A stretch of 64,000 bases of DNA from contig NZ_BLPF01000003.1 of assembly GCF_011764425.1 (NCBI RefSeq), positions 1,178,001-1,242,000 of the forward strand, read 5' to 3'. The position numbers and the translations under genes are program-made. The notes under the pieces were generated by a model. The model saw nothing but the letters and a program-made list of their open reading frames with translations. It was not told where the DNA came from and searched no databases. The DNA is from Phytohabitans houttuyneae (GTDB lineage: Bacteria > Actinomycetota > Actinomycetes > Mycobacteriales > Micromonosporaceae). Of the stretch, positions 1 to 64,000 are shown one piece after another; the stretch's first letter is position 1; every line of letters starts with the position of its first letter.

Positions 1-148
1 GATCGGTGTCCAGGCCGTCGCGCGGGCGAAATCGTTGCTACGTCAAGGAAAGCGGCGGCCGAGCCGCCTGCCGACCCTTCACGATCGACTCCCAGGGCTT
101 CTGAGCAGCCTCTTTATTGTGGATCAAGGCCAGCGGAGGCGGTTCGAG

Positions 149-826
149 ATGGGGGTTGCGCGCGTCGTGAGTGGTTTCGCCACCCGGACCTGGGACGGGT
201 TGACCATCCCGGCACCGGGGACCTACGAGCTCGACCCCGCGCACAAGCGGATCGGCTTCCTCGCCCGGCACATGATGGTCAGCCCGGTGCGCGGCGAGTT
301 CGCGGCGGCGACCGCCCGGATCACGGTGGCCGACGACCCGCTGGAGTCCGCGGTGACCGCCACGATCGACGCGACGAGCATCACCACCGGCAGCGCCGAC
401 CGGGACGCGCACCTGAGCAGCGCGGACTTCCTCGACGTGGCGACCTACCCGACGCTGTCGTACCGCAGCACCGGCATCGGGCGGCCCGAGACCGAGGACC
501 CGATCTTCTTCTGGGCCCGGCTGAAGGGGTACCGCCAGGGTCTGCGCGACGGCGGCGGCCCGGTGCCCCGGCAGTCGCCCGGCCGGTTCGTGCTGGCCGG
601 GGAGCTGACCGTCAAGGACGTCACCCGCCCGGTCGACCTGCAGGTGGAGTTCGGCGGCGCCCGCACCGACCCGTACGGGCAGGACATCTTCGGGTTCAGC
701 GCCACCGCCGAGATCAACCGCGAGGACTTCGGGCTGCTGTGGAACGTGGCGCTGGAGACCGGCGGCGTCCTCGTCGGCCGCACCGTCCAGATCGAGATCG
801 CCGGGGAGGCGATCCGCCAGCCCTGA
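149..826 (+). CDS. YceI family protein (lipocalin-like beta-barrel)
   Basis: The 225-residue product matches the YceI family, whose members form an extended beta-barrel that binds long isoprenoid or lipid-like ligands. The family signature near the N-terminus is clear (YELDPAHKRIGFLARHMM, then VRGEFAAATARI), followed by the typical DRDAHLSSADFLDVATYPTLSY segment and the C-terminal EINREDFGLLWN. The chosen ATG has a GGAGG ribosome binding site at 135-139, nine bases upstream; the reading frame is open further upstream to position 35 but without a comparable site. No signal peptide is evident, so a cytoplasmic location is likely. An insert of about 25 residues (RLKGYRQGLRDGGGPVPRQS) in the middle is longer than in minimal YceI proteins. 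The ligand cannot be deduced. Confidence 0.9.
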   Translation: MGVARVVSGFATRTWDGLTIPAPGTYELDPAHKRIGFLARHMMVSPVRGEFAAATARITVADDPLESAVTATIDATSITTGSADRDAHLSSADFLDVATYPTLSYRSTGIGRPETEDPIFFWARLKGYRQGLRDGGGPVPRQSPGRFVLAGELTVKDVTRPVDLQVEFGGARTDPYGQDIFGFSATAEINREDFGLLWNVALETGGVLVGRTVQIEIAGEAIRQP

Positions 827-869
827 CCGGCCGCCGCGTCGTGGCTGGTCAGCACGCCTGCCCGGGCGC

Positions 870-1043
870 CGCCGCGACGGATGACGTACCCGCGAATCAG
901 GTCATCCCGCCGAGGCCCGATGTCACCTCGGCGGCCTGCCCGGACCTCGCCGGCCCGTGCACGGTGACCGTCCCGCTGTCCCGGCCGCTCGGCGACCGGG
1001 AGCTGTACGACGCCGCCGGCCGGCGCTGGTCCCGGCCAACGGC
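870..1043 (+). pseudogene. possible decayed gene remnant
   Basis: Between the YceI gene and the cellulase terminator one forward frame keeps protein-like composition with high GC at third positions, reading PDLAGPCTVTVPLSRPLGDRELYDAAGR. It has no convincing start. A neighbouring frame would supply a natural end (ALVPANG, stop), which would need a one-base shift near 1020. This looks like the C-terminal stub of a lost gene, but the family is not recognised, and it could also be chance in GC-rich DNA. Confidence 0.25.
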
Positions 1044-1057
1044 TGAGCGGACAGAAA

Positions 1058-1089
1058 GCGGCGCCCCTCCCGGCCAGGAGGGGCGCCGC
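1058..1089 (-). terminator. hairpin terminator of the cellulase gene
   Basis: A perfect 13-bp stem (1058-1070 with 1077-1089) closes a six-base loop, and read on the minus strand it is followed by CTTTCTGTC. It sits 16 bases past the stop codon of the GH5 gene, so it most likely ends that transcript. Confidence 0.75.
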
Positions 1090-1104
1090 GGGTGACGGCT
1101 GTGA

Positions 1105-2544
1105 TCAGCTCGTCGGGAAGTTGTCCGGGGTCATGATGCGGCTGCGGATGAACTGGCCGGACGGCTTGAGCACGCCGGTACCGCTGTAGTTGCCGCCGTT
1201 GCAGGTGCCCGGCAGCAGCGCGGCGCTGCTCTCGCTGTGGTCGGAGAACGTCCAGTTCGCGTAGCTGATCTTCAGTGAGTCGAGCAGGTTGATCCAGGTC
1301 GTGCTGCTGGCCTGGTCGAACGGCCCGCTGCCGGTGTAGTCCACCGTGCCGAACTCGGTGACGAACAGCGGGATGCGGGTCGCCGCCCGGCTCACCGCCG
1401 CGCGGTAGTTGTCCTGGTGCGAGGCGGCGTAGAAGTGGAACGCGTACATCACGTTTGTGGCGTTGACCGGGTTGTTGATCACCTCGGTCTCGTTGCCGCC
1501 CTCGGAGACGCCCAGCGACGACCAGGCGCGGGTACCGACGATCACGACGCTGTCCGGGTCGTTGCCGCGGATCACCGGGATGACCTGCTCGGCGTAGCTC
1601 TTGATGGAGCCCCAGCTCACGCCGTTGGGCTCGTTGGCGATCTCGTAGATGACGTTGTTCTTGTTGGCGTGGCGGGCGGACACCGCGGCGAAGAACGTCT
1701 TGGCCCGCTCGAGGTTGAAGTTCGGGTCACCCGGCGTGAGGATGTGGAAGTCGATCAGCGCGTACAGCCCGCGCGCCGTGGCCAGCTCGACCAGGTTGTT
1801 CACCTGGTTGGTGAACGCGGTCGGGTTGGTCTCGTACCCCTCCTCCTGCACGTACATCGAGATGCGGAAGAGGTCGGCCTTCCAGTCGTTGGCCAGCGCG
1901 TCGAGCGAGGCGTTGTTGTAGCAGCTGCCGAACCACTGGATGCCGTGCGTGCTCATGCCGCGCAGCTGGATCGGGCGGTTGAACTGGTTGCACAGGTTGA
2001 CCCCGCAGACCCGCAGCTGGCCGTTGATCGCGACCGGGGTGGTGCCGGTCGGCGGCGGCGTCGTCGGCGGGGCGCTGGTGGGCGGGTTGCTCGTCGGCGG
2101 GTTGCTGGTCGGCACCCCGGTCGTCGGCGTGACCGGGCCGTTGCAGAGGTGGCCGTTGAGGCTGTAGTTGGTCGGCACCGGGTTGGCGCCGGACCACGAG
2201 CCGGTGAAGCCGATGGAGGTCGAGGCGTTGGTGGGGAGGTTGCCGTTCCAGCTGTAGCTGGCCGCGGTGACGCGGGTGCCGGACTGGGTCCAGGTGGCGC
2301 TCCACCCCTGGGTCACCCGCTGGCCGGTGTTGGGGAAGTCGAAGCCGAGCGACCAGCCGTTGATCGGGTCGCCGAGGTTGGTGACCCGCACGTCGCCCTG
2401 GAAGCCGCCCTGCCACTGGCTGACGATCCGGTACTCCACGCGGCAGCCCGCCGCGGCCGAGGCCATGGTCTGCGGGAGCACCGCAGCGGTGAGGCCGGCG
2501 GCGCCTACCGCGCCGGCCATGATCAATGCCGCGGAACGTCTCAT
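1105..2544 (-). CDS. secreted GH5 cellulase with N-terminal CBM2
   Basis: This 479-residue enzyme is an extracellular endo-beta-1,4-glucanase. Residues 1-31 form a signal peptide (MRRSAALIM, hydrophobic core, ASAA). A family 2 carbohydrate-binding module spans about 32-135, with the conserved Cys34 and Cys134 and Trp residues at 44, 64, 81, 85 and 99. A Thr/Pro/Ser linker (TSNPPTSNPPTSAPP) covers 137-170. The catalytic domain is glycoside hydrolase family 5: the acid/base glutamate is in YEIANEPNG (E305) and the nucleophile in PLFVTEFGT (E397). The ATG was chosen because the signal peptide starts there and AGAGGA lies just upstream; the frame is open for 32 more codons that run back through the operator. 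A CelR/CebR-type site sits 30 bases upstream, so cello-oligosaccharide induction is likely. It is monocistronic, with a terminator on each side. Confidence 0.95.
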   Translation of the reverse strand: MRRSAALIMAGAVGAAGLTAAVLPQTMASAAAGCRVEYRIVSQWQGGFQGDVRVTNLGDPINGWSLGFDFPNTGQRVTQGWSATWTQSGTRVTAASYSWNGNLPTNASTSIGFTGSWSGANPVPTNYSLNGHLCNGPVTPTTGVPTSNPPTSNPPTSAPPTTPPPTGTTPVAINGQLRVCGVNLCNQFNRPIQLRGMSTHGIQWFGSCYNNASLDALANDWKADLFRISMYVQEEGYETNPTAFTNQVNNLVELATARGLYALIDFHILTPGDPNFNLERAKTFFAAVSARHANKNNVIYEIANEPNGVSWGSIKSYAEQVIPVIRGNDPDSVVIVGTRAWSSLGVSEGGNETEVINNPVNATNVMYAFHFYAASHQDNYRAAVSRAATRIPLFVTEFGTVDYTGSGPFDQASSTTWINLLDSLKISYANWTFSDHSESSAALLPGTCNGGNYSGTGVLKPSGQFIRSRIMTPDNFPTS

Positions 2545-2573
2545 ACGATCCTCTTCATATCGGGGATTGTCGA

Positions 2574-2587
2574 TGGGAGCGCTCCCA
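2574..2587. promoter_or_regulatory. CelR/CebR-type operator of the cellulase gene
   Basis: The 14-bp perfect palindrome TGGGAGCGCTCCCA is identical to the operator recognised by the LacI-family cellulase repressors CelR (Thermobifida) and CebR (Streptomyces), which release DNA on binding cellobiose. It lies 30 bases upstream of the GH5 start codon. No celR/cebR gene is present in the window. Confidence 0.9.
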
Positions 2588-2618
2588 GTTTCACGGCGGC
2601 CCGGCCCGTTTGTCAAGC

Positions 2619-2649
2619 GGTGGGCCGGTGCCCCCGGCACCGGCCCACC
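2619..2649 (-). terminator. hairpin terminator of the PL9 gene
   Basis: A 14-bp perfect stem (2619-2632 with 2636-2649) with a three-base loop starts eight bases beyond the PL9 stop codon. It insulates the PL9 transcript from the cellulase promoter immediately downstream. Confidence 0.75.
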
Positions 2650-2656
2650 ATGATCA

Positions 2657-4276
2657 CTAGAGGGTGACCACCCGGCCGCCGAGCGTGACCACGAGACGGC
2701 CGTCGGAGGCGAAGGACCAACCCAGAGCGCCGGTGTACGCCGCGCAGCGCGACCCGTTCGACCCCGACCAAAACTGGTTCGAGCTGTCCGAGTTGCCGAT
2801 GATCCGGTCGGTGGAACCGCTGTCGCACGAGGTGTTGCTCCGGAACACCGAGGTGCCGCCGTCGAAGTTGAAGTTGCGCTCGGTGTTGCCGACGCCGAGG
2901 TTGTTCGACATCGTGATCGTGCCCAGGTTCCGGTTGTACGTGAACCCGTGCTTGCCGTTGCGGTACGCGATGCTGCGCCGCACGACGTGGTTGACCGCGA
3001 TGTCCTCGCCGCCGAGCTTGAAGCCGTTGCGGTCGCCGTTGCCGGCCTGGCCGCCGTTGCTGAGCGTCCCGTTGTTGTACGCGACCGAGTCCTCGATGGT
3101 CACCGCCCCGATCGCGCCGGTGTCCGTCTTGGTGTAGAGGTCCCAGCCGTCGTCGATGTTGTTGTGCGAGACGGCGTACCGGAACACGTTCCCCGGTCCG
3201 GAGGTGAGCTTCGCGGCGAACCCGTCGGCGTCCTCGCCGTCGGAGTCGGCGTTGTCGTGCGACTCGGCGCTGAGGATGAGGTTGTTCGACGGCCACTGCT
3301 CGCGCGGGGTGTCCGAGGCGATCCGGGACAGCTGCAGCCCCGAGTCGCGGTTGTAGCGGGTGACTGTCCGCTCGATGATGTTGTTGCTGCCGCCCACGAA
3401 GATGCCGTTGTCGCCGGCCCGCTCGACGACGATGCCGCGCACGTGCCAGTACGCGCCGTTGAGCGCGAGCCCGCGGTTGGCGGTGTCCTCGCTCTGCGCC
3501 GAGAAGTTGAGCACCGGCGTCTCGCCCTGGTACGCGTACAGCTTCTTGCGCGCGCTCGACGTGCCGTTGTTGCCCGGCGCGATGGTGACCGTCTGCGCGA
3601 GGCTGTACGTGCCGCCGCGCAGGAAGATCGTCCCGCCGGTGGGCACGCGGGTGATCGCCGAGGCGAGCGTGGTCGGGTTCGCCAGGGTGCCGGCCGCGCC
3701 CGCCGTGCCGCCCGGCGCCGCGTACAGCGTGTCGCCCGACGGCGGCGGCGTCGTCGGCGGTGCCGTGGTGGGAGGTGCCGTCGTGGGCGGTGCTGTCGTC
3801 GGGGGTGCTGTCGTCGGGGGTGCCGTGGTGGGCGGCGCGGTGGTCGGCGTGACACCGCCGGTACAGGTCACGCCGTTGACCGCGAAGCTCGCCGGCACCG
3901 GGTTGCTGCTGTTGTTCCACGAGCCGTTGAAGCCGAACGAGGCCGTGGCGTTGGTGGCGAGGCTGCCGTTCCAGCTCACGTTCGCGGCCTGCACGGTGCT
4001 GCCGCTCTGGCTGAAGGTGGCGTTCCACCCCTGGCTGACGGTCTGCCCCGCCGCGAAGGACCAGCTGACCGTCCAGGCCGTGAGCGGGTCGCCGACGTTG
4101 GTGAGGGTCACGTTCGCGCTGAAGCCGCCCGGCCACTGCGAGGCCACCGTGTACCCGACCCGGCAGCCGACCGCCGCCTGCGCCGCACCGGCCGTGACCA
4201 CCACACCAGCCGTGGCCGCGGTCGCCGCCGCGACCGCGGACACCCACAGCGCGCCCGGGCGCCGTCTGTCGTGCAT
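2657..4276 (-). CDS. secreted PL9 pectate lyase with N-terminal CBM2
   Basis: The 539-residue product is a secreted pectate/exopolygalacturonate lyase. A signal peptide (about 1-35, ending AGAAQAA) precedes a CBM2 module (about 36-139, Cys38 and Cys138). A linker follows that is made of repeated TTAPP units (about 143-178). The catalytic part is a right-handed parallel beta-helix (about 182-539) with N-rich turns and motifs typical of polysaccharide lyase family 9, including DADGFAAKLTSGPGNVFRY and DDGWDLYTKTDTG, which carry calcium ligands in that family. The ATG has AAGGAG just upstream; the longer open frame (to 4567) would run through the promoter. It is transcribed alone, divergently from the small gene at 4428. 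No CelR-type operator was found in its promoter, unlike the neighbouring GH5 gene. Confidence 0.92.
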   Translation of the reverse strand: MHDRRRPGALWVSAVAAATAATAGVVVTAGAAQAAVGCRVGYTVASQWPGGFSANVTLTNVGDPLTAWTVSWSFAAGQTVSQGWNATFSQSGSTVQAANVSWNGSLATNATASFGFNGSWNNSSNPVPASFAVNGVTCTGGVTPTTAPPTTAPPTTAPPTTAPPTTAPPTTAPPTTPPPSGDTLYAAPGGTAGAAGTLANPTTLASAITRVPTGGTIFLRGGTYSLAQTVTIAPGNNGTSSARKKLYAYQGETPVLNFSAQSEDTANRGLALNGAYWHVRGIVVERAGDNGIFVGGSNNIIERTVTRYNRDSGLQLSRIASDTPREQWPSNNLILSAESHDNADSDGEDADGFAAKLTSGPGNVFRYAVSHNNIDDGWDLYTKTDTGAIGAVTIEDSVAYNNGTLSNGGQAGNGDRNGFKLGGEDIAVNHVVRRSIAYRNGKHGFTYNRNLGTITMSNNLGVGNTERNFNFDGGTSVFRSNTSCDSGSTDRIIGNSDSSNQFWSGSNGSRCAAYTGALGWSFASDGRLVVTLGGRVVTL

Positions 4277-4400
4277 GCTGCTGCTCCTTCGTCGTGGGTT
4301 GACGCCGGCGGTCCCTGTCCGGCCGGCACCGTCGTAGACGCCGGCGGGGCGGCCGGGACAACAGAAACCGCCGCACCGCGTGGGCGATGCGGCCTTTGTG

Positions 4401-4419
4401 GACATATGTCGGATATAGT
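4401..4419 (+). promoter_or_regulatory. palindrome and -10 box before the 82-residue gene
   Basis: A perfect ten-base palindrome GACATATGTC (4401-4410) is followed directly by TATAGT (4414-4419), a good actinobacterial -10 hexamer. The -10 box ends eight bases before the ATG at 4428, so the message would be leaderless. The palindrome could be an operator. No clear -35 box is seen. Confidence 0.45.
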
Positions 4420-4427
4420 CCTCGGCG

Positions 4428-4676
4428 ATGACCGCGAGTGCCCTCAGCCCCCTGCGTCCCGACGACTGCCGACACTGCGGCGGCCCGGTCGTCTGGGGCA
4501 CCCTCCAAAATGGACGCAACCGCTGCTTCGACCGCGCGCCGCAGCCGTGTGCCGCCGTGGCGCCCACCCAGCGGTACGCCTACAGCCGCCGCCTCGGCGC
4601 CGTCGTCTGCCTCGACGGCGAGCGCCACCTGCCGCCGCTCGTCCTGCGCGGCCACGTCTGCACCGGCCGCCAGTAG
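4428..4676 (+). CDS. small zinc-ribbon-like hypothetical protein
   Basis: An 82-residue protein of unknown function. It has a CRHCGGPVVWG motif at residues 14-24 and further cysteines (CFDRAPQPC, and single cysteines at about 61 and 78), suggesting a zinc-binding ribbon used for nucleic-acid or protein contacts. Third positions are strongly G/C and a -10 box lies at leaderless distance from the ATG, which supports a real gene. It is divergent from the PL9 lyase. It could also be a relic of a phage or plasmid zinc-finger protein; no family was recognised with certainty. Confidence 0.6.
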   Translation: MTASALSPLRPDDCRHCGGPVVWGTLQNGRNRCFDRAPQPCAAVAPTQRYAYSRRLGAVVCLDGERHLPPLVLRGHVCTGRQ

Positions 4677-4757
4677 ACCGCGCGCTCGCGCGCGCCGGCC
4701 GCGCGCGGCCCGCGGTCCCGGCGCGGCGGTCCCGGCGCGCGGTCCCGGCGCGGCGCG
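4677..4757. repeat. GC-only low-complexity tract
   Basis: About 80 bases made almost only of CG and GC dinucleotides, including three near-copies of a GGTCCCGGCGCG unit between about 4709 and 4755. No coding signal is seen on either strand. Confidence 0.6.
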
Positions 4758-4820
4758 GTTGATCAGGGACTTCGAGGGTGGACACGCCGAGGGGACACGC
4801 CCACCAACTCCCTGATCGAC
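4758..4820. repeat. inverted repeat element between convergent genes
   Basis: Arms GTTGATCAGGGACTT (4758-4772) and AACTCCCTGATCGAC (4806-4820) pair with two mismatches around a 33-base spacer. It lies between the stop codons of the 82-residue gene and the iron-transport ATPase, so it can act as a two-way terminator. The TTGATCAGGGA...TCCCTGATC pattern resembles palindromic intergenic elements that I recall being common in Micromonosporaceae; copy number cannot be judged from one window. Confidence 0.55.
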
Positions 4821-4845
4821 AGCGAAAAGGGGCGGGGCGGGCGGG

Positions 4846-5625
4846 TCAGCCTTCGGTGGGAACGATCATCGGGGTGCCGGCGACCGGGTCGGGGACGACG
4901 ACGCAGCTGAGCCCGAAGACCTTCTCGACAAGCTCGGCCGTGACCACCTCGGTGGGGGAGCCCTCCGCGACGATCGCGCCGTCGCACATGGCGATCAGGT
5001 GGTCGCAGTAGCGGCAGGCGAGGTTGAGGTCGTGCATGACGATGACGATCGTCTTGGCGGAGCCGGCGTTGAGCTTGCGCAGCAGCCGCAGCAGCTCGAC
5101 CTGGTGGTTGATGTCCAGGTACGTGGTGGGCTCGTCGAGCAGCAGCAGGTCGGTGTCCTGGGCCAGCGCCATCGCCACCCACACGCGCTGCCGCTGCCCG
5201 CCGGACAGGTCGCGCAGCGGGCGGTCGACGAGGTCGGCCACGCCGGTGGCGTCGAGGGCGCGGGTGACCGCGTCGTGGTCCCGTTCGGTCCACCGGCGGA
5301 ACCAGCCCTGGTGCGGGTACCGGCCGCGGGAGACGAGGTCGGCGACCGTGATGCCGTCGGGGGCGATCGGGCTCTGCGGAAGCAGGCCGAGCACCTTGGC
5401 GACGTCGAGGGTGCGCATGTCCGCGACCGACCTGCCGTCGATGAAGACGGCGCCGTCGCGGGGCGGCAGCAGCCGCGCGAGGCCGCGCAGCAGGGTGGAC
5501 TTGCCGCAGGCGTTGGCGCCGACGATCGCGGTGACCCGCCCGTCGAGGACGGTGAGGTCGAGGTCCGCGACGACGGTGCGGTCGTCGTATCCGAGGGTGA
5601 GGCCCTGCGCGCGCAGTCGGGTCAT
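4846..5625 (-). CDS. iron-siderophore ABC transporter ATPase (FecE type)
   Basis: A 259-residue ABC ATPase that energises siderophore import. Walker A is GANACGKST (residues 37-45), the signature is LSGGQRQRVWVAMALA, Walker B is LLLLDEPTTYLD, and the switch histidine is in IVIVMHDLNLA. The LDINHQVELL segment and overall length fit the FecE/FepC group. Its ATG overlaps the stop codon of the upstream permease (ATGA, 5622-5625), so translation is coupled. It is the last gene of a four-gene operon that starts at the binding protein behind an iron box. Third positions and spacing give no sign of damage. Confidence 0.95.
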   Translation of the reverse strand: MTRLRAQGLTLGYDDRTVVADLDLTVLDGRVTAIVGANACGKSTLLRGLARLLPPRDGAVFIDGRSVADMRTLDVAKVLGLLPQSPIAPDGITVADLVSRGRYPHQGWFRRWTERDHDAVTRALDATGVADLVDRPLRDLSGGQRQRVWVAMALAQDTDLLLLDEPTTYLDINHQVELLRLLRKLNAGSAKTIVIVMHDLNLACRYCDHLIAMCDGAIVAEGSPTEVVTAELVEKVFGLSCVVVPDPVAGTPMIVPTEG

Positions 5626-6692
5626 CCGCCCGCTCCTTGCCGGTTGGTGGTGGCGAGCAGCCACAACAGGTACGGGGCGCCGACGGCTCCGGTCACCACA
5701 CCGGTGGGCAGCGGCGTCGGCATGAGGTGTACCGCCACGAGGTCGGCGGTCAGCAGCAGCGCGGCGCCGGTCAGCGCGGCGGCGACTACCCCGCCGGTGG
5801 CCGGGCCGAGCAGCCGGTTCGCGATCGGGCCGGCGACCAGCGCGACGAACGCGATCGGGCCGGCCACCGCGACGGCCAGCGCGACGAGGACCACCGCGAC
5901 GGCGAGCAACCCGGCGCGGCTCAGCTCGGTGCGGGTGCCGAGCGCGCGGGCCGCGTCGTCGCCGAGCTCCAAAGCCCGCAGCGGCCGCTGGAGCAGCACG
6001 GCCACCGGCAGCAGCACGATCAGCGCGCCGGCCAGCAGCCGCAGCTCGTCGCTGCTGGCCTGCCCGACCGAGCCGGTCAGCCAGTGCATCGCCTGCCGCG
6101 CCTCGTAGAGCTGGGCGCGGCTGAGGACGTACCCGACGAGGCCCTCGAAGAAGACCGCGACGCCGATGCCGATGAGGATGAACCGGTAGCCGGTGACCCC
6201 GTCGCGCCAGGCGAGCAGGTACATGGCGAGGGAGGCGACGATCGCGCCGCCGAGCGCGAGGCCGCTGACGACCAGGCCGCTGGCCTGCAGCAGCACGATC
6301 CCGCTGACCGCGGCGAGGCTGGCGCCGGAGGTGATGCCGACGAAGTCGGGCGAGGCCAGCGGGTTGCGCAGCAGCTGCTGGAAGATCGTGCCGGACGCGC
6401 CGAGCGCCAGCCCGACGGTCACCGCGGAGGCGGCGGTGGGCAGGCGCAGGCCGCGCACCACGAAGTCGACGCTCGGGTCGTCGCGCAGGTGCAGCACCGA
6501 GGCGATGACCTCCCACGCGCCGAGCCGGAAGCTGCCGACCATCATCGTGACCACGAAAAGGGCGAACACGGCGACGGCGAGCGCGCAGGTCACCGCCGCG
6601 GAGCGGGCGGCGCGGCGCCGCCGGTTTCCGCGCACGGCCGCCGCGGCCGCCGAGGATGGCGCCACGGTCTTGAACGCGGTGGTCGCTGCCAT
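5622..6692 (-). CDS. iron-siderophore ABC transporter permease (FecCD), second subunit
   Basis: A 356-residue integral membrane protein of the FecCD/BtuC family with about nine to ten hydrophobic helices after a cationic N-terminus (RGNRRRRAARSA). Family landmarks are LRLPTAASAVTVGLALGASG, the LLRNPLASPDFVGITSGA loop that docks the ATPase, and GPIAFVALVAGPIANRLLG near the C-terminus. It begins three bases after the stop of the first permease and overlaps the ATPase gene. The two permeases form a heterodimeric channel for ferric siderophores; the exact siderophore is not deducible. Confidence 0.93.
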   Translation of the reverse strand: MAATTAFKTVAPSSAAAAAVRGNRRRRAARSAAVTCALAVAVFALFVVTMMVGSFRLGAWEVIASVLHLRDDPSVDFVVRGLRLPTAASAVTVGLALGASGTIFQQLLRNPLASPDFVGITSGASLAAVSGIVLLQASGLVVSGLALGGAIVASLAMYLLAWRDGVTGYRFILIGIGVAVFFEGLVGYVLSRAQLYEARQAMHWLTGSVGQASSDELRLLAGALIVLLPVAVLLQRPLRALELGDDAARALGTRTELSRAGLLAVAVVLVALAVAVAGPIAFVALVAGPIANRLLGPATGGVVAAALTGAALLLTADLVAVHLMPTPLPTGVVTGAVGAPYLLWLLATTNRQGAGG

Positions 6693-6695
6693 CGC

Positions 6696-7748
6696 TCACA
6701 CCTCCGAGAGCCGGGCGTAGCGCACGATGGCGACGAACGCGGGCGCGCCGACCACGCCGAGGACCACGCCGACCTGCAGCTCGTCCGGCGCCGCCACGAC
6801 CCGGCCGACGACGTCGGCCAGCAGCAGCACGATCGGGGCCAGCAGCATCGAGTACGGCAGGATCCAGCGGTAGTCCGGCCCGCAGATGAACCGGGCCAGG
6901 TGCGGCACGACGAGCCCGACGAAGACGATCGGCCCGCAGGCGGCGGTGGCCGCGCCGGCGAGCACCGCCACCACGGCGAACGCCGCCGCACGGGTGCGGG
7001 TCACGTGCTGGCCGAGGCCGCGGGCCACGTCCTCGCCGAGCGCCAGGCCGTTGAGGGCGCGGCCGAAGAACATCGAGACGGCGAGCGCCACCAGCAGGAA
7101 CGGGGCCACCCCGACCAGGATCGGCGCGTACCGGCCGGCGAGCGAACCCACCTGCCAGAAGCGCAGCTCGTTCAGGGCGTCCACATTGGTCATCACGATG
7201 CCGGTGGTCACCGAGGCGAGGCCGGCGGTCACCGCGGCACCGGCGAGGGCCAGCTTCACCGGCGTGGCGCCCTCGCGACCCAGCGAGGCGATCGCGTACA
7301 CGAGCACGAGCGCGCCGGCCGCGCCGATGAAGGCGAACCACACGTACACGCCGACGCCGCGCACGCCGAGCACCGTGATCGCGAAGACCACGAACGCGGC
7401 GGCGCCGGAGTTGATGCCCATGATGCCGGCGTCGGCCAGCGGGTTGCGGGTGACGCCCTGCAGGATCGCGCCGGCGACGCCGAGCGCCGCGCCGACGAGG
7501 ATGCCCAGCAGCGTGCGGGGTACTCGCAGCTCCAGCGTGACCGTGCTGGTGATCGAGCCGTCGTTGTCCAGGCTGCCCAGCGCGCGCAGCACGTCGGACA
7601 GGCCGATGGACCGCGAGCCCTGCGTCACGCTGAGGAACGCGACGACGGCGAGTACCGCGCACAGCACGGCGAGCCCCGGCCCGAGGGCCAAGGCTCGCCG
7701 CGCGCGGCGTGGCGCGGTGCGGGTCGCGTAACGGCTAGGCGCCGACAT
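6696..7748 (-). CDS. iron-siderophore ABC transporter permease (FecCD), first subunit
   Basis: A 350-residue FecCD/BtuC-type membrane permease. It shows the paired-family motifs LRVPRTLLGILVGAALGVAG, QGVTRNPLADAGIMGINSGAA and CGPIVFVGLVVPHLARFICG, with about nine membrane helices. Its ATG lies inside the end of the binding-protein gene (14-base overlap), indicating coupled translation. Together with the next gene it forms the transmembrane part of the ferric-siderophore importer. Confidence 0.93.
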   Translation of the reverse strand: MSAPSRYATRTAPRRARRALALGPGLAVLCAVLAVVAFLSVTQGSRSIGLSDVLRALGSLDNDGSITSTVTLELRVPRTLLGILVGAALGVAGAILQGVTRNPLADAGIMGINSGAAAFVVFAITVLGVRGVGVYVWFAFIGAAGALVLVYAIASLGREGATPVKLALAGAAVTAGLASVTTGIVMTNVDALNELRFWQVGSLAGRYAPILVGVAPFLLVALAVSMFFGRALNGLALGEDVARGLGQHVTRTRAAAFAVVAVLAGAATAACGPIVFVGLVVPHLARFICGPDYRWILPYSMLLAPIVLLLADVVGRVVAAPDELQVGVVLGVVGAPAFVAIVRYARLSEV

Positions 7749-8748
7749 TCGGATCCGCGGCCTTGACCGCCTCGGTGAGCTTGTCCAGCTCGGTGGCGAA
7801 GTCGCCGTACGTGTGCAGCCAGAACGCCGGCCACGCGACCACCGCGCCGGCCTTGGCGGCCTTGATCTTGAACCAGGTGGGCTGCTTCTTGCCCCACTCC
7901 GCGTTCGCCGTGGCGGTGAACGAGCGGCCGTCCCACAGGATCAGGTCGGGCTGGTACTTGTCGGCGTTCTCCCAGCTCAGGTTCTCCCAGTACGGGAAGC
8001 CGGGGTCGGGGCTGGCCGGGTTGATCACCTTCAGGCCCCAGCTCTGCAGGTCGAGCAGCTCCGGCGCGTACTCGGGGTTCGCCACGTACACCTTGTCGTC
8101 GGCCGGCGACATCGCCGCGACCGTGAGGTCCGCCTTGCCCGCCACGGCCTGCTTGAACGCGGCCACCGAGTCCTCGAACCGCTTCTTGTTGGCGGCGATC
8201 TCCGGACTGTCCACCTTGGCGCCCAGGCTGGCGGCGAGGTCCTCGTACCCGTCGGCGAGCGCGACGATCGACTTGCCCTGCGAGACACCGACGACGGGAG
8301 CGAGCTCGGCGAGCTTCTTGCTCTTCTCGTCGACGCCTTCCTCCATGCCGCTGTGCGCCTTCTCGGCCGGCCACCAGTCGCCGACGATCAGGTCCGGCCG
8401 CAGCGCCGCCGCCTTCTCCACATCGATCTTGCCCCACTCCTCACCGAGGATCTCGATGCCGGTGAGGTCGAGGTTCTTGAGGTTCGGGTCGGTCTTGACC
8501 GACTCGTCGGCGAAGATGCCGACCGGCTTGATGCCGAAGGACATCAGCGCCGCGGCCTCGCCGGCGTGCGCGATGATCCGCGTCGGGGTCTTGTCGGCCT
8601 TGACGACCTGGCCCGACCCGTCGGTGAACGACCAGGGACCGGCGGGGGCGGCGGCGGCCGAGTCGCCGCCACCGGAGGAGTCGTCGCCACAACCGGCCAG
8701 GACGGCGCTCAGCGCCGCCACGGCCACGACGGTACGCCATGCGCGCAT
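7735..8748 (-). CDS. iron-siderophore ABC transporter substrate-binding lipoprotein
   Basis: A 337-residue lipoprotein: the lipobox LAGC places the modified cysteine at residue 20, so the mature protein is anchored outside the membrane. The body is a class III periplasmic binding fold (TRIIAHAGEAAALMSFGIKPVGIF at the start, LRPDLIVGDWW in the first lobe, WPAFWLHTYGDFATELDKL at the end), typical of binding proteins for iron complexes. It is the first gene of the import operon and carries an iron box about 45 bases upstream of its start, so DmdR/IdeR repression under iron sufficiency is expected. Confidence 0.93.
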   Translation of the reverse strand: MRAWRTVVAVAALSAVLAGCGDDSSGGGDSAAAAPAGPWSFTDGSGQVVKADKTPTRIIAHAGEAAALMSFGIKPVGIFADESVKTDPNLKNLDLTGIEILGEEWGKIDVEKAAALRPDLIVGDWWPAEKAHSGMEEGVDEKSKKLAELAPVVGVSQGKSIVALADGYEDLAASLGAKVDSPEIAANKKRFEDSVAAFKQAVAGKADLTVAAMSPADDKVYVANPEYAPELLDLQSWGLKVINPASPDPGFPYWENLSWENADKYQPDLILWDGRSFTATANAEWGKKQPTWFKIKAAKAGAVVAWPAFWLHTYGDFATELDKLTEAVKAADPNVGA

Positions 8749-8792
8749 GGTGGAAGTTCCGTTCTCGTTGATGGGGGATCCGCGGTGCGGAG

Positions 8793-8811
8793 TTAGGTTA
8801 GGCTAACCAGC
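8793..8811 (-). promoter_or_regulatory. iron box of the siderophore uptake operon
   Basis: TTAGGTTAGGCTAACCAGC matches the DtxR/IdeR/DmdR iron-box consensus (TTAGGTTAGGCTAACCTAA) in all but the last three bases. It lies 45 bases upstream of the binding-protein start codon and should confer iron-dependent repression. Confidence 0.85.
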
Positions 8812-8895
8812 CTGCGGCGGTTCGTCTAGTCCGATGATCAGACTCACCGTCCCCTTGCGACGAGTCGCCGGCCGTGCGCGCTCGGCGATGGCGTG

Positions 8896-9717
8896 TCAGT
8901 CGATGCGGCCGATGGGCTCCCGCTTCTCGGCCTGGAACACGTCCTCGGTGCGGCCGCGCGCCCAGTAGCCGGAGATGGAGATGGCCGTGCGCGGGATCTC
9001 CCGGTCCCGCAGGACCTGGCGGACGGCCTTGACCGACTCGCGTTCACCGTGGACGAAGACCTGCACCGCGCCCGGGTCGGCCGGCCAGTCCGCGCCGTCG
9101 ACGGCGCGCGCCAGGAAGCCGGTGTCGCTCTCGTCGGTGTTGACCAGCCAGTTGAGCGTGACCCGCTCGGGGCACTTGATCGCGAGGATGTCGGACCGGT
9201 CGGCGACCTCGATGTGCGCGACACCGGCCGCGTCCTCGGGCAGCGCCTCCAGGGACGCGGCGATGGCCGGCAGGGCGGACAGGTCGCCGGCGAACACGTG
9301 CCACGCGGTGGCCGGGTCCGGCGCGTACCCACCACCGGGGCCGGCCGCCACGAGCCGGTCGCCGGGCGCGGCCTTCGCCGCCCACACCGCCGCCACGCCG
9401 GTGTCGCCGTGGGTGACGAAGTCGATGGCCAGCCGCCGCGCCGCCCGGTCCACCCACCGGACCGTGTACGTGCGCACGACCGGAAGCTGGTGCGGCGGCA
9501 GGGTGGCCCGCAGCGTGGCGAGGTCGTACGGCGGGGCGAGGCCGAGGTCCGGGTCGACGAAGACCAGCTTGACGTACGCGTCGGTGTGCCCGTTGTCGGC
9601 GAAGTCACCGAGCGAGTCGCCAGTGGCGACCACCCGCACCAGGTGCGGGGTCAGCCACTCGGTCGTCTCGACCGCGAGCACGTGCTGGGTCGGACCTTGC
9701 CGTCGCGGTGCGGTCAT
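8896..9717 (-). CDS. siderophore-interacting protein (ferric-siderophore reductase)
   Basis: A 273-residue flavoprotein of the SIP/ViuB family, which reduces ferric siderophores in the cytoplasm so that iron is released. The FAD-binding part contains VRTYTVRWVD (the RxYT/S flavin motif) and the glycine-rich GDRLVAAGPGGGYAP loop. The C-terminal part shows VFVHGERESVKAVRQVL and the family ending SGYWARGRTEDVFQAEK. GGAGGGG precedes the ATG. A perfect palindromic iron box lies 33 bases upstream. It is transcribed toward the uptake operon but has its own promoter, so both units belong to the same iron regulon. Confidence 0.95.
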   Translation of the reverse strand: MTAPRRQGPTQHVLAVETTEWLTPHLVRVVATGDSLGDFADNGHTDAYVKLVFVDPDLGLAPPYDLATLRATLPPHQLPVVRTYTVRWVDRAARRLAIDFVTHGDTGVAAVWAAKAAPGDRLVAAGPGGGYAPDPATAWHVFAGDLSALPAIAASLEALPEDAAGVAHIEVADRSDILAIKCPERVTLNWLVNTDESDTGFLARAVDGADWPADPGAVQVFVHGERESVKAVRQVLRDREIPRTAISISGYWARGRTEDVFQAEKREPIGRID

Positions 9718-9749
9718 ACCACCGATCCCCTCCGATAGATCTCGCTGGA

Positions 9750-9763
9750 TTAGGCTAGCCTAA
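9750..9763 (-). promoter_or_regulatory. iron box of the siderophore-interacting protein gene
   Basis: The perfect palindrome TTAGGCTAGCCTAA is the core of an actinobacterial iron box. It is placed 33 bases upstream of the SIP start codon, and may also affect the forward-strand TetR gene that begins about 160 bases further on. Confidence 0.85.
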
Positions 9764-9921
9764 CTTGCCGTCAAGCCCCCTAGCGGGTGGCCGATAGCCG
9801 ACAAAAGGCGTACGCCTCCCCAGTTTGATTGCCGCCGCCTTGGCACGGTGCGAGGATTTCGTCTTCGTATGAACGGTTGGCACGGGTTCTCGCGCGGGTG
9901 CGGCGACCGGCGGAAGGGGCG

Positions 9922-10587
9922 GTGTTGGGCTGGAACTCCGGACCGTGGAACGGCGACGCCGGTCAGCCCGCGATCGACCGGCGGGTGCGGCAGCGTGAGG
10001 CATTCTTCGCGGCGGGGCTCGCCCTGTTCGGGCGGGACGGGTTCGCACTGACCTCTGTGGAGCGTCTGTGCGTGGAGGCCGGCGCGACACCGCGCGACTT
10101 CTACCGCGAGTTTCCGGACACCGAGGGGCTGCTGATCGCGGTACACGACCGGATCACCACCGAGGCGATGCGCGCGATGTCCGCGGCCCTGGCGGAGACC
10201 TCGCCCGAGCCGCTGGAGACGAGGATCGGCGCCGCCGTGCGGGCGTACCTGGGGGTGACCGCACGCGACCCGGCCCGGGCCCGGGTGGCGTACGTCGAGG
10301 TGCTCGGCGCCGGCCCGACGATGGAGCTGCACCGCCAGGCGTGGCGGGAACGCTTCATCGACCTGTTCACCGCCGAGGTCGAGCGGGCCGTGGCCCGGGG
10401 CGAGGCGGAGAGCCGCGACTACCGGATGACCGCGATGGCCGTCGTCGGCACGGTCAACGAGCTGGCGTACCAGTGGGCCCGCCGCGCCGACCGCCCGCCG
10501 GCCGACCAGATCATGGGCGAGGTCGTAAGGCTGATCGTGGCCGCCCTCAACGGCCGCCCGCACCAGACCCGCGACGCCGGCACCTGA
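9922..10587 (+). CDS. TetR/AcrR family transcriptional regulator
   Basis: A 221-residue regulator. The N-terminal TetR helix-turn-helix is visible as QREAFFAAGLALFGRDGFALTSVERLCVEAGATPRDFYREFPDTEGLL, followed by an all-helical ligand-binding part with a TetR_C-like pattern (VRAYLGVTARDPARARVAYVEVLG). The GTG was chosen because GGAAGGGG precedes it, although the spacing is short; the open frame extends to an ATG at 9829 with no better signal. It is convergent with the SufR-like gene, only six bases apart. The neighbouring iron genes may or may not be its targets; the ligand is unknown. Confidence 0.85.
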   Translation: MLGWNSGPWNGDAGQPAIDRRVRQREAFFAAGLALFGRDGFALTSVERLCVEAGATPRDFYREFPDTEGLLIAVHDRITTEAMRAMSAALAETSPEPLETRIGAAVRAYLGVTARDPARARVAYVEVLGAGPTMELHRQAWRERFIDLFTAEVERAVARGEAESRDYRMTAMAVVGTVNELAYQWARRADRPPADQIMGEVVRLIVAALNGRPHQTRDAGT

Positions 10588-10593
10588 CCGCCC

Positions 10594-11280
10594 CTAGCGC
10601 GGGCGGGCCCTGGTGATCGCCACGCAGCAGCGGCCCGGAGCCGGCGCCAGGTGGGCGCGCAGGTCCTTCGCGGGCAGCGCGTCGAGCAGGCCGCCGACCA
10701 GGTCGAGGTTCATCCCGCAGACCAGCGCGGTGTACCGCTCGGCGAGCTGGTGGAACGGGCAGTTGCTCAGCTCCACCCCGTCGTCGGTGACGCGCGGTTC
10801 GAAGCCGGCGCCGGACAGGGCCTCGGCGACCGCGGTGAGGCCGTCGCCGTCGCGTGGCGGGTGGGCCAGCTCGCGGCCCGCCGCCCTGGCCGCGCTCGTC
10901 AGCGCGCCGTCCACGGAGGTGCCGGTCCGTCCGGCCGTGGTGATGGCCTCGGCCATGATGTGGCCGGCCAGGTCGTAGCGGCGCTCGGGCAGGCTCACGG
11001 CCAGCTGGCCGGCGGCGCGGCGGTAGAGCTTGGCCGGGCGGCCGGCGCCGGGGCCGCCGCGCCCGGGTGGCCGCCGGTACTCGGCCTCCAGCAGGCCGTC
11101 CTCGACCAGCTTGTCCAGGTGGAACTTGGCCAGGTGGTGGGCGACGCCGACGCCGGCCGCGGCGCGTTCGCGGCTGACCGGCTCGGGCTGGGCGACGACG
11201 TAGCGGTAAAGCGTGCGGCGGACCGGTTCACCGAGCGCCGCGAGGCGGCTCAGGGCGGCGTCGAAGTCGTCCTGGCTCAT
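10594..11280 (-). CDS. SufR-like winged-helix regulator with a cysteine motif
   Basis: A 228-residue regulator of the COG2345 type. The N-terminal winged helix reads ALGEPVRRTLYRYVVAQPEPVSRERAAAGVGVAHHLAKFHLDKLVEDGLL. The C-terminal half keeps the cysteine pattern of SufR-type proteins: NCPFHQLAERYTALVCGMN and then PGRCCVAI, which in the family can hold an iron-sulfur cluster. A start three codons upstream (11289) is equally possible; neither has a clear ribosome binding site. It is divergent from the truncated ferredoxin reductase at 11368, a likely former target. No suf operon is in the window, so iron-sulfur sensing is an inference. Confidence 0.85.
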   Translation of the reverse strand: MSQDDFDAALSRLAALGEPVRRTLYRYVVAQPEPVSRERAAAGVGVAHHLAKFHLDKLVEDGLLEAEYRRPPGRGGPGAGRPAKLYRRAAGQLAVSLPERRYDLAGHIMAEAITTAGRTGTSVDGALTSAARAAGRELAHPPRDGDGLTAVAEALSGAGFEPRVTDDGVELSNCPFHQLAERYTALVCGMNLDLVGGLLDALPAKDLRAHLAPAPGRCCVAITRARPR

Positions 11281-11367
11281 CCGCCGCATTCTAACGGACG
11301 CGCTTCTTGACGAAAGAGAACCGGCCGCTCTAACGTCGACTCCGATGTCCGATACAGGGAGCCGCGC

Positions 11368-11583
11368 ATGACCGCCGACGGAGCGTACGTGATCGTGGGT
11401 GCCGGCCAGGCCGGTGCGATGGCCGCGCAGACCCTGCGTGAGGAGGGCTTCGGCGGCGGGATCGTCCTCGTCGGGCAGGAGGACGACCGGCCGTACGAGG
11501 CGCTGATCCGGTCCGGCAAGCCGGTCGACGCGGACCGCCTCGCCGACCCCGAGGTGCCGTTGGAGTCGCTCGTCGACCGGTAG
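11368..11583 (+). pseudogene. FAD-dependent ferredoxin reductase collapsed to its two ends
   Basis: The 71-residue frame joins the extreme N-terminus of a ferredoxin/rubredoxin reductase (YVIVGAGQAGAMAAQTLREE, the FAD dinucleotide motif, then IVLVGQEDDRPYE) directly to what looks like its extreme C-terminus (ALIRSGKPVDADRLADPEVPLESL). The family is normally about 400 residues, so roughly 330 residues including the NAD-binding domain are missing, in frame, after residue 44. The product cannot be a working reductase. A short functional peptide is possible but unlikely. It is divergent from the SufR-like regulator, which fits an old regulator-target pair. Confidence 0.75.
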
Positions 11584-11876
11584 CGCGCTGCCCGGGCGGC
11601 GAGGCGTCCGGTGCAGCGGTCGAACCCCCGTGGTGCGCGACCCGGGCCTACGGCCGGCGGCGGAGTGGGGCCGCCGCCCGGCCGGGCCTGCCCGCGGGGG
11701 GTCACCGCCGCCGGCGGGGCTCTGGAGCTGGGCGCACCGCTGCGCCCAGCTCCGGATCTCTGTGCGCCGCCGCCCCGCCCGACGCGCGGCTCCGCCGCTG
11801 CTCCACCGCGCGCCGCTCCGCCCCGCCGCAACGCTCACCCGCCGCGGGCCGCTCCGCCACCACGCCATGGGTGATC
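11584..11876. other. non-coding GC-rich spacer with strong hairpin
   Basis: No frame has convincing codon use. The stretch is extremely GC-rich with many CCG and CGC runs. Its main structure is a perfect 13-bp stem (11724-11736 with 11741-11753, four-base loop), followed by GGATCTCTGTG, which may terminate transcripts coming from 11368. Confidence 0.5.
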
Positions 11877-11907
11877 TTGACATGCGGTCTTCGTACACCC
11901 GTACGAT
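11877..11907 (+). promoter_or_regulatory. promoter of the 104-residue gene
   Basis: TTGACA (11877-11882) and TACGAT (11902-11907) form a -35/-10 pair with a 19-base spacer. The -10 box ends six bases before the ATG at 11914, so the transcript is probably leaderless. Confidence 0.5.
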
Positions 11908-11913
11908 GCGGCG

Positions 11914-12228
11914 ATGCGCCTGCCCTACTACGTCGAACACGCCTACCTCGTGGACCGCGGGATCCCGGACGACCAGGACGCGCCGGTGCTCGTGGCGGTG
12001 GAGCTGCTGGGGGAGAGCGCCCCGCCGTTCGCGTGGGAGCTGCGGCTGCGGGAAGGGCCGGGCATCCCCGGCCGCGGTGCGGGTGGGCTGCGCAGCGCGG
12101 TCGGGCGGTACGACAGTGAGGTCGAGGCGCGGGCGGCGTTGCGGCGGGTGTACGAGGCGTACCGGCGGATGGGGAAGTGGCGGGTGAACCGGCCGGAGCC
12201 GCCGCCCACCGCGGGTCAGTCGCGGTAG
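11914..12228 (+). CDS. hypothetical protein
   Basis: A 104-residue protein with no recognised domain. It is rich in Glu, Arg and aromatic residues (YYVEHAYLVDRGIPDDQD at the start, AALRRVYEAYRRMGKWRVNRPE near the end) and has no signal peptide or membrane segment. GC-rich third positions and a well-placed promoter support expression. Its last 13 bases overlap the 3' end of the convergent solute-binding gene. Confidence 0.6.
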   Translation: MRLPYYVEHAYLVDRGIPDDQDAPVLVAVELLGESAPPFAWELRLREGPGIPGRGAGGLRSAVGRYDSEVEARAALRRVYEAYRRMGKWRVNRPEPPPTAGQSR

Positions 12229-13172
12229 CGGGCCACGGGCGGTGCGGGGGTGGTGCCGAGGCCGGAGAGCCATCGCTGGTGCAGGGCGCGCCAGGTGCCG
12301 TCCAGGCGGACGCGTTCGAGCACCCGGTTGACGAAGCGGACCAGGTCGGTGGCGGCCGGTGCGGTGGCCACGCCGTAGGGCTGGGGCTTGAGCGGCGGGC
12401 CGACCACCTCCGTCGTCGGGTCCTGCGCGGCCAGCCCGACGAGCAGTACGTCCGACGTGGACACCGCGGCGATCTGGTGCTGCTGGAGCAGCACCAGGCA
12501 GTCGATCACCTCGGTGGTGGCGACCGGGATGACGCCGGGGTAGTCGGCCAGGTTGCGGATCGACGTGCTGCCGGCCGCGGCGCAGACCTTCTTCCCGGCG
12601 AGGTCGTCCATGCCGTCGATGCCGGAGCCGGCCGGCACGAGCAGGCGCTGGGCGGCGCCGTAGTACTCGGTCGAGAACGCCACCTGCCGCCAGTCCCGGC
12701 AGGTCATCGTCATGGTGCGGGCGACCAGGTCGACCTTGCCGCCGGTGAGGCTGGGCACGCGGTCGGCGGCGCCCATCGCCACGAACCGGACCTTGTCGCG
12801 GCTGCCCAGCAGGTCGAGGGCGATCTCCCGGACCAGGTCGATCTCGAAGCCGGCGAGCTCGCCGGTGTCCGGGTGGCGGAAGCCGAGCTGGTACGCGTTC
12901 TGGCTGACGCCCGCGACGAGCAGGCCGCGCGCCCTGATCCTGGCCAGCGCCGGCCCGTCGAGCGTGGCGGACGGGCGCAGGCTCCGCCTCGGGTCGCAGG
13001 TCTCGCCGGACTCCTCGGCCGCCGGCGGCGGGGCCGGGTCCTGCACACCGACCGGGCGGGGTGCCTGCGCGGCGGCCGGCGGGTCGGCGACGGCCGGCGG
13101 CGAGGTGCCGCAGCCCGCGGCAAGCAGCAGCACGGCGGCGAGCGCCCCCGCGGTCCTCTTCACCACGCGCAC
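12216..13172 (-). CDS. solute-binding lipoprotein (SBP family 3, amino-acid type)
   Basis: The product, about 318 residues, is a lipoprotein with lipobox LLLAAGC close to the N-terminus and then a Pro/Ala-rich linker. The rest is a bacterial extracellular solute-binding family 3 domain as in GlnH: RGLLVAGVSQNAYQLGFRHPDTGELAGFEIDLVREIA, then GGKVDLVARTMTMTCRDWRQVAFSTEYY and GKKVCAAAGSTSIRNL. GlnH-like proteins bind glutamate, glutamine or related amino acids. Several GTG codons cluster at the start (13172, 13166, 13163); the first is given, and none has a clear ribosome binding site. No permease or ATPase lies beside it, so it is an orphan binding protein or a sensor component. Confidence 0.88.
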   Translation of the reverse strand: MRVVKRTAGALAAVLLLAAGCGTSPPAVADPPAAAQAPRPVGVQDPAPPPAAEESGETCDPRRSLRPSATLDGPALARIRARGLLVAGVSQNAYQLGFRHPDTGELAGFEIDLVREIALDLLGSRDKVRFVAMGAADRVPSLTGGKVDLVARTMTMTCRDWRQVAFSTEYYGAAQRLLVPAGSGIDGMDDLAGKKVCAAAGSTSIRNLADYPGVIPVATTEVIDCLVLLQQHQIAAVSTSDVLLVGLAAQDPTTEVVGPPLKPQPYGVATAPAATDLVRFVNRVLERVRLDGTWRALHQRWLSGLGTTPAPPVARYRD

Positions 13173-13230
13173 GGTAGCGGTATCCGTCAACGGCGGGTCA
13201 ACAATGCAACAAACCTGCAAACACCAGCGC

Positions 13231-13260
13231 TTGCCACAGGGGAAACCGCTTTCCTACGAT
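13231..13260 (+). promoter_or_regulatory. PL1 promoter with an embedded LacI-type operator
   Basis: TTGCCA (13231-13236) and TACGAT (13255-13260) are plausible -35 and -10 boxes. Between them lies GGAAACCGCTTTCC (13241-13254), a near-perfect palindrome of the LacI-family class. Its first 13 bases recur exactly, inverted, upstream of the PL3 lyase at 53196-53208. A repressor bound here would block the promoter. The distance to the PL1 start codon (about 180 bases) implies a long leader. Confidence 0.6.
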
Positions 13261-13437
13261 GGCCTTCCATTGATGTTGAGCTTTGGGGCCGGGCCAGGGT
13301 TCAGCGCGCCGGCGCGAGCGCCGGCCACTTCCGTGCGCGCCTGACGGCCCCACGCCACCGCGCCCTCAGCGACGGGTCGGCGGCCGCTCCCGGCGGGCCG
13401 CCACGCGACATCCGAAGACGAAAGGTCAAGACGAGCG

Positions 13438-15015
13438 ATGAAACGACCAGTCGCACTGCGACTCTATGCGGCGCTCGGCGCGGCGGCCCTCGCGGCCGCG
13501 GCCGGCGTCGTCCTGTCGATACCCGAGGCGTCGGCCGCGACCGGCGGCGTCACCGGCTTCGCCACCCAGAACGGCGGGACCACCGGCGGCGCGGGCGGGC
13601 AGACGGTGCAGGCCAGCACGGGCACCGCGATCCACACCGCGCTGTGCACCCGGGCCAGCAGCAGCACGCCGATCATCATCCAGGTCTCCGGGACGATCAA
13701 CCACGGCAACACCACGAAGGTGTCGGGCGACAGCTGCAACACCGCCGCCGACAAGATCGAGCTCAAGGAGATCAGCAACGTCACGATCATCGGGGTCGGC
13801 GGCGGCGCGGTCTTCGACCAGCTGGGCATCCACATCCGTGACTCCAGCAACATCATCATCCAGAACGTGACCGTGCGGAACGTCAAGAAGTCCGGCTCGC
13901 CCCTGTCCAACGGCGGCGACGCGATCGGCATGGAGAGCACCGTCCGCAACATCTGGGTCGACCACGTGACGCTGGAGGCCTCGGGCGGCGAGGCGGAGGG
14001 CTTCGACGGCCTGTTCGACATGAAGGACAACACGCAGTACGTGACGCTGTCCTACAGCATCCTGCGCAACTCCGGCCGGGGCGGCCTCATCGGCTCCAGC
14101 GAGAGCGACACCTCGAACGGGTTCGTCACGTTCCACCACAACCTGTACGAGAACATCGACTCCCGCACGCCCCTGCTGCGCGGCGGCATCGCGCACATCT
14201 ACAACAACAGCTACGTCAGCCTGCACGAGTCCGGCATCAACTCGCGGGCCGGCGCGCGCGCCAAGGTGGACAACAACTACTTCCGGAACTCCAAGGACGT
14301 CCTCGGCACCTTCTACACCGACCAGGCCGGCTACTGGCAGGTCAGCGGCAACATCTTCGACAACGTGACCTGGTCCAGCCCGGGCGAGGACACCAACCCG
14401 GCCGGCCCGAACGTGCAGTCCAACACGAGTGTCAGCATCCCGTACGCGTACACCCTGGACGGTGCCAGCTGCGTGCCGAACATCGTGAGCCAGACGGCCG
14501 GCGCCAACAAGGGACTGCAGGTCTCCAACGGCAACTGCGTGCCGCAGACCCCGACCACGACGCCGCCCACCGGCTCTTCGCCGACGCCCACCCGGACCGC
14601 CTCGCCGAACCCGACCACGCCGGCCCCGACCACGCCCGCGCCGCCGAGCGGCACGAACCTCAGCATCGGCGCCGGCGCGGACGGCTCCAGCAAGGCGAGC
14701 GGCACGAGCTACGGCAACGTGCGCGACGGTGACATGAACACCTACTGGTCCCCGGCCGGCTCCACCGGCTCCATCTCCATCAAGTGGGGTTCGGCGACGT
14801 CGGTGTCCCGCATCAACATCCGCGAGCACTCGGGCGCCGCGGGCGCCATCGGCTCGTGGCGGATCGTCAACGCCGACAACGGCGCGGTCCTGCGGACCGG
14901 CAGCGGCGCGGGCAGCTTCACGTTCGCCCAGACCTCGCTCAAGAAGATCACGTTCGAGATCACCAGCGCGAACGGCACACCGCGGGTCGCCGAGTACGAG
15001 ACCTACGCCTCGTAG
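13438..15015 (+). CDS. secreted PL1 pectate lyase with C-terminal discoidin-like module
   Basis: A 525-residue secreted pectate lyase. A signal peptide ends around residue 34 (IPEASAA). The beta-helix of polysaccharide lyase family 1 follows, with NVTIIGVGGGAVFDQLGIHI, the conserved IWVDHVTLE (WxDH motif), FDGLFDMKDNTQYVTLSYS with calcium-binding aspartates, and DSRTPLLRGG, whose arginine is catalytic in the family. A Thr/Pro/Ser linker runs to about residue 404. Residues 405-525 form an F5/8 type C (discoidin, CBM32-like) module, a probable carbohydrate-binding domain. The ATG is preceded by an AAAGGT-type site. A terminator follows. It should cleave polygalacturonate outside the cell. Confidence 0.94.
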   Translation: MKRPVALRLYAALGAAALAAAAGVVLSIPEASAATGGVTGFATQNGGTTGGAGGQTVQASTGTAIHTALCTRASSSTPIIIQVSGTINHGNTTKVSGDSCNTAADKIELKEISNVTIIGVGGGAVFDQLGIHIRDSSNIIIQNVTVRNVKKSGSPLSNGGDAIGMESTVRNIWVDHVTLEASGGEAEGFDGLFDMKDNTQYVTLSYSILRNSGRGGLIGSSESDTSNGFVTFHHNLYENIDSRTPLLRGGIAHIYNNSYVSLHESGINSRAGARAKVDNNYFRNSKDVLGTFYTDQAGYWQVSGNIFDNVTWSSPGEDTNPAGPNVQSNTSVSIPYAYTLDGASCVPNIVSQTAGANKGLQVSNGNCVPQTPTTTPPTGSSPTPTRTASPNPTTPAPTTPAPPSGTNLSIGAGADGSSKASGTSYGNVRDGDMNTYWSPAGSTGSISIKWGSATSVSRINIREHSGAAGAIGSWRIVNADNGAVLRTGSGAGSFTFAQTSLKKITFEITSANGTPRVAEYETYAS

Positions 15016-15029
15016 CGGCGCCCCTCCGT

Positions 15030-15061
15030 CCGGGTCCGTCCACACCGGTGGGCGGACCCGG
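15030..15061 (+). terminator. terminator of the PL1 gene
   Basis: A 14-base arm (15030-15043) pairs with 15048-15061 with one mismatch around a four-base loop, 15 bases after the stop codon. Confidence 0.7.
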
Positions 15062-15222
15062 CCCTGGTTTGGGGCTGAGCTGGCCCACCACGCGGCGTGA
15101 GGCCGCGGGAACGCACCCCAAGAAAACGCTCCACGTTTCCCCGGGGCCCGCGCGACGGTCCGGACCACGGCGGACGCCGCGGTAGCCCGCTGTCTCAGGG
15201 GGTTGGGCCCGACCGCGCGGAT

Positions 15223-15597
15223 TCAGTCCGCCACGGCGACCGGCGTCTTCTGGCTGAACGCGCACAGCCACCTGCCGCCGACCCGCACGTAGACCTCGCT
15301 GAGCCACTCGTCCGCCGTGTACGGCACGCCGTCCCACGTGCCGGAACTCGCCTTGCGGGCGGTGACGACGACGGCGTCGCCGGCCCGCGCGACCCGGTCG
15401 GCGCCCACCTGCTCCATCGTGTGGTGCACCAGGCGGCCGGACGCGATCCTGCCGATGATGTCCGACTTCGGGGTCGCGCCGTCCGGTCCGACGTACACCC
15501 AGTCGTCGGTCATGTCGGCGGCGACCAGCGCCGCGTCGTTGCCCACCAGCACGGCGTCCCGCTTCGCGGAGAACGCCCGCACCTCGTCCTCGACCAT
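15223..15597 (-). CDS. SnoaL-like / DUF4440 nuclear transport factor 2 family protein
   Basis: A 124-residue protein with the NTF2-like cone fold. The pattern VRAFSAKRDAVLVGNDAALVAADMTDDWVYVGPDGATPKSDIIGRI, then WLSEVYVRVGGRWLCAFSQKTPV at the end, is typical of DUF4440/SnoaL_3 proteins. These include small ligand-binding proteins and isomerases, but most members are uncharacterised. It is divergent from the short-chain dehydrogenase at 15705. No catalytic residues can be assigned. Confidence 0.85.
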   Translation of the reverse strand: MVEDEVRAFSAKRDAVLVGNDAALVAADMTDDWVYVGPDGATPKSDIIGRIASGRLVHHTMEQVGADRVARAGDAVVVTARKASSGTWDGVPYTADEWLSEVYVRVGGRWLCAFSQKTPVAVAD

Positions 15598-15704
15598 GAT
15601 CTGCCCCCGTCCGTCGCGGCCGACTCAAGCACGGCCCGCCGGCGGCGGTCAACCGCGTTCGGGCAGTGGGTTTGGCACCCCTGGTTCGCGGAAAAGGATC
15701 GGAT

Positions 15705-16553
15705 ATGTCTGATGCGCAGAAGTCCGAGCCGGCACAGGAGCCGCCGGGCACCCTCGCGGCCATGCATCTCAAGCCCGACCACGGCGAACGGTCCTACCGC
15801 GGCTCCGGCCGCCTCGAAGGCAAGCGGACCGTGATCACCGGTGGCGACAGCGGCATCGGACGCGCGGTCGCGATCGCGTTCGCCCGGGAGGGCGCGGACG
15901 TGCTGATCTCGTACCTGGACGAGCACGGCGACGCGAAGGACACCGCCGCGCTGGTCGAGGAGGCCGGCCGCCGGGCGGTGCTCGTCGCCGGCGACCTCGC
16001 CGACCGGGAGCACTGCCAGACCGTGATCGACCGGGCGGTCGGCGAGCTGGGCGGGATCGACGTGCTGGTCAACAACGCCGCGTTCCAGATGACCCACGAG
16101 ACGATCGAGGAGATCCCGGACGAGGAGTGGGTGCGCACCTTCGACATCAACATCACCGCGATGTTCCGGCTGGTCAAGGCCGCCCTGCCGCACATGGGCG
16201 CCGGAGGTTCGATCATCAACACCAGCTCGGTCAACTACGACATGCCCCGCCCGACGCTGCTGCCGTACGCGACGACCAAGGGCGCCATCGCCAACTTCAC
16301 GGCCGGCCTCGCGCAGATGCTCGGCGAACGCCAGATCCGCGTCAACGCCGTCGCCCCCGGCCCCATCTGGACCCCGCTCATCCCGTCCACGATGCCGCCG
16401 GACCACGTCGCCACGTTCGGCGAGAACACGCCGCTCGGCCGTGCCGGCCAGCCCAAGGAGGTGGCGCCCGCGTACGTGCTGCTCGCCTCCGACGAGGCCG
16501 CATACATCTCCGGTGCCGTCGTACCCGTCACCGGCGGCAAACCCATCCTCTGA
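15705..16553 (+). CDS. short-chain dehydrogenase (general stress protein 39 type)
   Basis: A 282-residue NAD(P)-dependent oxidoreductase. The cofactor motif is TVITGGDSGIGRAVAIAFAREG, NNAAF follows, and the catalytic set is Ser in INTSSVNYD with YATTKGA (Tyr and Lys). The N-terminal extension (LAAMHLKPDHGERSYRGSGRLEGK) and C-terminal ISGAVVPVTGGKP identify the subgroup related to Bacillus stress proteins such as YdaD/YhdF. The ATG at 15705 has AAAAGGA just upstream. It opens a forward run with the DUF7218 protein and a partner-switching pair, which supports a general-stress role. The natural substrate is unknown. Confidence 0.92.
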   Translation: MSDAQKSEPAQEPPGTLAAMHLKPDHGERSYRGSGRLEGKRTVITGGDSGIGRAVAIAFAREGADVLISYLDEHGDAKDTAALVEEAGRRAVLVAGDLADREHCQTVIDRAVGELGGIDVLVNNAAFQMTHETIEEIPDEEWVRTFDINITAMFRLVKAALPHMGAGGSIINTSSVNYDMPRPTLLPYATTKGAIANFTAGLAQMLGERQIRVNAVAPGPIWTPLIPSTMPPDHVATFGENTPLGRAGQPKEVAPAYVLLASDEAAYISGAVVPVTGGKPIL

Positions 16554-16597
16554 CCCACCGGCCGCACCCTCGCGGCCCCGACGCGCGGAGGCCCGCC

Positions 16598-16918
16598 ATG
16601 CCCGCAGGTTCAAGCCCGAAACGAGAACGGCAGTACGAGCACATCAAGGACAGCGCCAAGAAGCGCGGCGCGTCGACCAAGCGGGCCACGGAGATCGCCG
16701 CCCGCACCGTCAACAAGGAACGCGCCCGCGCCGGCGAGTCCCGCACCGCGAGCCGCACGTCCACACAGGACATATCGTCCAGCCGCCGCGGCGGCCAGCG
16801 CTCGCACTCCGGCGCGCAGGGGCGCACGAAGGAGCAGCTGTACAACGAGGCGAAGAAGCGCGGCATCCAGGGCCGATCCCGGATGACCAAGGCACAGCTC
16901 CAGCGCGCGCTGAGCTGA
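16598..16918 (+). CDS. DUF7218-type basic protein, often named plasmid stabilisation protein
   Basis: A 106-residue, highly basic, hydrophilic protein (SSPKRERQYEHIKDSAKKRG, then ATEIAARTVNKERARAGES). The C-terminus (TKEQLYNEAKKRGIQGRSRM...LQRAL) resembles a SAP/Rho-N helix-extension-helix, a DNA- or RNA-binding motif. Homologues are widespread in actinobacteria and annotated as plasmid stabilisation or DUF7218; no toxin-antitoxin function is shown here. GGAGG at 16587-16591 marks the start. It lies between a stress dehydrogenase and anti-sigma genes. Confidence 0.85.
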   Translation: MPAGSSPKRERQYEHIKDSAKKRGASTKRATEIAARTVNKERARAGESRTASRTSTQDISSSRRGGQRSHSGAQGRTKEQLYNEAKKRGIQGRSRMTKAQLQRALS

Positions 16919-17001
16919 GCGTGGCCCGCGCCGTGCCACCCGGACCCGGCACGGGTACCGTGACAGATCAGTTCGGGTGGCAACGAAAGGAACAATCGGC
17001 G

Positions 17002-17400
17002 GTGACCAGGGTCCAGATGTCGCTGCGCCTGCCCCGCGACGTTCACGGCCTGGCACTGGTGCGGGCCGTCGCCGACCGGTTCCTCACGGCCTGCGGCGCC
17101 TCCGGCGACTGCCGCCAGGACCTGATCGCCGGCCTCGTCGAGGCATGCGGCAACGCGATCCGCCACGCTCTCAAGGTGGACGAGTACACGGTCATGCTCA
17201 CCGTGGACGGCGAGTCGTGCGTGGTCGAGGTCAGCGACGAAGGCCTGGGCTTCGCGATGCACGGCCCGCCCGGCGCGCCGCCGCCGACCGCGGTCTCCGG
17301 CCGCGGCCTGTACATGATCGACCAGCTCGCCGACTGGCTCCAGGTGGACAGCCAGCCCGGCCGAGGCACCACTGTCCGGTTCGCGAAGTCGCTGGCTTGA
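17002..17400 (+). CDS. RsbW-like anti-sigma factor / serine kinase
   Basis: A 132-residue single-domain GHKL ATPase of the HATPase_c_2 type. The N box is LIAGLVEACGNAIRHAL, followed by VVEVSDEGLGF (G1) and SGRGLYMIDQLADW (G2). Such proteins bind an alternative sigma factor and phosphorylate a STAS antagonist. The GTG at 17002 has AAAGGA 11 bases upstream; an ATG at 17017 is possible. Its stop codon overlaps the start of the SpoIIE phosphatase gene, so the two antagonistic activities are co-translated. No sigma factor or STAS gene lies immediately beside it. Confidence 0.88.
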   Translation: MTRVQMSLRLPRDVHGLALVRAVADRFLTACGASGDCRQDLIAGLVEACGNAIRHALKVDEYTVMLTVDGESCVVEVSDEGLGFAMHGPPGAPPPTAVSGRGLYMIDQLADWLQVDSQPGRGTTVRFAKSLA

Positions 17401-18683
17401 TGGCCGCCTTCCCGGTTCCGCCACCGGCCCGGTCCGGTGCCGCCGAGCCCGCTGCTGGCACTACGCTGTGGGCCGTGATCGAGGGCCACGACAGCGACGA
17501 ACGGCTGCGCCGCATGGAGGCGCTCACCGACACGTCCCTGTCCCAGCTCGACCCGGACGACATGCTCGACGAGCTCCTCGACCGGACCCGCCGCGTGCTG
17601 GGCATGGACACGGCGGCGGTGCTGCTCGTCGACGTACACGCCCGGCAGCTCGTCGCGACCGCCGCCCGCGGCCTCGAGGAGGAGGTGCGGCAGGGCTTCC
17701 GCCTCTCGGTCGGCCGGGGGTTCGCCGGCCGCGTCGCCGCCGAGAAGCGGCCGGTCGCGCTGAACGACGTCAAGCCCGGCGACGTGGCCAACCCGCTGCT
17801 GCTGAGGGCGGGCATCCGGTCGCTGCTGGGCGTGCCGATGTTCGGCGCCGGCGAGGTCATCGGCGTCCTGCACGTCGGCTGCCGCAGCCCGCGCACCTTC
17901 ACCGCCGACGACATCCGCCTGCTGCAGGTGGCCGCCGACCGCGCCGGCGTCGCCGCGCAGGCCCGCGCCACCACCATCGACCGGACCGCGGCGCTCGCCC
18001 TGCAACGCAGCCTGCTGCCCAGCCAACCCCCCGACCCGCCGGGCGTCGACATCGCCGCCCGCTACGTGCCCGGTCACGACGCCGGCGTCGGCGGCGACTG
18101 GTACGACGTCTTCTCCCTGCCCGCCGGCGGCCTCGGCATCGTGGTCGGCGACGTCTCCGGACACGGCCTCGCCGCCGCCGTGGTGATGGGCCGCCTGCGC
18201 AGCGCACTGCGCGCGTACACGCTGGTCACCGACAACCCGGCGCAGGCGCTGAGCATGCTGGACCGCAAGGTGCACCACTTCGAGGCGGGCAGCCTCGCGA
18301 CGGTCCTGTACGCCACGATCAGCCCCGACCGCACCACGATGCAGATCTCCCTGGCCGGCCACCTGCGCCCGATGCTCGCGCTCCCGGGCCAGGACGCGGT
18401 CATCCCCGACATCCCGGTGGACCCGCCCCTCGGCCTGGCCGGCCACCACCCGGCACGCCGGCACACCGAGATCGCCTTCCCGCCCGGCGCGGTCCTGGTC
18501 TGCTACACCGACGGCCTCGTCGAACGCCGCCACGAGATCATCGACACTGGCATCGAACGCCTCCGCAAGGCCATCATCGCCGCCCCCGCCGAGCAGGTCT
18601 GCGCGACGGCGATGTCCGCACTGGCCGAGGAACGCCCGGCCGACGACATCGCGATGCTCGCGATCCGCAACACCGCGGGCTGA
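17400..18683 (+). CDS. GAF domain PP2C-type serine phosphatase (SpoIIE/RsbU family)
   Basis: A 427-residue phosphatase. A GAF sensory domain covers about 45-190 (LDELLDRTRRVLGMDTAAVLLVD, LGVPMFGAGEVIGVLHVG). The SpoIIE catalytic domain covers about 215-427 with metal-binding aspartates in GVGGDWYDV (D233), GIVVGDVSGHG (D251) and PADDIAML. It should dephosphorylate a STAS anti-sigma antagonist and so counteract the RsbW-like kinase encoded just upstream. The ATG shares its A with the TGA of that gene (17398-17402), a tight coupling. A later GTG (17476) is an alternative start. The GAF ligand is unknown. Confidence 0.93.
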   Translation: MAAFPVPPPARSGAAEPAAGTTLWAVIEGHDSDERLRRMEALTDTSLSQLDPDDMLDELLDRTRRVLGMDTAAVLLVDVHARQLVATAARGLEEEVRQGFRLSVGRGFAGRVAAEKRPVALNDVKPGDVANPLLLRAGIRSLLGVPMFGAGEVIGVLHVGCRSPRTFTADDIRLLQVAADRAGVAAQARATTIDRTAALALQRSLLPSQPPDPPGVDIAARYVPGHDAGVGGDWYDVFSLPAGGLGIVVGDVSGHGLAAAVVMGRLRSALRAYTLVTDNPAQALSMLDRKVHHFEAGSLATVLYATISPDRTTMQISLAGHLRPMLALPGQDAVIPDIPVDPPLGLAGHHPARRHTEIAFPPGAVLVCYTDGLVERRHEIIDTGIERLRKAIIAAPAEQVCATAMSALAEERPADDIAMLAIRNTAG

Positions 18684-19134
18684 CCACAGGCGTTATCTGC
18701 CCCGGTCCGCGTCAGCGGGGGACCGCTTGCTCCCGCGGGCACCGCTCCGGTCGGCGGCTCGCCAGGGCTCGCCGAAAGCCCCGACCTCCGCTGCCAGGTC
18801 CGCGATTCAAGCCCGGCTTCCGCAGATCTAGGAAAGTTGGTGTCGTTATGGCGTTCCTCGACTTTCGGAGTTTTCGTCGTCTGGGGTCCTTTCGCGGTCA
18901 GGGTGAGCCTTCCAAAGTCCGACCTTGAGTTAGATGTGAACTGTCGCTATGCCCGTGGTTGCCGCCTAACCCTCTGCGGTCGCCCACCTCAGCCCAGGAG
19001 CCCGCTCCGGCAGATCTCAACCCCGCCAGCCGGCGGATGTCTCGCAAGGCCTTTGTTGGCAGCATGTAGCAGCAATGCTGCAAACGGATGCAGATTCGAT
19101 ACATTTTCAGCGGCTGTAGAGAAATGGAACTGGG
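18684..19134. other. non-coding lower-GC stretch with a possible repeat fragment
   Basis: About 450 bases without a supported gene. GC content falls from about 18,830 onward relative to the surroundings. The segment GCAGATCTAGGAAAGTTGG near 18,822-18,840, continuing TGTCGTTATGGCG, resembles one arm of a palindromic actinobacterial intergenic repeat as I remember it; the expected second arm is not present. The rest precedes the DUF6082 gene and may hold its promoter. Confidence 0.35.
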
Positions 19135-19761
19135 ATGCGGGGGATGGTTAGAAGCGCCAAGGACGCTCCAGGTGCCGGTCGGCGCCGATTTCATCGGCTT
19201 TCGGTGGCCGCCTCTCTGCTCATCGCGTCGGTAGCGGTACTCTTCATTGTCGTTGCCTCTCCTCTGGCATTGGGGCTTATCGCGCCGAGGAGTGACAACT
19301 GGGTGACCCTCTCAAACGTCGGTCAGGCATACGGTGCAGTGTCCGCACTTCTGTCTGCCCTGGCGCTTTTCGGCGTCATGGTCTCGCTGGCGTTTCAGTG
19401 GCGGCAGAACCAGATCGCGCTCAACCTGGCCGTCCGGGAGCAGCAGCGAGCACTGGTGGAGATGGGAATCTCAAATCCCGAGCTGCTCTACTCCAAGATC
19501 AGGGACGTCGAGGAAAAAGACCTTCCCATGACGCAGTACGCGAATCTTTGGATGTCGCATTGGAAGCTTTTGTGGGATATGCGCAACATACACGAACCGC
19601 ATGTTTCTCACCTGGCGTACGAGCTTTTCAAGAACGACGTCGCATACGCCTGGTGGGAAAAGGTCGGTACGCATTGGAATATCGACGGGTCGCGCCGCGA
19701 CAGAAAGTTCATGGAAGTTGTCATGGAGGCGCATCGGGAAGCATCAGAGCATCAGCGGTAG
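19135..19761 (+). CDS. DUF6082 family membrane protein
   Basis: A 208-residue protein with two membrane segments near the N-terminus (LLIASVAVLFIVVASPLAL and ALLSALALFGVMVSLAF) and a cytoplasmic C-terminal part. The motif NWVTLSNVGQAYGAVSALLSALAL, then FQWRQNQIALN and YANLWMSHWKLLWDM, fits DUF6082, a Streptomyces-rich family of unknown function. Codon use is less GC-biased than in neighbouring genes (for example ATG GGA ATC TCA AAT CCC), suggesting recent acquisition. It stands alone, with a strong bidirectional terminator downstream. Confidence 0.85.
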   Translation: MRGMVRSAKDAPGAGRRRFHRLSVAASLLIASVAVLFIVVASPLALGLIAPRSDNWVTLSNVGQAYGAVSALLSALALFGVMVSLAFQWRQNQIALNLAVREQQRALVEMGISNPELLYSKIRDVEEKDLPMTQYANLWMSHWKLLWDMRNIHEPHVSHLAYELFKNDVAYAWWEKVGTHWNIDGSRRDRKFMEVVMEAHREASEHQR

Positions 19762-19794
19762 AGGTGGTTTGGCCGCCGCCAGTCCCGGAGCGCC

Positions 19795-19821
19795 GGCCGG
19801 GCGCGTAACGCGCGCCCGGCC
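19795..19821. terminator. bidirectional terminator
   Basis: A perfect 11-bp GC stem (19795-19805 with 19811-19821) with loop TAACG lies between the convergent DUF6082 and FN3-CBM2 genes and can serve both. Confidence 0.7.
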
Positions 19822-19846
19822 CTTCGCTCTCAGGTCTCGCGGTCGG

Positions 19847-20605
19847 TCAGCGGGAGCAGGTCGGGTAGAAGCTCGGAAGGGGCGTGCCGCCCTCGACCAG
19901 CATGCCGAACGTCGTCGACGCGCCCGGTGCCAGCGTCCCGTTGTACGAGGCGTTGCGGACCGTGACCGTCGTGCCGCTGGTCTCCACCACGCCGCCCCAG
20001 GCGGCGACGATCCGCTGGTTGCCGGGCCACTGCCAGGTCGTGCGCCAGCTGGGCAGGGTTTCGGTGCCGGTGCTGCGTACCGTGACCGTGGCGATGAAGC
20101 CGGTGCTCCAGGTGTTGTTGATGACGGCCGTCGCCGTGCAGGCCTGGGTCGGGGCCGTGCGCGCGGTGCCGATCGGGTACGGGACCTGGCGGCCGTCGGC
20201 GCCGAAGCGGAACCAGTACGGGGTGTCCGGGGTCAGGCCGCTGAAGGTGACCGTGCCGGAGCGTTCGGGGCCGGAGACGATCTCGGCCAGCGGGTTCTGC
20301 CAGAGCTGGGCGTCCTCCTGGCTGGCGAAGAGGACGACGGTGACCGGCGGGTTGTAGCCGCACGGTGGGGTCAGGAAGGTCGCATAGGTGATGGTCACGC
20401 TCGTGGCGGTGACCGCGGTGGCGGCGCCGGTGATCGGCAGGACCGGCGGGCAGGTCGGCGTCGGCCTGGGGGTCGCGGTCGGTGACGGGCTCTCGGTGGC
20501 CGTCAATGTCGTGGGGGAGGCGCCGGCGCTGCCCATGCCGGCGGCGACGAGACCGGTCAGGGCGACGGTCGCGCCGGCGAGTACAACGCTGATCCTGTAG
20601 AGCAT
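19847..20605 (-). CDS. secreted FN3-CBM2 protein without a catalytic domain
   Basis: A 252-residue exported protein. The signal peptide (about 1-29, GMGSAGA) is followed by a Pro/Ser/Thr linker, a fibronectin type III-like domain (about 55-145: VTATSVTITYATFL, SGTVTFSGLTPDTPYWFRF) and a C-terminal CBM2 (about 152-252). The CBM2 shows ACTATAVINNTWSTGFIATVTV, WRTTWQWPGNQRIVAAWGG and the closing FYPTC; its two cysteines match the CBM2 disulfide. No hydrolase or lyase domain is present, so it may be a substrate-binding accessory protein. The ATG has AAGGAG upstream. A link to the GH5/PL genes is plausible but no shared operator was seen. Confidence 0.82.
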   Translation of the reverse strand: MLYRISVVLAGATVALTGLVAAGMGSAGASPTTLTATESPSPTATPRPTPTCPPVLPITGAATAVTATSVTITYATFLTPPCGYNPPVTVVLFASQEDAQLWQNPLAEIVSGPERSGTVTFSGLTPDTPYWFRFGADGRQVPYPIGTARTAPTQACTATAVINNTWSTGFIATVTVRSTGTETLPSWRTTWQWPGNQRIVAAWGGVVETSGTTVTVRNASYNGTLAPGASTTFGMLVEGGTPLPSFYPTCSR

Positions 20606-20802
20606 CCGGGTCTCCTTAGCGGCCTGTCGCCCTGTATCGACGAGGAACGATACTTCGAAGGTTACCAATGGATTCGCGGTCGAAGAATGCGCCGGTTTGG
20701 CAGCCGGTCCTATATGGAGCAAAGTCGTCCAGTGCGGTAATGGCGACCAACACGGTGCAAAACTCGCGCGGTGAAAGAAGTTTGAAAGGGCTCTGTGCTT
20801 GG

Positions 20803-22017
20803 ATGTCCGGCGATGCGCGCACCGGCGTGGGGACGGACTCGCGGAGGTGGTCGACCGACTACCTGCCTACCGCCGTGTCGTGGATCCTGACCCACACGCT
20901 GCGGGGTGTGCGGCGGACCGGGCAGCTGCCGGTCGGCACCGAGCATGTGGTGCGGCTCCTGCTCCGCGTCTGCCCGGTGGGCCTCGCCGCACGGGGCCAG
21001 ACCCGGCGCGGTGTCGCGGCCGCCGTGGCGCGGTGGCGGCCGGACGGCGGGGTGGAGCGGCCGGACGGTGAGGGCCTGTGGGAGCTGACCGACGCGGCGA
21101 CCGCGGACCTGCGGGAGGCGACCTCGCGGCTGGTCACGCCGCGGGAGGGTACGCCGGAGCGGCTGCGCGAGCTGTGGACCGGCGAGCTGGTGGCGGCGGT
21201 CCGTCGCGCCGCCGCGCTGGCCGGTGCGGAGGGCGTGTGGCGGCCGCACGCGGTACACCTGCTGCGGGCCGTCCTCGCGGACGAGGCCAGCCGGGGGGTC
21301 CGGGCGTTGGCCAGCGCGGGCGTCGGCACCCGGTTCGCCGGGCTGGACATCCCGGACGACCTGCCGCCGCGCGAGGCGCTTCCGGACACCGCCGTCGTGC
21401 CGTACCTCGACCGGCGCGGCTGGATCCGCCCGCACGCCGCGCCGCCCTACCGCACCGGTGTCGTCGGGCGGCTGCGGTGGCGGTGGGCGGCCCTGCGCGA
21501 CGACCCGCGGGTGCGCCCGATGGCGACGGACATCCTGCTGGGCGTGTACCAGGAGGCGATCCGCAACGCGGTGCGGCTCGGGCACCGCGCCACCACCTCC
21601 GCGCACGTGGTGGTCGGGCTCGCCGCCCTCGAACATCACCTGTCCACCACCGGCCAGCAGCTGCGGAGCCGGGCCGCCTCGCTGGACGCGGCCGGGCGGC
21701 TGCTGCGCGAGCACGGCATCGACTACCGCGCGGCGTACGAGACGGCGGCTCTCACCTGCGCGGACCTCGCCACCACCGGGGAACGGTGGCCGCGGATCGA
21801 CGGCGACGTCGAGCGCCGCACGTGGCAGCTGTGGCAGCGGCTGGACGCGGCCGGCCTGCCGTACGCGGGGACGACGGCCGTCCTGCACGCGCACCTCGCC
21901 GGCCCCGAAGGTTCGGCCGCGGCGGTCGTGCGGGCGCTCGGCGTGTCGCCGTCCGCGCTCGAAAGCACGGCGCTGCGCCACCTGTACGGCGCCGGACCGC
22001 GACGCGGCGCGCGGTAG
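20803..22017 (+). CDS. hypothetical protein with possible Clp_N-like helical repeats
   Basis: A 404-residue protein of unknown function. Two or three segments echo the Clp N-domain repeat, in which a helix with EA...LGH is followed by TEHLLLGLL: TEHVVRLLLRVCPVGLAARG near the N-terminus, PHAVHLLRAVLADEASRGVRALASAG in the middle, and YQEAIRNAVRLGHRATTSAHVVVGLAALEHH near residue 255. That domain binds substrates or adaptors of AAA+ unfoldases; no ATPase domain is present here. The ATG at 20803 (MSGDARTGVG) was chosen where GC-biased codon use begins; an ATG at 20668 is in frame. The similarity is by eye only. It is convergent with the gene at 22028. Confidence 0.65.
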   Translation: MSGDARTGVGTDSRRWSTDYLPTAVSWILTHTLRGVRRTGQLPVGTEHVVRLLLRVCPVGLAARGQTRRGVAAAVARWRPDGGVERPDGEGLWELTDAATADLREATSRLVTPREGTPERLRELWTGELVAAVRRAAALAGAEGVWRPHAVHLLRAVLADEASRGVRALASAGVGTRFAGLDIPDDLPPREALPDTAVVPYLDRRGWIRPHAAPPYRTGVVGRLRWRWAALRDDPRVRPMATDILLGVYQEAIRNAVRLGHRATTSAHVVVGLAALEHHLSTTGQQLRSRAASLDAAGRLLREHGIDYRAAYETAALTCADLATTGERWPRIDGDVERRTWQLWQRLDAAGLPYAGTTAVLHAHLAGPEGSAAAVVRALGVSPSALESTALRHLYGAGPRRGAR

Positions 22018-22027
22018 ACCGCGCTCC

Positions 22028-22450
22028 CTACCGGCCGGGCTGCTGCCGTCCGCCGCTGGTCACCGGGGGCGGCGGCGCGGTGGGCGGCGGGTCGGACCAT
22101 CTGTCCACCATGTACAGCACGAGCGCGGCCACCAGCAGCCCGGGCAGCACCAGCGCGGTGACCGCGGCGTGTGAGGGCGGGTCGATCAGCGGGGCGTAGT
22201 GCAGGGCGAGCAGCAGCAGGGTCGGCGCGAGGCCGATCGACCACGCCGCCACGTAGAGGCCGATCCGGTCGGGGCCGGCGCCCAGCCCGACCAGCCGGCG
22301 GACCAGGACGAGCAGGAACAGCAGCCCGAGCGACACCGCGACGGCGGTGTGCGGCGTGGTGAGCAGCAGCGCGAAGAACGGGCCGTAGAGCAGCAGGACG
22401 CAGATCGCGACGGACAGGCGGGCGCCGTCGAGCTCCTCAGCGCGGGTCAT
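22028..22450 (-). CDS. small integral membrane protein
   Basis: About 140 residues with four hydrophobic helices (SVAICVLLLYGPFFALLL; VAVSLGLLFLLVLV; IGLYVAAWSIGLAPTLLLLAL; TALVLPGLLVAALVLYMV) and a Pro-rich cytoplasmic tail. No family was recognised. It overlaps the STAS gene by 14 bases and is the last gene of the operon that starts with the giant hybrid kinase, so it may take part in or report on that signalling pathway. A start five codons upstream (22465) is possible. Confidence 0.75.
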   Translation of the reverse strand: MTRAEELDGARLSVAICVLLLYGPFFALLLTTPHTAVAVSLGLLFLLVLVRRLVGLGAGPDRIGLYVAAWSIGLAPTLLLLALHYAPLIDPPSHAAVTALVLPGLLVAALVLYMVDRWSDPPPTAPPPPVTSGGRQQPGR

Positions 22451-22745
22451 CGCCGGTACCCGCATTGTGGACCGTGGCGAGCTCGGCGAGGCCGGAGATG
22501 GTCAGCACCGGGCCGAGGCGGGGGTTGGCGACGAGCGTGAGGCCGTCGGCGTGGGCGAAGAGGACGGCCAGGCCGGCGCTGTCGAGGTACTCCACGGCGG
22601 ACATGTCGACCACGACCGGCGCGGGCGCGCGGTCCAGGGCGTCGGCGAGCGCGCCGGCGTTGCTCATGTCGATCTCGCCGGTGACGGTCAGGACGGTGGC
22701 GCCGTCCGCGTCCCGGCTGGGAGTGATGGCAAGCGGTGCGCTCAT
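22437..22745 (-). CDS. STAS-domain anti-sigma factor antagonist (SpoIIAA/RsbV type)
   Basis: A 102-residue STAS protein. The core reads VLTVTGEIDMSNAGALADALDR, then VVVDMSAVEYLDSAGLAVLFAHA; Ser56 in LDSAG is the residue phosphorylated in this family. When unphosphorylated such proteins bind RsbW-type kinases and free the sigma factor. Its ATG overlaps the stop of the giant hybrid kinase gene (ATGA, 22742-22745). That gene encodes both a PP2C phosphatase and an RsbW-like domain, so this STAS protein is very probably the substrate of both. Confidence 0.93.
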   Translation of the reverse strand: MSAPLAITPSRDADGATVLTVTGEIDMSNAGALADALDRAPAPVVVDMSAVEYLDSAGLAVLFAHADGLTLVANPRLGPVLTISGLAELATVHNAGTGDDPR

Positions 22746-25700
22746 CCTGCGATCCTCACTTCCATGTCGACGGTGGTGCCGCCCGGGCTGGCGTCGATGG
22801 CTACCCGGTCCATCATCGCGCGCATCAGCTTCAGGCCCCGCCCGCGGTAGGCGTCCGGCTCGGGTGCCGGTGTCTTCCACTCGCCGCTGTCGGCGACGGC
22901 CAGGTGCAGGCGCCGCGCGTACGCCTCCGCCCGCACCCGGATCGGACCGCCGGGCGCGTGGCGGTGGCCGTGCTCGATCGCGTTGGCGCACGCCTCGCCC
23001 GCGGCGACGAGCACGTTCTGCGCGGTGAGCGCGGAGACGTCGCACTGCTCCAGCCACTGCCGCAGCACCCCGCGCACCGGCGCGAGCTGGCCCGGCTCGG
23101 CGGAGAAGGTCAGGTCGACCGGGCCCGGGCGGCGGTAGAGCAGGACGGCGACGTCGTCGTCGTACCCGTCGCCGGTGACCAGCCGCGACATGATGCCCGT
23201 GGCCAGCTCCGCCAGGCCGCCGTCCGCGCCGTCCCGGACCGCGCTGGCGGCCAGGTGGATGCCGTCGGTGAGCGGCCGGCGGCGCCGCTCGATGAGGCCG
23301 TCGGTGTAGAGCAGCATGGTGGCGCGGGCCGGTACGGCGTGCTCGGCCTGGCCGCGGGCCCGGCCCGGCCGCACCGCGAGGGGCAGCGAACGGCCGCCGT
23401 CCAGCAGCAGCGGGCTGCCGTCGGCGAGGGCGAGGATGCCCGGCGGATGCCCGGCGCTGGCGTAGGTCAGGTGCCCGGTCGCCGGGTCGAGGACACCGCA
23501 GAAGACGGTGGTGCAGGCGGCGCCCGGCACCCCGGCGGCGAAATGGTCCATCGTCATCAGCGTGCGGGCCGGGCTGTGGTCCTGCAGCAGCAGCGCGCGG
23601 CAGGCGCTGCGCAGCTGGCCCATCACGGCCGCGGCCGCGAGCCCGCGGCCGACGCAGTCGCCGACGACGATGCCGATGCGGCCGTCGGTCAGCGGGATGA
23701 TGTCGTACCAGTCGCCGCCCACCTCCAGCGGGCGGGCGGCCGGCTCGTACCGGACGGCGAAACCGGGCGGCAGCGTGGACGGCCCGAGGATCGAGCGCTG
23801 CAACGCGATCGCGGTCTCCCGCTGCTGGTCGATCTGCTGAGCGCGGGCCAGCCCCTGTGCCAGGTGCCCGGCCAGCAGCGACAGCAGCAGCAGGTCGTCG
23901 CCGCTGAACGGGCGCGACGGGCCGAGGTCCAGGCGGAGTACCAGGGTCCCGTCCGGGTGTTCCAGCGCGATGCCGGCGGCGTCCCCGTCGAGCGTCGCCG
24001 CGGTCAGCGTCGGGCCGTCGCGCAGCGCGACCAGCGCCGCCCGGTCGGCCTCGGCGAGGTCGCCCCACTCGGCCGCCCGCCCGGCGACGGCGGTCAGCGC
24101 CGGCACCGAGCCGGCGCGGAAGACCACCGCCGACACGCCCGCGGCGGACCACAGCTCCCGCAGCTCCTCCAGCGCGCCGGACAGCGCCTCGTCGAGCGTC
24201 GCGGCGCCGGACAGCCGCACGCTGAGCGCGGCCAGGGCCGACTCCCGCTGGATCGCGTAGTGGTCGGCGGTGACGTCGCGGAACGTGCCGACCACGACGC
24301 CCTGGCGGGTGTCCGGGTCGCGGACCCGGTTGAACGTGGCGCTCACCCAGAGCCGGTGCCCGTCGCGGTGGGTGACCGGCACGGTGCCGCTGCCCTCGGC
24401 CTCCGCGAGCATCGTCGCGAAAGCCCGCTCGACCCGCCGGCGGGCCTCCGGGTCGGCGGCGGCGTCCGGCCACCACGGGTGGACCGGCTCGTACGGCAGG
24501 TCCTCCGGGCCGTACCCGAGGATCTCGGTGAACGCCGCGTTGATCTCGACCACCGCGCCCCGCTCGTCGCAGACGAAGAACGCCTCCTGCATCGAGTCGA
24601 CAAGCGCGGTCCGCCAGCGGGCGTGGTGGTTGCGCAGCCGGGCCAGCTGCACGTTCGCCCGCACCCGGGCCAGCAGCTCGGCGGCCGCGAACGGCTTGAC
24701 CAGGTAGTCGTCGGCGCCGGCCTGCAGGCCCTCGATGGACGCCTCCTGCCCGGCCCGCGCGGACAGCAGCAGCACCGGGACGGCGGCGGTGCGGTGGTCG
24801 GCACGCAGCGCGCCCACCAGCGACAGCCCGTCGCGGTTGGGCATCATCACGTCGCTGACCAGCAGGTCGGGTGCGGACGCGCGGACCGCCTCCAGCGCCT
24901 GCTGCCCGTCGGCCACCGCCACGACCTGGTAGCCGGCGGTGGTCAGCAGGCGGGTCAGGTACTCCCGCATGTCCGCGTTGTCGTCGGCCACGACGAGCGT
25001 GCCCTCGCCCGCCCGGGTGACCACCTCGGACCCGGGTCCGCCGTCCTCGCCGTCGGGCAGCCAGCGCAGCGCCTCCTGCACGTACGGGTCGGCGGTGGCG
25101 GAGACAGCGGTAGTCCCCGCGGCGGCGGCGACCGACTCCTCCGGCAGGTGGGCGTGGCCGTACGGCAGGCGGATGGAGAACCGGGTGCCCCGCCCCTCGA
25201 CGCTGTCCGCGGTGATCGTGCCGCCGTGCAGGGTCACCAGCTCCTGCACCAGCGCCAGGCCGATGCCGCTGCCCTCGTTGGAGCGGGAGCGGGCGTTTTC
25301 CACGCGGTGGAACCGCTCGAACAGCCGCGGCAGCTGGTCGGCGGCCACGCCGGTGCCGGTGTCGGCGACGGTCACCACCGCCTCCCGGTCGCCGGCCCGC
25401 ACGCTCACGCCGATGGTGCCTTCGAAGGTGAACTTGAGCGCGTTGCTGAGCAGGTTGAGGACGACCTTCTCCCACATGGCGAGGTCGAGGTACACCGGGC
25501 GGTCCAGCGGCGGGCAGTCGACGGCGAGGACCAGCCCGGCCCGCTCGACCGCGGAGCGGAACACGCTGGCCAGCTCGGCGGTGACGGCCGCGAGGTCGAC
25601 CGGCTCGAACCGGGCCTGCATGCGGCCGGCCTCGATGCGGGAGAAGTCGAGCAGCGTGTTGACGAGCTTGCCCAGCCGCAGCCCGCTGCGGTGGATCACC

Positions 25701-26851
25701 TCCAGCTCGTCGCGCACACCCTGGTCTGCGCCGGCCAGCCGGCCGCGCAGCTCCTCCACCGGCCCCATGATCAATGTCAGCGGGGTGCGGAACTCGTGGC
25801 TGATGTTGGAGAAGAACGCGGTCTTCGCGCGGTCGAGCTCGGCCAGCTCCTCGGCCCGCCGCTGCTGCGCCTGGTAGCTGCGGGCGCTGGAGATCTCGGC
25901 CGCCAGGTGACCGGCGACCAGCTCGATGAAGGCGCGGTAGCCGTCGTCCAGCGGCCGGTACCGGTTGAGCGCCGTGACCAGGAACCCGTTGGGGCCGCCG
26001 CCCTGCTGCGCCAGCGGCACGACGAGGGCCCGCTCCGGCGGGCCGGGCAGGTCGCCGGCCGGCAGCCCGGTGAACGGCGGCCGGTCGAGCTCGACGAGCA
26101 CCGTCTCGCCCTTGGCCAGCGCGGCGCTCGGCCAGACCTCGGCCGCGCTGTCGAGCGGCAGGGTCGCCGGGGCGGCCGGGTGCCCGGCCGGTATGCCGGT
26201 CGTGGCCGCCAGCCGGGCCACGCCGTCCTGGTACAGGTAGGTCAGCGTGAAGGGCAGGTCGCGGCGGTTGCGGCCGAGCTGGTGGCTGGCGCTTTCGAGG
26301 AGCTCCCGCTCGGTGCGCACCGCGCTGGGGTCCGAGCCCAGGTCGCGCAGCGTCGCCAGGCGGCGCTCGCCGATGACCCGCTTGGTGTCCTCGCTGACCA
26401 CGCAGAGCATGCCGACCGGCACGCCGCCGTCGTCGCGCAGCGGGCTGTACGAGAACGTGTGGTAGGTCTCCTCCGGGTAGCCGGACCGCTCCAGGAACAG
26501 CAGCAGCGCCTCGTCCCAGGTCGCCTGCCCGGCGGACAGGACGGTGTCGATCCGCGGGCCGATGTCGGGCCAGATCTCCGCCCACACCTCACGCGCCGGC
26601 CGGCCCAGCGCCCACGGGTACTTGCGGGCGAGGGTGTCGCGCCGGTAGGCGGCGTTGCAGAAGAACGTCAGCTCCGGGCCCCACGCCATCCACATCGAAA
26701 ACCGCGACGAGAGCAGGATGCTGACCGCCGTGCGCAGGCTCTGCGGCCAGCTCTCGGGTGGCCCCAGCGGCGTCGCCGCCCAGTCGACCGCCGCGAGGTC
26801 CCGCCCGACCTCCGGGTCGGCGCTGAACACGCCGAGGCCAGCCACCGGCAT
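22742..26851 (-). CDS. giant hybrid: PAS-GAF-histidine kinase-receiver-PAS-GAF-PP2C-RsbW
   Basis: This 1369-residue cytoplasmic protein joins two signalling systems. Residues about 30-170 form a PAS-like sensor and 185-325 a GAF-like domain. The histidine kinase follows (H352 in SNISHEFRTP; N box at N470 in LLSNALKF; G boxes to about 560), then a receiver domain (about 617-735; phosphoacceptor D667 in VSDVMMP, K719). A second PAS (about 745-865) and GAF (about 875-1005) lead to a SpoIIE/PP2C phosphatase (about 1030-1238; D1047, D1065, DDD at 1231-1233) and an RsbW-type kinase (about 1240-1366; N1290 in EACANAIEHG). The start at 26851 (MPVAGLGVF) is chosen by similarity of the following PAS; the frame is open to 27007. 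STAS and membrane-protein genes are coupled downstream. No transmembrane helix is seen. Confidence 0.93.
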   Translation of the reverse strand: MPVAGLGVFSADPEVGRDLAAVDWAATPLGPPESWPQSLRTAVSILLSSRFSMWMAWGPELTFFCNAAYRRDTLARKYPWALGRPAREVWAEIWPDIGPRIDTVLSAGQATWDEALLLFLERSGYPEETYHTFSYSPLRDDGGVPVGMLCVVSEDTKRVIGERRLATLRDLGSDPSAVRTERELLESASHQLGRNRRDLPFTLTYLYQDGVARLAATTGIPAGHPAAPATLPLDSAAEVWPSAALAKGETVLVELDRPPFTGLPAGDLPGPPERALVVPLAQQGGGPNGFLVTALNRYRPLDDGYRAFIELVAGHLAAEISSARSYQAQQRRAEELAELDRAKTAFFSNISHEFRTPLTLIMGPVEELRGRLAGADQGVRDELEVIHRSGLRLGKLVNTLLDFSRIEAGRMQARFEPVDLAAVTAELASVFRSAVERAGLVLAVDCPPLDRPVYLDLAMWEKVVLNLLSNALKFTFEGTIGVSVRAGDREAVVTVADTGTGVAADQLPRLFERFHRVENARSRSNEGSGIGLALVQELVTLHGGTITADSVEGRGTRFSIRLPYGHAHLPEESVAAAAGTTAVSATADPYVQEALRWLPDGEDGGPGSEVVTRAGEGTLVVADDNADMREYLTRLLTTAGYQVVAVADGQQALEAVRASAPDLLVSDVMMPNRDGLSLVGALRADHRTAAVPVLLLSARAGQEASIEGLQAGADDYLVKPFAAAELLARVRANVQLARLRNHHARWRTALVDSMQEAFFVCDERGAVVEINAAFTEILGYGPEDLPYEPVHPWWPDAAADPEARRRVERAFATMLAEAEGSGTVPVTHRDGHRLWVSATFNRVRDPDTRQGVVVGTFRDVTADHYAIQRESALAALSVRLSGAATLDEALSGALEELRELWSAAGVSAVVFRAGSVPALTAVAGRAAEWGDLAEADRAALVALRDGPTLTAATLDGDAAGIALEHPDGTLVLRLDLGPSRPFSGDDLLLLSLLAGHLAQGLARAQQIDQQRETAIALQRSILGPSTLPPGFAVRYEPAARPLEVGGDWYDIIPLTDGRIGIVVGDCVGRGLAAAAVMGQLRSACRALLLQDHSPARTLMTMDHFAAGVPGAACTTVFCGVLDPATGHLTYASAGHPPGILALADGSPLLLDGGRSLPLAVRPGRARGQAEHAVPARATMLLYTDGLIERRRRPLTDGIHLAASAVRDGADGGLAELATGIMSRLVTGDGYDDDVAVLLYRRPGPVDLTFSAEPGQLAPVRGVLRQWLEQCDVSALTAQNVLVAAGEACANAIEHGHRHAPGGPIRVRAEAYARRLHLAVADSGEWKTPAPEPDAYRGRGLKLMRAMMDRVAIDASPGGTTVDMEVRIAG

Positions 26852-27056
26852 CCCCCAGCCACACCCTTCGTGGGACCGGTCCGCCGACCCCAGATCATTT
26901 TGCACCCTCTCCCTGGCTGCGCTCTGGACGAGCGGTACCCGTACGTTTGCGACCCGCCGCGTCGTGGTAACCGTCGCGGGAGGGGAAACGGATGTCTTGC
27001 TTCCCACCAGCCACTCGGCTCACACCCGCTGCGCGCAGTGGAGGGCGGTGGACGCG

Positions 27057-27713
27057 GTGACCGCCACCCTGGCGCCCGCCCGCCGCGCCACGGTCCGCCC
27101 GATGGACGCCGGCGACCTGCCGTTCGTGGCCCGGCTGCACCGCAGGTACCTGCCGGAGGGCTTCTTCGTCCGGCTCGGCGACGCGTTCCTGCGCAGCTAC
27201 TACCGGTCGTACCTGACCAGCCCCGCGTCGGTGGCGCTGATCGGCGAGGTGGACGGCGTGCGCGCCGGCTTCCTGGTGGGCACCGTCGACCACGGCACGT
27301 ACGCGCGGCACGTCGGCCGCCACCACCGGGCCAAGCTGCTCGCCGCTGGCGTGTGGGCGCTGCTGCGCCGCCCGGGGCTGGCCCGCACGCTGGTCGCCGG
27401 CCGGCTCGCCGGGTACCGCGCGACGCTGCGCCGCGCCCGCGCACGTCCGGCCGCCGTCGACCGGCCCACCCGCTTCGGCGTGCTCAGCCACCTGGCGGTG
27501 GAGAAGGCGATGCGGCGCAGCGGGCTCGGCCGCGCGATGGTCCAGTCGTACGCGGGGATCGCGCTGCTGCACGGCACGCGCCGGCTGCGCCTTGTCGCCC
27601 GCGCCGAGAGTTCCGCCGCCCGCGGCCTGTACCTCAGTCTCGGCTGGCTGCCCGGCGAGGAGTACCGCGACGGCGACGGCGTGCGCTGGACACCGTTCAC
27701 CCGCGAGCTCTGA
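27057..27713 (+). CDS. GNAT family N-acetyltransferase
   Basis: About 218 residues with the GNAT fold: VRPMDAGDLPFVARLHRRYLPEGFF at the start, the acetyl-CoA loop region FGVLSHLAVEKAMRRSGLGRAMVQSYAG (a variant of R/Q-x-x-G-x-G/A), and ARAESSAARGLYLSLGWLPGEEYRDG at the end. GTG codons at 27048 and 27057 are both possible; GGAGGG (27040-27045) fits 27057 better by spacing. It is divergent from the giant kinase operon and shares the 200-base promoter region with it. The acceptor substrate cannot be predicted. Confidence 0.85.
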   Translation: MTATLAPARRATVRPMDAGDLPFVARLHRRYLPEGFFVRLGDAFLRSYYRSYLTSPASVALIGEVDGVRAGFLVGTVDHGTYARHVGRHHRAKLLAAGVWALLRRPGLARTLVAGRLAGYRATLRRARARPAAVDRPTRFGVLSHLAVEKAMRRSGLGRAMVQSYAGIALLHGTRRLRLVARAESSAARGLYLSLGWLPGEEYRDGDGVRWTPFTREL

Positions 27714-27778
27714 GCGCCTACCCGGGGTTGAGTAGCGGCACTCACGTGGCAGCCGCCCGCCTGCGGCATATTGCTCGG

Positions 27779-29754
27779 GTGCCCCTTATTCGACGGATCG
27801 CTCCCGCGCGGGACCTGGCGGCGGTGCTGGCCGGGGTGAGCGGCTGCCTGCTGCTCGTGATCTGGGCCTCGCCGCGGTACAACAGCGGGCTGCCGCCCCT
27901 GCTCACCGCCGCGGCGCCCGGCGAGATCCGCGGCGCGGGCTGGTGGTTCGTCCTGGCACCGATCGCGGCGACGGTCGTGGGACTGTCCACGTTGCGCTGG
28001 TGGCCGTACCTGTTGCTCGCCGCCGCGCTGCTCGCCGTGCCGGGGGTGGCGGCGCAGGCGGTGGGCGTGACGTACCCGCTTCCGGTGCACGTCGCCGCCT
28101 CGGCCGGGTACCCCTCGCGGTCGTGGGAGTGCTGGCCTGTGCACAAGGTCTGGTCCGGGTCGCGGCCGGCTGGGGCGCGGCGGTCGCCGGCCTCACCGTC
28201 GGCGCGCAGCTGTTCGGCACCGCCCTGTCCGGGCCGGGGTGGCTGCTCACCAACGCGTCGCTGCCGACGTGGCACGTCCTGCTGCTGGTCGCCGCACTCG
28301 GCGGGGCGCTTCCGGCCGCCTGGTACGCCCGCCGCGGCGACCCCGACGCCGCCGGCCCCGCACCCTGGTCGTGGCGGCGGATCCGCCTGGTGGTGGCCGG
28401 CGGGCTGGCGATGTGCGTGAGCATCCCGCTGTCGTTCCTCACCGTCGAGCGGCTCTCGTCGCTGCTCGACGTCTCCTGGTCCGCGCTGTACCGGCACGGC
28501 TACGCGGTCACCGCCATCGCCGGCGCGGTAACGCTGGTCGCCGCGACCGTGCTCGCCGCGTTCGGCGGGGTGTGGACGCTCGCCGGTTCGCTGACCGCCG
28601 CGACGGCGCGGGTCGCCCTCGTCGCGCCGATGATCCTCGCGATCGCCGCGCTGTTCTCGACCGGCGCGGCGGGCCCGGTGGGCGCCCTGGCCGGCGTCGC
28701 GGCCGGCGCGGTGGCGGCTGCGAGCCGGTGGCGGGTGCCGCTGGCCGCCGTGCTGTCGGTTCTCGGCGCGATCACGCTGTTCATCGCGCACGCGGCGACC
28801 ACCGGCCACCCCGAGAAGCTGGCCGAACCGGGCAACACGACCCCGGCGCTGCTCGTGCTCGTGCTGATCACCGCGGCGGCCACGGCGGTCGTCGGCGCCA
28901 CCGCACCGGCGCTCGCCCCGCGCGGTGCCGTGCCCGCCGCGCTCGGCCCGCTGTCCGCGGTGCTCGCCGTGGGCGGCCTGCAGACGGTGGCGGCCACGTA
29001 CCTGCAGGACGGGCTGCCCGTCTCGTCGTACCTGAACCCGGTCTTCCACCTGACCACCTCGGCGGTGCTGCTGCTGGTGGTGGCGGCGGCGATCGGCGGG
29101 CTCGGCTTCGCGCAGATGCTCGCCACCCGCCGCGCCGAACGCCGGCACGCCGAGCAGATCCGCCGGGAGGCGGCCGCCGCGGAACGGGACCGGCTGGCCC
29201 GCCCCATCCACGACGGCGTGCTGCAGGTGCTGGCGCTGGTGCAGCGGCACGGCGCCGACCTGGGCGGGCAGGGCGGCGAGCTGGCGTCGCTCGCCGCCGA
29301 GCAGGAGGCGGCGCTGCGCACGCTGCTCAGCGGGCAGGCCGCCGGCGCGCCGCCCGGTGGGCAGGCCGCCGGCGAGAACGTGGGCGCGGCGCTGCGGGCG
29401 CTGGCCTCCGCGACGGTCGAGGTCGCGGCGCCGGCCCAGGCCGTCGTGCTGCCCGCCGGCACCGCCGCCGAGCTGGTGGCCGCGGTGCGGGCCGCGCTGG
29501 ACAACGTCCGCCGCCACGCCGGGCCCGCGGCCCGCGCCTGGGTGCTGCTGGAGGACGAGGGAGACGCGGTACGGGTGACCGTCCGCGACGACGGCGCCGG
29601 GTTCGCCGAGGAGCGGCTCGCCGAGGCGGCCGCCGCCGGGCGGCTCGGCGTGGCCCAGTCGATGCGCGGCCGGATCGCCGACCTCGGCGGCACGACGGCC
29701 ATCCACAGCGCGCCGGGCGAGGGCACCGAGGTCGAGTTCTGGCTGCCGCGCTGA
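27779..29754 (+). pseudogene. polytopic sensor histidine kinase (MacS/NreB-like), frameshifted
   Basis: The gene reads in one frame from a GTG at 27779 (VPLIRRIAPARDLAAVLAG) to about 28107 and continues in the -1 frame from there (VPLAVVGVLACAQGLVR) to 29754. Restoring one G in the GGG run at 28106-28108 gives one protein of about 658 residues. It has roughly ten membrane helices (up to about residue 440), then a kinase core with PIHDGVLQVLALV (histidine box of the actinobacterial MacS type), LVAAVRAALDNVRRHAG (N box) and DDGAGFAEERL / GRLGVAQSMRGRIADLGG. It may be a true pseudogene, a sequencing error, or two proteins. A CATATT box seven bases before the GTG suggests a leaderless start. No response regulator is adjacent. 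Confidence 0.75.
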
Positions 29755-29797
29755 CAAGGGCTTCCCGGGGGTACCGCCACGCTGCGAGAATGCCGGC

Positions 29798-29971
29798 ATG
29801 GACGACACGGAGCTGGGCACGGCGGACACCCCGCGCATCGACCGGCGCGCCTTCTTCGGCCGCGCACTGCTCGCCACCGGCGCGGCGGTCGGCCTGCTGG
29901 GTCTCACCGGCTGCCCGGGCGGCGGCGATGGCGACGACGACGATGACGACGACGGCGGGGACGACGACTGA
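29798..29971 (+). CDS. tiny Tat-type lipoprotein with Asp-rich tail
   Basis: A 57-residue peptide. It has a twin-arginine-like motif (IDRRAFFGRALL), a hydrophobic stretch (LLATGAAVGLLGL), a lipobox LTGC with Cys39, and a mature part of only 18 residues that is almost all Gly and Asp (GGGDGDDDD, then GGDDD). Third positions are nearly all G/C. If exported it would place an acidic, possibly cation-binding tag on the outer face of the membrane. It lies 43 bases after the frameshifted sensor kinase and before a strong terminator, so the two may be co-transcribed. No family was recognised. Confidence 0.65.
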   Translation: MDDTELGTADTPRIDRRAFFGRALLATGAAVGLLGLTGCPGGGDGDDDDDDDGGDDD

Positions 29972-30001
29972 CAGGTCTTGGTCCGCTCCCGCGCTCGCGA
30001 C

Positions 30002-30034
30002 CGCGGCCTCACCCGCCGCACGGGTGAGGCCGCG
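30002..30034. terminator. bidirectional terminator
   Basis: A perfect 13-bp stem (30002-30014 with 30022-30034) with a seven-base loop sits between the convergent tiny lipoprotein and MMPL genes. Confidence 0.7.
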
Positions 30035-30043
30035 CGGGGAGAG

Positions 30044-32161
30044 CTACGACCGGCTCGGTGCGTACGACAGGCGGGGGATGCGGCGGTGCAGCCAGCGGGG
30101 CAGCCACCAGTTCGCCCGGCCGAGCAGCGTCATCAGGGCCGGCACCAGCAGCAGGCGGACCACCGTGGCGTCGAGCAGGACGGCGGTCGCCAGGCCCAGG
30201 CCCAGCATGCGGGCGAAGGGTGACGGGTTGGCCACGAAGGCGAGGAACACCGCCGCCATGATGAGCGCGGCGGACGTGATGACGCGGCCGGTGGCGGCGA
30301 TGCCGCGGGCGACCGAGGCCACCGTGTCGCCGCTGGCGTCGTAGGCCTCGCGGATCCGGGACAGCAGGAAGACCTCGTAGTCCATCGACAGTCCGAAGAG
30401 GACGGCGAAGAAGATGGTCGGCAGCGGCGAGGGGACGATGAGCGTCTCCTCCAGGCCGAGCAGGCTCTTGCCCCAGCCCCACTGGAAGACCGCGACCATC
30501 ACGCCGTAGGCGCCGCCGATCGAGAGCAGGTTCATCAGGACCGCCTTGAGCGGCACCACCACCGAGCGGAACACCAGCATCAGCAGCAGGAACGACGCGG
30601 CCAGGATGGCGCCGACGAAGACCGGCAGCATGCGACCGAGGTGCCGGCTGAGGTCGTCGGTCATCGCGGTGAGGCCGGAGACGGCGGCGTTGGCGGGTAC
30701 CAGGTCGCGGACCCGTTCCAGCGTCGCGGACGTGGCCTCCTCGCCGGGCGCCGTGGTCGTGGTGACGCGCAGGACCGCGGTGTCGCCGGCGGGGGAGGTG
30801 AGCGGCGCGCCGACCGAGGCGACGCCGGGGTCGGCGGCGATCCGGCCGGACAGCGCGGCCACGTCGCCGGCCGTGGCGCCGGGGGCGCGCAGGTCGACGA
30901 CCACCAGCACCGGGCCGTTGACACCCGGGCCGAAGCCCTCGGCCAGCAGGTCGTAGGCCCGCCGGTGGCTGAGGCTCGTCGCGTCGTCGCCGGCGTCGGG
31001 GAAGCCGGTCTTCATCCACAGCGCGGGCGCGGCCAGGGCGAGCAGCAGTGCCGTGGCGGCGAGCAGGTACGCCCACGGGCGGCCGGAGACGTGACGGGCC
31101 AGGCGGTGCCACCCGGCGCCGGGCTCGCGGCGGCGGCGCAGCGGGAGCCGGCCGCGGTCGATGCGGTCGCCGAGCAGCGCGAGCAGCGCGGGCAGCAGGG
31201 TGAGGGCGGCGAGGGCGGCGGCGACCACGACCAGCGCGGTGCTGAGCCCGGTCGAGGTGAGAAAGCCCATGCCGGTCAGGGCCAGCGCCGACATCGCCAC
31301 GACGATGGTGCCGCTGGCGAACAGGACCGCCGACCCGGCCGAGCCCATCGCGTCCGCGAGGGCGGTGCGGTTGTCGGGGGCGGTGGCGCGGTTCTCCCGG
31401 TACCGGGCGGTGATGAACAGGGCGTAGTCGATGCCCACGCCGAGCCCGATCATCGCGGCGATCGTCGGTGCGACGGTGGAGACCTCGGTGGCGCTGGCCA
31501 GCAGTGCGATGCCGCTGACGCCGGCGGCGACCACGACCAGCGCGAGCACGATCGGCAGCAGGGCGGCCACCACCGTGCCGAACGCGACGAGCAGCACCAC
31601 CAGGGCGGCCACGATGCCGGCCAGCTCCGCGCCCGAGGACGGCGTCTCGGCGTTGATGAACGCGGCGTCGCCGCCGAGCTCCGCCGCCAGGCCGCCGCGG
31701 CGGGCCGGTTCCAGGGCGCCGTCGATCGCGTCGAACGGTGCCGCGCCGAGCCGCATCGCCGGCGTGTCGAAGCTGATCTCGGCGTACCCGATGCGGCCGT
31801 CGGCCGAGACGGTGCCGGCGGTGAACGGGTCGGCGACCGCGGTGACCCGTTCGGTGGCCGCGATCCGCGCCACGGCGGCCTCGATGCCGGCCCGGTGCGC
31901 GTCCAGGCGCTGCCCGTCCGGCGCGGCGAACACGGCGAGCGCGCTGCCGCCGGCGGCCTCGGGGAAGCGTTCCTCGAGCAGCTCCATGGCCTGCTCGCTC
32001 TGGCTGCCGGGCGCGACGAAGTCGTCGGCGAACGCGCCGCCGGCGGTACCGGCCAGCGCGATGACTGCGGTCGCGGCGACCAGCCAGGCGGCGATCGTGA
32101 GCCAGGGACGGCGGGCGCTGGCCGTGCCGAGGCGGCGGGTGAAGGCGTTCATGGCGCACAT
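30044..32161 (-). CDS. MMPL family RND-type transporter
   Basis: A 705-residue membrane transporter with the duplicated MMPL architecture: one N-terminal helix (PWLTIAAWLVAATAVIALAG), an extracytoplasmic domain (about 40-165), a block of about five helices with FGTVVAALLPIVLALVVVAAG and GLGVGIDYALFITARYRENRA, then a second copy starting near residue 350. The second block has FFAVLFGLSMDYEVFLLSRIREAYD, the signature of proton-driven MMPL pumps. Members export lipids or drugs or protect against them. ATG codons at 32161 and 32152 both fit. It stands alone, divergent from the two-component pair at 32350. Confidence 0.93.
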   Translation of the reverse strand: MCAMNAFTRRLGTASARRPWLTIAAWLVAATAVIALAGTAGGAFADDFVAPGSQSEQAMELLEERFPEAAGGSALAVFAAPDGQRLDAHRAGIEAAVARIAATERVTAVADPFTAGTVSADGRIGYAEISFDTPAMRLGAAPFDAIDGALEPARRGGLAAELGGDAAFINAETPSSGAELAGIVAALVVLLVAFGTVVAALLPIVLALVVVAAGVSGIALLASATEVSTVAPTIAAMIGLGVGIDYALFITARYRENRATAPDNRTALADAMGSAGSAVLFASGTIVVAMSALALTGMGFLTSTGLSTALVVVAAALAALTLLPALLALLGDRIDRGRLPLRRRREPGAGWHRLARHVSGRPWAYLLAATALLLALAAPALWMKTGFPDAGDDATSLSHRRAYDLLAEGFGPGVNGPVLVVVDLRAPGATAGDVAALSGRIAADPGVASVGAPLTSPAGDTAVLRVTTTTAPGEEATSATLERVRDLVPANAAVSGLTAMTDDLSRHLGRMLPVFVGAILAASFLLLMLVFRSVVVPLKAVLMNLLSIGGAYGVMVAVFQWGWGKSLLGLEETLIVPSPLPTIFFAVLFGLSMDYEVFLLSRIREAYDASGDTVASVARGIAATGRVITSAALIMAAVFLAFVANPSPFARMLGLGLATAVLLDATVVRLLLVPALMTLLGRANWWLPRWLHRRIPRLSYAPSRS

Positions 32162-32349
32162 CGTGGGCGCCGGCGGCGGGTCCGGTCTCCCGGCGGAGGG
32201 CGGTCACACCGTTCCCCCGGCGGGCGGGTGGCCGGCTCGGCTCCTCCGCCCGGCGGCGGAGGCGGGCCCCGCTCGCGGGCGGATGACGGCACCGCGGGGG
32301 CTGGCCTACCGTGAGCGCGCGGGTACATCTCGGCGAGCGGGAGCGAACG

Positions 32350-33504
32350 ATGGAGCGGACGCGTGGCCTCCACGGCCCGTTCGCGCGGTGGCCGAGGGCC
32401 GCCGACGCGGTCCTCGCCGCCGTGCTGCTCGTGCCCACGGTGTGGGTGACCGACGGCCCCCGCGACACGATCGTCACGCGGGACGTCACCGGGATACCCG
32501 TGCCCGTCTTCGCCGTCTTCGTGCTCACCGGCCTCGCCTTCACCCAGCGCCGCCGGCACCCGATCGCGGTCCTCGGCGTGGTGGTGGCGAGCTGGGCGGT
32601 GTTGCTGCCGACCGGGGAGTACGACACCGGCCTTTTCACGATCTTCGCGCTCTACAGCGCCGGCCGGTACGCGGCCACCGCGCGCGCGGGGCAGGTCGGC
32701 CTCGCCGCCGCGATCACGGTGCTCACCGCCGAAGGGCTCATCCGGTCCAGCCCGTGGGGGGACACCGTCACCGGCGTCGTGATCATGTTCCTCGTCTGGT
32801 ACGTCGGGCGGCGCCTGCTGCTGCGTGCCGAACGCGCCGCCCAGCGGCTGCGCCAGCAGGCCGCGGAGGCGCGGCGGATCGTCACCGAGGAGCGCACGCA
32901 CATCGCCCGCGAGCTGCACGACGTGGTCGCCCACCAGGTGAGCATGATGACGGTGCAGGCGGGTGCCGCGCAGGCGGTCGTCGCCGCCGACCCCGAACGC
33001 GCCCGCGAGGCGATGGCCGCCGTCGAGCGGGCCGGCCGGCAGGCGCTGGACGAGCTGCGGCACCTGCTCGGCGTGCTCCGCCCGGAGACGGACCGCGGCG
33101 GCCTCGGGCCCCAGCCCGGCCTCGCCGACCTGCCCCGGCTCGTCACCCAGCTCACCGCGGCGGGGCTCGACGTCGAGGTCACCGACCGGCTGCGGACGCC
33201 GCTGCCGACGCGGGTGCAGCTGTCGGCGTACCGGATCGTGCAGGAGGCGCTGACAAACGTGCTCAAGCACGGCGGGCCCGGCACCCGCACCGAGGTGCAC
33301 CTGCGGGAGGAGGGCGCGGACCTGGTCATCGAGGTACTCGACCACGCGCCGCCCGCCTCGACCCGCCCGCGTACGCCGGGGCATGGGATCATCGGCATGC
33401 GCGAGCGGGCCACCCTTCTCGGCGGGAGCCTTTCGACCGGCCCGCGCCCGGAAGGCGGCTTCCGCGTCACCGCCCGCCTTCCGCTGACCGGAGAGGCATC
33501 ATGA
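32350..33504 (+). CDS. NarL-type sensor histidine kinase
   Basis: A 384-residue membrane sensor. About four to five hydrophobic helices occupy residues 17-155, followed by a HisKA_3 dimerisation domain (RIVTEERTHIARELHDVVAHQVSMM, phospho-acceptor His190) and a GHKL ATPase domain (LSAYRIVQEALTNVLKHGG; GHGIIGMRERATLLGGSLSTGP). The first G box is degenerate (VIEVLDHAP). The ATG at 32350 has GGGAG seven bases upstream. Its stop overlaps the start of the response regulator (ATGA, 33501-33504). The pair faces the MMPL transporter, which could be its target by position. Confidence 0.92.
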   Translation: MERTRGLHGPFARWPRAADAVLAAVLLVPTVWVTDGPRDTIVTRDVTGIPVPVFAVFVLTGLAFTQRRRHPIAVLGVVVASWAVLLPTGEYDTGLFTIFALYSAGRYAATARAGQVGLAAAITVLTAEGLIRSSPWGDTVTGVVIMFLVWYVGRRLLLRAERAAQRLRQQAAEARRIVTEERTHIARELHDVVAHQVSMMTVQAGAAQAVVAADPERAREAMAAVERAGRQALDELRHLLGVLRPETDRGGLGPQPGLADLPRLVTQLTAAGLDVEVTDRLRTPLPTRVQLSAYRIVQEALTNVLKHGGPGTRTEVHLREEGADLVIEVLDHAPPASTRPRTPGHGIIGMRERATLLGGSLSTGPRPEGGFRVTARLPLTGEAS

Positions 33505-34178
33505 CGATCAGCGTCGTCGTCGCCGACGACCAGGCGTTGGTACGCGGCGGCTTCGCCATGATCCTGGGAGCGCACGCCGACATCGCGGTGGTGGCGGAGG
33601 CGGGCACCGGCGTCGAGGCGATCGAGGCGGCGCACCGCCACCACCCGGACGTCATCCTCATGGACATCCGCATGCCGGAGCTCGACGGCCTGGAGGCGAC
33701 GGCCCGGATCCTGCGCGAGGCCGACTGGCCGGTGCGGATCCTGATCCTCACCACGTTCGACCCGGACGAGTACGTGTACCAGGCCCTGCGCTGCGGTGCC
33801 AGCGGCTTCGTCCTCAAGGACATCCCGCCGCACGAGCTCGCCGCCGCGGTGCGCACGATCGCGGACGGCGGCGCGCTGATCGCCCCGTCGATCACCCGCC
33901 GCCTGATCGGCCGCTTCGCCGCGCGCCCGGGCGTCAACGCCGCCGTCGCCGAACGCCTGGGCCGGCTCACCGACCGGGAGCGCGACATCGTCGCGGCCGT
34001 CGCGCGGGGCGCCAACAACACGGAGATCGCCGAGCAGCTCTACATCGGGCCGGCGACCGTGAAGTCGCACGTGTCGAGCATCCTCACCAAACTGGGGCTG
34101 CGTGACCGCGCCCAGATCGTCGTGTTCGCCTACGAGAGCGCGCTCGTCGAGCCCGGCACCCACGACATCGGGCACTGA
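33501..34178 (+). CDS. NarL/LuxR family response regulator
   Basis: A 225-residue regulator. The receiver domain (1-120) has the acidic pair DD at 9-10, phospho-acceptor D55 in VILMDIRMPELDG, and FVLKD with the conserved lysine. The C-terminal LuxR-type helix-turn-helix reads LTDRERDIVAAVARGANNTEIAEQLYIGPATVKSHVSSILTKLGL. It is translationally coupled to the preceding sensor kinase, making a complete two-component system. The stimulus is unknown. Confidence 0.94.
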   Translation: MTISVVVADDQALVRGGFAMILGAHADIAVVAEAGTGVEAIEAAHRHHPDVILMDIRMPELDGLEATARILREADWPVRILILTTFDPDEYVYQALRCGASGFVLKDIPPHELAAAVRTIADGGALIAPSITRRLIGRFAARPGVNAAVAERLGRLTDRERDIVAAVARGANNTEIAEQLYIGPATVKSHVSSILTKLGLRDRAQIVVFAYESALVEPGTHDIGH

Positions 34179-34186
34179 CCGGGCGC

Positions 34187-35503
34187 TCAGCGCAGGTAGG
34201 CGAGCCCGGGGTGGTGCCCCGCGTACGCGTCGAGCAGCCGCCGCGCGACGGTGACGGAGTCGACCAGCGGGTGCAGCGCGAGCGCGCGCAGCGCCGCGTC
34301 CCGCGAGCCGGTCGCCGCCGCCTCGATCGCCGCCCGCTCCACCGCCTTGACCGCGCAGACCAGCGCGGCGGCGTGCCCGGGCAGCGGGGCGACCGCGAGC
34401 GGGCGGGCGCCGGCGGCGTCGACCGCGCACGGCACCTCGACCACCGCGCCGGCGTCGAGGATCCCGAGCGTGTCGCGGTTGCGGACGTTGAGGATCAGCG
34501 TGGCCCGCTCGTCGTGCGCGATGGCGTGCATGAGCGCGAGCGCCACGTGCTCGTACCCGCCGCCGTCGAGGTCGGCCGCGTCCCGCTCGCCGCCGCCGGT
34601 GGCGGCCCGGCTGTCCGCGCCGTACGTCCGCTCGCGCTCCAGGCGGGCCCGCTCCCAGGCGGCCAGCGCCGGGCCGTCGCCGCCGTAGAAGCGCTCCTGC
34701 TGCGCCACCAGCAGCGCGCCGCGGGTCGGCTCGGCGGCCATCGCCTCGCGGGTGAAGTAGTAGTAGTGCAGGTACTCGTTCGGCACCGCGCCGAGCACGC
34801 GCAGCCAGTCGCCGCCGAAGACCCGCCCCTCCTCGAACGAGGCGAGCGCCGCCGGGTCGGCCAGCAGCCGGGGCAGGTGGTCGGCGCCTCCCGCGTGCAC
34901 GCCGCGCAGCCAGCCCAGGTGGTTGAGGCCGGCGTAGTCGAGGCGGGCGTCGGCCGGATCGAGGCCGAGCGCCCGCACCACGCGGCGGCCCAGCCCGACC
35001 GGCGAGTCGCAGATGCCGATCACCCGGTCGCCGAGGTGCGCCGCCATCGCCTCGGTCACCGCGCCGGCCGGGTTGGTGAAGTTGATGACCCACGCCTCGG
35101 GTGCCAGGGCGGCGACGCGGCGGGCGATGTGGGTGGCGACCGGGAGGGTGCGCAGCGCGTACGCGACGCCGCCCGCGCCGACCGTCTCCTGGCCGAGCAC
35201 GCCGTGCGCGAACGCGATCCGCTCGTCGGCCGCGCGGCCGGCCATGCCGCCGACGCGGATCGCGGAGAAGACGAACGTGGCGCCGCGCAGGGCCGCGTCG
35301 AGGTCGGTGGTGGCGGTGACCCGGGGCGGGTCGGCGACCCCCTCGGCCTGTGCGGCGAGGACCCGCCGGATCGCCTCCAGCCGGTCAGCCGCGACGTCGT
35401 GCAGGACGACGTCGGTGACCCGGCCCGGCCGCCGGTCGCCGAGCAGGGCCTGGTGCACCAGCGGCACCCGGAAACCACCGCCGCCGAGGATGGTCAGCCG
35501 CAC
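34187..35503 (-). CDS. GH4 family 6-phospho-beta-glucosidase
   Basis: A 438-residue NAD- and metal-dependent glycosidase of family GH4. The N-terminal dinucleotide motif is LTILGGGGFRVPLV. Typical family positions follow: VVLHDVAADRLEAI, INFTNPAGAVTEA, the metal-site cysteine in GICDSPVGL, the histidine in YAGLNHLGW, and NEYLHYYYFTREA near the active site. GH4 enzymes act by an oxidation-elimination mechanism, and this subgroup cleaves 6-phospho-beta-glucosides such as cellobiose-6-phosphate. No PTS genes are nearby, so the physiological substrate is uncertain. It follows the AI-2E-type gene with nine bases between. Confidence 0.9.
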   Translation of the reverse strand: MRLTILGGGGFRVPLVHQALLGDRRPGRVTDVVLHDVAADRLEAIRRVLAAQAEGVADPPRVTATTDLDAALRGATFVFSAIRVGGMAGRAADERIAFAHGVLGQETVGAGGVAYALRTLPVATHIARRVAALAPEAWVINFTNPAGAVTEAMAAHLGDRVIGICDSPVGLGRRVVRALGLDPADARLDYAGLNHLGWLRGVHAGGADHLPRLLADPAALASFEEGRVFGGDWLRVLGAVPNEYLHYYYFTREAMAAEPTRGALLVAQQERFYGGDGPALAAWERARLERERTYGADSRAATGGGERDAADLDGGGYEHVALALMHAIAHDERATLILNVRNRDTLGILDAGAVVEVPCAVDAAGARPLAVAPLPGHAAALVCAVKAVERAAIEAAATGSRDAALRALALHPLVDSVTVARRLLDAYAGHHPGLAYLR

Positions 35504-35512
35504 CGCGTGATC

Positions 35513-36604
35513 CTATCCGTCGGGTGCGGCGTCCACAGTGGATGACGGGGTGGACGCCACGCCGGTCGGCCGGCGGGAGCTCCACAGCTCGCGGGCCACG
35601 ATCTGGACGATGCCGGCGACCGGGATGGCCAGCAGCGCGCCGAGGATGCCGGCCAGCTCCACCGCGAGCAGGATCGCGATGAGCACGGTCAGCGGGTTCA
35701 GCCGGACCGTCCGGGAGAAGATCAGCGGCTGCAGCAGGTGGTTCTCCAGCTGCTGGTACGCGACGAAGAAGATCAACAGGACGATGCCGGCGGTGACCGA
35801 GGTGGTGAAGCCGGCGAGGATCGCCACGACCGCGCCGAGGGTCGCGCCGACGAGCGGGATGAGGTCGGCGATGCCGACGAAGAGCGCGATCAGCCCGGCG
35901 AACGGCACGCCCAGGATCAGCAGCACCACGTACGTGAGCGTGCCGCAGATGAAGCTGATCAGCAGGTTGCCGGTGATGTAGCCGGTGATGGTCCGGGCGC
36001 ACGCCGCGCCGACCCGCCCGATCCGCTCGGCCACGTGCGGCGCGAACAGGCCGAGGACGCCCTCGCGGATCCTGGGTGCCTCGAGCACCATCAGGTACGC
36101 GAGCACGAAGACGGTCACGGCGCCCGCCACGGCCGTCGCCGCCCCGGTGACGAACGCGAGGGCCGGCGTGCCGAGCCCGGACACGTGCTCGCGGATCTGG
36201 TCGGAGTGGCGCTCGACGTAGTCCAGCACGTGGAACCGCTCCGCCAGGCGGCCGACCGGCCCGCGCCCGGCCCGGACGTCGGCGGCGAGCTGCGGCAGCT
36301 GGTCGTACAGCTGGGCGCCCTCGCGGACCAGCGGCACCACGAGCAGCGCCACGAGGCCGCCGATCAGCAGGACGATGGCGAGGAAGACCAGCAGCGTCGC
36401 CAGCCACCGCCGGCGCCAGGCGAGCCGGCGCTGGGTCCAGTCGACGGCGGGGTTGAGGGCGACGGCGAAGAACCCGGCGACCGCGATCCACACCAGGACG
36501 CGGGCGGTGCGCATGACGAGGATGACGAGCAGCGCGGTCGCCAGCACCAGCCCGATGACGATCAGCGTGCGGCGGGCCGTGGTGCGCGTGTCGGCGGAGG
36601 CCAT
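35513..36604 (-). CDS. AI-2E family transporter (UPF0118)
   Basis: A 363-residue integral membrane protein with about seven to eight helices in the arrangement of the AI-2E transporter family: two N-terminal helices (LIVIGLVLATALLVILVM, ATLLVFLAIVLLIGGLVALLVVP), a soluble insert (about 85-140), and a C-terminal block with LIALFVGIADLIPLVGATLGAVVAI (the family's conserved P-x-x-G motif) and QQLENHLLQPLIFSRTVRLNPL. Known members export quorum-sensing signals or act as sodium-proton antiporters. It is probably co-transcribed with the GH4 gene downstream. Confidence 0.92.
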   Translation of the reverse strand: MASADTRTTARRTLIVIGLVLATALLVILVMRTARVLVWIAVAGFFAVALNPAVDWTQRRLAWRRRWLATLLVFLAIVLLIGGLVALLVVPLVREGAQLYDQLPQLAADVRAGRGPVGRLAERFHVLDYVERHSDQIREHVSGLGTPALAFVTGAATAVAGAVTVFVLAYLMVLEAPRIREGVLGLFAPHVAERIGRVGAACARTITGYITGNLLISFICGTLTYVVLLILGVPFAGLIALFVGIADLIPLVGATLGAVVAILAGFTTSVTAGIVLLIFFVAYQQLENHLLQPLIFSRTVRLNPLTVLIAILLAVELAGILGALLAIPVAGIVQIVARELWSSRRPTGVASTPSSTVDAAPDG

Positions 36605-36664
36605 GCCCCGCGTGATACCCGGGTTCGGCCGTTTCTACTGCAGGTCAGCCGCGGGCGGCTCGGC

Positions 36665-37120
36665 CTACAGCGCGATCTTGGCGCGGGAGGCGGCCAGGCG
36701 GCGGGCGCCCGGCATGTGCGAGGTGAACATCCACGAACCGGCGGCGCAGCGGCGGCAGGCGCGTGCCGTGCCGACCCGCTGCCGGAACCCGTGCGGGTCG
36801 ACGACCAGCAGGTGGTGGCGCTCCTCGAGCGTGTGCCCGCAACGGCGGCAGACGCCGAGGTCGACCTGGCTCGTGGTGTACGCGTAGTGGCGCTCCGCGT
36901 ACCGCACCTGCTCGGCCAGGACGCCCTTGACCTTGAGGTCTGGGTTGCGCGGCGGGCCGCCGAGCAGCCCGCCCAGCACGGAGTGGGAGACCGCGTCGGC
37001 GCCGCCGGCGAGCGGGTGGAAGACGCGGCGGATGCGGGAGAACGCGTCGCCGGAGTGGGCGGCCAGCCAGACGTCGTCGGCCTCCGTGCGCCACGGCTCC
37101 CAGCCGCTCCAGCCAGCCAC
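36665..37120 (-). CDS. hypothetical protein with C-terminal zinc ribbon
   Basis: A 151-residue protein starting at GTG. The N-terminal half is unknown (MAGWSGWEPWRTEADDVWLA). The second half has two CxxC pairs, VCRRCGHTLEE and ACRRCAAGS, about 40 residues apart, suggesting one zinc ribbon. Between them lies HHLLVVDPHGFRQRVG. No enzyme or regulator family was recognised. It is divergent from the PadR remnant. Confidence 0.75.
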   Translation of the reverse strand: MAGWSGWEPWRTEADDVWLAAHSGDAFSRIRRVFHPLAGGADAVSHSVLGGLLGGPPRNPDLKVKGVLAEQVRYAERHYAYTTSQVDLGVCRRCGHTLEERHHLLVVDPHGFRQRVGTARACRRCAAGSWMFTSHMPGARRLAASRAKIAL

Positions 37121-37164
37121 GCATTCGACGATACGACTCGATGGGCGCTTTGGCGACGGAAGCG

Positions 37165-37197
37165 TTGACGCGCTAACTCTAGCTATATAGAGCTAGC
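37165..37197 (+). promoter_or_regulatory. promoter with a large imperfect palindrome
   Basis: TTGACG (37165-37170) and TATAGA (37186-37191) form a promoter with a 15-base spacer. It is overlapped by an imperfect 26-bp palindrome (37172-37197, centred on CTCTAGCTATATAGAG). The promoter reads into an ATG at 37200 with no leader. A PadR-type regulator remnant follows, so this is probably its former autoregulatory operator. Confidence 0.55.
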
Positions 37198-37199
37198 GC

Positions 37200-37556
37200 A
37201 TGACTCGTGTCCGGCGACCGTCGGCGCAGGCCACCGCGGTGGTTCTGGCGCTGGCTGACCGCCTGGCGGTATGGCTACGACCTGTGCAAAGGGCTCGGCA
37301 TCGCGCCCGGCTCGCTGTACCCGATCCTGGTGCGGCTCGCCGACCGGGGGCTGCGGGAGACCGGCTGGGCCTGCTCTTCGCCGGCGACGGCGGCCCGGTG
37401 GGCGTCACCCTGGCCGACGCGGTCGCGATCCTCTGCTTCATCGCGCTCGTTGGTCTGCCGTGTGCCGTGTTCGGCGCCGCGGTGGGCGCCTACCACACCG
37501 CGGCGCCAGGCCCGACCGGGCGCCGTGCCAGCGCGGCCGTCAACGGGCACGTTTGA
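37200..37556 (+). pseudogene. decayed PadR regulator fused to a membrane-protein tail
   Basis: Frame 1 from the leaderless ATG reads MTRVRRPSAQATAVVLALADR, the start of a PadR regulator. Around 37265 coding potential jumps to the +1 frame (WRYGYDLCKGLGIAPGSLYP, then ILVRLADRGLRETGW), the PadR winged helix with GC-rich third positions. Near 37365 it returns to the first frame as a membrane segment and tail (VTLADAVAILCFIALVGLPC, then AVGAYHTAAPGP). About 60 residues of PadR and probably the start of a following membrane-protein gene are missing. The open 118-residue frame is therefore a chance join and is not expected to be a working regulator. Confidence 0.7.
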
Positions 37557-37581
37557 GGCTGATGGCCCCGGGCAACAGTGA

Positions 37582-37598
37582 CCTCACCGATGGTGAGG
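37582..37598 (+). promoter_or_regulatory. hairpin at the ribosome binding site of the holin-like gene
   Basis: CCTCACC and GGTGAGG pair perfectly around a three-base loop, and the right arm runs into the purine-rich GAGGAG just before the start at 37610. It could modulate translation. Confidence 0.3.
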
Positions 37599-37609
37599 AG
37601 TGAGCCAGG

Positions 37610-38008
37610 ATGTCCGAAGCCGCGCGCGAACCGGGTACCGGTGAGCTCGTCCGGCAGGCGGCCGAGCAGATCTCCCGCCTGGTCCGCGACGAGCTCGCGC
37701 TGGCCCGGGAGGAGATGGTCCGCAAGAGCAAGCGGGCCGGCGTCGGAGCCGGGCTGCTCGGCGCGGGCGGGGTGGTCGCCCTCTTCGGCGTGGCCGCGCT
37801 GCTCGCCGCCGCCGTCCTCGGCCTGGCCGAAGGGCTGCCGGCATGGCTGTCCGCCCTGATCGTGGCGGTCGCGCTGTTCGCCGTGGCCGGCGTGCTGGCC
37901 CTGGCCGGCCGCCGACAGGTCGAGCGGGGCGTCCCGCCGGTGCCGGCCGAGGCGGCACGGAGCGTGCGGGCGGACATCGACGAGGTCAAGGGAAGGGCAA
38001 AGCGATGA
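37610..38008 (+). CDS. holin-like DUF1469 membrane protein (phage holin family 3_6)
   Basis: A 132-residue protein with an N-terminal helical segment (GELVRQAAEQISRLVRDELALAREEMVRK), two membrane helices (LLGAGGVVALFGVAALLAAAV and LSALIVAVALFAVAGVLALAG) and a charged tail. This is the actinobacterial DUF1469/phage-holin-3_6 pattern, common outside phages, where it may act in membrane stress. Its stop overlaps the start of the DUF3618 gene, the usual partner of this family. There is no phage gene nearby. Confidence 0.9.
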   Translation: MSEAAREPGTGELVRQAAEQISRLVRDELALAREEMVRKSKRAGVGAGLLGAGGVVALFGVAALLAAAVLGLAEGLPAWLSALIVAVALFAVAGVLALAGRRQVERGVPPVPAEAARSVRADIDEVKGRAKR

Positions 38009-38316
38009 GCAGCAAGAAACAGTCGGCGGAGCCGGAGGAGCTGCGCGCCGACATCGAACGCACCCGTGAGGACCTGGGCGACACCGTTTCGGCGCTCGCC
38101 GGGAAGGCCGACGTGAAGGCGCGTACCAAGGAAGCCGTCGCGGACGCCAAGGACCGCGTCGGCGAGCGTGCGGGGGAGGTCACGGACACCGTGCGCCGCC
38201 GCCCCGTCCCGGTGGCCGCCGCGGCCGGCGGCGCGCTCGCGGCCGTGGGCGCCGTGCTGGTGGTCCGCCGCAGGCGGGCCCGCGCGAAGCAGCGCTGGTG
38301 GCGCCGGTCGCGCTGA
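38005..38316 (+). CDS. DUF3618 domain protein
   Basis: A 103-residue protein with the DUF3618 signature PEELRADIERTREDLGDTVSALAGKADVKARTKEA, then an amphipathic region, one membrane helix (VPVAAAAGGALAAVGAVLVV) and a very basic C-terminus (RRRRARAKQRWWRRSR). It is coupled to the holin-like gene by an ATGA overlap; the two families are regularly paired in actinobacteria. The function is unknown. Confidence 0.9.
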   Translation: MSSKKQSAEPEELRADIERTREDLGDTVSALAGKADVKARTKEAVADAKDRVGERAGEVTDTVRRRPVPVAAAAGGALAAVGAVLVVRRRRARAKQRWWRRSR

Positions 38317-38345
38317 GCGGCTCGCCGTAGACCGTCAGAAGGCCC

Positions 38346-39296
38346 TCACCTGGCCGCCCCGTCCGGAATCGTGGCGGCCAGGTGGTCGGGGGTGAGCGCG
38401 CGTAGGAACTCGCGCGCGTCGAACCGGGCGCCGGCACAGGCCACGCCCGGCTTGGCGCCCTCCCCGGCCAGGAGCCGCACGGCCGCCTCCACGACGAGAG
38501 GTGCCGTCACCGCGTAGATGTCGCGGCCGCTCGCGGAGGCGCGGCGGGCGACGCCGCCGCTGTGGGCGATCACCTCCACATGGAACGTCTGCGCCGACCG
38601 CCCGCTCGCGTCCACCGGCACCGGACCGGCCGGGTCGTCGGCGTGCAGGTCGTCGACCGCCTCGGTGTTCATGTACGTCTCGATCTCCGGCACCTCGATG
38701 TGCGTCGGGATCGTCGCCGAGTCGGCCATCGTGAACTCGCCGACCACCGCCCGCCGCCCGCCCGCGAACGGAAACTGCGTGCGGGGCGCCGCCCCGTCGC
38801 GGTACCGCAGCCGCCCGCCGGTGTGCACGACCCGCCGGCCACCCCGGCGCTCCGCGGAGACCCGTCCGGTCGCGCGGGTGCCGTGGGTCGGGTGCCAGTC
38901 GCTCAGGTCGTACCCGATGACGATGCGGTCCGCCGTGGTCGCGCCGCCCAGGGCGGCGGTGGCGAGCAGGTCGCCCAGGCCGCCGAAGAACGCGACCGCC
39001 GGTACGACCGGGATCGGCGCGCCCGCGTGCCGCGCGAAGGTGTCGCCGATCACCTCGAGCTCGGCGGTGACGTCGAGGTAGGGCACGCCGGCCCGGATGG
39101 CCGCCGCGAGCACCGGCTCAGCCGTCTCGGCGAACGGGCCGGCACAGTTGATCACGGCGTCCACCGCGCCGAAAGCGCGGTCCAGGTCGGTGTCGCGGGC
39201 ACAGGGGACGGGGGTCAGGCCGCGCCGGTCGAGCTCGGCGAGGACGAAGCGGCCGGTACGCCCGGTGGCGCCCGGCACGGCGATGCGTGCGTTCAC
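38346..39296 (-). CDS. saccharopine dehydrogenase-like NAD(P)-binding protein
   Basis: A 316-residue oxidoreductase-like protein. The N-terminal Rossmann fold shows IAVPGATGRTGRFVLAELDRRG (GxxGxxG variant) and AVDAVINCAGPFAETAEPVLAAAIRAGVPYLDVTAE, characteristic of the saccharopine dehydrogenase/trans-acting enoyl reductase group. The C-terminal half is less conserved. The GTG at 39296 was chosen because the Rossmann strand starts there; the open frame to 39401 would run into the divergent GlxA-type gene. That divergent regulator probably controls it. The reaction is unknown. Confidence 0.85.
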   Translation of the reverse strand: MNARIAVPGATGRTGRFVLAELDRRGLTPVPCARDTDLDRAFGAVDAVINCAGPFAETAEPVLAAAIRAGVPYLDVTAELEVIGDTFARHAGAPIPVVPAVAFFGGLGDLLATAALGGATTADRIVIGYDLSDWHPTHGTRATGRVSAERRGGRRVVHTGGRLRYRDGAAPRTQFPFAGGRRAVVGEFTMADSATIPTHIEVPEIETYMNTEAVDDLHADDPAGPVPVDASGRSAQTFHVEVIAHSGGVARRASASGRDIYAVTAPLVVEAAVRLLAGEGAKPGVACAGARFDAREFLRALTPDHLAATIPDGAAR

Positions 39297-39332
39297 GCGA
39301 CCAGCATCGCGTGCGGTGACGATCTCCACGAG

Positions 39333-39359
39333 CGTCGTGAACGACGTCACCCGTACAGT
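39333..39359 (+). promoter_or_regulatory. operator palindrome and -10 box between divergent genes
   Basis: CGTCGTGAACGACG (39333-39346) is a perfect six-base-arm palindrome. TACAGT (39354-39359) lies eight bases before the ATG of the AraC-type gene, which would be leaderless. The palindrome overlaps where the -35 box should be, a fitting site for autoregulation and control of the divergent oxidoreductase. Confidence 0.5.
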
Positions 39360-39366
39360 TTCGGAC

Positions 39367-40308
39367 ATGCACACGGTCGCGCTCGCCGTCACCGACGGCA
39401 CCCCGCTCTACGAGCTCGCGGCGGCCTGCGAGGTGTTCGGCGCGGATCGGGACCTGGCGGCCACGTGGTACACGTTCACCGTCTGCGGCGACCGGGACGC
39501 GGCAGTCGGCGGCTGGCTGCGGGCCGGCCCCCAACGCGGCCTCGACGCCCTCGCGGAGGCCGACACCGTGATCGTCCCGTCCTGCCGCGACGCCGCCGAA
39601 CCGCCGCCGCCCACCCTGGTCGCCGCCGTCCGCGCGGCCCACGCCGCCGGCGCGCGGGTGGCGTCGCTGTGCACGGGCGCGTTCGTGCTGGCGGAGGCCG
39701 GCCTGCTCGACGGCCGCCGGGCCACCACCCACTGGGCGCACACCGACCTGATGCGCGAGCGGTACCCGGCGGTGCGCGTCGACCCGGACGTGCTCTACGT
39801 CGACGAGGGCGACGTGCTCACCTCCGCGGGCAAGGCGGCCGGCATGGACCTGTGCCTGCACCTGATCCGGCGCGACCACGGCACAGCGGTCGCCAACGCG
39901 CTGGCCCGCACGCTCGTCGTGCCGCCGCACCGGCCGGGCGGGCAGGCGCAGTACATCCCGGCCGCCGTCGCGCACGGCCGCGACCCGGTGCTCGCGGGCG
40001 TCCTCGCGTGGGCGCAGGAGCGCCTCGACCAGCCGACGACGGTCAGCGACCTGGCCCGCCGCGCCGGCATGAGCCCGCGCAACCTGATCCGCCACTTCAC
40101 GGCGATTACCGGGCAGAGCCCGCTGCGCTGGCTGCACCACCAGCGGGTACGCCAGGCGCAGGAGCTGCTGGAGACCACCGACCTGAGCGTCGAGCAGGTG
40201 GCGGCCCGCACCGGCATGGGCACCGCGACGACGCTGCGCCGCCACTTCAGCCAGCAGGTCGGCGTGCCGCCCGAGGCGTACCGCCGCACGTTCCGCGCCC
40301 GCGCGTGA
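39367..40308 (+). CDS. GlxA family AraC-type transcriptional regulator
   Basis: A 313-residue regulator with two parts. Residues 1-175 form a DJ-1/PfpI-like (GATase1-type) domain, with VALAVTDGTPLYELAAACEVFG and the nucleophile-elbow region VASLCTGAFVLAEAGLLDGRRATTHW. Residues about 215-313 hold two AraC helix-turn-helix motifs: TVSDLARRAGMSPRNLIRHFTAITGQSPLRWLHHQRV and LSVEQVAARTGMGTATTLRRHFSQQVGVPPEAYRR. It is divergent from the saccharopine-dehydrogenase-like gene, with an operator palindrome between them. The inducer is unknown. Confidence 0.94.
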   Translation: MHTVALAVTDGTPLYELAAACEVFGADRDLAATWYTFTVCGDRDAAVGGWLRAGPQRGLDALAEADTVIVPSCRDAAEPPPPTLVAAVRAAHAAGARVASLCTGAFVLAEAGLLDGRRATTHWAHTDLMRERYPAVRVDPDVLYVDEGDVLTSAGKAAGMDLCLHLIRRDHGTAVANALARTLVVPPHRPGGQAQYIPAAVAHGRDPVLAGVLAWAQERLDQPTTVSDLARRAGMSPRNLIRHFTAITGQSPLRWLHHQRVRQAQELLETTDLSVEQVAARTGMGTATTLRRHFSQQVGVPPEAYRRTFRARA

Positions 40309-40409
40309 GGCTCGCCCGGAAAGTCGTGCGGATTTCTCGGCGCCGGCTGTCCGGATCCGCGCGCGCCGTTCGTCAGGGTGGTGAGATCCAGATGAGAAGG
40401 AGTCCTGAG

Positions 40410-40742
40410 ATGAAGTACATGATGCTTGTCTGCACCGACACCGAGCCGGACACCGACCGGAGCGCCGAGCCGGACATCGAGGTGTGGGTGGCGGAGAACG
40501 ACGCCAAGGGCCGCCGCCTCGACGGGCACGAGCTGGCCCCGGTGAGCGCGGCGACCACCGTGCGCGTGCGCAACGGCGAGCTGCTGGTCTCGGACGGGCC
40601 GTTCGCCGAGACCAAGGAGATGATCGTGGGCTACGACCTGCTGGAGTGCGCCGACCTGGACGAGGCTATCGAGGTGGCCCGGACACACCCGATGGCGCGG
40701 GGCGGGCGGATCGAGCTGCGCCCGTTCGCGGACCTTGGCTGA
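40410..40742 (+). CDS. YCII-related DGPF domain protein
   Basis: A 110-residue protein of the YCII/DGPF family: MKYMMLVCTDTEP at the start, the signature LLVSDGPFAETKEMIVGYDLLECADLDEAIEVARTHPMA, and IELRPFADL at the end. GAAGGAG lies seven bases upstream. Its 3' end overlaps the start of the ECF sigma factor gene. DGPF proteins are the conserved neighbours and probable targets of ECF42 sigma factors, which fits this arrangement. Their biochemical role is unknown. Confidence 0.93.
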   Translation: MKYMMLVCTDTEPDTDRSAEPDIEVWVAENDAKGRRLDGHELAPVSAATTVRVRNGELLVSDGPFAETKEMIVGYDLLECADLDEAIEVARTHPMARGGRIELRPFADLG

Positions 40743-42201
40743 GGAGCCCGCCGCTCCAGCGGGTGAGCCAGGCGGGCCGGTCGCGTCCGGACCGGCCGCG
40801 GGGCGGCCCGGACGCGGCGCCGACCCGGACGTCGCGGTCGCGGCTCCGGCCGGCAGCGGTGCGTCCGCCGCTCGCGCCCAGACAGCGGCGGACGGTGCCG
40901 GCGACCCGGTGGCCGCCGGTGACGGACTCGGCAGCGGTGCGTCCGCGGCGGCGGGCGCTGAGCGGCCGGTGGCGGTCGGGGATGGCGGGGGGCACGCCGC
41001 GGCGGAGGCCGCCGCGGCCGCCGCCCGGGAGTCGCACGCCCAGGTCGTGGCGACGCTGATCCGGGTCACCGGCGACTGGACGCTCGCCGAGGACTGCGCG
41101 CAGGAGGCGCTCGTGCAGGCGCTCCAGCGGTGGCCCGCCGGCGGCGTGCCCGCCAACCCGGCCGGCTGGCTGATGACCGTGGCCCGCAACCGGGCGACCG
41201 ACGTGCTGCGCCGCGCGACCGTCGAGCGCCGCAAGCTGCGCGAGCTCGCCGCGCTCGCGCCCACCGACGCGGAACCGGCGACAGGGGAGGAGGAGGTCGT
41301 GGACGACCGGCTCCGGCTCATCTTCACGTGCTGCCACCCCGCGCTCGCCCTCGACGCCCGCGTGGCGCTGACCCTGCGCACCGTCTGCGGGATCCCGACG
41401 CCCGACATCGCCCGCGCGTTCCTGGTCACCGAGTCGACCATGACCCGCCGCCTCACGCGGGCCAAGACGAAGATCGCGGAGGCGCGCATCCCGTACCGGG
41501 TGCCGGCCGGCCCGGCCCTCGCCGAGCGGCTGCCGGGCGTCCTCGCCGTGCTGTACCTGCTCTTCACCCGCGGTTACAACGCCGACGGCGAGCCCGCGTT
41601 CGCCGACGAGGCGATCCGGCTGGCGCGGCTGCTGGACAGCCTGATGCCCGGGCAGCCGGAGGTCCCGGCGCTGCTCGCCCTCTTCCTGCTCCAGGACTCC
41701 CGCCGCCACGCCCGCCGCGACGCCGCCGGCGACCTCGTCCCGCTCGACCGGCAGGACCGCGGCCGCTGGGACCACGCGGCGATCGCCGAAGGGCTCGCCG
41801 TGCTGGGCCGGGTGCGGGAGGACGGCCCGTACGCGCTGCAGGCCCGCATCGCCGCCGGCCACGCCACCGCGCGCTCGGTCGAGTCGACGGACTGGCCCGC
41901 CATCGCCGGCTGGTACGACGCGCTCGCCGCCCTCACGCCCTCGCCCGTCGTGGCGCTCAACCGCGCCGTCGCGCACGGCTACGCCTACGGGCCGCGGGCC
42001 GGGCTGGCCCTGCTCGCCGAGGCGCGGGCGGGCGGTGCGCTCGACGGGTACCCGCTCGCCCTGGCCGCGGAGGCCGACCTGACCGCCCGACTGGGCGACC
42101 GCGCGCGGGCGGCGGCCCTCTTCCGCGAGGCGGCGGCGCAGACCCACGCCGAGCCGGAACGGCGCGCGCTCCTCGACCGCGCCGACGAGGCCCTCGCGTA
42201 A
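40735..42201 (+). CDS. ECF42-type RNA polymerase sigma factor with C-terminal TPR-like extension
   Basis: A sigma factor of up to 488 residues. Region 2 reads HAQVVATLIRVTGDWTLAEDCAQEALVQALQRWPAGGVPANPAGWLMTVARNRATDVLRR, and region 4 IPTPDIARAFLVTESTMTRRLTRAKTKI. The long C-terminal part (DUF6596/TPR-like: LYLLFTRGYNADGEPAFADEAIRLARLL...YALQARIAAGHA) identifies group ECF42, where it is needed for activity. A TTG at 40735, overlapping the DGPF gene, gives an unusual N-terminal extension of about 95 residues made of Ala, Gly and Pro. Downstream GTG codons such as 40969 would give the usual length. No anti-sigma factor is adjacent, as usual for this group. Confidence 0.9.
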   Translation: MAEEPAAPAGEPGGPVASGPAAGRPGRGADPDVAVAAPAGSGASAARAQTAADGAGDPVAAGDGLGSGASAAAGAERPVAVGDGGGHAAAEAAAAAARESHAQVVATLIRVTGDWTLAEDCAQEALVQALQRWPAGGVPANPAGWLMTVARNRATDVLRRATVERRKLRELAALAPTDAEPATGEEEVVDDRLRLIFTCCHPALALDARVALTLRTVCGIPTPDIARAFLVTESTMTRRLTRAKTKIAEARIPYRVPAGPALAERLPGVLAVLYLLFTRGYNADGEPAFADEAIRLARLLDSLMPGQPEVPALLALFLLQDSRRHARRDAAGDLVPLDRQDRGRWDHAAIAEGLAVLGRVREDGPYALQARIAAGHATARSVESTDWPAIAGWYDALAALTPSPVVALNRAVAHGYAYGPRAGLALLAEARAGGALDGYPLALAAEADLTARLGDRARAAALFREAAAQTHAEPERRALLDRADEALA

Positions 42202-42379
42202 GTCGGCGTCGTGCACTGACCAGGGCTCTTGATCACACGCGCAACCAATGGCCGGTCACGTCTTACATACGAGCTGGTCACGAGGCTCACGCTTGGGTCT
42301 CGGCTTGGCCACGGCAGGATCCCACAGCTCTGTTGATCTGTCCAAATTGCCATCAGTCACCCGTACGGGGAGGGACACG

Positions 42380-43855
42380 ATGGTCAGGTACCGACAGTTC
42401 GCAGTGGTCGTGGGGCTCGCGGCGCTGCTGGCCGCCGCGGGATGCGGGTCCGGCGGCGACCAGAGCGACTCGTCCGCGCCCGAGCCGTTGCCGGACCGGC
42501 ACCGGCAGAGCACTCCCGGCCCGGAGCGGGGCGGCGAGACGCGGGCGCAGGACGATCCACAGTCGACGTTCGCGATCGATGTGGACACCGCGTCGTACGG
42601 GTACGCCCGCCGGCTCATCAACGACGGCCACCGGCCGGACGCCGAGCAGGTGCGGCCGGAGGAGTTCGTCAACGCGTTCGACCAGGACTACCCGGAGCCG
42701 GGCGGCGACGGGTTCGCGGTGCACGTCGACGGGGCGCGGCTGCCGAGGTTTCACGAAGCCGAGGGCGACGTGCGGCTGATGCGGGTGGGGCTGCGCACCC
42801 GGGGCGAGGACGCCGGGACGCGCGAGGACGCCGCGCTGACGTTCGTGGTCGACGTGTCCGGCTCGATGGGCGAGCCGGGGCGCCTCGACCTCGTGCAGGA
42901 CGCCCTGCACACGCTCGTCGACGAGCTGCGGCCGACCGACTCGGTGGCGATCGTCGCGTTCAGCGGTGAGGCCGAGGTCGTCCGGGAGATGACGCCCGTC
43001 TCCGACGCGCGCCCCCTGCACCGCGCGGTCGACGCGCTGCGCACCCGCAGCAGCACCAACCTCGAGGCCGGGCTGGTGCTCGGGTACAAGGTGGCGCGCG
43101 AAGGCTTCCGGCCCGGCCGCACCAACCGGGTGATCGTGCTGTCGGACGGGCTGGCCAACACGGGCAGCACCCGGGCCGACGACATCCTGGAACGGGTGAG
43201 CGAGGAGGCGGACAAGGAGATCGCGCTGCTCGGTGTCGGGGTCGGCAGCGAGTACGGCGACGCGCTCATGGAACGGCTCGCCGACCGCGGCGACGGCTTC
43301 GTCGTGTACGTCAGCGAGCGCGAGCAGGCCCGCGACGTCTTCGTCCACAAGCTGCCCGCCACCCTCGCGGTACGCGCGCTCGACGCCAAGGTGCAGGTCA
43401 CGTTCGACCCGGAGGCGGTGCGCTCGTACCGGCTGATCGGCTACGAGAACCGCGTGCTCGCCGACGAGGACTTCCGCGACGACCGGGTCGACGGCGGCGA
43501 GGTCGGCCCCGGCCACAGCGTGACCGCGCTCTACGAGGTGCGGCTGACCGGCGAGTCAGCCCGCGACGCGCGGGTCGCCCGCGTGCAGGCCCGCTGGCTC
43601 GACCCGCGCACGCGGGACGCGGCGGAGGTGTACGAGTCGGTCACCGTGTCCGACCTGAGCGGCGGCTTCGACGCGGCCGGCCCCCGGCTGCGGATGTGCT
43701 ACGCCGCCGGCTTCTTCGCCGAGGCGCTGCGCGGCGGCGGTGCGGTGCCGCTCGACGCGCTCGGCCCGGTGGCCCGCCGCGCCGGCGACGACACCCGCGA
43801 CCCGGCGGTACGCGACCTCGCCGCGCTGATCGACCGCGCCGCGGACCTCGACTGA
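42380..43855 (+). CDS. von Willebrand factor A domain lipoprotein (YfbK-like)
   Basis: A 491-residue lipoprotein: lipobox LLAAAGC with Cys22, then a charged linker. An N-terminal conserved domain (STFAIDVDTASYGYARRLINDG, VRPEEFVNAFDQDYPEP) precedes the vWA domain with the MIDAS motif FVVDVSGSMGEPGRLD, TNLEAGLVLGYKVA and IVLSDGLANTGST. The C-terminal part matches DUF3520 as in E. coli YfbK. Such proteins are surface-anchored, metal-dependent adhesion or assembly factors of unclear role. The ATG has GGGGAGGG upstream. A 178-base gap separates it from the sigma factor gene, and a terminator follows. Confidence 0.92.
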   Translation: MVRYRQFAVVVGLAALLAAAGCGSGGDQSDSSAPEPLPDRHRQSTPGPERGGETRAQDDPQSTFAIDVDTASYGYARRLINDGHRPDAEQVRPEEFVNAFDQDYPEPGGDGFAVHVDGARLPRFHEAEGDVRLMRVGLRTRGEDAGTREDAALTFVVDVSGSMGEPGRLDLVQDALHTLVDELRPTDSVAIVAFSGEAEVVREMTPVSDARPLHRAVDALRTRSSTNLEAGLVLGYKVAREGFRPGRTNRVIVLSDGLANTGSTRADDILERVSEEADKEIALLGVGVGSEYGDALMERLADRGDGFVVYVSEREQARDVFVHKLPATLAVRALDAKVQVTFDPEAVRSYRLIGYENRVLADEDFRDDRVDGGEVGPGHSVTALYEVRLTGESARDARVARVQARWLDPRTRDAAEVYESVTVSDLSGGFDAAGPRLRMCYAAGFFAEALRGGGAVPLDALGPVARRAGDDTRDPAVRDLAALIDRAADLD

Positions 43856-43866
43856 CAGACCGTGTG

Positions 43867-43897
43867 CGGCTCCCCGCCGCTGCCTGGCGGGGAGCCG
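43867..43897 (+). terminator. terminator of the vWA lipoprotein gene
   Basis: A perfect 12-bp stem (43867-43878 with 43886-43897) with a seven-base loop lies 11 bases after the stop codon. Confidence 0.75.
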
Positions 43898-43977
43898 TCC
43901 GGGCAGACCCCCTTCCGGGTTTCCGCTTCCGCCGGGGTAACCCTCGGGCCGCGGCGGCCGGCGCCTAGGCTGGCCGG

Positions 43978-44727
43978 ATGCGGCTCGACATGCTCACCGC
44001 TCACCGCGACACCGGTGCGGCGCTGCTCACCTACTGCGACGGTGCTACCGGCGAGCGCACCACGCTCACCCCGGTCGAGCTGGGGCAGTGGGCCGCCCGC
44101 ACCGCGGGGCTGCTGGCCGACGGCTGCGGCCTGGCGGCCGGTGATCGCGCGGCCGTGCTGCTGCCGCCGCACTGGCAGACCGCCGCGGTGCTGCTCGGCG
44201 CCTGGTCGATCGGGGTGACCGTGTCGTACCGGTCGTGGGCCACCGCCGGGCTGCCCGCGGTCGGGCCGGGGCAGGACGAGCCGTACGACGCGGTGTTCGT
44301 CTCCCGGCAGCGCCTCGGCAGCTGGCTGGAGAGCGTGCCCGAGGCGCGGCACCGCTTCGTGCACGACCTCGGGCCGGACGCCGCCCCGCTCGACGAGGTG
44401 CCCGAGGGCTACCGCGACTTTCTCGGCGAGGCCCGCCACCATCCCGGTGACCTGCCGGCCCAGCAGGCGGTGCGGTACACGGACGCGGCCAGCCCGGACG
44501 GCACCACGTACCAGCAATGGGGCGGGATCGCCGCGGAGATCGCGGGGTCGCTCGGCCTGGCGCCCGGCGACCGCGTCATGGTCGACGCCGCGGCCGCGCA
44601 CCTGCTGCCGGTCACCTGGCTGCTCGCGCCGCTGGCCGCCGGCGCGTCGATCCTTGTCTGCGCCAACCTCGACCGCGACGCGATGGACCGGCGCGCGGCC
44701 GCCGAGGGCGTCACGCACGCGCTCTGA
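43978..44727 (+). CDS. TIGR03089 family protein (adenylate-forming enzyme-like N-domain)
   Basis: A 249-residue protein that resembles the N-terminal portion of AMP-forming synthetases (LGQWAARTAGLLADGCGLAAGDRAAVLLPPHWQTAAVLLGAWSIGVTV) but lacks the ATP-binding motifs and C-terminal domain. This short form is the TIGR03089 family, found throughout actinobacteria with no known function, so the length is normal and not a truncation. TAGGCT (43966-43971) lies six bases before the ATG, indicating a leaderless transcript. It is convergent with the aminotransferase gene, four bases apart. Confidence 0.88.
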   Translation: MRLDMLTAHRDTGAALLTYCDGATGERTTLTPVELGQWAARTAGLLADGCGLAAGDRAAVLLPPHWQTAAVLLGAWSIGVTVSYRSWATAGLPAVGPGQDEPYDAVFVSRQRLGSWLESVPEARHRFVHDLGPDAAPLDEVPEGYRDFLGEARHHPGDLPAQQAVRYTDAASPDGTTYQQWGGIAAEIAGSLGLAPGDRVMVDAAAAHLLPVTWLLAPLAAGASILVCANLDRDAMDRRAAAEGVTHAL

Positions 44728-44731
44728 CGCC

Positions 44732-46084
44732 TCAGCCGACCAGCTCGCCCAGCGCGGCCGCGAAGACCTCGTGGTGCCGGGCCACGTCGTCGTGCGTGGT
44801 CTGCGGGCAGGCCAGCGCCATGTTGTGAAACGGGGTGAGCAGGATCCCCCGGTTTGCCAGGTAGGTGTGCAGGTAGTCCTCCAGCTCCCCGTCGGCGCAC
44901 GCCGCCGACTCGCCGCCGGTGCGCGGCGCGGGAGAGGCGAAGCGGTACTCCACGCGCGCGCCGAGCTGGCTGACCGACCACGGCAGCCCGTACCCCTCGA
45001 TGATCTTCCGGGCGCCGGTCGCGAACGCGGTCGCCACCTCGACCATCCCGGCGAACGCCGCGTCGGTCAGCACCTCGCCGAGCGTCGCGCGGGCCGCGGC
45101 CAGCGAGAGCGGGTTGCCGGCGAGCGTGCCGCCCACCCCGCCCATGTCGACGAGGTCGAGGTCTGAGCGGTCACTCAGCGCGCCGGCGAGCGCCTCGGTG
45201 AGGCCGTACGCCCCGATCGGGATCCCGCCGCCGATCGCCTTGCCGATCGTCACCACGTCGGGCGCGAGGCCCCACGCCGCGGTCGCGCCGCCCGGCCCCG
45301 CGGAGAACGTGTGCGTCTCGTCGTTGACCAGGTACGTGCCGTGCCGCCGGGTCAGCTCCCGCACGCCGGCGAGGTAGCCGGGCTCGGGCAGCACGATGCC
45401 GATGTTCGTCAGCGCCGGCTCCATCAGCACCGCGGCGACGTCGCCGTGCGCGAGCTCGCGCTCCAGCCCGTCGAGGTCGTTGTACTCGGCGACGCGGCTG
45501 GTCGCCGTCACGTCGTAGGGCGCGCCGACGTTGCCCTCGCGGCTGCGCGCCCGCCCGTCCGGCCCCACCACGATCAGCGACTCGTCCACCGAGCCGTGGT
45601 AGCAGTAGCTGTTGACGAGCACGCGCGGACGGCCGGTCACCGCCCGCAGCAGCCGGATCGCCCACCGGTTGGCGTCCGTCGCGGTCAGCGCGAAGCTCCA
45701 CTGTGGAACCCCGAAGCGGCGGGCCAGCTCCGCGCCCACCTCGGCCGCCTCCTCGGTCGGCAGCATCGTGGCCAGCCCGCCCCGCTCGGTCAGCCGCCTC
45801 GTCACCGCCTCGACCACCGGCGCCGGCGCGTGACCGGCCATCGCACCGGTGTCGCCCAGGCAGAAGTCGACGTACTCGCGACCGTCCACATCGGTCACCC
45901 GCGCGCCGTGGGCGGTCTCGAAGTGGATCGGAAAGCCGGCCGCGGTCTTGTTCATCCACGTCATCGGCACGCGGCCGAAGAGGTGCGCGGCCCGCCCGTA
46001 CGCGGCGGCGGAGCGGGGGTGCAGGTCGGCGTAGGCCGCGCGCTCGCGGTCCAGCAGGGCGGCCAGTCGGCTGCGGTCGATCAT
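44732..46084 (-). CDS. class III aminotransferase (glutamate-1-semialdehyde mutase-like)
   Basis: A 450-residue PLP enzyme of the class III fold. Landmarks are VTDVDGREYVDFCLGDTGAMAGHAP, the cofactor region ALTATDANRWAIRLLRAVTGRP, VLMEPALTN, YLVNDETHTFSAGPGG (with the PLP-interacting aspartate replaced by glutamate-aspartate context NDE) and VVTIGKAIGGGIPIGAYG, which contains the Schiff-base lysine. The mix of motifs is closest to glutamate-1-semialdehyde 2,1-aminomutase-like proteins, but no haem genes are near, so a transaminase on an unknown amino acid or amine is more likely. It is transcribed alone, divergent from the small Flp-like gene. Confidence 0.9.
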   Translation of the reverse strand: MIDRSRLAALLDRERAAYADLHPRSAAAYGRAAHLFGRVPMTWMNKTAAGFPIHFETAHGARVTDVDGREYVDFCLGDTGAMAGHAPAPVVEAVTRRLTERGGLATMLPTEEAAEVGAELARRFGVPQWSFALTATDANRWAIRLLRAVTGRPRVLVNSYCYHGSVDESLIVVGPDGRARSREGNVGAPYDVTATSRVAEYNDLDGLERELAHGDVAAVLMEPALTNIGIVLPEPGYLAGVRELTRRHGTYLVNDETHTFSAGPGGATAAWGLAPDVVTIGKAIGGGIPIGAYGLTEALAGALSDRSDLDLVDMGGVGGTLAGNPLSLAAARATLGEVLTDAAFAGMVEVATAFATGARKIIEGYGLPWSVSQLGARVEYRFASPAPRTGGESAACADGELEDYLHTYLANRGILLTPFHNMALACPQTTHDDVARHHEVFAAALGELVG

Positions 46085-46200
46085 CGGAGAACGCTCCTCA
46101 CCTGGGCTTTCACCGGCAGCCTAACCGGACACCCCGATTACTCAGGACAGCGGCCGCGGCGGCTCCTAGCCTGTCGGCAGGCACTCTGGAGGGAGCACCC

Positions 46201-46356
46201 ATGTCCGCACGGATCACCCTGCGCCGCTTCGCCGTCGCCTCCGCCACCCTGGCCGGCGCGGCACTGATCGCCGCCGCGTCGGGCGGCGCGCAGGCGCTCG
46301 CCACCGCCGCCACCGCGATCGAGTACGGCCTGATCGCCGCGTTCATCGCCGTCTAG
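46201..46356 (+). CDS. mini Flp-pilin-like exported peptide
   Basis: A 51-residue peptide. The first 34 residues are signal-like (MSARITLRRFAVASATLAG, then AALIAAASGGAQALA). The last 16 (ATAIEYGLIAAFIAV) match the hydrophobic N-terminal motif of mature Flp/Fap pilins (ATAIEYGLIAALIAV...), where the protein stops; normal Flp pilins continue for about 30 residues. GGAGGGAG lies five bases before the ATG, the best ribosome binding site in this part of the window, so it is probably translated. No tad or prepilin peptidase genes are in the window. It could be a decayed pilin or a short membrane peptide. Confidence 0.65.
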   Translation: MSARITLRRFAVASATLAGAALIAAASGGAQALATAATAIEYGLIAAFIAV

Positions 46357-46507
46357 GCCGGCGACCGCGGCCGGGCGCTACGCGGCCGCGACTTCGCCGG
46401 CCTCGTCGGGCTGCCACCGTCCCGGTACGCGAAGGCCCAGCAGCTTTGACGAAAACCTGCCACGCGAGGTACAGCGAGGACCGAAGCTGACCTAACCGGC
46501 TCGTAGC

Positions 46508-47662
46508 GTGAGTTTCATGATCACTCCATACCGCGTGGAAATCCCGGAAGAGCGCCTCGACGACCTGCGCGCGCGGCTCGCCGCCACCCGGTGGCCGGTA
46601 CCGCTGCCCGGTGACGGCTGGGACACCGGCGTGCCCGTGGCGTGGCTGCGCGACCTCGCCGAGCACTGGCGTACCGGGTACGACTGGCGGGCCGCCGAGG
46701 CGAAGCTCAACGCACACCCGCAGTTCGTCACCGAGATCGACGGGCAGCGGATCCACTTCCTGCACGTGCGCTCGCCCCTGCCGCGCGCCCTCCCGCTGGT
46801 ACTCACCCACGGGTGGCCGGGCTCGGTGTTCGAGTTCCTGGACCTGATCGGGCCGTTGACCGACCCGGGCGCGCACGGCGGCGACCCGGCCGACGCGTTC
46901 GACGTGGTGATCCCGTCCCTGCCGGGCTTCGGCCTGTCCGGGCCGACCGCCGACACCGGGTGGGACACCACGCGGACCGCGCGGGCCTGGGCCGAGCTGA
47001 TGCGGCGGCTGGGGTACGAGCGGTTCGGCGCGCACGGCGGCGACATCGGCGCGGGGGTCAGCCCCGACCTGGGGCGGGTCGCGCCGGAGCGGGTCGCCGG
47101 CGTGCACGTCAACGGCGGGCCCGGACCGGTTCCGCCGGTCCCGCTCTCCGAGGAGGAGATGGCCGCGCTGACCGAGGTCGAGCGGGACCGGGTACGGCGG
47201 ACCGAGGCGTTCATGCGGGAGGAGTACGGCTACATCGCCATCCAGTCCACCCGGCCGCAGACGCTCGCCTACGGCCTCACCGACTCGCCGGCCGGGCAGC
47301 TTGCGTGGATCATGGACAAGTTCCGCGAGTGGACGTACCCGCGGGAGGCGTTGCCCGAGGACGTCGTCGACCGCGACTGGCTGCTCACCAACGCGACACT
47401 GTGGTGGCTGACCGGCACCGCGGGCAGCGCGGCCCTGGTGGGGTACGCGAGCGCCGGCGGATGGGGCGAGCCGAAGACCAACTCGGGCGTGCCCACCGGC
47501 GCGATCGTGTTCGCCCACGACGTGGGGATCCGCCGCTACGCCGAGGCCGAGAACACCATCACCCGCTGGACCGACGTCGACCGCGGCGGGCACTTCGCCG
47601 CCATCGAGGAACCGGCGGCACTCCTCGCCGACCTGCGGGAGTTCTTCCGCGACCTGCGGTAG
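46508..47662 (+). CDS. epoxide hydrolase family protein
   Basis: A 384-residue alpha/beta hydrolase of the microsomal epoxide hydrolase type. The N-terminal EHN domain ([23 protein letters not shown]) is followed by the oxyanion motif [19 protein letters not shown], the nucleophile aspartate in [13 protein letters not shown], lid tyrosines, and the catalytic histidine in [13 protein letters not shown]. It should open epoxides of aromatic or terpenoid compounds, perhaps for detoxification. The GTG at 46508 is given; an ATG at 46517 is equally good. It is convergent with the HTH-GNAT gene, four bases apart. Confidence 0.92.
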
Positions 47663-47666
47663 GCGG

Positions 47667-48476
47667 CTACGCGAGCAGCAGCCCGAGGTAGTACTCGTCC
47701 ACGTCGCGGCCGTCGACGACGAGCGACGCACGGCGCAGCCCCTCGATCTGGAAGCCGCACGCCAGCAGCAGCCGGACCGCGGCCTGGTGGTGCGTGGCCG
47801 CCGTCAGCTCGACGCGTCGCAGCCCGCGCCGGCGGCACTCGTCGACCGCCGCGCGGGCCAGGCGGGTGCCGATCCCACGCCCCCGCCACCGCGCGTCCAC
47901 CCCGAGGACGAGGCGGCCGGTGAGCCAGTGCGGGTCGACCTCGACGCGGGCGTACCCGGCGAGCGGCTCGTCCCCACCCGGATCGGCGACGACGTGGAAG
48001 CCCGGGCCGCCCGGATCCGGCTGCGCCTCCAGCCGCCGCCGCAGCGCGAGCAGCCGCGTGACGTCGCCTCCGGTGGCCGGGCGGACCGCGGTACCGTCCA
48101 CGGTGCTCCCTCCGGCGTCGGCCTCCCGCACCGGCCCGCGCGACCGTGCGGGAGCGCCGCCGGCCGCCCGCGAACCGTCCACAAAGGGCGCCGGCACCGC
48201 CGCCATCGCGAGCCGGCTGCGGGCGTCCAGCCAGGTGGCCACCTCGCCGTCGTCGCCGCCGCACGCGCGGATGTACGCGGCGACGAGGTCCCGGCTCGGC
48301 AGCGTGTTCCGGTGCAGCATGGTGGCGACGGTGCTCGGCGGCAGCGACTCCCGCGTCGCCCGCGCCCGCCGCGCGAGCTGGCGGTACGTGAGGCCCGCGG
48401 CTTCCCGGCGGCGGCGCAGGCACAGCACGTACTCGGCGCTGCACCGCGCACCGGCCGGATCGAGGTCACTGACCAC
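47667..48476 (-). CDS. helix-turn-helix / GNAT acetyltransferase fusion
   Basis: A 269-residue protein with two distinct parts. Residues about 10-95 form an XRE-like helix-turn-helix region of the actinobacterial short type (AEYVLCLRRRREAAGLTYRQLARRA...LPPSTVATMLHRNTLPSRDLVAAYIRACGG). After a linker, residues about 128-269 form a GNAT domain (VRPATGGDVTRLLALRRRLEA, ARWRGRGIGTRLARAAVDECRRRGLRRVEL with the acetyl-CoA loop, AVRLLLACGFQIEG). The GTG at 48476 was chosen because the HTH begins right there and GGGGG precedes it. The union suggests a DNA-binding acetyltransferase or a self-regulating enzyme; the acceptor is unknown. Confidence 0.85.
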   Translation of the reverse strand: MVSDLDPAGARCSAEYVLCLRRRREAAGLTYRQLARRARATRESLPPSTVATMLHRNTLPSRDLVAAYIRACGGDDGEVATWLDARSRLAMAAVPAPFVDGSRAAGGAPARSRGPVREADAGGSTVDGTAVRPATGGDVTRLLALRRRLEAQPDPGGPGFHVVADPGGDEPLAGYARVEVDPHWLTGRLVLGVDARWRGRGIGTRLARAAVDECRRRGLRRVELTAATHHQAAVRLLLACGFQIEGLRRASLVVDGRDVDEYYLGLLLA

Positions 48477-48703
48477 TGTGTACCCCCGTGTTTCCCGCTT
48501 CCCCGTGTAGCGGGAACCCCGAGCGTGGCGTCGGCCGCCCCTGTCCGGCAAGGCGATCCCTGTCCGGGACAGAACGGCGCGCTGTCCGGGCTGCTCAGGC
48601 GGGGTGCGAACGGTTCCGAACAAGCCCGAACGGCCGCACCGGACACGCGGGCCCGGACCCGTTCCTATCCTGGCGTCCTGCGGAACACCCACGGGGAGGT
48701 CCC

Positions 48704-49989
48704 ATGATCCGACGCCTGACCACGTTCCTCGCGGCCGCGGCGCTCGCGGTGACGGGCACGTTGATCGTCGCCCGGCCCGCGCTCGCCGCGCCCGAGGACT
48801 ACCACCTGAGCTGGTTCGAGGCCGCCGAGGGCGACGTCACCGGCACCTACCGGAACGTCATCGGCCAGATCGAGGCCACCGACATCGGCACGGACACGCT
48901 GAGCGAGATCACCAACTCCAGCGACCTCGTCATCCAGCCGAGCTGCTCCGACCCGCTGCCGCCGAACGCGACGCCGCTGTGCTTCTCCGCCGGCGACAAC
49001 AGCGCCGAGGAGTGGATCCCGCAGGGCATCACGACGACAAACGACGCCACCGGCGGGTCCGCGTCGAAGATCCTGGTCAGCTGGTACGACGGGTGCAGCA
49101 CCGGCACGCAGGGCACCGACTGGGGGCGTCCCAACCAGGGCTGCCAGGACGGGCCGAACACCGACGAGGCGGCGGACAAGGGCGTGCGGATCAGCGTCTA
49201 CACGCCGCACGTGGGGTACCGCAACGTGCTGCTCGTCGAGCCGTTCTTCAACAGCTCCGACAACCCGTCCTTCCACGCCACCCACATGCACGCCGGCGGC
49301 ATCGCCCTGTACGGCAACTTCCTGTACGTGGCCGACACCCGGTACGGCATGCGGGTCTTCGACACCCGCAAGATCTTCGACCTCAACGAGCAGCTGAACC
49401 CCACCAACCGGCCCACCAACATCAGCGACAAGACCAAGGTCGGGCGGCACAGCAACGTCTGGTACAGCCACGGGTACCGGTGGGTCTGGCCGGCCGTGGG
49501 GAGTGGCGGCGCGACGGCACCGGCCACGCCACCGACTGCCAGGGCGTCGGCTTCCCGATGAAGTTCTCGTACCTGAGCGTCGACCGCGCGGCCCGTTACC
49601 TGCTCGCCGGCGAGTACTGCCCGAGTGACCGCTCGCAGCCCGGTCGCCTGGCCCGCTGGCAGCTGGGCAGTCAAGCGGCCACCAGCCCGGCGAGCGGGAT
49701 AGCAAACGGGTGGGCCGTCGACGCCTTCAACCTGCCGATCGACCACATCCAGGGTGGCGCGTCGGTGGGCGGGAGCACGGTCTACCTGAACGCGAGCGAC
49801 GGCGCGAGCAACTACGGCAAGCTTTGGCGCTACCAGGTCAGCGGCACCTCGCTGACCAGCGGCGCGTACGTGTCAGCGGCCAGGGGCTGCGAGGACCTCA
49901 GCTTCGACACCTGGGACCAGCGCATCTACTCGGTGTCCGAGTACCACGACCGCAGGGCCATCTACTACACCCGGCCCAGCGACTTCTGA
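48704..49989 (+). pseudogene. secreted protein of unknown function, frameshifted
   Basis: The reading frame starts at an ATG with GGGGAGG upstream and a clear signal peptide (MIRRLTTFLAAAALAVTGTL, cleavage after ARPALA). It continues as EDYHLSWFEAAEGDVTGTYRNVIG through HSNVWYSHGYRWVWPAVG, then the coding frame shifts by -1 at the GGGG run 49498-49501 and goes on as EWRRDGTGHATDCQGVGFPMKFSY to the stop at 49989. Adding one G restores one protein of about 428 residues, rich in aromatic and Asp/Asn residues, with segments such as ALYGNFLYVADTRYGMRVFDTRKIF that resemble beta-propeller blades. As read, the first frame stops at 49561. A sequencing error is possible. Confidence 0.75.
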
Positions 49990-49997
49990 GCGACCCG

Positions 49998-50028
49998 CAC
50001 CGGCCGGCGCGCCCGCCGCCGGCCGGTG
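49998..50028 (+). terminator. terminator after the secreted protein gene
   Basis: A perfect 12-bp stem (49998-50009 with 50017-50028) with a seven-base loop begins nine bases past the stop codon. Confidence 0.7.
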
Positions 50029-50080
50029 CCGGCGCCGCCTGGCGGCATAATGACCTCGATTCGGAGGTACCGCCAGAACC

Positions 50081-50860
50081 ATGATCATATTGATGCACAG
50101 CTCCAAGACGATGCGCCCGCCCACGTCGGGCCCCGCACCCACCGGAAGGCCGGCCCTGCTCGACCGGGCCGAGGAGCTCGTCGCCTACCTGCGGACCCTC
50201 TCGCCGGCCGAGCTGGCCCGCGTCATGAAGGTCTCCGCCGACCTCGCGACGAAGGTCCGCGACCTGCACGCCGAGTGGAGCACCAAGCCCGACCGCCAGT
50301 CGCCCGCCGCCGCCACCTTCGTCGGCGACATCTACAGCGGGCTGCAGGTCGACACGTTCGCCGCCGCCGACCGCACGTACGCGGACCGGCACCTGCGCAT
50401 CCTCTCCGGCCTCTACGGCATCCTGCGCCCGTTCGACGGCATCAGCCCGTACCGCCTCGAGATGGGATACCGCCTCCCGCGCGGGCCGTACGCGAACCTC
50501 TACACGTTCTGGGGCAAGGCCATCGCCGAGCAGCTGCCGGCCAAGGGGCGGATCGTCAACCTCGCCGCCAACGAGTACAGCAAGACCGTCGTGCCGCACG
50601 TCGACCCCGCGCGGGTCGTCACGCCCCGCTTCCTCACCGTCGACGCGGCCTCCGGCCAGGCCAAGTTCGTGGTCGTCCACGCGAAGATCGCGCGGGGCGC
50701 GTTCGCGCGGTGGCTGGTGACCGGGCGGGTCAAGGAGGGCGCGACCCGGGAGTTCGCCGAGATCGGCTACCGGTACGACGAGGCGCTGAGCACGGAGGCG
50801 GAGCCCGCATACGTATGCGAGGAGTTCGGCGGCAAGGGACTGTCGGTGCGGCTGACCTGA
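50081..50860 (+). CDS. yaaA: peroxide stress protein YaaA
   Basis: A 259-residue member of the YaaA/DUF328 family. Landmarks are the N-terminal ILMHSSKTMRP (the S/P-x-K-T-M motif), the central GLYGILRPFDGISPYRLEMGYRL, LYTFWGKAIAEQL, and IVNLAANEYSKTV, all highly conserved. In E. coli YaaA limits DNA damage during peroxide stress by lowering free iron; recent work on the family points to DNA binding. GGAGGT lies 12 bases upstream and CATAAT (50046-50051) may be the -10 box. It is followed after 44 bases by the permease gene. Confidence 0.95.
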   Translation: MIILMHSSKTMRPPTSGPAPTGRPALLDRAEELVAYLRTLSPAELARVMKVSADLATKVRDLHAEWSTKPDRQSPAAATFVGDIYSGLQVDTFAAADRTYADRHLRILSGLYGILRPFDGISPYRLEMGYRLPRGPYANLYTFWGKAIAEQLPAKGRIVNLAANEYSKTVVPHVDPARVVTPRFLTVDAASGQAKFVVVHAKIARGAFARWLVTGRVKEGATREFAEIGYRYDEALSTEAEPAYVCEEFGGKGLSVRLT

Positions 50861-50904
50861 TCCTCCCGGCTTCACGCGCCGCCGCGTTGGGTATTTGCCG
50901 CGAT

Positions 50905-52251
50905 GTGACCACGACGGAGTCCGGGACCGGCCACGACGAGCGCCTGCGCCGCGTGATCAGCCGGCCGATGCTGGCGTTCTTCATCCTCGGCGACGTCCTC
51001 GGCGCCGGCGTCTACTCGCTGACCGGCGACGTCGGCGGCGAGGTGGGCGGGGCGATCTGGCTGGCGTTCCTGGTGGCGTTCGCGCTCGCGTTCCTCACCG
51101 CGTTCGCGTACCTCGAACTTGTCACCAAGTACCCGCAGGCCGCCGGCGGCGCCCTCTACACCGACCGGGCGTTCGGCCTGCCGTTCCTGACGTTCCTCGT
51201 CACGTTCGCCATCATGGCCTCCGGCGTCACCTCGGCCACGTTCGCGGCCAGCCGGGTCGGCGGCGACTACTTCACCGGCCTCACCGGGGTCGAGTCCCCG
51301 CCCACCGTCCTCATCGGAGTCGTGGCGATCCTGCTCGTCGCGGCCATCAACCTGTGGGGCGTGGCCGAGTCGGTCCGGGTCAACATCGCCATCACGCTCG
51401 TCGAGCTCGCCGGCCTGCTGTTCGTGATCGGCATCGGCGCGGTCGTGCTGGCCGGCGGGGACGGCGACCCCGCGCAGGCGTTCGAGTTCGCCGGCTCGGG
51501 CTTCGGCGTCGTGACCGGCGTGCTCGCCGGGGCGGCCACCGCCTTCTACGCGTTCCTCGGCTTCGAGGACTCGGTCAACCTGGCCGAGGAGACGAAGGAA
51601 CCGAGCCGCTCCTTCCCGCCCGCCATGATCACGGGGCTGCTGCTGGCCGCCGTCGTGTACCTGCTGGTCGCCTTCACCGCCGCGATGACCGTCCCGCTCG
51701 ACGTGCTCACCGAGTCCAGCGGCCCGCTGCTGGAGGTCGTCCGCCGCGGCGCGCCCGACCTGCCCGCCGACGAGATCTTCTCCGCCGTCTCGATCTTCGC
51801 GGTCTCCAACACGATGCTCATCAACATGCTGATGGCCTCCCGCCTGCTCTACGGCATGGCCGGCCGCGGCGTACTCCCCGGCGTGTTCGGCCGCCTGACC
51901 GCGCGGCGCACGCCGTGGGTCGCCATCGCGTTCACGACCGGGCTGTCAGTCCTGCTGCTGGCCACCGTCGACGACCTCGGCGACCTGTCGGACACCACGG
52001 TGCTGCTGCTGACCGCGGTCTTCCTTCTGGTCAACATCGCCGCGTTGGTCCTGCGCCGCGATCCGGTCGCGCACGACCATTTCCGGGCCCCGACGGTGGT
52101 ACTGGTGCTCGGCGCGCTGGTCTCCGCGGTGTTCCTGCTGCCGATCACCCGCGAGGCGTCGATCTACGTGCTCGCGCTGTGGCTGCTGCTCGCGGGCGTC
52201 GTCCTGTGGGCGGTGAACCGGCTGCTGATGCGCACCGCCGCGAACCGGTAG
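50905..52251 (+). CDS. APC superfamily amino acid permease
   Basis: A 448-residue transporter with about 12 membrane helices. The start of helix 1 carries the APC motif PMLAFFILGDVLGAGVYSLTGDVGGEVGGAIWLAF, and helix 6 begins AFYAFLGFEDSVNLAEETKEPSRSFPPAM, the classical APC substrate-gate region (GFE/D..NLAEE). The GTG at 50905 is the only start upstream of helix 1 with suitable length. The substrate is probably an amino acid or polyamine; closest features are of the cationic amino acid type, but this is inference. Confidence 0.92.
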   Translation: MTTTESGTGHDERLRRVISRPMLAFFILGDVLGAGVYSLTGDVGGEVGGAIWLAFLVAFALAFLTAFAYLELVTKYPQAAGGALYTDRAFGLPFLTFLVTFAIMASGVTSATFAASRVGGDYFTGLTGVESPPTVLIGVVAILLVAAINLWGVAESVRVNIAITLVELAGLLFVIGIGAVVLAGGDGDPAQAFEFAGSGFGVVTGVLAGAATAFYAFLGFEDSVNLAEETKEPSRSFPPAMITGLLLAAVVYLLVAFTAAMTVPLDVLTESSGPLLEVVRRGAPDLPADEIFSAVSIFAVSNTMLINMLMASRLLYGMAGRGVLPGVFGRLTARRTPWVAIAFTTGLSVLLLATVDDLGDLSDTTVLLLTAVFLLVNIAALVLRRDPVAHDHFRAPTVVLVLGALVSAVFLLPITREASIYVLALWLLLAGVVLWAVNRLLMRTAANR

Positions 52252-52296
52252 CGGCCCCCGCCGGCCGGCCGCGCCGGCCCGCGGGGACCCGTGGCC

Positions 52297-53058
52297 CTAT
52301 GACACGACGCAGCTCACGCCGTCCGGACCCTCACCGACCTTCTCCGGCTCGTCACCGCTGTCGTTGCCCTCGAACAGGTCGCAGAGCCCGATGTCGCCGC
52401 CGTTGACGGTGATGCCGGACAGCCGCGCGGTGTCGCCGAAGTTGACGTTGATGCCGACCAGCACGCCGCCCGGCGCGGTCGCGGTGACGTTGCTGAGCAC
52501 CACGTCGCGGCGGGCCTGGGTGGAGCAGTTGCCGCAGGACCGGTACAGCTTGCCGAAGTCCTCGACCTCGAAGTCGCGGATCGTGACGGAGCCGCCCGCG
52601 CCCCGGTTGTCCTGGAACACCTTGTCCTCGGCGCCGCTCGCCCCGCCGCCGTCCACCACGACGGTCGCCCCGCTGCCCCGGAACGTGGCGGCGTCCTCGC
52701 CCACGTCCTCCCAGAAGACGTTGCGCAGCGTGCAGGTGCCCTGGCAGTGCACCCCGTCCGCGGCGGGCGCGCCGATGATGACGTTGGCGAGGGTGGCGCC
52801 GTCGGCGAGGCGGAACAGCGGGTCCTGCCCCTCGTCCTGACCGCCGCCACCGAGGTCGCCGCCGCCGACGAACCGGCGGTTGGTGCCGTCGAACGTGCCG
52901 CTGACCGCCATGGTCGCGGTGAGCGTCACCTGGCCGGTAGCCGGCGGCGCGTCGGCCGCGGCGAGGTGCGCGCCGCCGACGCCGGCGACGACGAGCACGG
53001 CCGCGGCCGCCCCGACGATGATGCCGCCACGCCATTTGCTGATTGCTCGAACAGACAT
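52297..53058 (-). CDS. secreted PL3 pectate lyase
   Basis: A 253-residue secreted lyase of family PL3, typical size for the family. A signal peptide (about 1-34, GGAHLAAADA) is followed directly by the compact beta-helix. Family signatures are TMAVSGTFDGTNRRFVGGGDLG, ANVIIGAPAADGVHCQGTCTLRNVFWEDVGEDAATFRG, and GGSVTIRDFEVEDFGKLYRSCGNC with conserved cysteines and the catalytic Lys/Arg region. It cleaves polygalacturonate or lightly methylated pectin with calcium. The start MSVRAISKWRG was chosen from the signal peptide. A 13-base operator identical to one before the PL1 gene lies 138 bases upstream, so both should answer to the same regulator. Confidence 0.93.
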   Translation of the reverse strand: MSVRAISKWRGGIIVGAAAAVLVVAGVGGAHLAAADAPPATGQVTLTATMAVSGTFDGTNRRFVGGGDLGGGGQDEGQDPLFRLADGATLANVIIGAPAADGVHCQGTCTLRNVFWEDVGEDAATFRGSGATVVVDGGGASGAEDKVFQDNRGAGGSVTIRDFEVEDFGKLYRSCGNCSTQARRDVVLSNVTATAPGGVLVGINVNFGDTARLSGITVNGGDIGLCDLFEGNDSGDEPEKVGEGPDGVSCVVS

Positions 53059-53195
53059 GTGTCGTGACCTTCCAACGGGAACTCTTGCCGGTCTGGAACG
53101 CGCAAGAGTGCCCAGGTCAACGAGCGGAGAGCCGGGGACGGAGGATGACCGTCCACGCGGGTCGACCGGGGCGATTCGTCCATACACCTCCGGAA

Positions 53196-53208
53196 GAAAG
53201 CGGTTTCC
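53196..53208 (-). promoter_or_regulatory. operator shared with the PL1 pectate lyase gene
   Basis: On the minus strand the sequence is GGAAACCGCTTTC, identical over 13 bases to 13241-13253 in the PL1 promoter and close to the LacI-family palindrome GGAAAGCGCTTTCC. It lies 138 bases upstream of the PL3 start codon. Confidence 0.6.
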
Positions 53209-53246
53209 TTTCTCCGGGCGAGGCTAGGGCAAGACGCCGACGCCCG

Positions 53247-53623
53247 TCAATGCCGACCTTCGGGGGAGCGGCGCGGGGTCGCGACCGGGCCGGCCCGCCC
53301 GGGTGGCACCGGATCACGGGCCGGCCCGGACCGGGGGTCGCGGGGTGCCGCCGGCGTTGGACCAGCACGATGCCGCCAGCCGGGGCCGAGGGGCGCGCGC
53401 CGGGACCGGGGCCCGTGTCGCGCTGGTCGGGTGGGCGGCGTCGGATCGCGCGGAGCCGCCGGGTCCGGGTCTGGGCTGAGCCGGGTGCCCGGGCTTGGTG
53501 TCGCCGGTGTCGCCGGTCGGGTTGGCGGCGATGGGTGGCGCGGAGCCGCCGGGTCCGGGGTCTGAGCGGGCGCGCCGCCGGGAGCCGGTGCCGCCGGCCG
53601 CGCTGCGGGTTGCCGGCGGGCGG
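53247..53623. repeat. non-coding GC-rich degenerate repeats
   Basis: No frame shows normal codon use. A 19-base element GCGGAGCCGCCGGGTCCGG occurs at 53450-53468 and 53540-53558, exactly 90 bases apart, each preceded by a GGTCGGGT(G/T)GGCGGCG block. The tract resembles a decayed 90-bp minisatellite just downstream of the glycosyltransferase gene, which itself carries a minisatellite. Confidence 0.6.
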
Positions 53624-55042
53624 TCACGGCTTCGGCGGGTGCGGTCGCAGCCGGCTGGCCGGGGGAGCGGCGAGCACCTCGGCCCACAGCGACTCGTAGC
53701 GCCGTGCCATCCGTTCCGCCGTGAAGGCGGCCAGCGCCCGCTCCCGCGCCTGCCGGCCGAGCCGCCGCCTGCGTGCGGGGTCGGCCGCCAGCCGGCCGAT
53801 GGCGTCGGCGAGCGCGGCGGTGTCGCCGGTCGGCACCAGGTGTCCGCAGCGGCCGCCGTCCAGCACTTCGGGCACGCCGCCGGTGGCGGTGGCGACGCAC
53901 GGCAGGCCGGCGCCCATCGCCTCGATGAGGGCCAGGCCGAGGGTCTCGTAGCGGGACGGCTGCACGTAGATGTCCACGTCGCGCAGGTGCTCGTCGACGC
54001 GGTCGGTCCAGCCGGTCAGCTCGACCCGGTCGGCGACGCCGAGCCGTGCTGCCTGGGCGCGCAGGGCCGGCTCCTGCGCCCCCGCGCCGATCAGCCTTGC
54101 CCGCACGCCGGGCAGGCGGGGCAGCGCGCCGATGAGCACATCCTGGCCTTTGACCGGGTCGAGCCGCCCGACACAGGCCACGACCGACGCGGCGTCCGCG
54201 TCGGGCCACCCACCGGAGGCAGGGTCCGCGTCGGGCTGCCCGACACGGCCCCAGACCGGGGCGGCGTCCGCGTCGGGCCACCCACCAGAGCCGGCGTCGG
54301 GCTGCCCGACACCGCCCACGAAGGAGCGGGCGTCCGCGTCGGGCCAGCCGTCCGAGCCGGCGTCGGGCTGCCCGCCACGGCCCAAGACGGGGCCGGCGTC
54401 CGCGTCAGGCCACCCGCCAGAGCCAGGGTCCGCGTCGGGATGCACAGCACGGTCCACGATGGAGCGAGCGTCGGCGTTGGGCTGGCCGGCACGGCCTGCG
54501 GCGGGTGACAAGCGTGGGCGGGCAGCGTTGCCGCCCAGCGGGACTCCATTGTGGATGACGTGGAGCGAGCCGCGGCCCAGGGCGTAGAAGTCCTCCACAC
54601 GGCGGGCGCCGTCGGCGCTGACGGCCACGTTGGCGTCCAGGCGGAGGGCCAGGGCGCGGGTCCGGAGCAGCAGCGGCAGGTCGACCGTGCGGGCGGCCAT
54701 GTGGTGTACCGCCACCACGCGCGGCCGCCGCAGGGCGAGTGCCGTGGCCAGCAGGGTCGGGGACGCCCACGGTACCTCCAGGTTGGCCTGCACCACGTCG
54801 GGGCGGACGTGGCGCAGCAGCCGTGCGTGGGCGCGGGCGCCTCCGCCGCCGGTCACGTGGTGGGCCAGGCCCGGTCGGTGCGCGGCCAGCCACCGCACCA
54901 CCGTCTCGTCGGTGCCGGCGACGTGTACCTCATAGGTGTCGCCGAGCCCACCGACCAGGTTGCCCAGCGCGACCTCCGCGCCGCCCACCGCGTCGACGCC
55001 GGTGTAGAGCAGGACCCGGGGTCGCCGCCCGCCCGCGCTCAC
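53624..55042 (-). CDS. GT4 family glycosyltransferase with an internal repeat insertion
   Basis: A 472-residue GT-B glycosyltransferase. The N-terminal Rossmann domain starts with PRVLLYTGVDAVGGAEVALGNLV and runs to LGRGSLHVIHNGVPLG. The C-terminal donor-binding domain starts with VVACVGRLDPVKGQDVLIGALPRL and contains the GT4 signature YVQPSRYETLGLALIEAMGAGLPCVATATGGVPEVL (E-x7-E). About 105 residues between them (about 180-285) are tandem copies of a 22-residue unit, absent from ordinary GT4 enzymes of about 360 residues. The GTG at 55042 overlaps the stop of the upstream gene. The sugar donor and acceptor are unknown; a cell-surface glycan role is likely. Confidence 0.9.
   Translation of the reverse strand: MSAGGRRPRVLLYTGVDAVGGAEVALGNLVGGLGDTYEVHVAGTDETVVRWLAAHRPGLAHHVTGGGGARAHARLLRHVRPDVVQANLEVPWASPTLLATALALRRPRVVAVHHMAARTVDLPLLLRTRALALRLDANVAVSADGARRVEDFYALGRGSLHVIHNGVPLGGNAARPRLSPAAGRAGQPNADARSIVDRAVHPDADPGSGGWPDADAGPVLGRGGQPDAGSDGWPDADARSFVGGVGQPDAGSGGWPDADAAPVWGRVGQPDADPASGGWPDADAASVVACVGRLDPVKGQDVLIGALPRLPGVRARLIGAGAQEPALRAQAARLGVADRVELTGWTDRVDEHLRDVDIYVQPSRYETLGLALIEAMGAGLPCVATATGGVPEVLDGGRCGHLVPTGDTAALADAIGRLAADPARRRRLGRQARERALAAFTAERMARRYESLWAEVLAAPPASRLRPHPPKP
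54187..54505 (-). repeat. in-frame coding minisatellite in the glycosyltransferase
   Basis: Four and a half imperfect units of 66-72 bases encode GQPDAGSGGWPDADAAPVWG and variants (for example HPDADPGSGGWPDADAGPVL). All units keep the reading frame and insert in the hinge between the two Rossmann domains. The unit is rich in Asp, Pro, Gly and Trp. Confidence 0.85.
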
Positions 55043-55437
55043 GCGTCCTCGCGGCACGGGCTTTCCAGCCGGAAGAAGTTGCTCTGCCGGCCGTCGCTGC
55101 GTTCCTCCTGGTAGATGAAGTTGAGGTGGCGCTCGTCGAACGTCCTGAACCAATCGTCCCAGCTGATCTGGTACAGCCGCTCGCCGCTGTCGCCCAGCGG
55201 GAAGTCGAAGGTCAGCACGCCGGCCCGCTCGTCGTGTTCGGTGCCGGAGATCGTCGCGGGCGCGGCGTCGCGGCGTTCGGCCCACTGGCGGATCACCTCG
55301 TGCCCGGTGGTGACCAGGCTCCGGCCGGGACGTTCGGGCCGCTGGTCGGTCGACGTGATCTCCTGCGCGTACCGCAGCGACCGCGAGGTGTCCGGACCCG
55401 TGCGGATCCCGCCGTCGCGTTCCGTCTGCTGAGCCAT
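55039..55437 (-). CDS. hypothetical protein
   Basis: A 132-residue soluble, acidic protein. The N-terminal third is polar and low in complexity; the rest has alternating patterns (TISGTEHDERAGVLTFDFPL, then RLYQISWDDWFRTFDERHLNFIYQEE) suggesting a small beta-sheet domain. No family was recognised. It is translationally coupled to the glycosyltransferase (its stop TGA overlaps the GTG start), which suggests joint function or regulation. Confidence 0.8.
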   Translation of the reverse strand: MAQQTERDGGIRTGPDTSRSLRYAQEITSTDQRPERPGRSLVTTGHEVIRQWAERRDAAPATISGTEHDERAGVLTFDFPLGDSGERLYQISWDDWFRTFDERHLNFIYQEERSDGRQSNFFRLESPCREDA

Positions 55438-55523
55438 CCGTCAGTCCTCCTCATCGTCGATGAGGGGATGGCTACCCACCGCCGCGCATCCGATACGTCC
55501 AGAAAGCATGCATATCGGGGGCC

Positions 55524-55700
55524 GTGACGGGTACCCCGCGCGCCGTGAGTACAGCGCATGAGCCGGACCCGTACGGCTACGCCGGTGAGGGCACCGTCCC
55601 CGACCGGCGCCTGGAGGACCTGGAGGACACGGCCGAGAACATCTCCGTGCCCGTCGACGACCTCACCGAGGACGCCGACGGGCCGGAGGAGGAGTTGTAA
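55524..55700 (+). CDS. small acidic hypothetical protein
   Basis: A 58-residue frame starting at GTG, or 51 residues from a second GTG at 55545. It reads HEPDPYGYAGEGTVPDRRLE, then DLEDTAENISVPVDDLTEDA, with a net charge strongly negative. Almost every codon ends in G or C, which is good evidence that it is translated. A GGGGG stretch precedes the first GTG. It starts close to the divergent gene at 55437 and ends five bases from the convergent PhoX gene. No family was recognised with certainty. Confidence 0.6.
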   Translation: MTGTPRAVSTAHEPDPYGYAGEGTVPDRRLEDLEDTAENISVPVDDLTEDADGPEEEL

Positions 55701-55705
55701 CGGCG

Positions 55706-57166
55706 CTACACGCCGATGCGGCGCCACGGCCCCCAGATCGCGAACGTCATACCGCGACTTGCCTGGATGTTCACGAACAGGGTGTGGCCGTCCGGGCTGA
55801 ACGTGGAACCGGCGAACTCGTCGCCCGACCGGTCGGTCCCGGTGCTGCTCGTGAGCCGGTTGAGGGCGATGTCGAAGAGCTGGCCGCGGCGGGTGAGGCC
55901 GCGAATGTAGTTGTCGTTGGTGTTGTCCTCGCAGACCACGAGCGTGCCCCGCGGGCTGGTGGTCACGTTGTCCGGGAAGTCGAGCACGTCCGGGCCGGGT
56001 GACTCGTACACGAGCCGGAGCGTCGACGTGCGGATGTGGTACGCCCAGATCTGCCCGCTGCCGTTGCCGTACCCGTCGGCGATCGGCCCCAGCGACGTCT
56101 CCGCCGGGCCGCCGCCCTGCGTGGAGGTGAAGTAGACGACGCCGTCGTCGTAGGCCGAGCCCTCCAGCCGGGAGAAGTACGCCGCGCCCTGCGCCCACCC
56201 CTGCCGCGCCACGTGGGTCAGCGCCGCGTCGTTTGTGGTCGGCGCCTGCTGGCCGGGCGTGTACGGGAAGGTGGGCGCCGGGTCGTCGATGTCCACCCAC
56301 TCGACACGGTGGAAGCGCTGCCCGGACGAGGCCGCCAGGTCCAGGTTGGACCGCCCGCGGACCTTGAGCATCTGCAGCCGGCCGTGGTTGTCCAGCCGCC
56401 CGGCCGAACGCGGATGCCGCCGCGGCCGGTACCGGTAGAAGCCCGACGGCCAGCCGAAGTTGTCCTCGGTGAGGTAGAGGTGCCCGAACTCCGGGTCGTA
56501 GGCCACCGACTCGTGCGCGAAACGCCCCGCCGCGGTGAGCGGCTCGCCGCTGGCCCGGCCGCCGGCCGGCACCTCGAAGACGTAGCCGTGCGGCCGGGTG
56601 AGCGGCACGTTTGACGCGCCGGTGAAGTCCGGGCCCACGTCCGGCCCGTTCACCGTCTCCTCGCAGGTGACCCAACTGCCCCACGGCATGCGCCCGCCCG
56701 AGCAGTTCATCATCGTGCCGTTGCAGCTGGTGTATGAGCGCACCACCTCGCCGTACCGCGTCACCTCGACCGTGGTGGTCCCACCCTGCGCCATCGGGTC
56801 GTAGGCCCGGCCCGCGTCGCCGAAGGCCGGGCCGGGGTTGTTGACCTCGTGGTTGCGGACCAGGATGTACCGCCCGTCCCGGCCGCGGAAGGAGCCCATG
56901 CCGTCGTGCCGGCCGGGAAGGGCGGTGCCGTCGTCGAGCGTGACGGGAAACTCGGTGTCGTGGAACGAGCGGTAGTGGAAGCCGTCGGGCAGCCACAGCC
57001 GCACCTTGCCGTCGCGCAGGTCCGGGACCGGCCCGAGCCTTGGTGACGGTGTGGTGGAGGCCGCGGCGGAAGAACGGTTGACGAACCCGAGGAACGGTCC
57101 GCCGATCAGTGCACCACCCGCGGCCACGCCGCCGCGGAGGAGGGTACGCCGGTCAAGTTCAGCCAT
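55706..57166 (-). CDS. Tat-exported PhoX-like protein (DUF839)
   Basis: A 486-residue exported protein with a Tat signal (ELDRRTLLRGGVAAGGALIGG). The body belongs to the PhoX/DUF839 family, calcium- and iron-dependent alkaline phosphatases with a beta-propeller: LVRNHEVNNPGPAFGDAG, NCSGGRMPWGSWVTCEETVNG (conserved CSGG and CEE), HGYVFEVPAGG, VYFTSTQGGG, and LVVCEDNTNDNYIRGLT near the end. Enzymatic activity in this subgroup is not established; some act as phosphatases. It is the last gene behind araA on the minus strand, 54 bases away. Confidence 0.9.
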   Translation of the reverse strand: MAELDRRTLLRGGVAAGGALIGGPFLGFVNRSSAAASTTPSPRLGPVPDLRDGKVRLWLPDGFHYRSFHDTEFPVTLDDGTALPGRHDGMGSFRGRDGRYILVRNHEVNNPGPAFGDAGRAYDPMAQGGTTTVEVTRYGEVVRSYTSCNGTMMNCSGGRMPWGSWVTCEETVNGPDVGPDFTGASNVPLTRPHGYVFEVPAGGRASGEPLTAAGRFAHESVAYDPEFGHLYLTEDNFGWPSGFYRYRPRRHPRSAGRLDNHGRLQMLKVRGRSNLDLAASSGQRFHRVEWVDIDDPAPTFPYTPGQQAPTTNDAALTHVARQGWAQGAAYFSRLEGSAYDDGVVYFTSTQGGGPAETSLGPIADGYGNGSGQIWAYHIRTSTLRLVYESPGPDVLDFPDNVTTSPRGTLVVCEDNTNDNYIRGLTRRGQLFDIALNRLTSSTGTDRSGDEFAGSTFSPDGHTLFVNIQASRGMTFAIWGPWRRIGV

Positions 57167-57220
57167 CCCATGATCCTGGACACGGGGTCACCCCTGCGCA
57201 ACCTGCCGTTCAGGTCGAGT

Positions 57221-58732
57221 TCACAATCCCTGGGCCAGCCGGTGGTACGCCGCGTTCCACCGCAGCTCCTTCGCGAGGCCGCGGCGGGTGGTGTCGGCGT
57301 CGATGTGCACCAGCTCGATGCCGAGGTGGTCGGCAATGATCTGGACCTCGTCGCCCTGTACCGCCGTGGACAGCACCGTGTGGTGCGGACCGCCGGCCGA
57401 CAGCCACCCCTCGGTGGACGTGCCGAAGTCCGGGCGCGGCTCCCAGACCGCACGGGCGACCGGCAGGTTGGGCAGCGGCGCGTCCGGGCTGACCAGGTCG
57501 ATGTCGTTGGCCACCCACCGGAAGCGGTCGCCGAGGTCGGCCCACCCGACCACCACGCCGGGCCCGGTCGCCGCGGTGAACACCAGCCGCGCCGGGTCCT
57601 CCCGCCCGCCGATCGACAGCGGGTGCACCTCGACGCGCGGCCGCTCGCCGGCGATCGTGGGGCAGACCTCGAGCATGTGCGCGCCGAGGACCTTCGGGGT
57701 GCCGGGCGCGAGGTGGTACGTGTAGTCCTCCATGAAGGACGTCCCGCCCGGACGGCCGGCGCCGACCACCTTGAGGATCCGCAGCAGCGCCGAGGTCTTC
57801 CAGTCGCCTTCGCCGCCGAAGCCGTACCCGGCGGCCATCAGCCGCTGCACCGCGAGTCCGGGCAGCTGGCGCAGCCCGCCGAGGTCCTCGAAGTTGGTGG
57901 TGAACGCCTTGAACGAGCCCTCCTCCAGGAACGCCCGCAGCGCCGCCTCGACCCGCGCCTGGTAGCGCACGCTCTCGTGCCGGTCACCGCCCGGCCGCAG
58001 GTCCGGGGCCATGTCGTACGTGTCGAGGTACTCCTCGATCAGCGTGTCGACCTCGCCGGCCTTGACCCCCTCGACCACCTGGACGAGGTCGTTGACGCCC
58101 CAGGTGTTGATCGAGACACCGACCCGCAGCTCGGCCTCGACCTTGTCGCCCTCGGTCACCGCGACGTCCCGCATGTTGTCGCCGAACCGGGCCAGGCGCA
58201 GCGACCGCGCCTCGGCCACGCCGGCGCAGGCACGCGCCCAGGACCCGATCCGGGCCGCGACCGAAGGGTCGCTCACGTGGCCGGCGACGGTGGTACGCGG
58301 CACGCGCAGGCGGGTCAGCGCGAAGCCGAACTCGCGGTCGCCGTGCGCGGCCTGGTTGAGGTTCATGAAGTCCATGTCGATCGTCGCCCACGGCAGGGCG
58401 GCGTCGGCCTGTGTGTGCAGGTGCAGCAGCGGGCGGCGGAGGGTGTCCAGCCCGGAGATCCACATCTTGGCGGGGGAGAAGGTGTGCATCCACGCGATCA
58501 CGCCGATACATGCCGGGTCTTCGTTGGCCCGACCCATCACCTGGCGGATGGCATCCGCGCTGGTCAGCACCGGCTGCCAGACGACCCTGGCCGGTATGCA
58601 GCCGCCCTCGTCCAGGGCGGCCGCAACCCGCTGGGACTGCTCGGCGACCTGGTGCAGGGTCTCCTCGCCGTAGAGCCCCTGGCTGCCGGTGAGAAACCAG
58701 ACTTCCTTGCCGGTGTACGGATCTCCGGTCAC
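57221..58732 (-). CDS. araA: L-arabinose isomerase
   Basis: A 503-residue enzyme converting L-arabinose to L-ribulose. The sequence follows the family throughout: [23 protein letters not shown] at the start, [15 protein letters not shown], and metal/catalytic residues in [18 protein letters not shown] (Glu), [10 protein letters not shown] (Glu), [11 protein letters not shown] (His) and [10 protein letters not shown] (His). Length is normal. It starts at GTG in the same direction as the monosaccharide ABC genes, 31 bases after mmsB, so it is probably in that operon. The genes for ribulokinase and ribulose-phosphate epimerase are not in the window. Confidence 0.97.
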
Positions 58733-58763
58733 AGCGGTCCCTTCGAAGGTGTGGCGCCGTGCG

Positions 58764-60014
58764 TCAGCGGGTGGCCCCGGCGCGGCGCTTGTTGTAGATG
58801 TCGAACGCCACCGCGAGGAGCAGGACCAGGCCCTTCACCACGGACTGCGTCGACTGGTCGATGCCCATGAGCTGCATGCCGTTGCTCATCACCGCCATGA
58901 TCAGACCGCCGACCATGGCACCGACGACGGTGCCGACGCCGCCGGCCACGGCCGCTCCGCCGATGAACGCGGCGGCGATCGCATCGAGCTCGAACATGTT
59001 GCCGGCGGCCGGTTGCGCGCCGTTGGAACGCGAGGAGTAAATGACGCCGGCGGTACCGGCGAGCAGCCCCATGTTCACGAATATCCAGAAGTTGACCTTG
59101 CGCACCTTCACGCCGGAGAGCGTGGCGGCGGACAGGTTGCCGCCGATCGCGTACACCTGGCGGCCGAAGACGGTGTTCTGGGTCATCAGCCCGTACGCGA
59201 TCACCAGCACGGCCAGGATGATCAGCACGATCGGCAGGCCGCGGGCGTGGGCCAGCTGCCAGGCGAAGTACATGACCACCGCGCCGACCAGCAGCACCCG
59301 TGCGACGAACAGGGGGAACGACTCCACCGACTGCTGGTACCGGATCCGGGCCAGGCGGGTGCGGAACACGCTCACCGCGTACCCGATCACGGCGACGGCC
59401 GCGATGAGCAGGGTGAACGCGTCGTAGCCCTGCCCGCCGAGCAGGCCGTTGAGGAAGCCGCTGGCGACCTTCTGGTACTCGCTCGGGAACGGCGAGAGCG
59501 AGATGTTGTCGAGCACCTGCAGGGTCAGGCCGCGGAAGAGCAGCATGCCGGCGAGCGTGACGATGAACGCGGGCATGCCCACGTACGCCACCCAGAAGCC
59601 GTGCCACGCGCCGACCGCGACACCGACGGCGAGGGCGGCCGCGACGCCGACCCACCACGGGTACCCCTGCTGGATGACCAGCACGGCGGAGACCGCGCCG
59701 GTCAGCGCGACCACCGAGCCCACCGACAGGTCGATGTGCCCGGCGATGATCAGGATGACCATGCCGATCGCGAGCACCAGGATGTACGAGTACTGGAGCA
59801 CGATGTTGGTGATGTTGCCGGGGCTGAGCAGCACGCCGTCGGTCAGGAACGCGAAGAGCGCCACGATGACGACGAACGCGATGTAGATGCCGCTCTGCCG
59901 CAGGTTGCGCAGGATGAGCGTGCGCGGGTCGCTGGTGCCGGCGTGCAACGCCACGGCGGGGGCACTCCCGGACGACGCGAGCTCCGGTGTCGCGTCGGGC
60001 TTGATGCTGGTCAT
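58764..60014 (-). CDS. mmsB: monosaccharide ABC transporter permease (MmsB type)
   Basis: A 416-residue membrane permease of the BPD_transp_2 family with about ten to eleven helices. The segments [41 protein letters not shown] (EAA-like loop of sugar permeases), [19 protein letters not shown] and [25 protein letters not shown] are typical. Its length of just over 400 residues and pairing with MmsA and ChvE fit the multiple-monosaccharide transporter. Its ATG overlaps the stop of mmsA. Confidence 0.93.
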
Positions 60015-61552
60015 CCGGCGAGCTCCTTCTCCTTCGTCATGAGCGCCATGAGGTTTTCCTGGGTGGCCTGGTCGACCGGCAGCTCACCGGTGATCCGCCC
60101 GGCCGAGAGCGTGTAGATCCGGTCGCACATCCCGAGCAGCTCGGGCAGCTCGGACGAGATCACGATGACCGCCTTGCCCTGCGCGACGAGGCGGTTGATG
60201 ATCGTGTAGATCTCGTACTTGGCGCCGACGTCGATGCCGCGGGTGGGCTCGTCCAGGATCAGCACGTCCGGGTCGGTGAACAGCCACTTCGACAGCACCA
60301 CCTTCTGCTGGTTGCCGCCGGACAGCGTGCCTACCGGGTCCATGACGCTTGGCGTCTTGATGTTCATGTCCTGCCGGCTCTCCTCGGCGATCTTGATCTC
60401 CTCGTTGCCGTTGACCCAGCCGGCGGTGGAGAGCTTGCCGAGCGCCGCGGCTGAGACGTTGGCCCGCACGTCGGCGATGAGGTTGAGGCCGTACCGCTTG
60501 CGGTCCTCGGTCGCGTACGCGATGCCGTTGTCGATCGCCTCCGCGACGCTGCGCGCCTTGACCGGCCGGCCGTGCATGAAGAGGCGGCCGCTGATGTCCC
60601 GCCCGTACGAGCGGCCGAACACGCTCATCGCGAGCTCGGTGCGTCCGGCGCCCATCAGCCCGGCGATGCCGACGACCTCGCCGGCCCGCACCGTGAGGCT
60701 GGCGCCGTCGACCACCTTGCGGGGCTGGACCGGATGCCACACGGTCCAGTCCTCGATCCGCAGCACCTCGTCGCCGGGCGTGGAGACCCGGTCGGGGTAG
60801 AAGCTGTCCAGGTCGCGGCCGACCATGCCGCGGATGATCCGCTCCTGGGTCACGTCGCCGGCGCGCATGTCGATCGTCTCGACCGTGCGGCCGTCGCGGA
60901 TCACGGTCGTGGAGTCGGCGATCGCGGTGATCTCGTTGAGCTTGTGCGAGATCATGATGCAGGTGATGCCCTCGTCGCGCAGCCGCCGCAGCAGGTTCAG
61001 CAGGTGCGCGGAGTCGATGTCGTTGAGCGCCGCCGTCGGCTCGTCGAGGATCAGCAGGCGCACCTCTTTGGACAGTGCCTTGGCGATCTCGACCAGCTGC
61101 TGCTTGCCGACGCCCAGCTGGATCACGGGGGAGACCGGGTTTTCGTCCAGGCCGACGGAGGTCAGCAGCCGTCCCGCGTCGGCGTTGGTGCGGTTCCAGT
61201 CGATGAAACCGCCGCGCCCGCGCCGCTCGTTGCCGAGGAAGATGTTTTCCGCGATCGACAGGTAGGGCACCAGGGCCAGCTCCTGGTGGATGATGACGAT
61301 CCCGACGGCCTCGCTGTCGCGGATGCCGCCGAAGTGCACCGCCCGCCCGTCGAAGACGATCTCGCCGTCGTAGCTGCCCGTCGGGTACACCCCGGACAGC
61401 ACCTTCATCAGGGTCGACTTGCCCGCCCCGTTTTCACCGCAGATCGCGTGGATCTCCCCGCGCCGGACGGCGAGCGACACGTCCTCGAGGGCCGTCACAC
61501 CGGGGAAGCGCTTGGTGATCCCGCGCATCTCGAGCAGTACGTCGTCGTCCAT
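60011..61552 (-). CDS. mmsA: monosaccharide ABC transporter ATPase (MmsA type, dual domain)
   Basis: A 513-residue protein with two ABC domains. The first has Walker [10 protein letters not shown], signature [15 protein letters not shown] and Walker [12 protein letters not shown]. The second has a degenerate P loop ([11 protein letters not shown]) and a normal signature [14 protein letters not shown] with [12 protein letters not shown], as usual in sugar importers. The segments [14 protein letters not shown] and [25 protein letters not shown] match MmsA closely. The ATG at 61552 has GAGGA immediately upstream. It supplies energy to MmsB for uptake of arabinose, xylose, galactose or glucose. 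Confidence 0.95.
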
Positions 61553-61585
61553 CCGTCCTCCTTCGTCACCGGCCAACAGCCAGGT

Positions 61586-61620
61586 GTCGGGCCCGGCGGT
61601 CGTGCCCCGCCGAGCCCGAC
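61586..61620 (-). terminator. intercistronic hairpin between chvE and mmsA
   Basis: A 14-base stem with one mismatch (61586-61599 with 61607-61620) and a seven-base loop starts nine bases after the chvE stop codon. It probably acts as an attenuator or RNA-stability element, so that binding protein exceeds the other subunits. Confidence 0.6.
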
Positions 61621-61628
61621 CGGTTCCG

Positions 61629-62768
61629 TTACTTGGCCTGGCCGGCGGCGACTTCCTCCGCCGTGTAGTAGCCGGAGTCGATGAGCTCCTTCTTGATGTC
61701 GTCCTTGTAGACGGTCACCACGGGCAGCAGGTACGACGGCACGACCTTGACGCCATTGTCGTACGTCTTTGTGTCGTTGGCCTGCGGCGCCTGCTTCTTC
61801 AGGAACGCCTCGGCCGCGATGACGGCCTGCTCGGCGAGGAGCCGGGTGTCCTTGAAGATCGTCGAGCTCTGCACGCCGTCATTGATCAGCTTGACCGACG
61901 CGATCTCGGCGTCCTGGCCGGTCACCACCGGGATCGGGTTGGCGGCCGTGCCGTAGCCCGCGTTCTGCAGGGCGGTGATGATGCCGCGGGACAGGCCGTC
62001 GTACGGCGACAGCACGCCGTTGACCTTGCTGCCGTCGTTGTACGTGGAGGTCAGCAGGTCCTCCATGCGCTTCTGCGCGGTCTCCTGCTGCCAGCGCAGG
62101 ATGGCCACCTTCTCGATGTTGGTCTGGCCCGACTTGACCACCAGCGACTTGTTGTCGATGAACGGCTTGAGCGTGTCCATCGCGCCGTCGAAGAAGAAGT
62201 GGGCGTTGTTGTCGTCGAGCGAGCCGGCGAAGAGCTCGATGTTGAACGGCCCGGTCTTGTCGCCCTTGGCGCCGTCCTTGGTCTGCAGCCCCAGACCGGT
62301 CAGCAGCGCGTTGGCCTGCGCAACGCCGACCTTGTAGTTGTCGAAGCTGACGTAGAAGTCGACGTTCTTGCTGTCCCGGATCAGCCGGTCGTAGGCGATC
62401 ACCGGGATCTTCTTGTCGGCGGCCGCCTGCAGCTGGCCGCTCAGCGCCGTGCCGTCGATGGCGGCGATGATCAGGACGTCCGCGCCCTGCGTGATCATCT
62501 GGTCGACCTGCTGGGACTGGGTGGGGATGTCGTCACCCGCGTACTGCAGGTCGACCTTGTACCCCTTGCCCTCCAGCTTCTCCTTGACCGAGTTGCCGTC
62601 GGCGATCCAGCGCTCCGAGGTCTGTGTGGGCATCGAGACGCCGATGGTCAGGTCCTTAGGGTCCTGACCTGAGGTGTCGGTGTCCCCACCGGCGCCCTCA
62701 CCGCCACAGGCCGCGAGGCTGAGCGCCAGGACGGCGCCGCCCAGAGCAGCCAGGAGCTTTCTGTTCAC
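61629..62768 (-). CDS. chvE: monosaccharide ABC transporter substrate-binding lipoprotein (ChvE type)
   Basis: A 379-residue lipoprotein; lipobox LSLAAC gives the anchored cysteine at residue 21. The periplasmic-binding fold I domain begins [39 protein letters not shown] and includes [45 protein letters not shown] and [17 protein letters not shown]. These are characteristic of ChvE/multiple-sugar-binding proteins. The GTG at 62768 has GGAGGGGAGA upstream. It is the first gene of the operon; a LacI-type operator lies 58 bases upstream. Expected ligands are arabinose, xylose, galactose or glucose. Confidence 0.95.
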
Positions 62769-62825
62769 GTTATCTCCCCTCCGGGACAGGTCGCATCCAC
62801 GCATGATGATCAGGTAGAGCCACAT

Positions 62826-62839
62826 TGTTAGCGCTCACA
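62826..62839 (-). promoter_or_regulatory. LacI/AraR-type operator of the sugar operon
   Basis: TGTTAGCGCTCACA differs by one base from the palindrome TGTTAGCGCTAACA used by many LacI-family sugar repressors. It lies 58 bases upstream of the chvE start codon. No repressor gene is adjacent within the window. Confidence 0.65.
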
Positions 62840-63135
62840 TCTGTGCCGTCAAGGCCCCTTGGTGGCATCCCGGCGTCACGGTCTCGTAACGAGTCCGACC
62901 CGGTAGCGCCAGCGAGTGGAACCCCGTCCCGACCTGGGCCGTCGCGGACCCGGTGGCCGATTTGCGGTGGAATGGCAACTCGCGGGCGCGGCTCCGTCAG
63001 GCCGCCCCGATCGTGCCAGGTTGGTGCCCGTGTGATCGTTCTCAGCGCGGCCCGCGGGGGTCCATAGTGGAGGGATCGGTCGCGCGGGTCGTGGTGGCGG
63101 CTGCCGCTGGCAAGACTACGTGGCGCCGGCGGCAG

Positions 63136-63243
63136 GCGCTTCGCGACACGGTGCACGCGGGGACACCGGCCGGCGCTGAGGTCCGCGGAGGCGAGCTGCC
63201 CGCGCTGGCTGCCCAGTGGTGGTGGCACGCGCTTCGCGACACG
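63136..63243. repeat. two-copy repeat with 93-base period
   Basis: GCGCTTCGCGACACG occurs at 63136-63150 and 63229-63243, with weaker similarity between the copies. Confidence 0.6.
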
Positions 63244-63549
63244 ATCCCCGAGGACGCATCGACCGGCGCCGTGGCCGGCGGTGGCGAACTGCGCGGGTAG
63301 GCCGCCGCCTGATCCGCGGCCGGCTCCCGCAGGCGGCAGGCGGCGGTGGACCGGGAGCGTAATTCCGGCCTGGCGGTCCGCGACGGTGACCCGTTGACGC
63401 CGCACTATTCCTGGTCCCTGGCGAGGGAGGGTGCGGCGAGCGAGTGGCCGTTCGCACTGGTGCGCGCGGTGTGCAGGCTTGTGCGCGCCCGCGGGTCGCG
63501 GTTGCGGAGGGACGCCGGCCTCACACACGTGCTGGTTTCTGTCCGAGAC

Positions 63550-63812
63550 GCGGTCGGGCTGCGGTGGCGAGGAGACACCGAGATGCTCGTGTCCGCCCCG
63601 GATGCGGTTGGGCCACTGCGGCGAACGGACGCCGACCCTTCTCGCGTGCCGGGTTCCGTCCGGGGCGCGGTCGGGCCCGGGTGGCGAGGGGACGCCGACG
63701 TGCTGGTTTCCGTCCCGGGCACGGTCGGGCCGCGGTGGCGGAGGGGCGTTTCCGTCCTGGACGCAGTTGGGGCGTGGCGGTGGAAGGAAGCCGGCGTCCC
63801 GGGCGCGGTTCG
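63550..63812. repeat. degenerate 54-bp minisatellite
   Basis: The core GCGGTCGGG (variants ACGGTCGGG, GCGGTTGGG, GCAGTTGGG) recurs at 63550, 63604, 63667, 63721 and about 63774, giving periods of 54, 63, 54 and 53 bases. Each is followed by a (G)GCGGTGGCGAGG-like block and preceded by GGTTTCCGTCC-like sequence. Translated, the units read LVSVRDAVGLRWRGDTEM and variants, but coding is doubtful. Confidence 0.65.
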
Positions 63813-64000
63813 ACCCCCGCGGCTAAGCGACCCCAACCCCACAAGCCGGCGCCACCGATCAGCCCCGCCCCCACCGGACGGCGTGCCCGCCGCGGCGGCG
63901 GCCAAGCCGGGCCGGGGCGAACCGGCCCTGCTCGGCGGACTGGCCGGGGCGCTGCCGCGGCCCGGCTGGTCGGTGTTCATCGCTTGCGTGGGGTGATCAG

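Follow-up and report, generated by a model that had tools for sequence, protein, structure and literature searches.

A hybrid histidine kinase carrying PP2C and RsbW-type kinase domains forms a conserved two-gene module with a coupled STAS gene in actinobacteria

The locus described here lies on the reverse strand of the window, the 64,000-nucleotide stretch of Phytohabitans houttuyneae DNA that was analysed. It consists of a gene for a 1369-residue multidomain protein (P0001) and a gene for a small STAS protein (P0002), whose start overlaps the P0001 stop in the ATGA that the first-pass annotation had pointed out. The features are as follows.

22742..26851, minus strand: P0001, hybrid histidine kinase / receiver / PP2C / RsbW-type kinase protein, 1369 aa (open frame, Pfam)
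26378..26743, minus strand: N-terminal PAS, residues ~37-158 (AlphaFold2 model, profile, PAS_4 in members)
25898..26314, minus strand: GAF, residues 180-318 (GAF_2 PF13185, E 2.4e-9; 24/24 members)
25625..25828, minus strand: HisKA with H352, residues 342-409 (PF00512)
25160..25471, minus strand: HATPase_c of the histidine kinase with N470, residues 461-564 (PF02518)
24659..24994, minus strand: receiver (Response_reg) with D667 and K719, residues 620-731 (PF00072)
24266..24601, minus strand: second PAS, residues 751-862 (PAS_4 PF08448; 21/24 members)
23789..24196, minus strand: GAF-like stretch, residues ~886-1021, with a long helix (984-1021) into the phosphatase (model only)
23129..23686, minus strand: PP2C/SpoIIE phosphatase, residues 1056-1241, metal-site motifs from G1045 (PF07228)
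22763..23107, minus strand: RsbW-type kinase, HATPase_c_2, residues 1249-1363 (PF13581, 3ke6 match)
22437..22745, minus strand: P0002, STAS antagonist gene, 102 aa, Ser56 (start overlaps P0001 stop)
22028..22465, minus strand: hydrophobic protein with about four hydrophobic stretches (hydropathy; no Pfam match)

In P0001, the GAF_2, HisKA, HATPase_c, Response_reg, SpoIIE and HATPase_c_2 matches, together with the PAS_4 match of the second PAS, all exceed the curated Pfam cut-offs, and P0002 carries STAS_2 and STAS matches above cut-off. Residue alignments place H352, D667 and Ser56 where they had originally been assigned. Among NCBIfam models, the best 25 of 161 families for P0001 are other histidine kinases and regulators, every one below cut-off, and P0002 scores below the TIGR00377 cut-off. 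P0001 has no obvious membrane helix, as its highest 19-residue mean hydropathy is 1.66, and is probably cytosolic. Repeats near the operon were uninformative, and a search for sigma70-like promoters and terminators near it returned none.

The domain set claimed by the first-pass annotation holds for the PAS, GAF, HisKA/HATPase_c, receiver, second PAS, PP2C and RsbW-type kinase, with its second GAF lacking Pfam support. At the N-terminus, the PAS_4 score of the window protein is 20.4 bits, below the cut-off of 23.1. Across 24 aligned members (the window and 23 loci chosen at <72% identity from 109, with locus L028 and class B rows, described below, among them), PAS_4 matched this region in 23 at E <= 0.01, and the three solved sequences that its profile matched at E <= 0.001 are all the PAS domain of Rv1364c. 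The AlphaFold2 model of residues 1-345 has a mean pLDDT of 89.6; in a fold search with it, phytochrome PAS-GAF modules rank highest, at low TM-scores, and the PAS of Rv1364c comes 21st (TM 0.75 by target). Judging from these profiles and models, we regard the N-terminal PAS as real, though weak by sequence. For the stretch at ~886-1021, the structure model gives a GAF-like order of helices and strands with a long helix at the end. None of the 24 members has a Pfam GAF match there at E <= 0.01, and comparing its profile with that of the first GAF, with L028-L033 dropped, gave only 40% probability over 37 columns, so we do not count it as a proven second GAF.

A four-helix membrane protein had also been placed after the STAS gene. 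About four hydrophobic stretches are indeed present in the protein at 22028-22465, but a phmmer search (E <= 10) of the ORFs of L001-L132 and L140-L143 recovered only the window's own locus, L001, and we therefore do not treat it as part of the module.

A genome scan kept at least 80 full-length relatives of P0001, which does not support the earlier view that the full domain set is unusual. We conclude that the module is real and well kept in many actinobacteria, and less unusual than the first-pass annotation supposed. Because L005-L033 may repeat species among the best 80 relatives, all ratios refer to those 80; as the best-scoring rows kept, they are a biased sample, in which S. longwoodensis appears twice and some flanks are shorter than 4 kb. 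The STAS gene is start/stop-coupled in 78 of the 80, lies behind extra DNA in one of the remaining two and was not found in the other. Among 29 further loci of the same family it is adjacent in 21, the others being class B, cut off, displaced or broken. Individual departures include L102, where the whole protein is kept and no STAS was found within about 4 kb, and L125, where the STAS gene is convergent instead of coupled. The extra ORFs of L008 recur in L062, and the two may come from a single species. No case of a STAS domain fused into a P0001-type chain was seen among the loci scanned, and the 79 coupled-STAS sequences group together in a single clade, separate from 55 STAS sequences encoded elsewhere nearby. 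In a clustering of conserved neighbours, the largest family is a divergent GAF-PP2C gene, present in part of the loci. Copies of the module also occur on plasmids, one of which (L142) has no STAS downstream; four annotated plasmid records carry only the product name 'SpoIIE family protein phosphatase'. The plasmid search also gave places, in Azospirillum, Rhizobium, Leptolyngbya and others, where only the N-terminal half matches, at ~48-52% identity.

The catalytic residues are conserved. With L001-L004, from the host's own genome, dropped before counting, H352, N470, D667 and K719 of the histidine kinase and receiver are each found in 110/110 rows, as are D1047, D1065, D1184, D1232 and D1233 of the PP2C domain, and E1286, N1290 and D1321 of the RsbW-type kinase are found in 109/110, the exception being L028. 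In the best 80 fusions the key catalytic residues checked, including D667, H352 and the RsbW residues, are invariant (80/80). Loss of PP2C or RsbW catalytic residues, which the first-pass annotation had named as the observation that would count against it, was looked for in the alignment and did not occur. The STAS alignment comprises P0002 and 101 of 109 loci, L008, L026, L029-L033 and L102 being excluded for want of a STAS located nearby and L001 as the window's own locus. Ser56 is present in 102/102 of its rows and the preceding Asp in 101/102; DSxG is the context of the phosphorylatable Ser in STAS antagonists.

Some loci share the kinase/receiver half and carry another class of HATPase_c_2 (SELxxNA..), here called class B. 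Eleven of them were counted (L115-L124 and L144, some of which L029-L033 and L132 repeat as shorter copies), and all 11 lack a same-strand STAS gene in the 2.0-3.3 kb read downstream. The class of HATPase_c_2 tracks the presence of STAS in these sequences, a link that could stem from shared ancestry.

Among solved proteins, the closest relative of both ends of P0001, the PAS and the PP2C-RsbW pair, is Rv1364c of Mycobacterium tuberculosis (PAS-PP2C-RsbW-STAS), which is the best solved match for the pair by sequence and by Foldseek. Residues 1029-1367 align with 3ke6, an Rv1364c-type PP2C-RsbW pair, at E 9.7e-41; the profile match of the pair to this type reaches E 2e-74, and it takes Foldseek ranks 1 and 2. 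The whole two-domain fold superposes poorly (TM 0.55 by target, rmsd ~11.5 Å). Rv1364c is described with its STAS in the chain and without a histidine kinase or receiver, whereas P0001 has a coupled STAS gene and a PAS-GAF-HK-REC half in front. An excerpt of PMC9138534 reports that Rv1364c phosphorylates and dephosphorylates its own STAS domain; as a counter-point, the reference list of that paper includes a title on Rv1364c with the words 'Loss of kinase activity'.

Other systems share the logic in different arrangements. As described, HsbR/HsbA of P. aeruginosa and CrsR/CrsA of S. oneidensis resemble P0001 in that a single protein combines a receiver, a PP2C and an RsbW-type kinase and has a STAS partner. 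SypE/SypA of Vibrio fischeri is similar, with a STAS protein as the target of one chain that holds a serine kinase, a receiver and a phosphatase. HsbR is described as receiving its input from separate hybrid kinases by way of HptB, and SypE has the order kinase-REC-PP2C with no histidine kinase among its described domains; P0001, unlike these stand-alone regulators, has its own HisKA and HATPase_c in the chain. In RsfSR of M. smegmatis and RsbKY of B. cereus, a histidine kinase acts on a receiver-PP2C that controls the antagonist, as would be the case in P0001, but there the kinase and the receiver-phosphatase are two proteins and RsbW is separate, while P0001 has all in one. These known systems differ in the effect of receiver phosphorylation on PP2C. 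Two Streptomyces coelicolor proteins, compared by description, serve as leads only. OsaC (SCO5747) is listed as a phosphatase of the stress response that contains GAF and PAS domains, and one review presents it as a hybrid with histidine kinase and receiver, so that sources differ; according to an excerpt of PMC10117811 it binds SigB by an N-terminal kinase domain, whereas the RsbW-type kinase of P0001 is C-terminal. SCO7327/OsaD is a hybrid kinase without a membrane helix and with unclear output; SCO7327 is numbered near rsbV SCO7325. Because SypE, HsbR and CrsR, as excerpted, already join receiver, PP2C and RsbW-type kinase with a STAS partner, the single-protein idea is not new as logic: the switch is known from Rv1364c, SypE, HsbR/CrsR, RsfSR and RsbKY, and the in-chain histidine kinase is a variant of it. 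No study of a PAS-GAF-HK-REC-PP2C-RsbW fusion with a STAS gene was found among the matches listed in open-licence PubMed Central papers.

We think it likely that the two genes form a conserved partner-switching module in which the state of the receiver sets the PP2C/RsbW balance on the coupled STAS, which acts in turn on a SigB/F/G-type anti-sigma protein. The PAS and GAF domains would set the histidine autokinase, and phosphate would pass from H352 to D667 in the same chain or within a dimer. The receiver would then probably act in chain on PP2C via helical linkers (REC-PAS-GAF-like-long helix). In the structure model the long helix enters the PP2C domain, in a manner that resembles the linker mechanism of RsbU-type phosphatases as outlined in an excerpt of PMC12143880. 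The RsbW-type kinase would phosphorylate Ser56 of the STAS protein and PP2C would dephosphorylate it. In its unphosphorylated form, the STAS protein would capture an RsbW-type anti-sigma protein, either the fused domain itself or a free one encoded in the genome, and this capture would free a SigB/F/G-family sigma factor. From the sequence we infer every phosphotransfer step, the STAS-as-substrate relation and the sigma target. Given domains with intact residues and a near-constant STAS partner, opposing control of Ser56 by PP2C and RsbW, as the first-pass annotation had proposed, is the natural reading, and the 78 coupled STAS genes among the best 80 relatives argue for it.

The term 'phosphorelay' that had been applied to the locus does not fit in its strict sense, and a His-to-Asp step remains: PF01627 gave no HPt match at E <= 0.001 in the host genome (95.4% complete), in a search whose control found matches in 8/14 genomes. 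The signal therefore probably stays in the chain. With 150 of 344 candidates scored, the genome also holds at least 36 STAS_2 matches, of which at least 34 exceed the cut-off. A further 39 proteins match HATPase_c_2 over its cut-off, although some of these are probably histidine kinases. Cross-talk is therefore possible.

The sigma target is approached through gene proximity and promoters. The host genome has six SigB/F/G genes over cut-off, and none lies within the window. Full-length SigB/F/G matches occur in the flank sets of 4/80 relatives (two Paractinoplanes and two Streptomyces) versus a rough expectation of 0.4-0.6, in a test set up after the matches had been seen and based on rough gene densities. 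At two of these loci, L081 and L109, the sigma gene is ~0.1 kb from the P0001-type gene. The other 76 flank sets hold no full-length match, and two of them hold weak partial ones. Four promoter patterns were scanned upstream of the window's gene and its 80 relatives. The main SigB-type pattern was found in 4/81 stretches, the window's own not among them, versus 2.5% of shuffles and 0.9% of random windows, and is not clearly enriched; the other three SigB/F-type patterns were found in 0, 15 (16% of shuffles, 8% of random windows) and 2 (0.4% and 0%) stretches. We accordingly set aside a SigB/F-type promoter upstream of the P0001 gene.

These data bear on several other ways of reading the module. 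The fused RsbW domain could itself be the anti-sigma, as in CrsR, keeping a sigma factor bound until STAS without its phosphate takes that place, which would put sensor, phosphatase, kinase and anti-sigma in one protein. Its RsbW-like fold, with the SpoIIAB-sigmaF and RsbV-RsbW structures among the matches, is compatible with this, as are the sigma genes adjoining L081 and L109 and excerpted reports of RpoS binding by a domain of this kind in CrsR (PMC6482189) and of SigB binding by the kinase domain of OsaC (PMC10117811). We nevertheless find it rather unlikely, as the window holds no sigma gene and 76 of the 80 flank sets hold no full-length SigB/F/G match. Alternatively, as has been proposed for B. 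cereus RsbK, the receiver might serve mainly to brake the histidine kinase of its own chain. The second PAS and the GAF-like region would then set PP2C and RsbW, in a protein of loosely linked halves. Deletion of the RsbK receiver causes constitutive sigmaB activity (excerpt of PMC4574943), and the plasmid places that match only the N-terminal half are consistent with such independence. The joint invariance of D667, H352 and the RsbW residues in the best 80 relatives argues the other way, as does L114, a relative in the same genus that lacks the second PAS and retains kinase, receiver, outputs and STAS; we judge this arrangement unlikely.

It is less probable still that the STAS partner controls a target other than a sigma factor. 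Such a role has a model in SypA, since SypE/SypA affects biofilm by an unknown post-transcriptional route (excerpt of PMC12826045), and no sigma gene adjoins the operon in the window; the actinobacterial proteins Rv1364c, RsfB and RsbV, however, act on SigF/SigB, and the relatives show a weak SigB/F/G proximity signal. Finally, the first-pass annotation had envisaged a one-protein bistable switch, in which phosphorylated D667 selects PP2C or RsbW within a loop that has two stable states. Opposing enzymes in one chain with a coupled substrate-like gene invite this idea, and HsbR is described, in excerpt, as a kinase when unphosphorylated and a phosphatase when phosphorylated. We consider it very improbable: neither positive feedback nor cooperativity is apparent in the sequence, there is no clear SigB-type promoter signal upstream, and, as RsfR shows, phosphorylation may do no more than lower PP2C activity.

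The partner-switching module that we favor, with the receiver setting opposing control of Ser56, appears to be a common and portable regulator in actinobacteria, as its plasmid copies indicate. For S. coelicolor, a review of two-component systems notes that it is unclear how the three hybrid kinases of this organism signal, and that it has no known HPt proteins (PMC9739842). We tentatively suggest, at slightly less than even confidence, that in actinobacteria without HPt the receiver of such hybrid kinases drives the in-chain PP2C/RsbW pair, and through it serine phosphorylation of the antagonist, with no onward relay. The C-terminal kinase module would be exchangeable, class A being self-contained with a coupled STAS and class B acting on a STAS elsewhere. 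If the module works as argued, the output of the hybrid kinase sits in the same chain, and a small two-gene system becomes available in which to study control of a serine kinase/phosphatase balance by a histidine kinase. The suggested in-chain output, if true, would account for orphan hybrid kinases such as SCO7327 as well.

Two genes on the minus strand make up the module:

22742-26851, minus strand: P0001 gene, an open frame of 1369 residues
Directly 3' of the P0001 gene, minus strand: P0002 STAS gene, 102 residues, its own ATG and the P0001 stop forming an ATGA overlap

Pfam places GAF, HisKA, HATPase_c, receiver, PAS, SpoIIE/PP2C and HATPase_c_2 domains along P0001 in that order, all over cut-off, and confirms STAS in P0002. 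These matches and the gene overlap uphold the first-pass annotation's chain of GAF, histidine kinase, receiver, PAS, PP2C and RsbW-type domains with an ATGA-overlapping STAS gene. Of the two PAS and two GAF domains it had also counted, both PAS domains stand. The N-terminal one falls under the Pfam cut-off in the window protein, yet it is matched in 23 of 24 aligned members and sits within confident predicted structure (mean pLDDT 89.6); every solved sequence matching its profile at E ≤ 0.001 comes from the PAS domain of Rv1364c, a PAS-PP2C-RsbW-STAS protein of Mycobacterium tuberculosis. The second GAF failed to gain a Pfam match in any of the 24 members, and in the predicted structure its stretch has elements in a GAF-like order. 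The model also has a long helix (residues 984-1021) entering the phosphatase, and no obvious membrane helix was found in P0001. A hydrophobic 145-residue protein (22028-22465, minus strand) overlaps the end of the STAS gene; it lacks a Pfam match, and a relative was absent from every other locus searched.

Loss of RsbW or PP2C catalytic residues had been named beforehand as refuting the proposed circuit, and the alignment shows them kept in the 80 relatives retained for study. Across 110 aligned proteins (the window protein and loci L005-L113), H352, N470, D667, K719 and the PP2C aspartates 1047, 1065, 1184, 1232 and 1233 are invariant. The RsbW-domain residues E1286, N1290 and D1321 are present in 109 of the 110, the exception being L028, which is out of frame at these three positions; within the 80, neither they nor H352 and D667 have any exception. 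The motif assignments of these residues follow the general picture of the families.

The first-pass view that the full set is unusual was not borne out. A genome contig scan found at least 590 stretches encoding some P0001 relative, partial ones counted, and the best 80 of these, the relatives studied here, all run from residue 14 or earlier to residue 1347 or later. Their genera include Streptomyces, Actinomadura, Microbispora, Planobispora, Saccharothrix, Actinokineospora, Micromonospora, Actinoplanes and Mycolicibacterium, among others. Matches at E ≤ 1e-200 occur in 34 of 121 genomes in an even sample of the family (own genome and class-B relatives, described below, included), and in 8 of 296 in an even phylum sample counting the own genome, 7 of them full-length. 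Within the genus the fusion is patchy, since only one of five other listed genomes has it. A locus of this genus (L114) lacks the second PAS and keeps the other parts, including STAS; the flanking sides are 84% and 80% identical. Complete modules with STAS also lie on a Rhodococcus ruber R1 plasmid typed as conjugative and on a Streptomyces fungicidicus plasmid, whose records name the protein 'SpoIIE family protein phosphatase'. An ANTAR protein, a small heat-shock protein and an alkane monooxygenase are encoded near the R. ruber module.

The STAS gene accompanies the big gene almost without exception. It overlaps the big gene start-to-stop in 78 of 80 relatives (37 TGATG, 34 ATGA, 7 GTGA). 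In Catellatospora bangladeshensis (L062) it lies about 1.4 kb off, behind extra, apparently inserted, DNA (about 8090-9460 of that locus; the same ORFs occur in L008), and in Actinokineospora diospyrosa (L102) none was found near the gene. The 79 partners form one clade (support 0.86), separate from 55 other nearby STAS sequences; all 102 STAS rows have Ser56, and 101 of them have an Asp just before it. A second STAS lies within the flanks of 47 of the 80 relatives: divergent within 1.2 kb (29), only farther upstream (15) or in tandem (8), some loci falling into more than one class, and adjoining a divergent PP2C gene in 15. The window has a single STAS match, and 16 of 17 Micromonospora, Actinoplanes, Paractinoplanes and Catellatospora relatives likewise lack a second (exception L109); it is present in the same-family loci L006 and L011.

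A set of relatives we call class B, ten from the same family (L115-L124) and an eleventh from a family farther removed (L144), has the kinase/receiver half and the PP2C in common with P0001, and ends in another class of HATPase_c_2 (SELxxNAVLHG-like). In five aligned rows (L029-L033, shorter copies of some class-B loci) the G1 box reads D-x-A where the P0001 class has D-x-G. Over the 2.0-3.3 kb read downstream, all 11 class-B genes lack a same-strand STAS, so having a STAS of its own tracks the kinase class; L144 has a STAS upstream on the opposite strand. This association would suit a substrate relation, although common ancestry could also produce it. A second copy within one genome (L125) differs again in its motif, a third variant, and its STAS is convergent.

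Sequence and fold searches both gave the RsbU-RsbW domains of Rv1364c as the nearest likeness of the C-terminal pair, with poor superposition as one body. In a plasmid search, many proteobacterial and some Deinococcus and cyanobacterial places matched the N-terminal half only, at about 48-52% identity over this half; P0001 thus appears to combine a widespread hybrid kinase with an output pair of the Rv1364c kind. PMC9138534, whose reference list includes the title 'Loss of kinase activity', reports that Rv1364c phosphorylates and dephosphorylates its own STAS domain. No HPt match was found in the host genome, while the control gave matches. The receiver of this hybrid kinase thus lacks its usual outlet, and the simplest reading is that it would act in-chain on the output domains. 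Receivers are reported to feed the PP2C of both RsfR, where phosphorylation lowers phosphatase activity (PMC10950880), and HsbR, where activity goes with the phosphorylated form (PMC6482189). Given these opposite effects, receiver phosphorylation in P0001 may either raise or lower phosphatase activity. RsbU work proposes that sensor domains control such phosphatases via helical linkers and dimers (PMC12143880).

A SigB/F/G factor is the likely target: six such genes exceed the family cut-off in the host genome, and 4 of the 80 relatives have full-length matches in their flanks. Roughly 0.4-0.6 would be expected, at an assumed density of nine genes per 8.7 Mb; a Poisson model, chosen after the matches were seen, gives P about 0.0006-0.004. 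Two of the four adjoin the big gene, in Paractinoplanes loci, and on Mycobacterium gordonae plasmid p1 a SigB/SigF/SigG gene lies about 1.25 kb upstream of the P0001 relative. Counting against such a target, the window holds no SigB/F/G gene, and SigB-type promoter signals show no clear enrichment upstream of the gene. The M. gordonae locus also has an RsbW-like stretch in a different frame from the end of the annotated gene. Elsewhere in the host genome, two single open frames (G000:C3:830630-831640 and G000:C1:3180974-3181990) contain SigB/F/G-type sigma and STAS matches and recall the Actinoplanes missouriensis sigma protein SsdA. About 4 kb past the operon's 3' end lie another RsbW-type kinase ORF (16441-17400, plus strand) and a GAF-PP2C ORF (16977-18683, plus strand) whose listed start overlaps it; the true starts may differ.

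Every link is known in other arrangements (Rv1364c, SypE, HsbR/CrsR, RsfSR, RsbKY); what this module adds is a histidine kinase within that one chain, together with a STAS that is coupled but encoded separately. No study of this fusion was among the matches listed in searches of the open-licence literature. By their numbering, SCO7327 and SCO7325 of S. coelicolor may belong to a locus of the same kind as the tandem-STAS relatives: SCO7327 is named OsaD (PMC9739823) and described as a hybrid kinase without a membrane helix whose output is unclear (PMC9739842, section 4.2), and SCO7325 is reported to be an RsbV that acts on SigB (PMC8346170). We conclude that the module is real, conserved and not rare, and that P0001 and P0002 are a good object for direct biochemistry.
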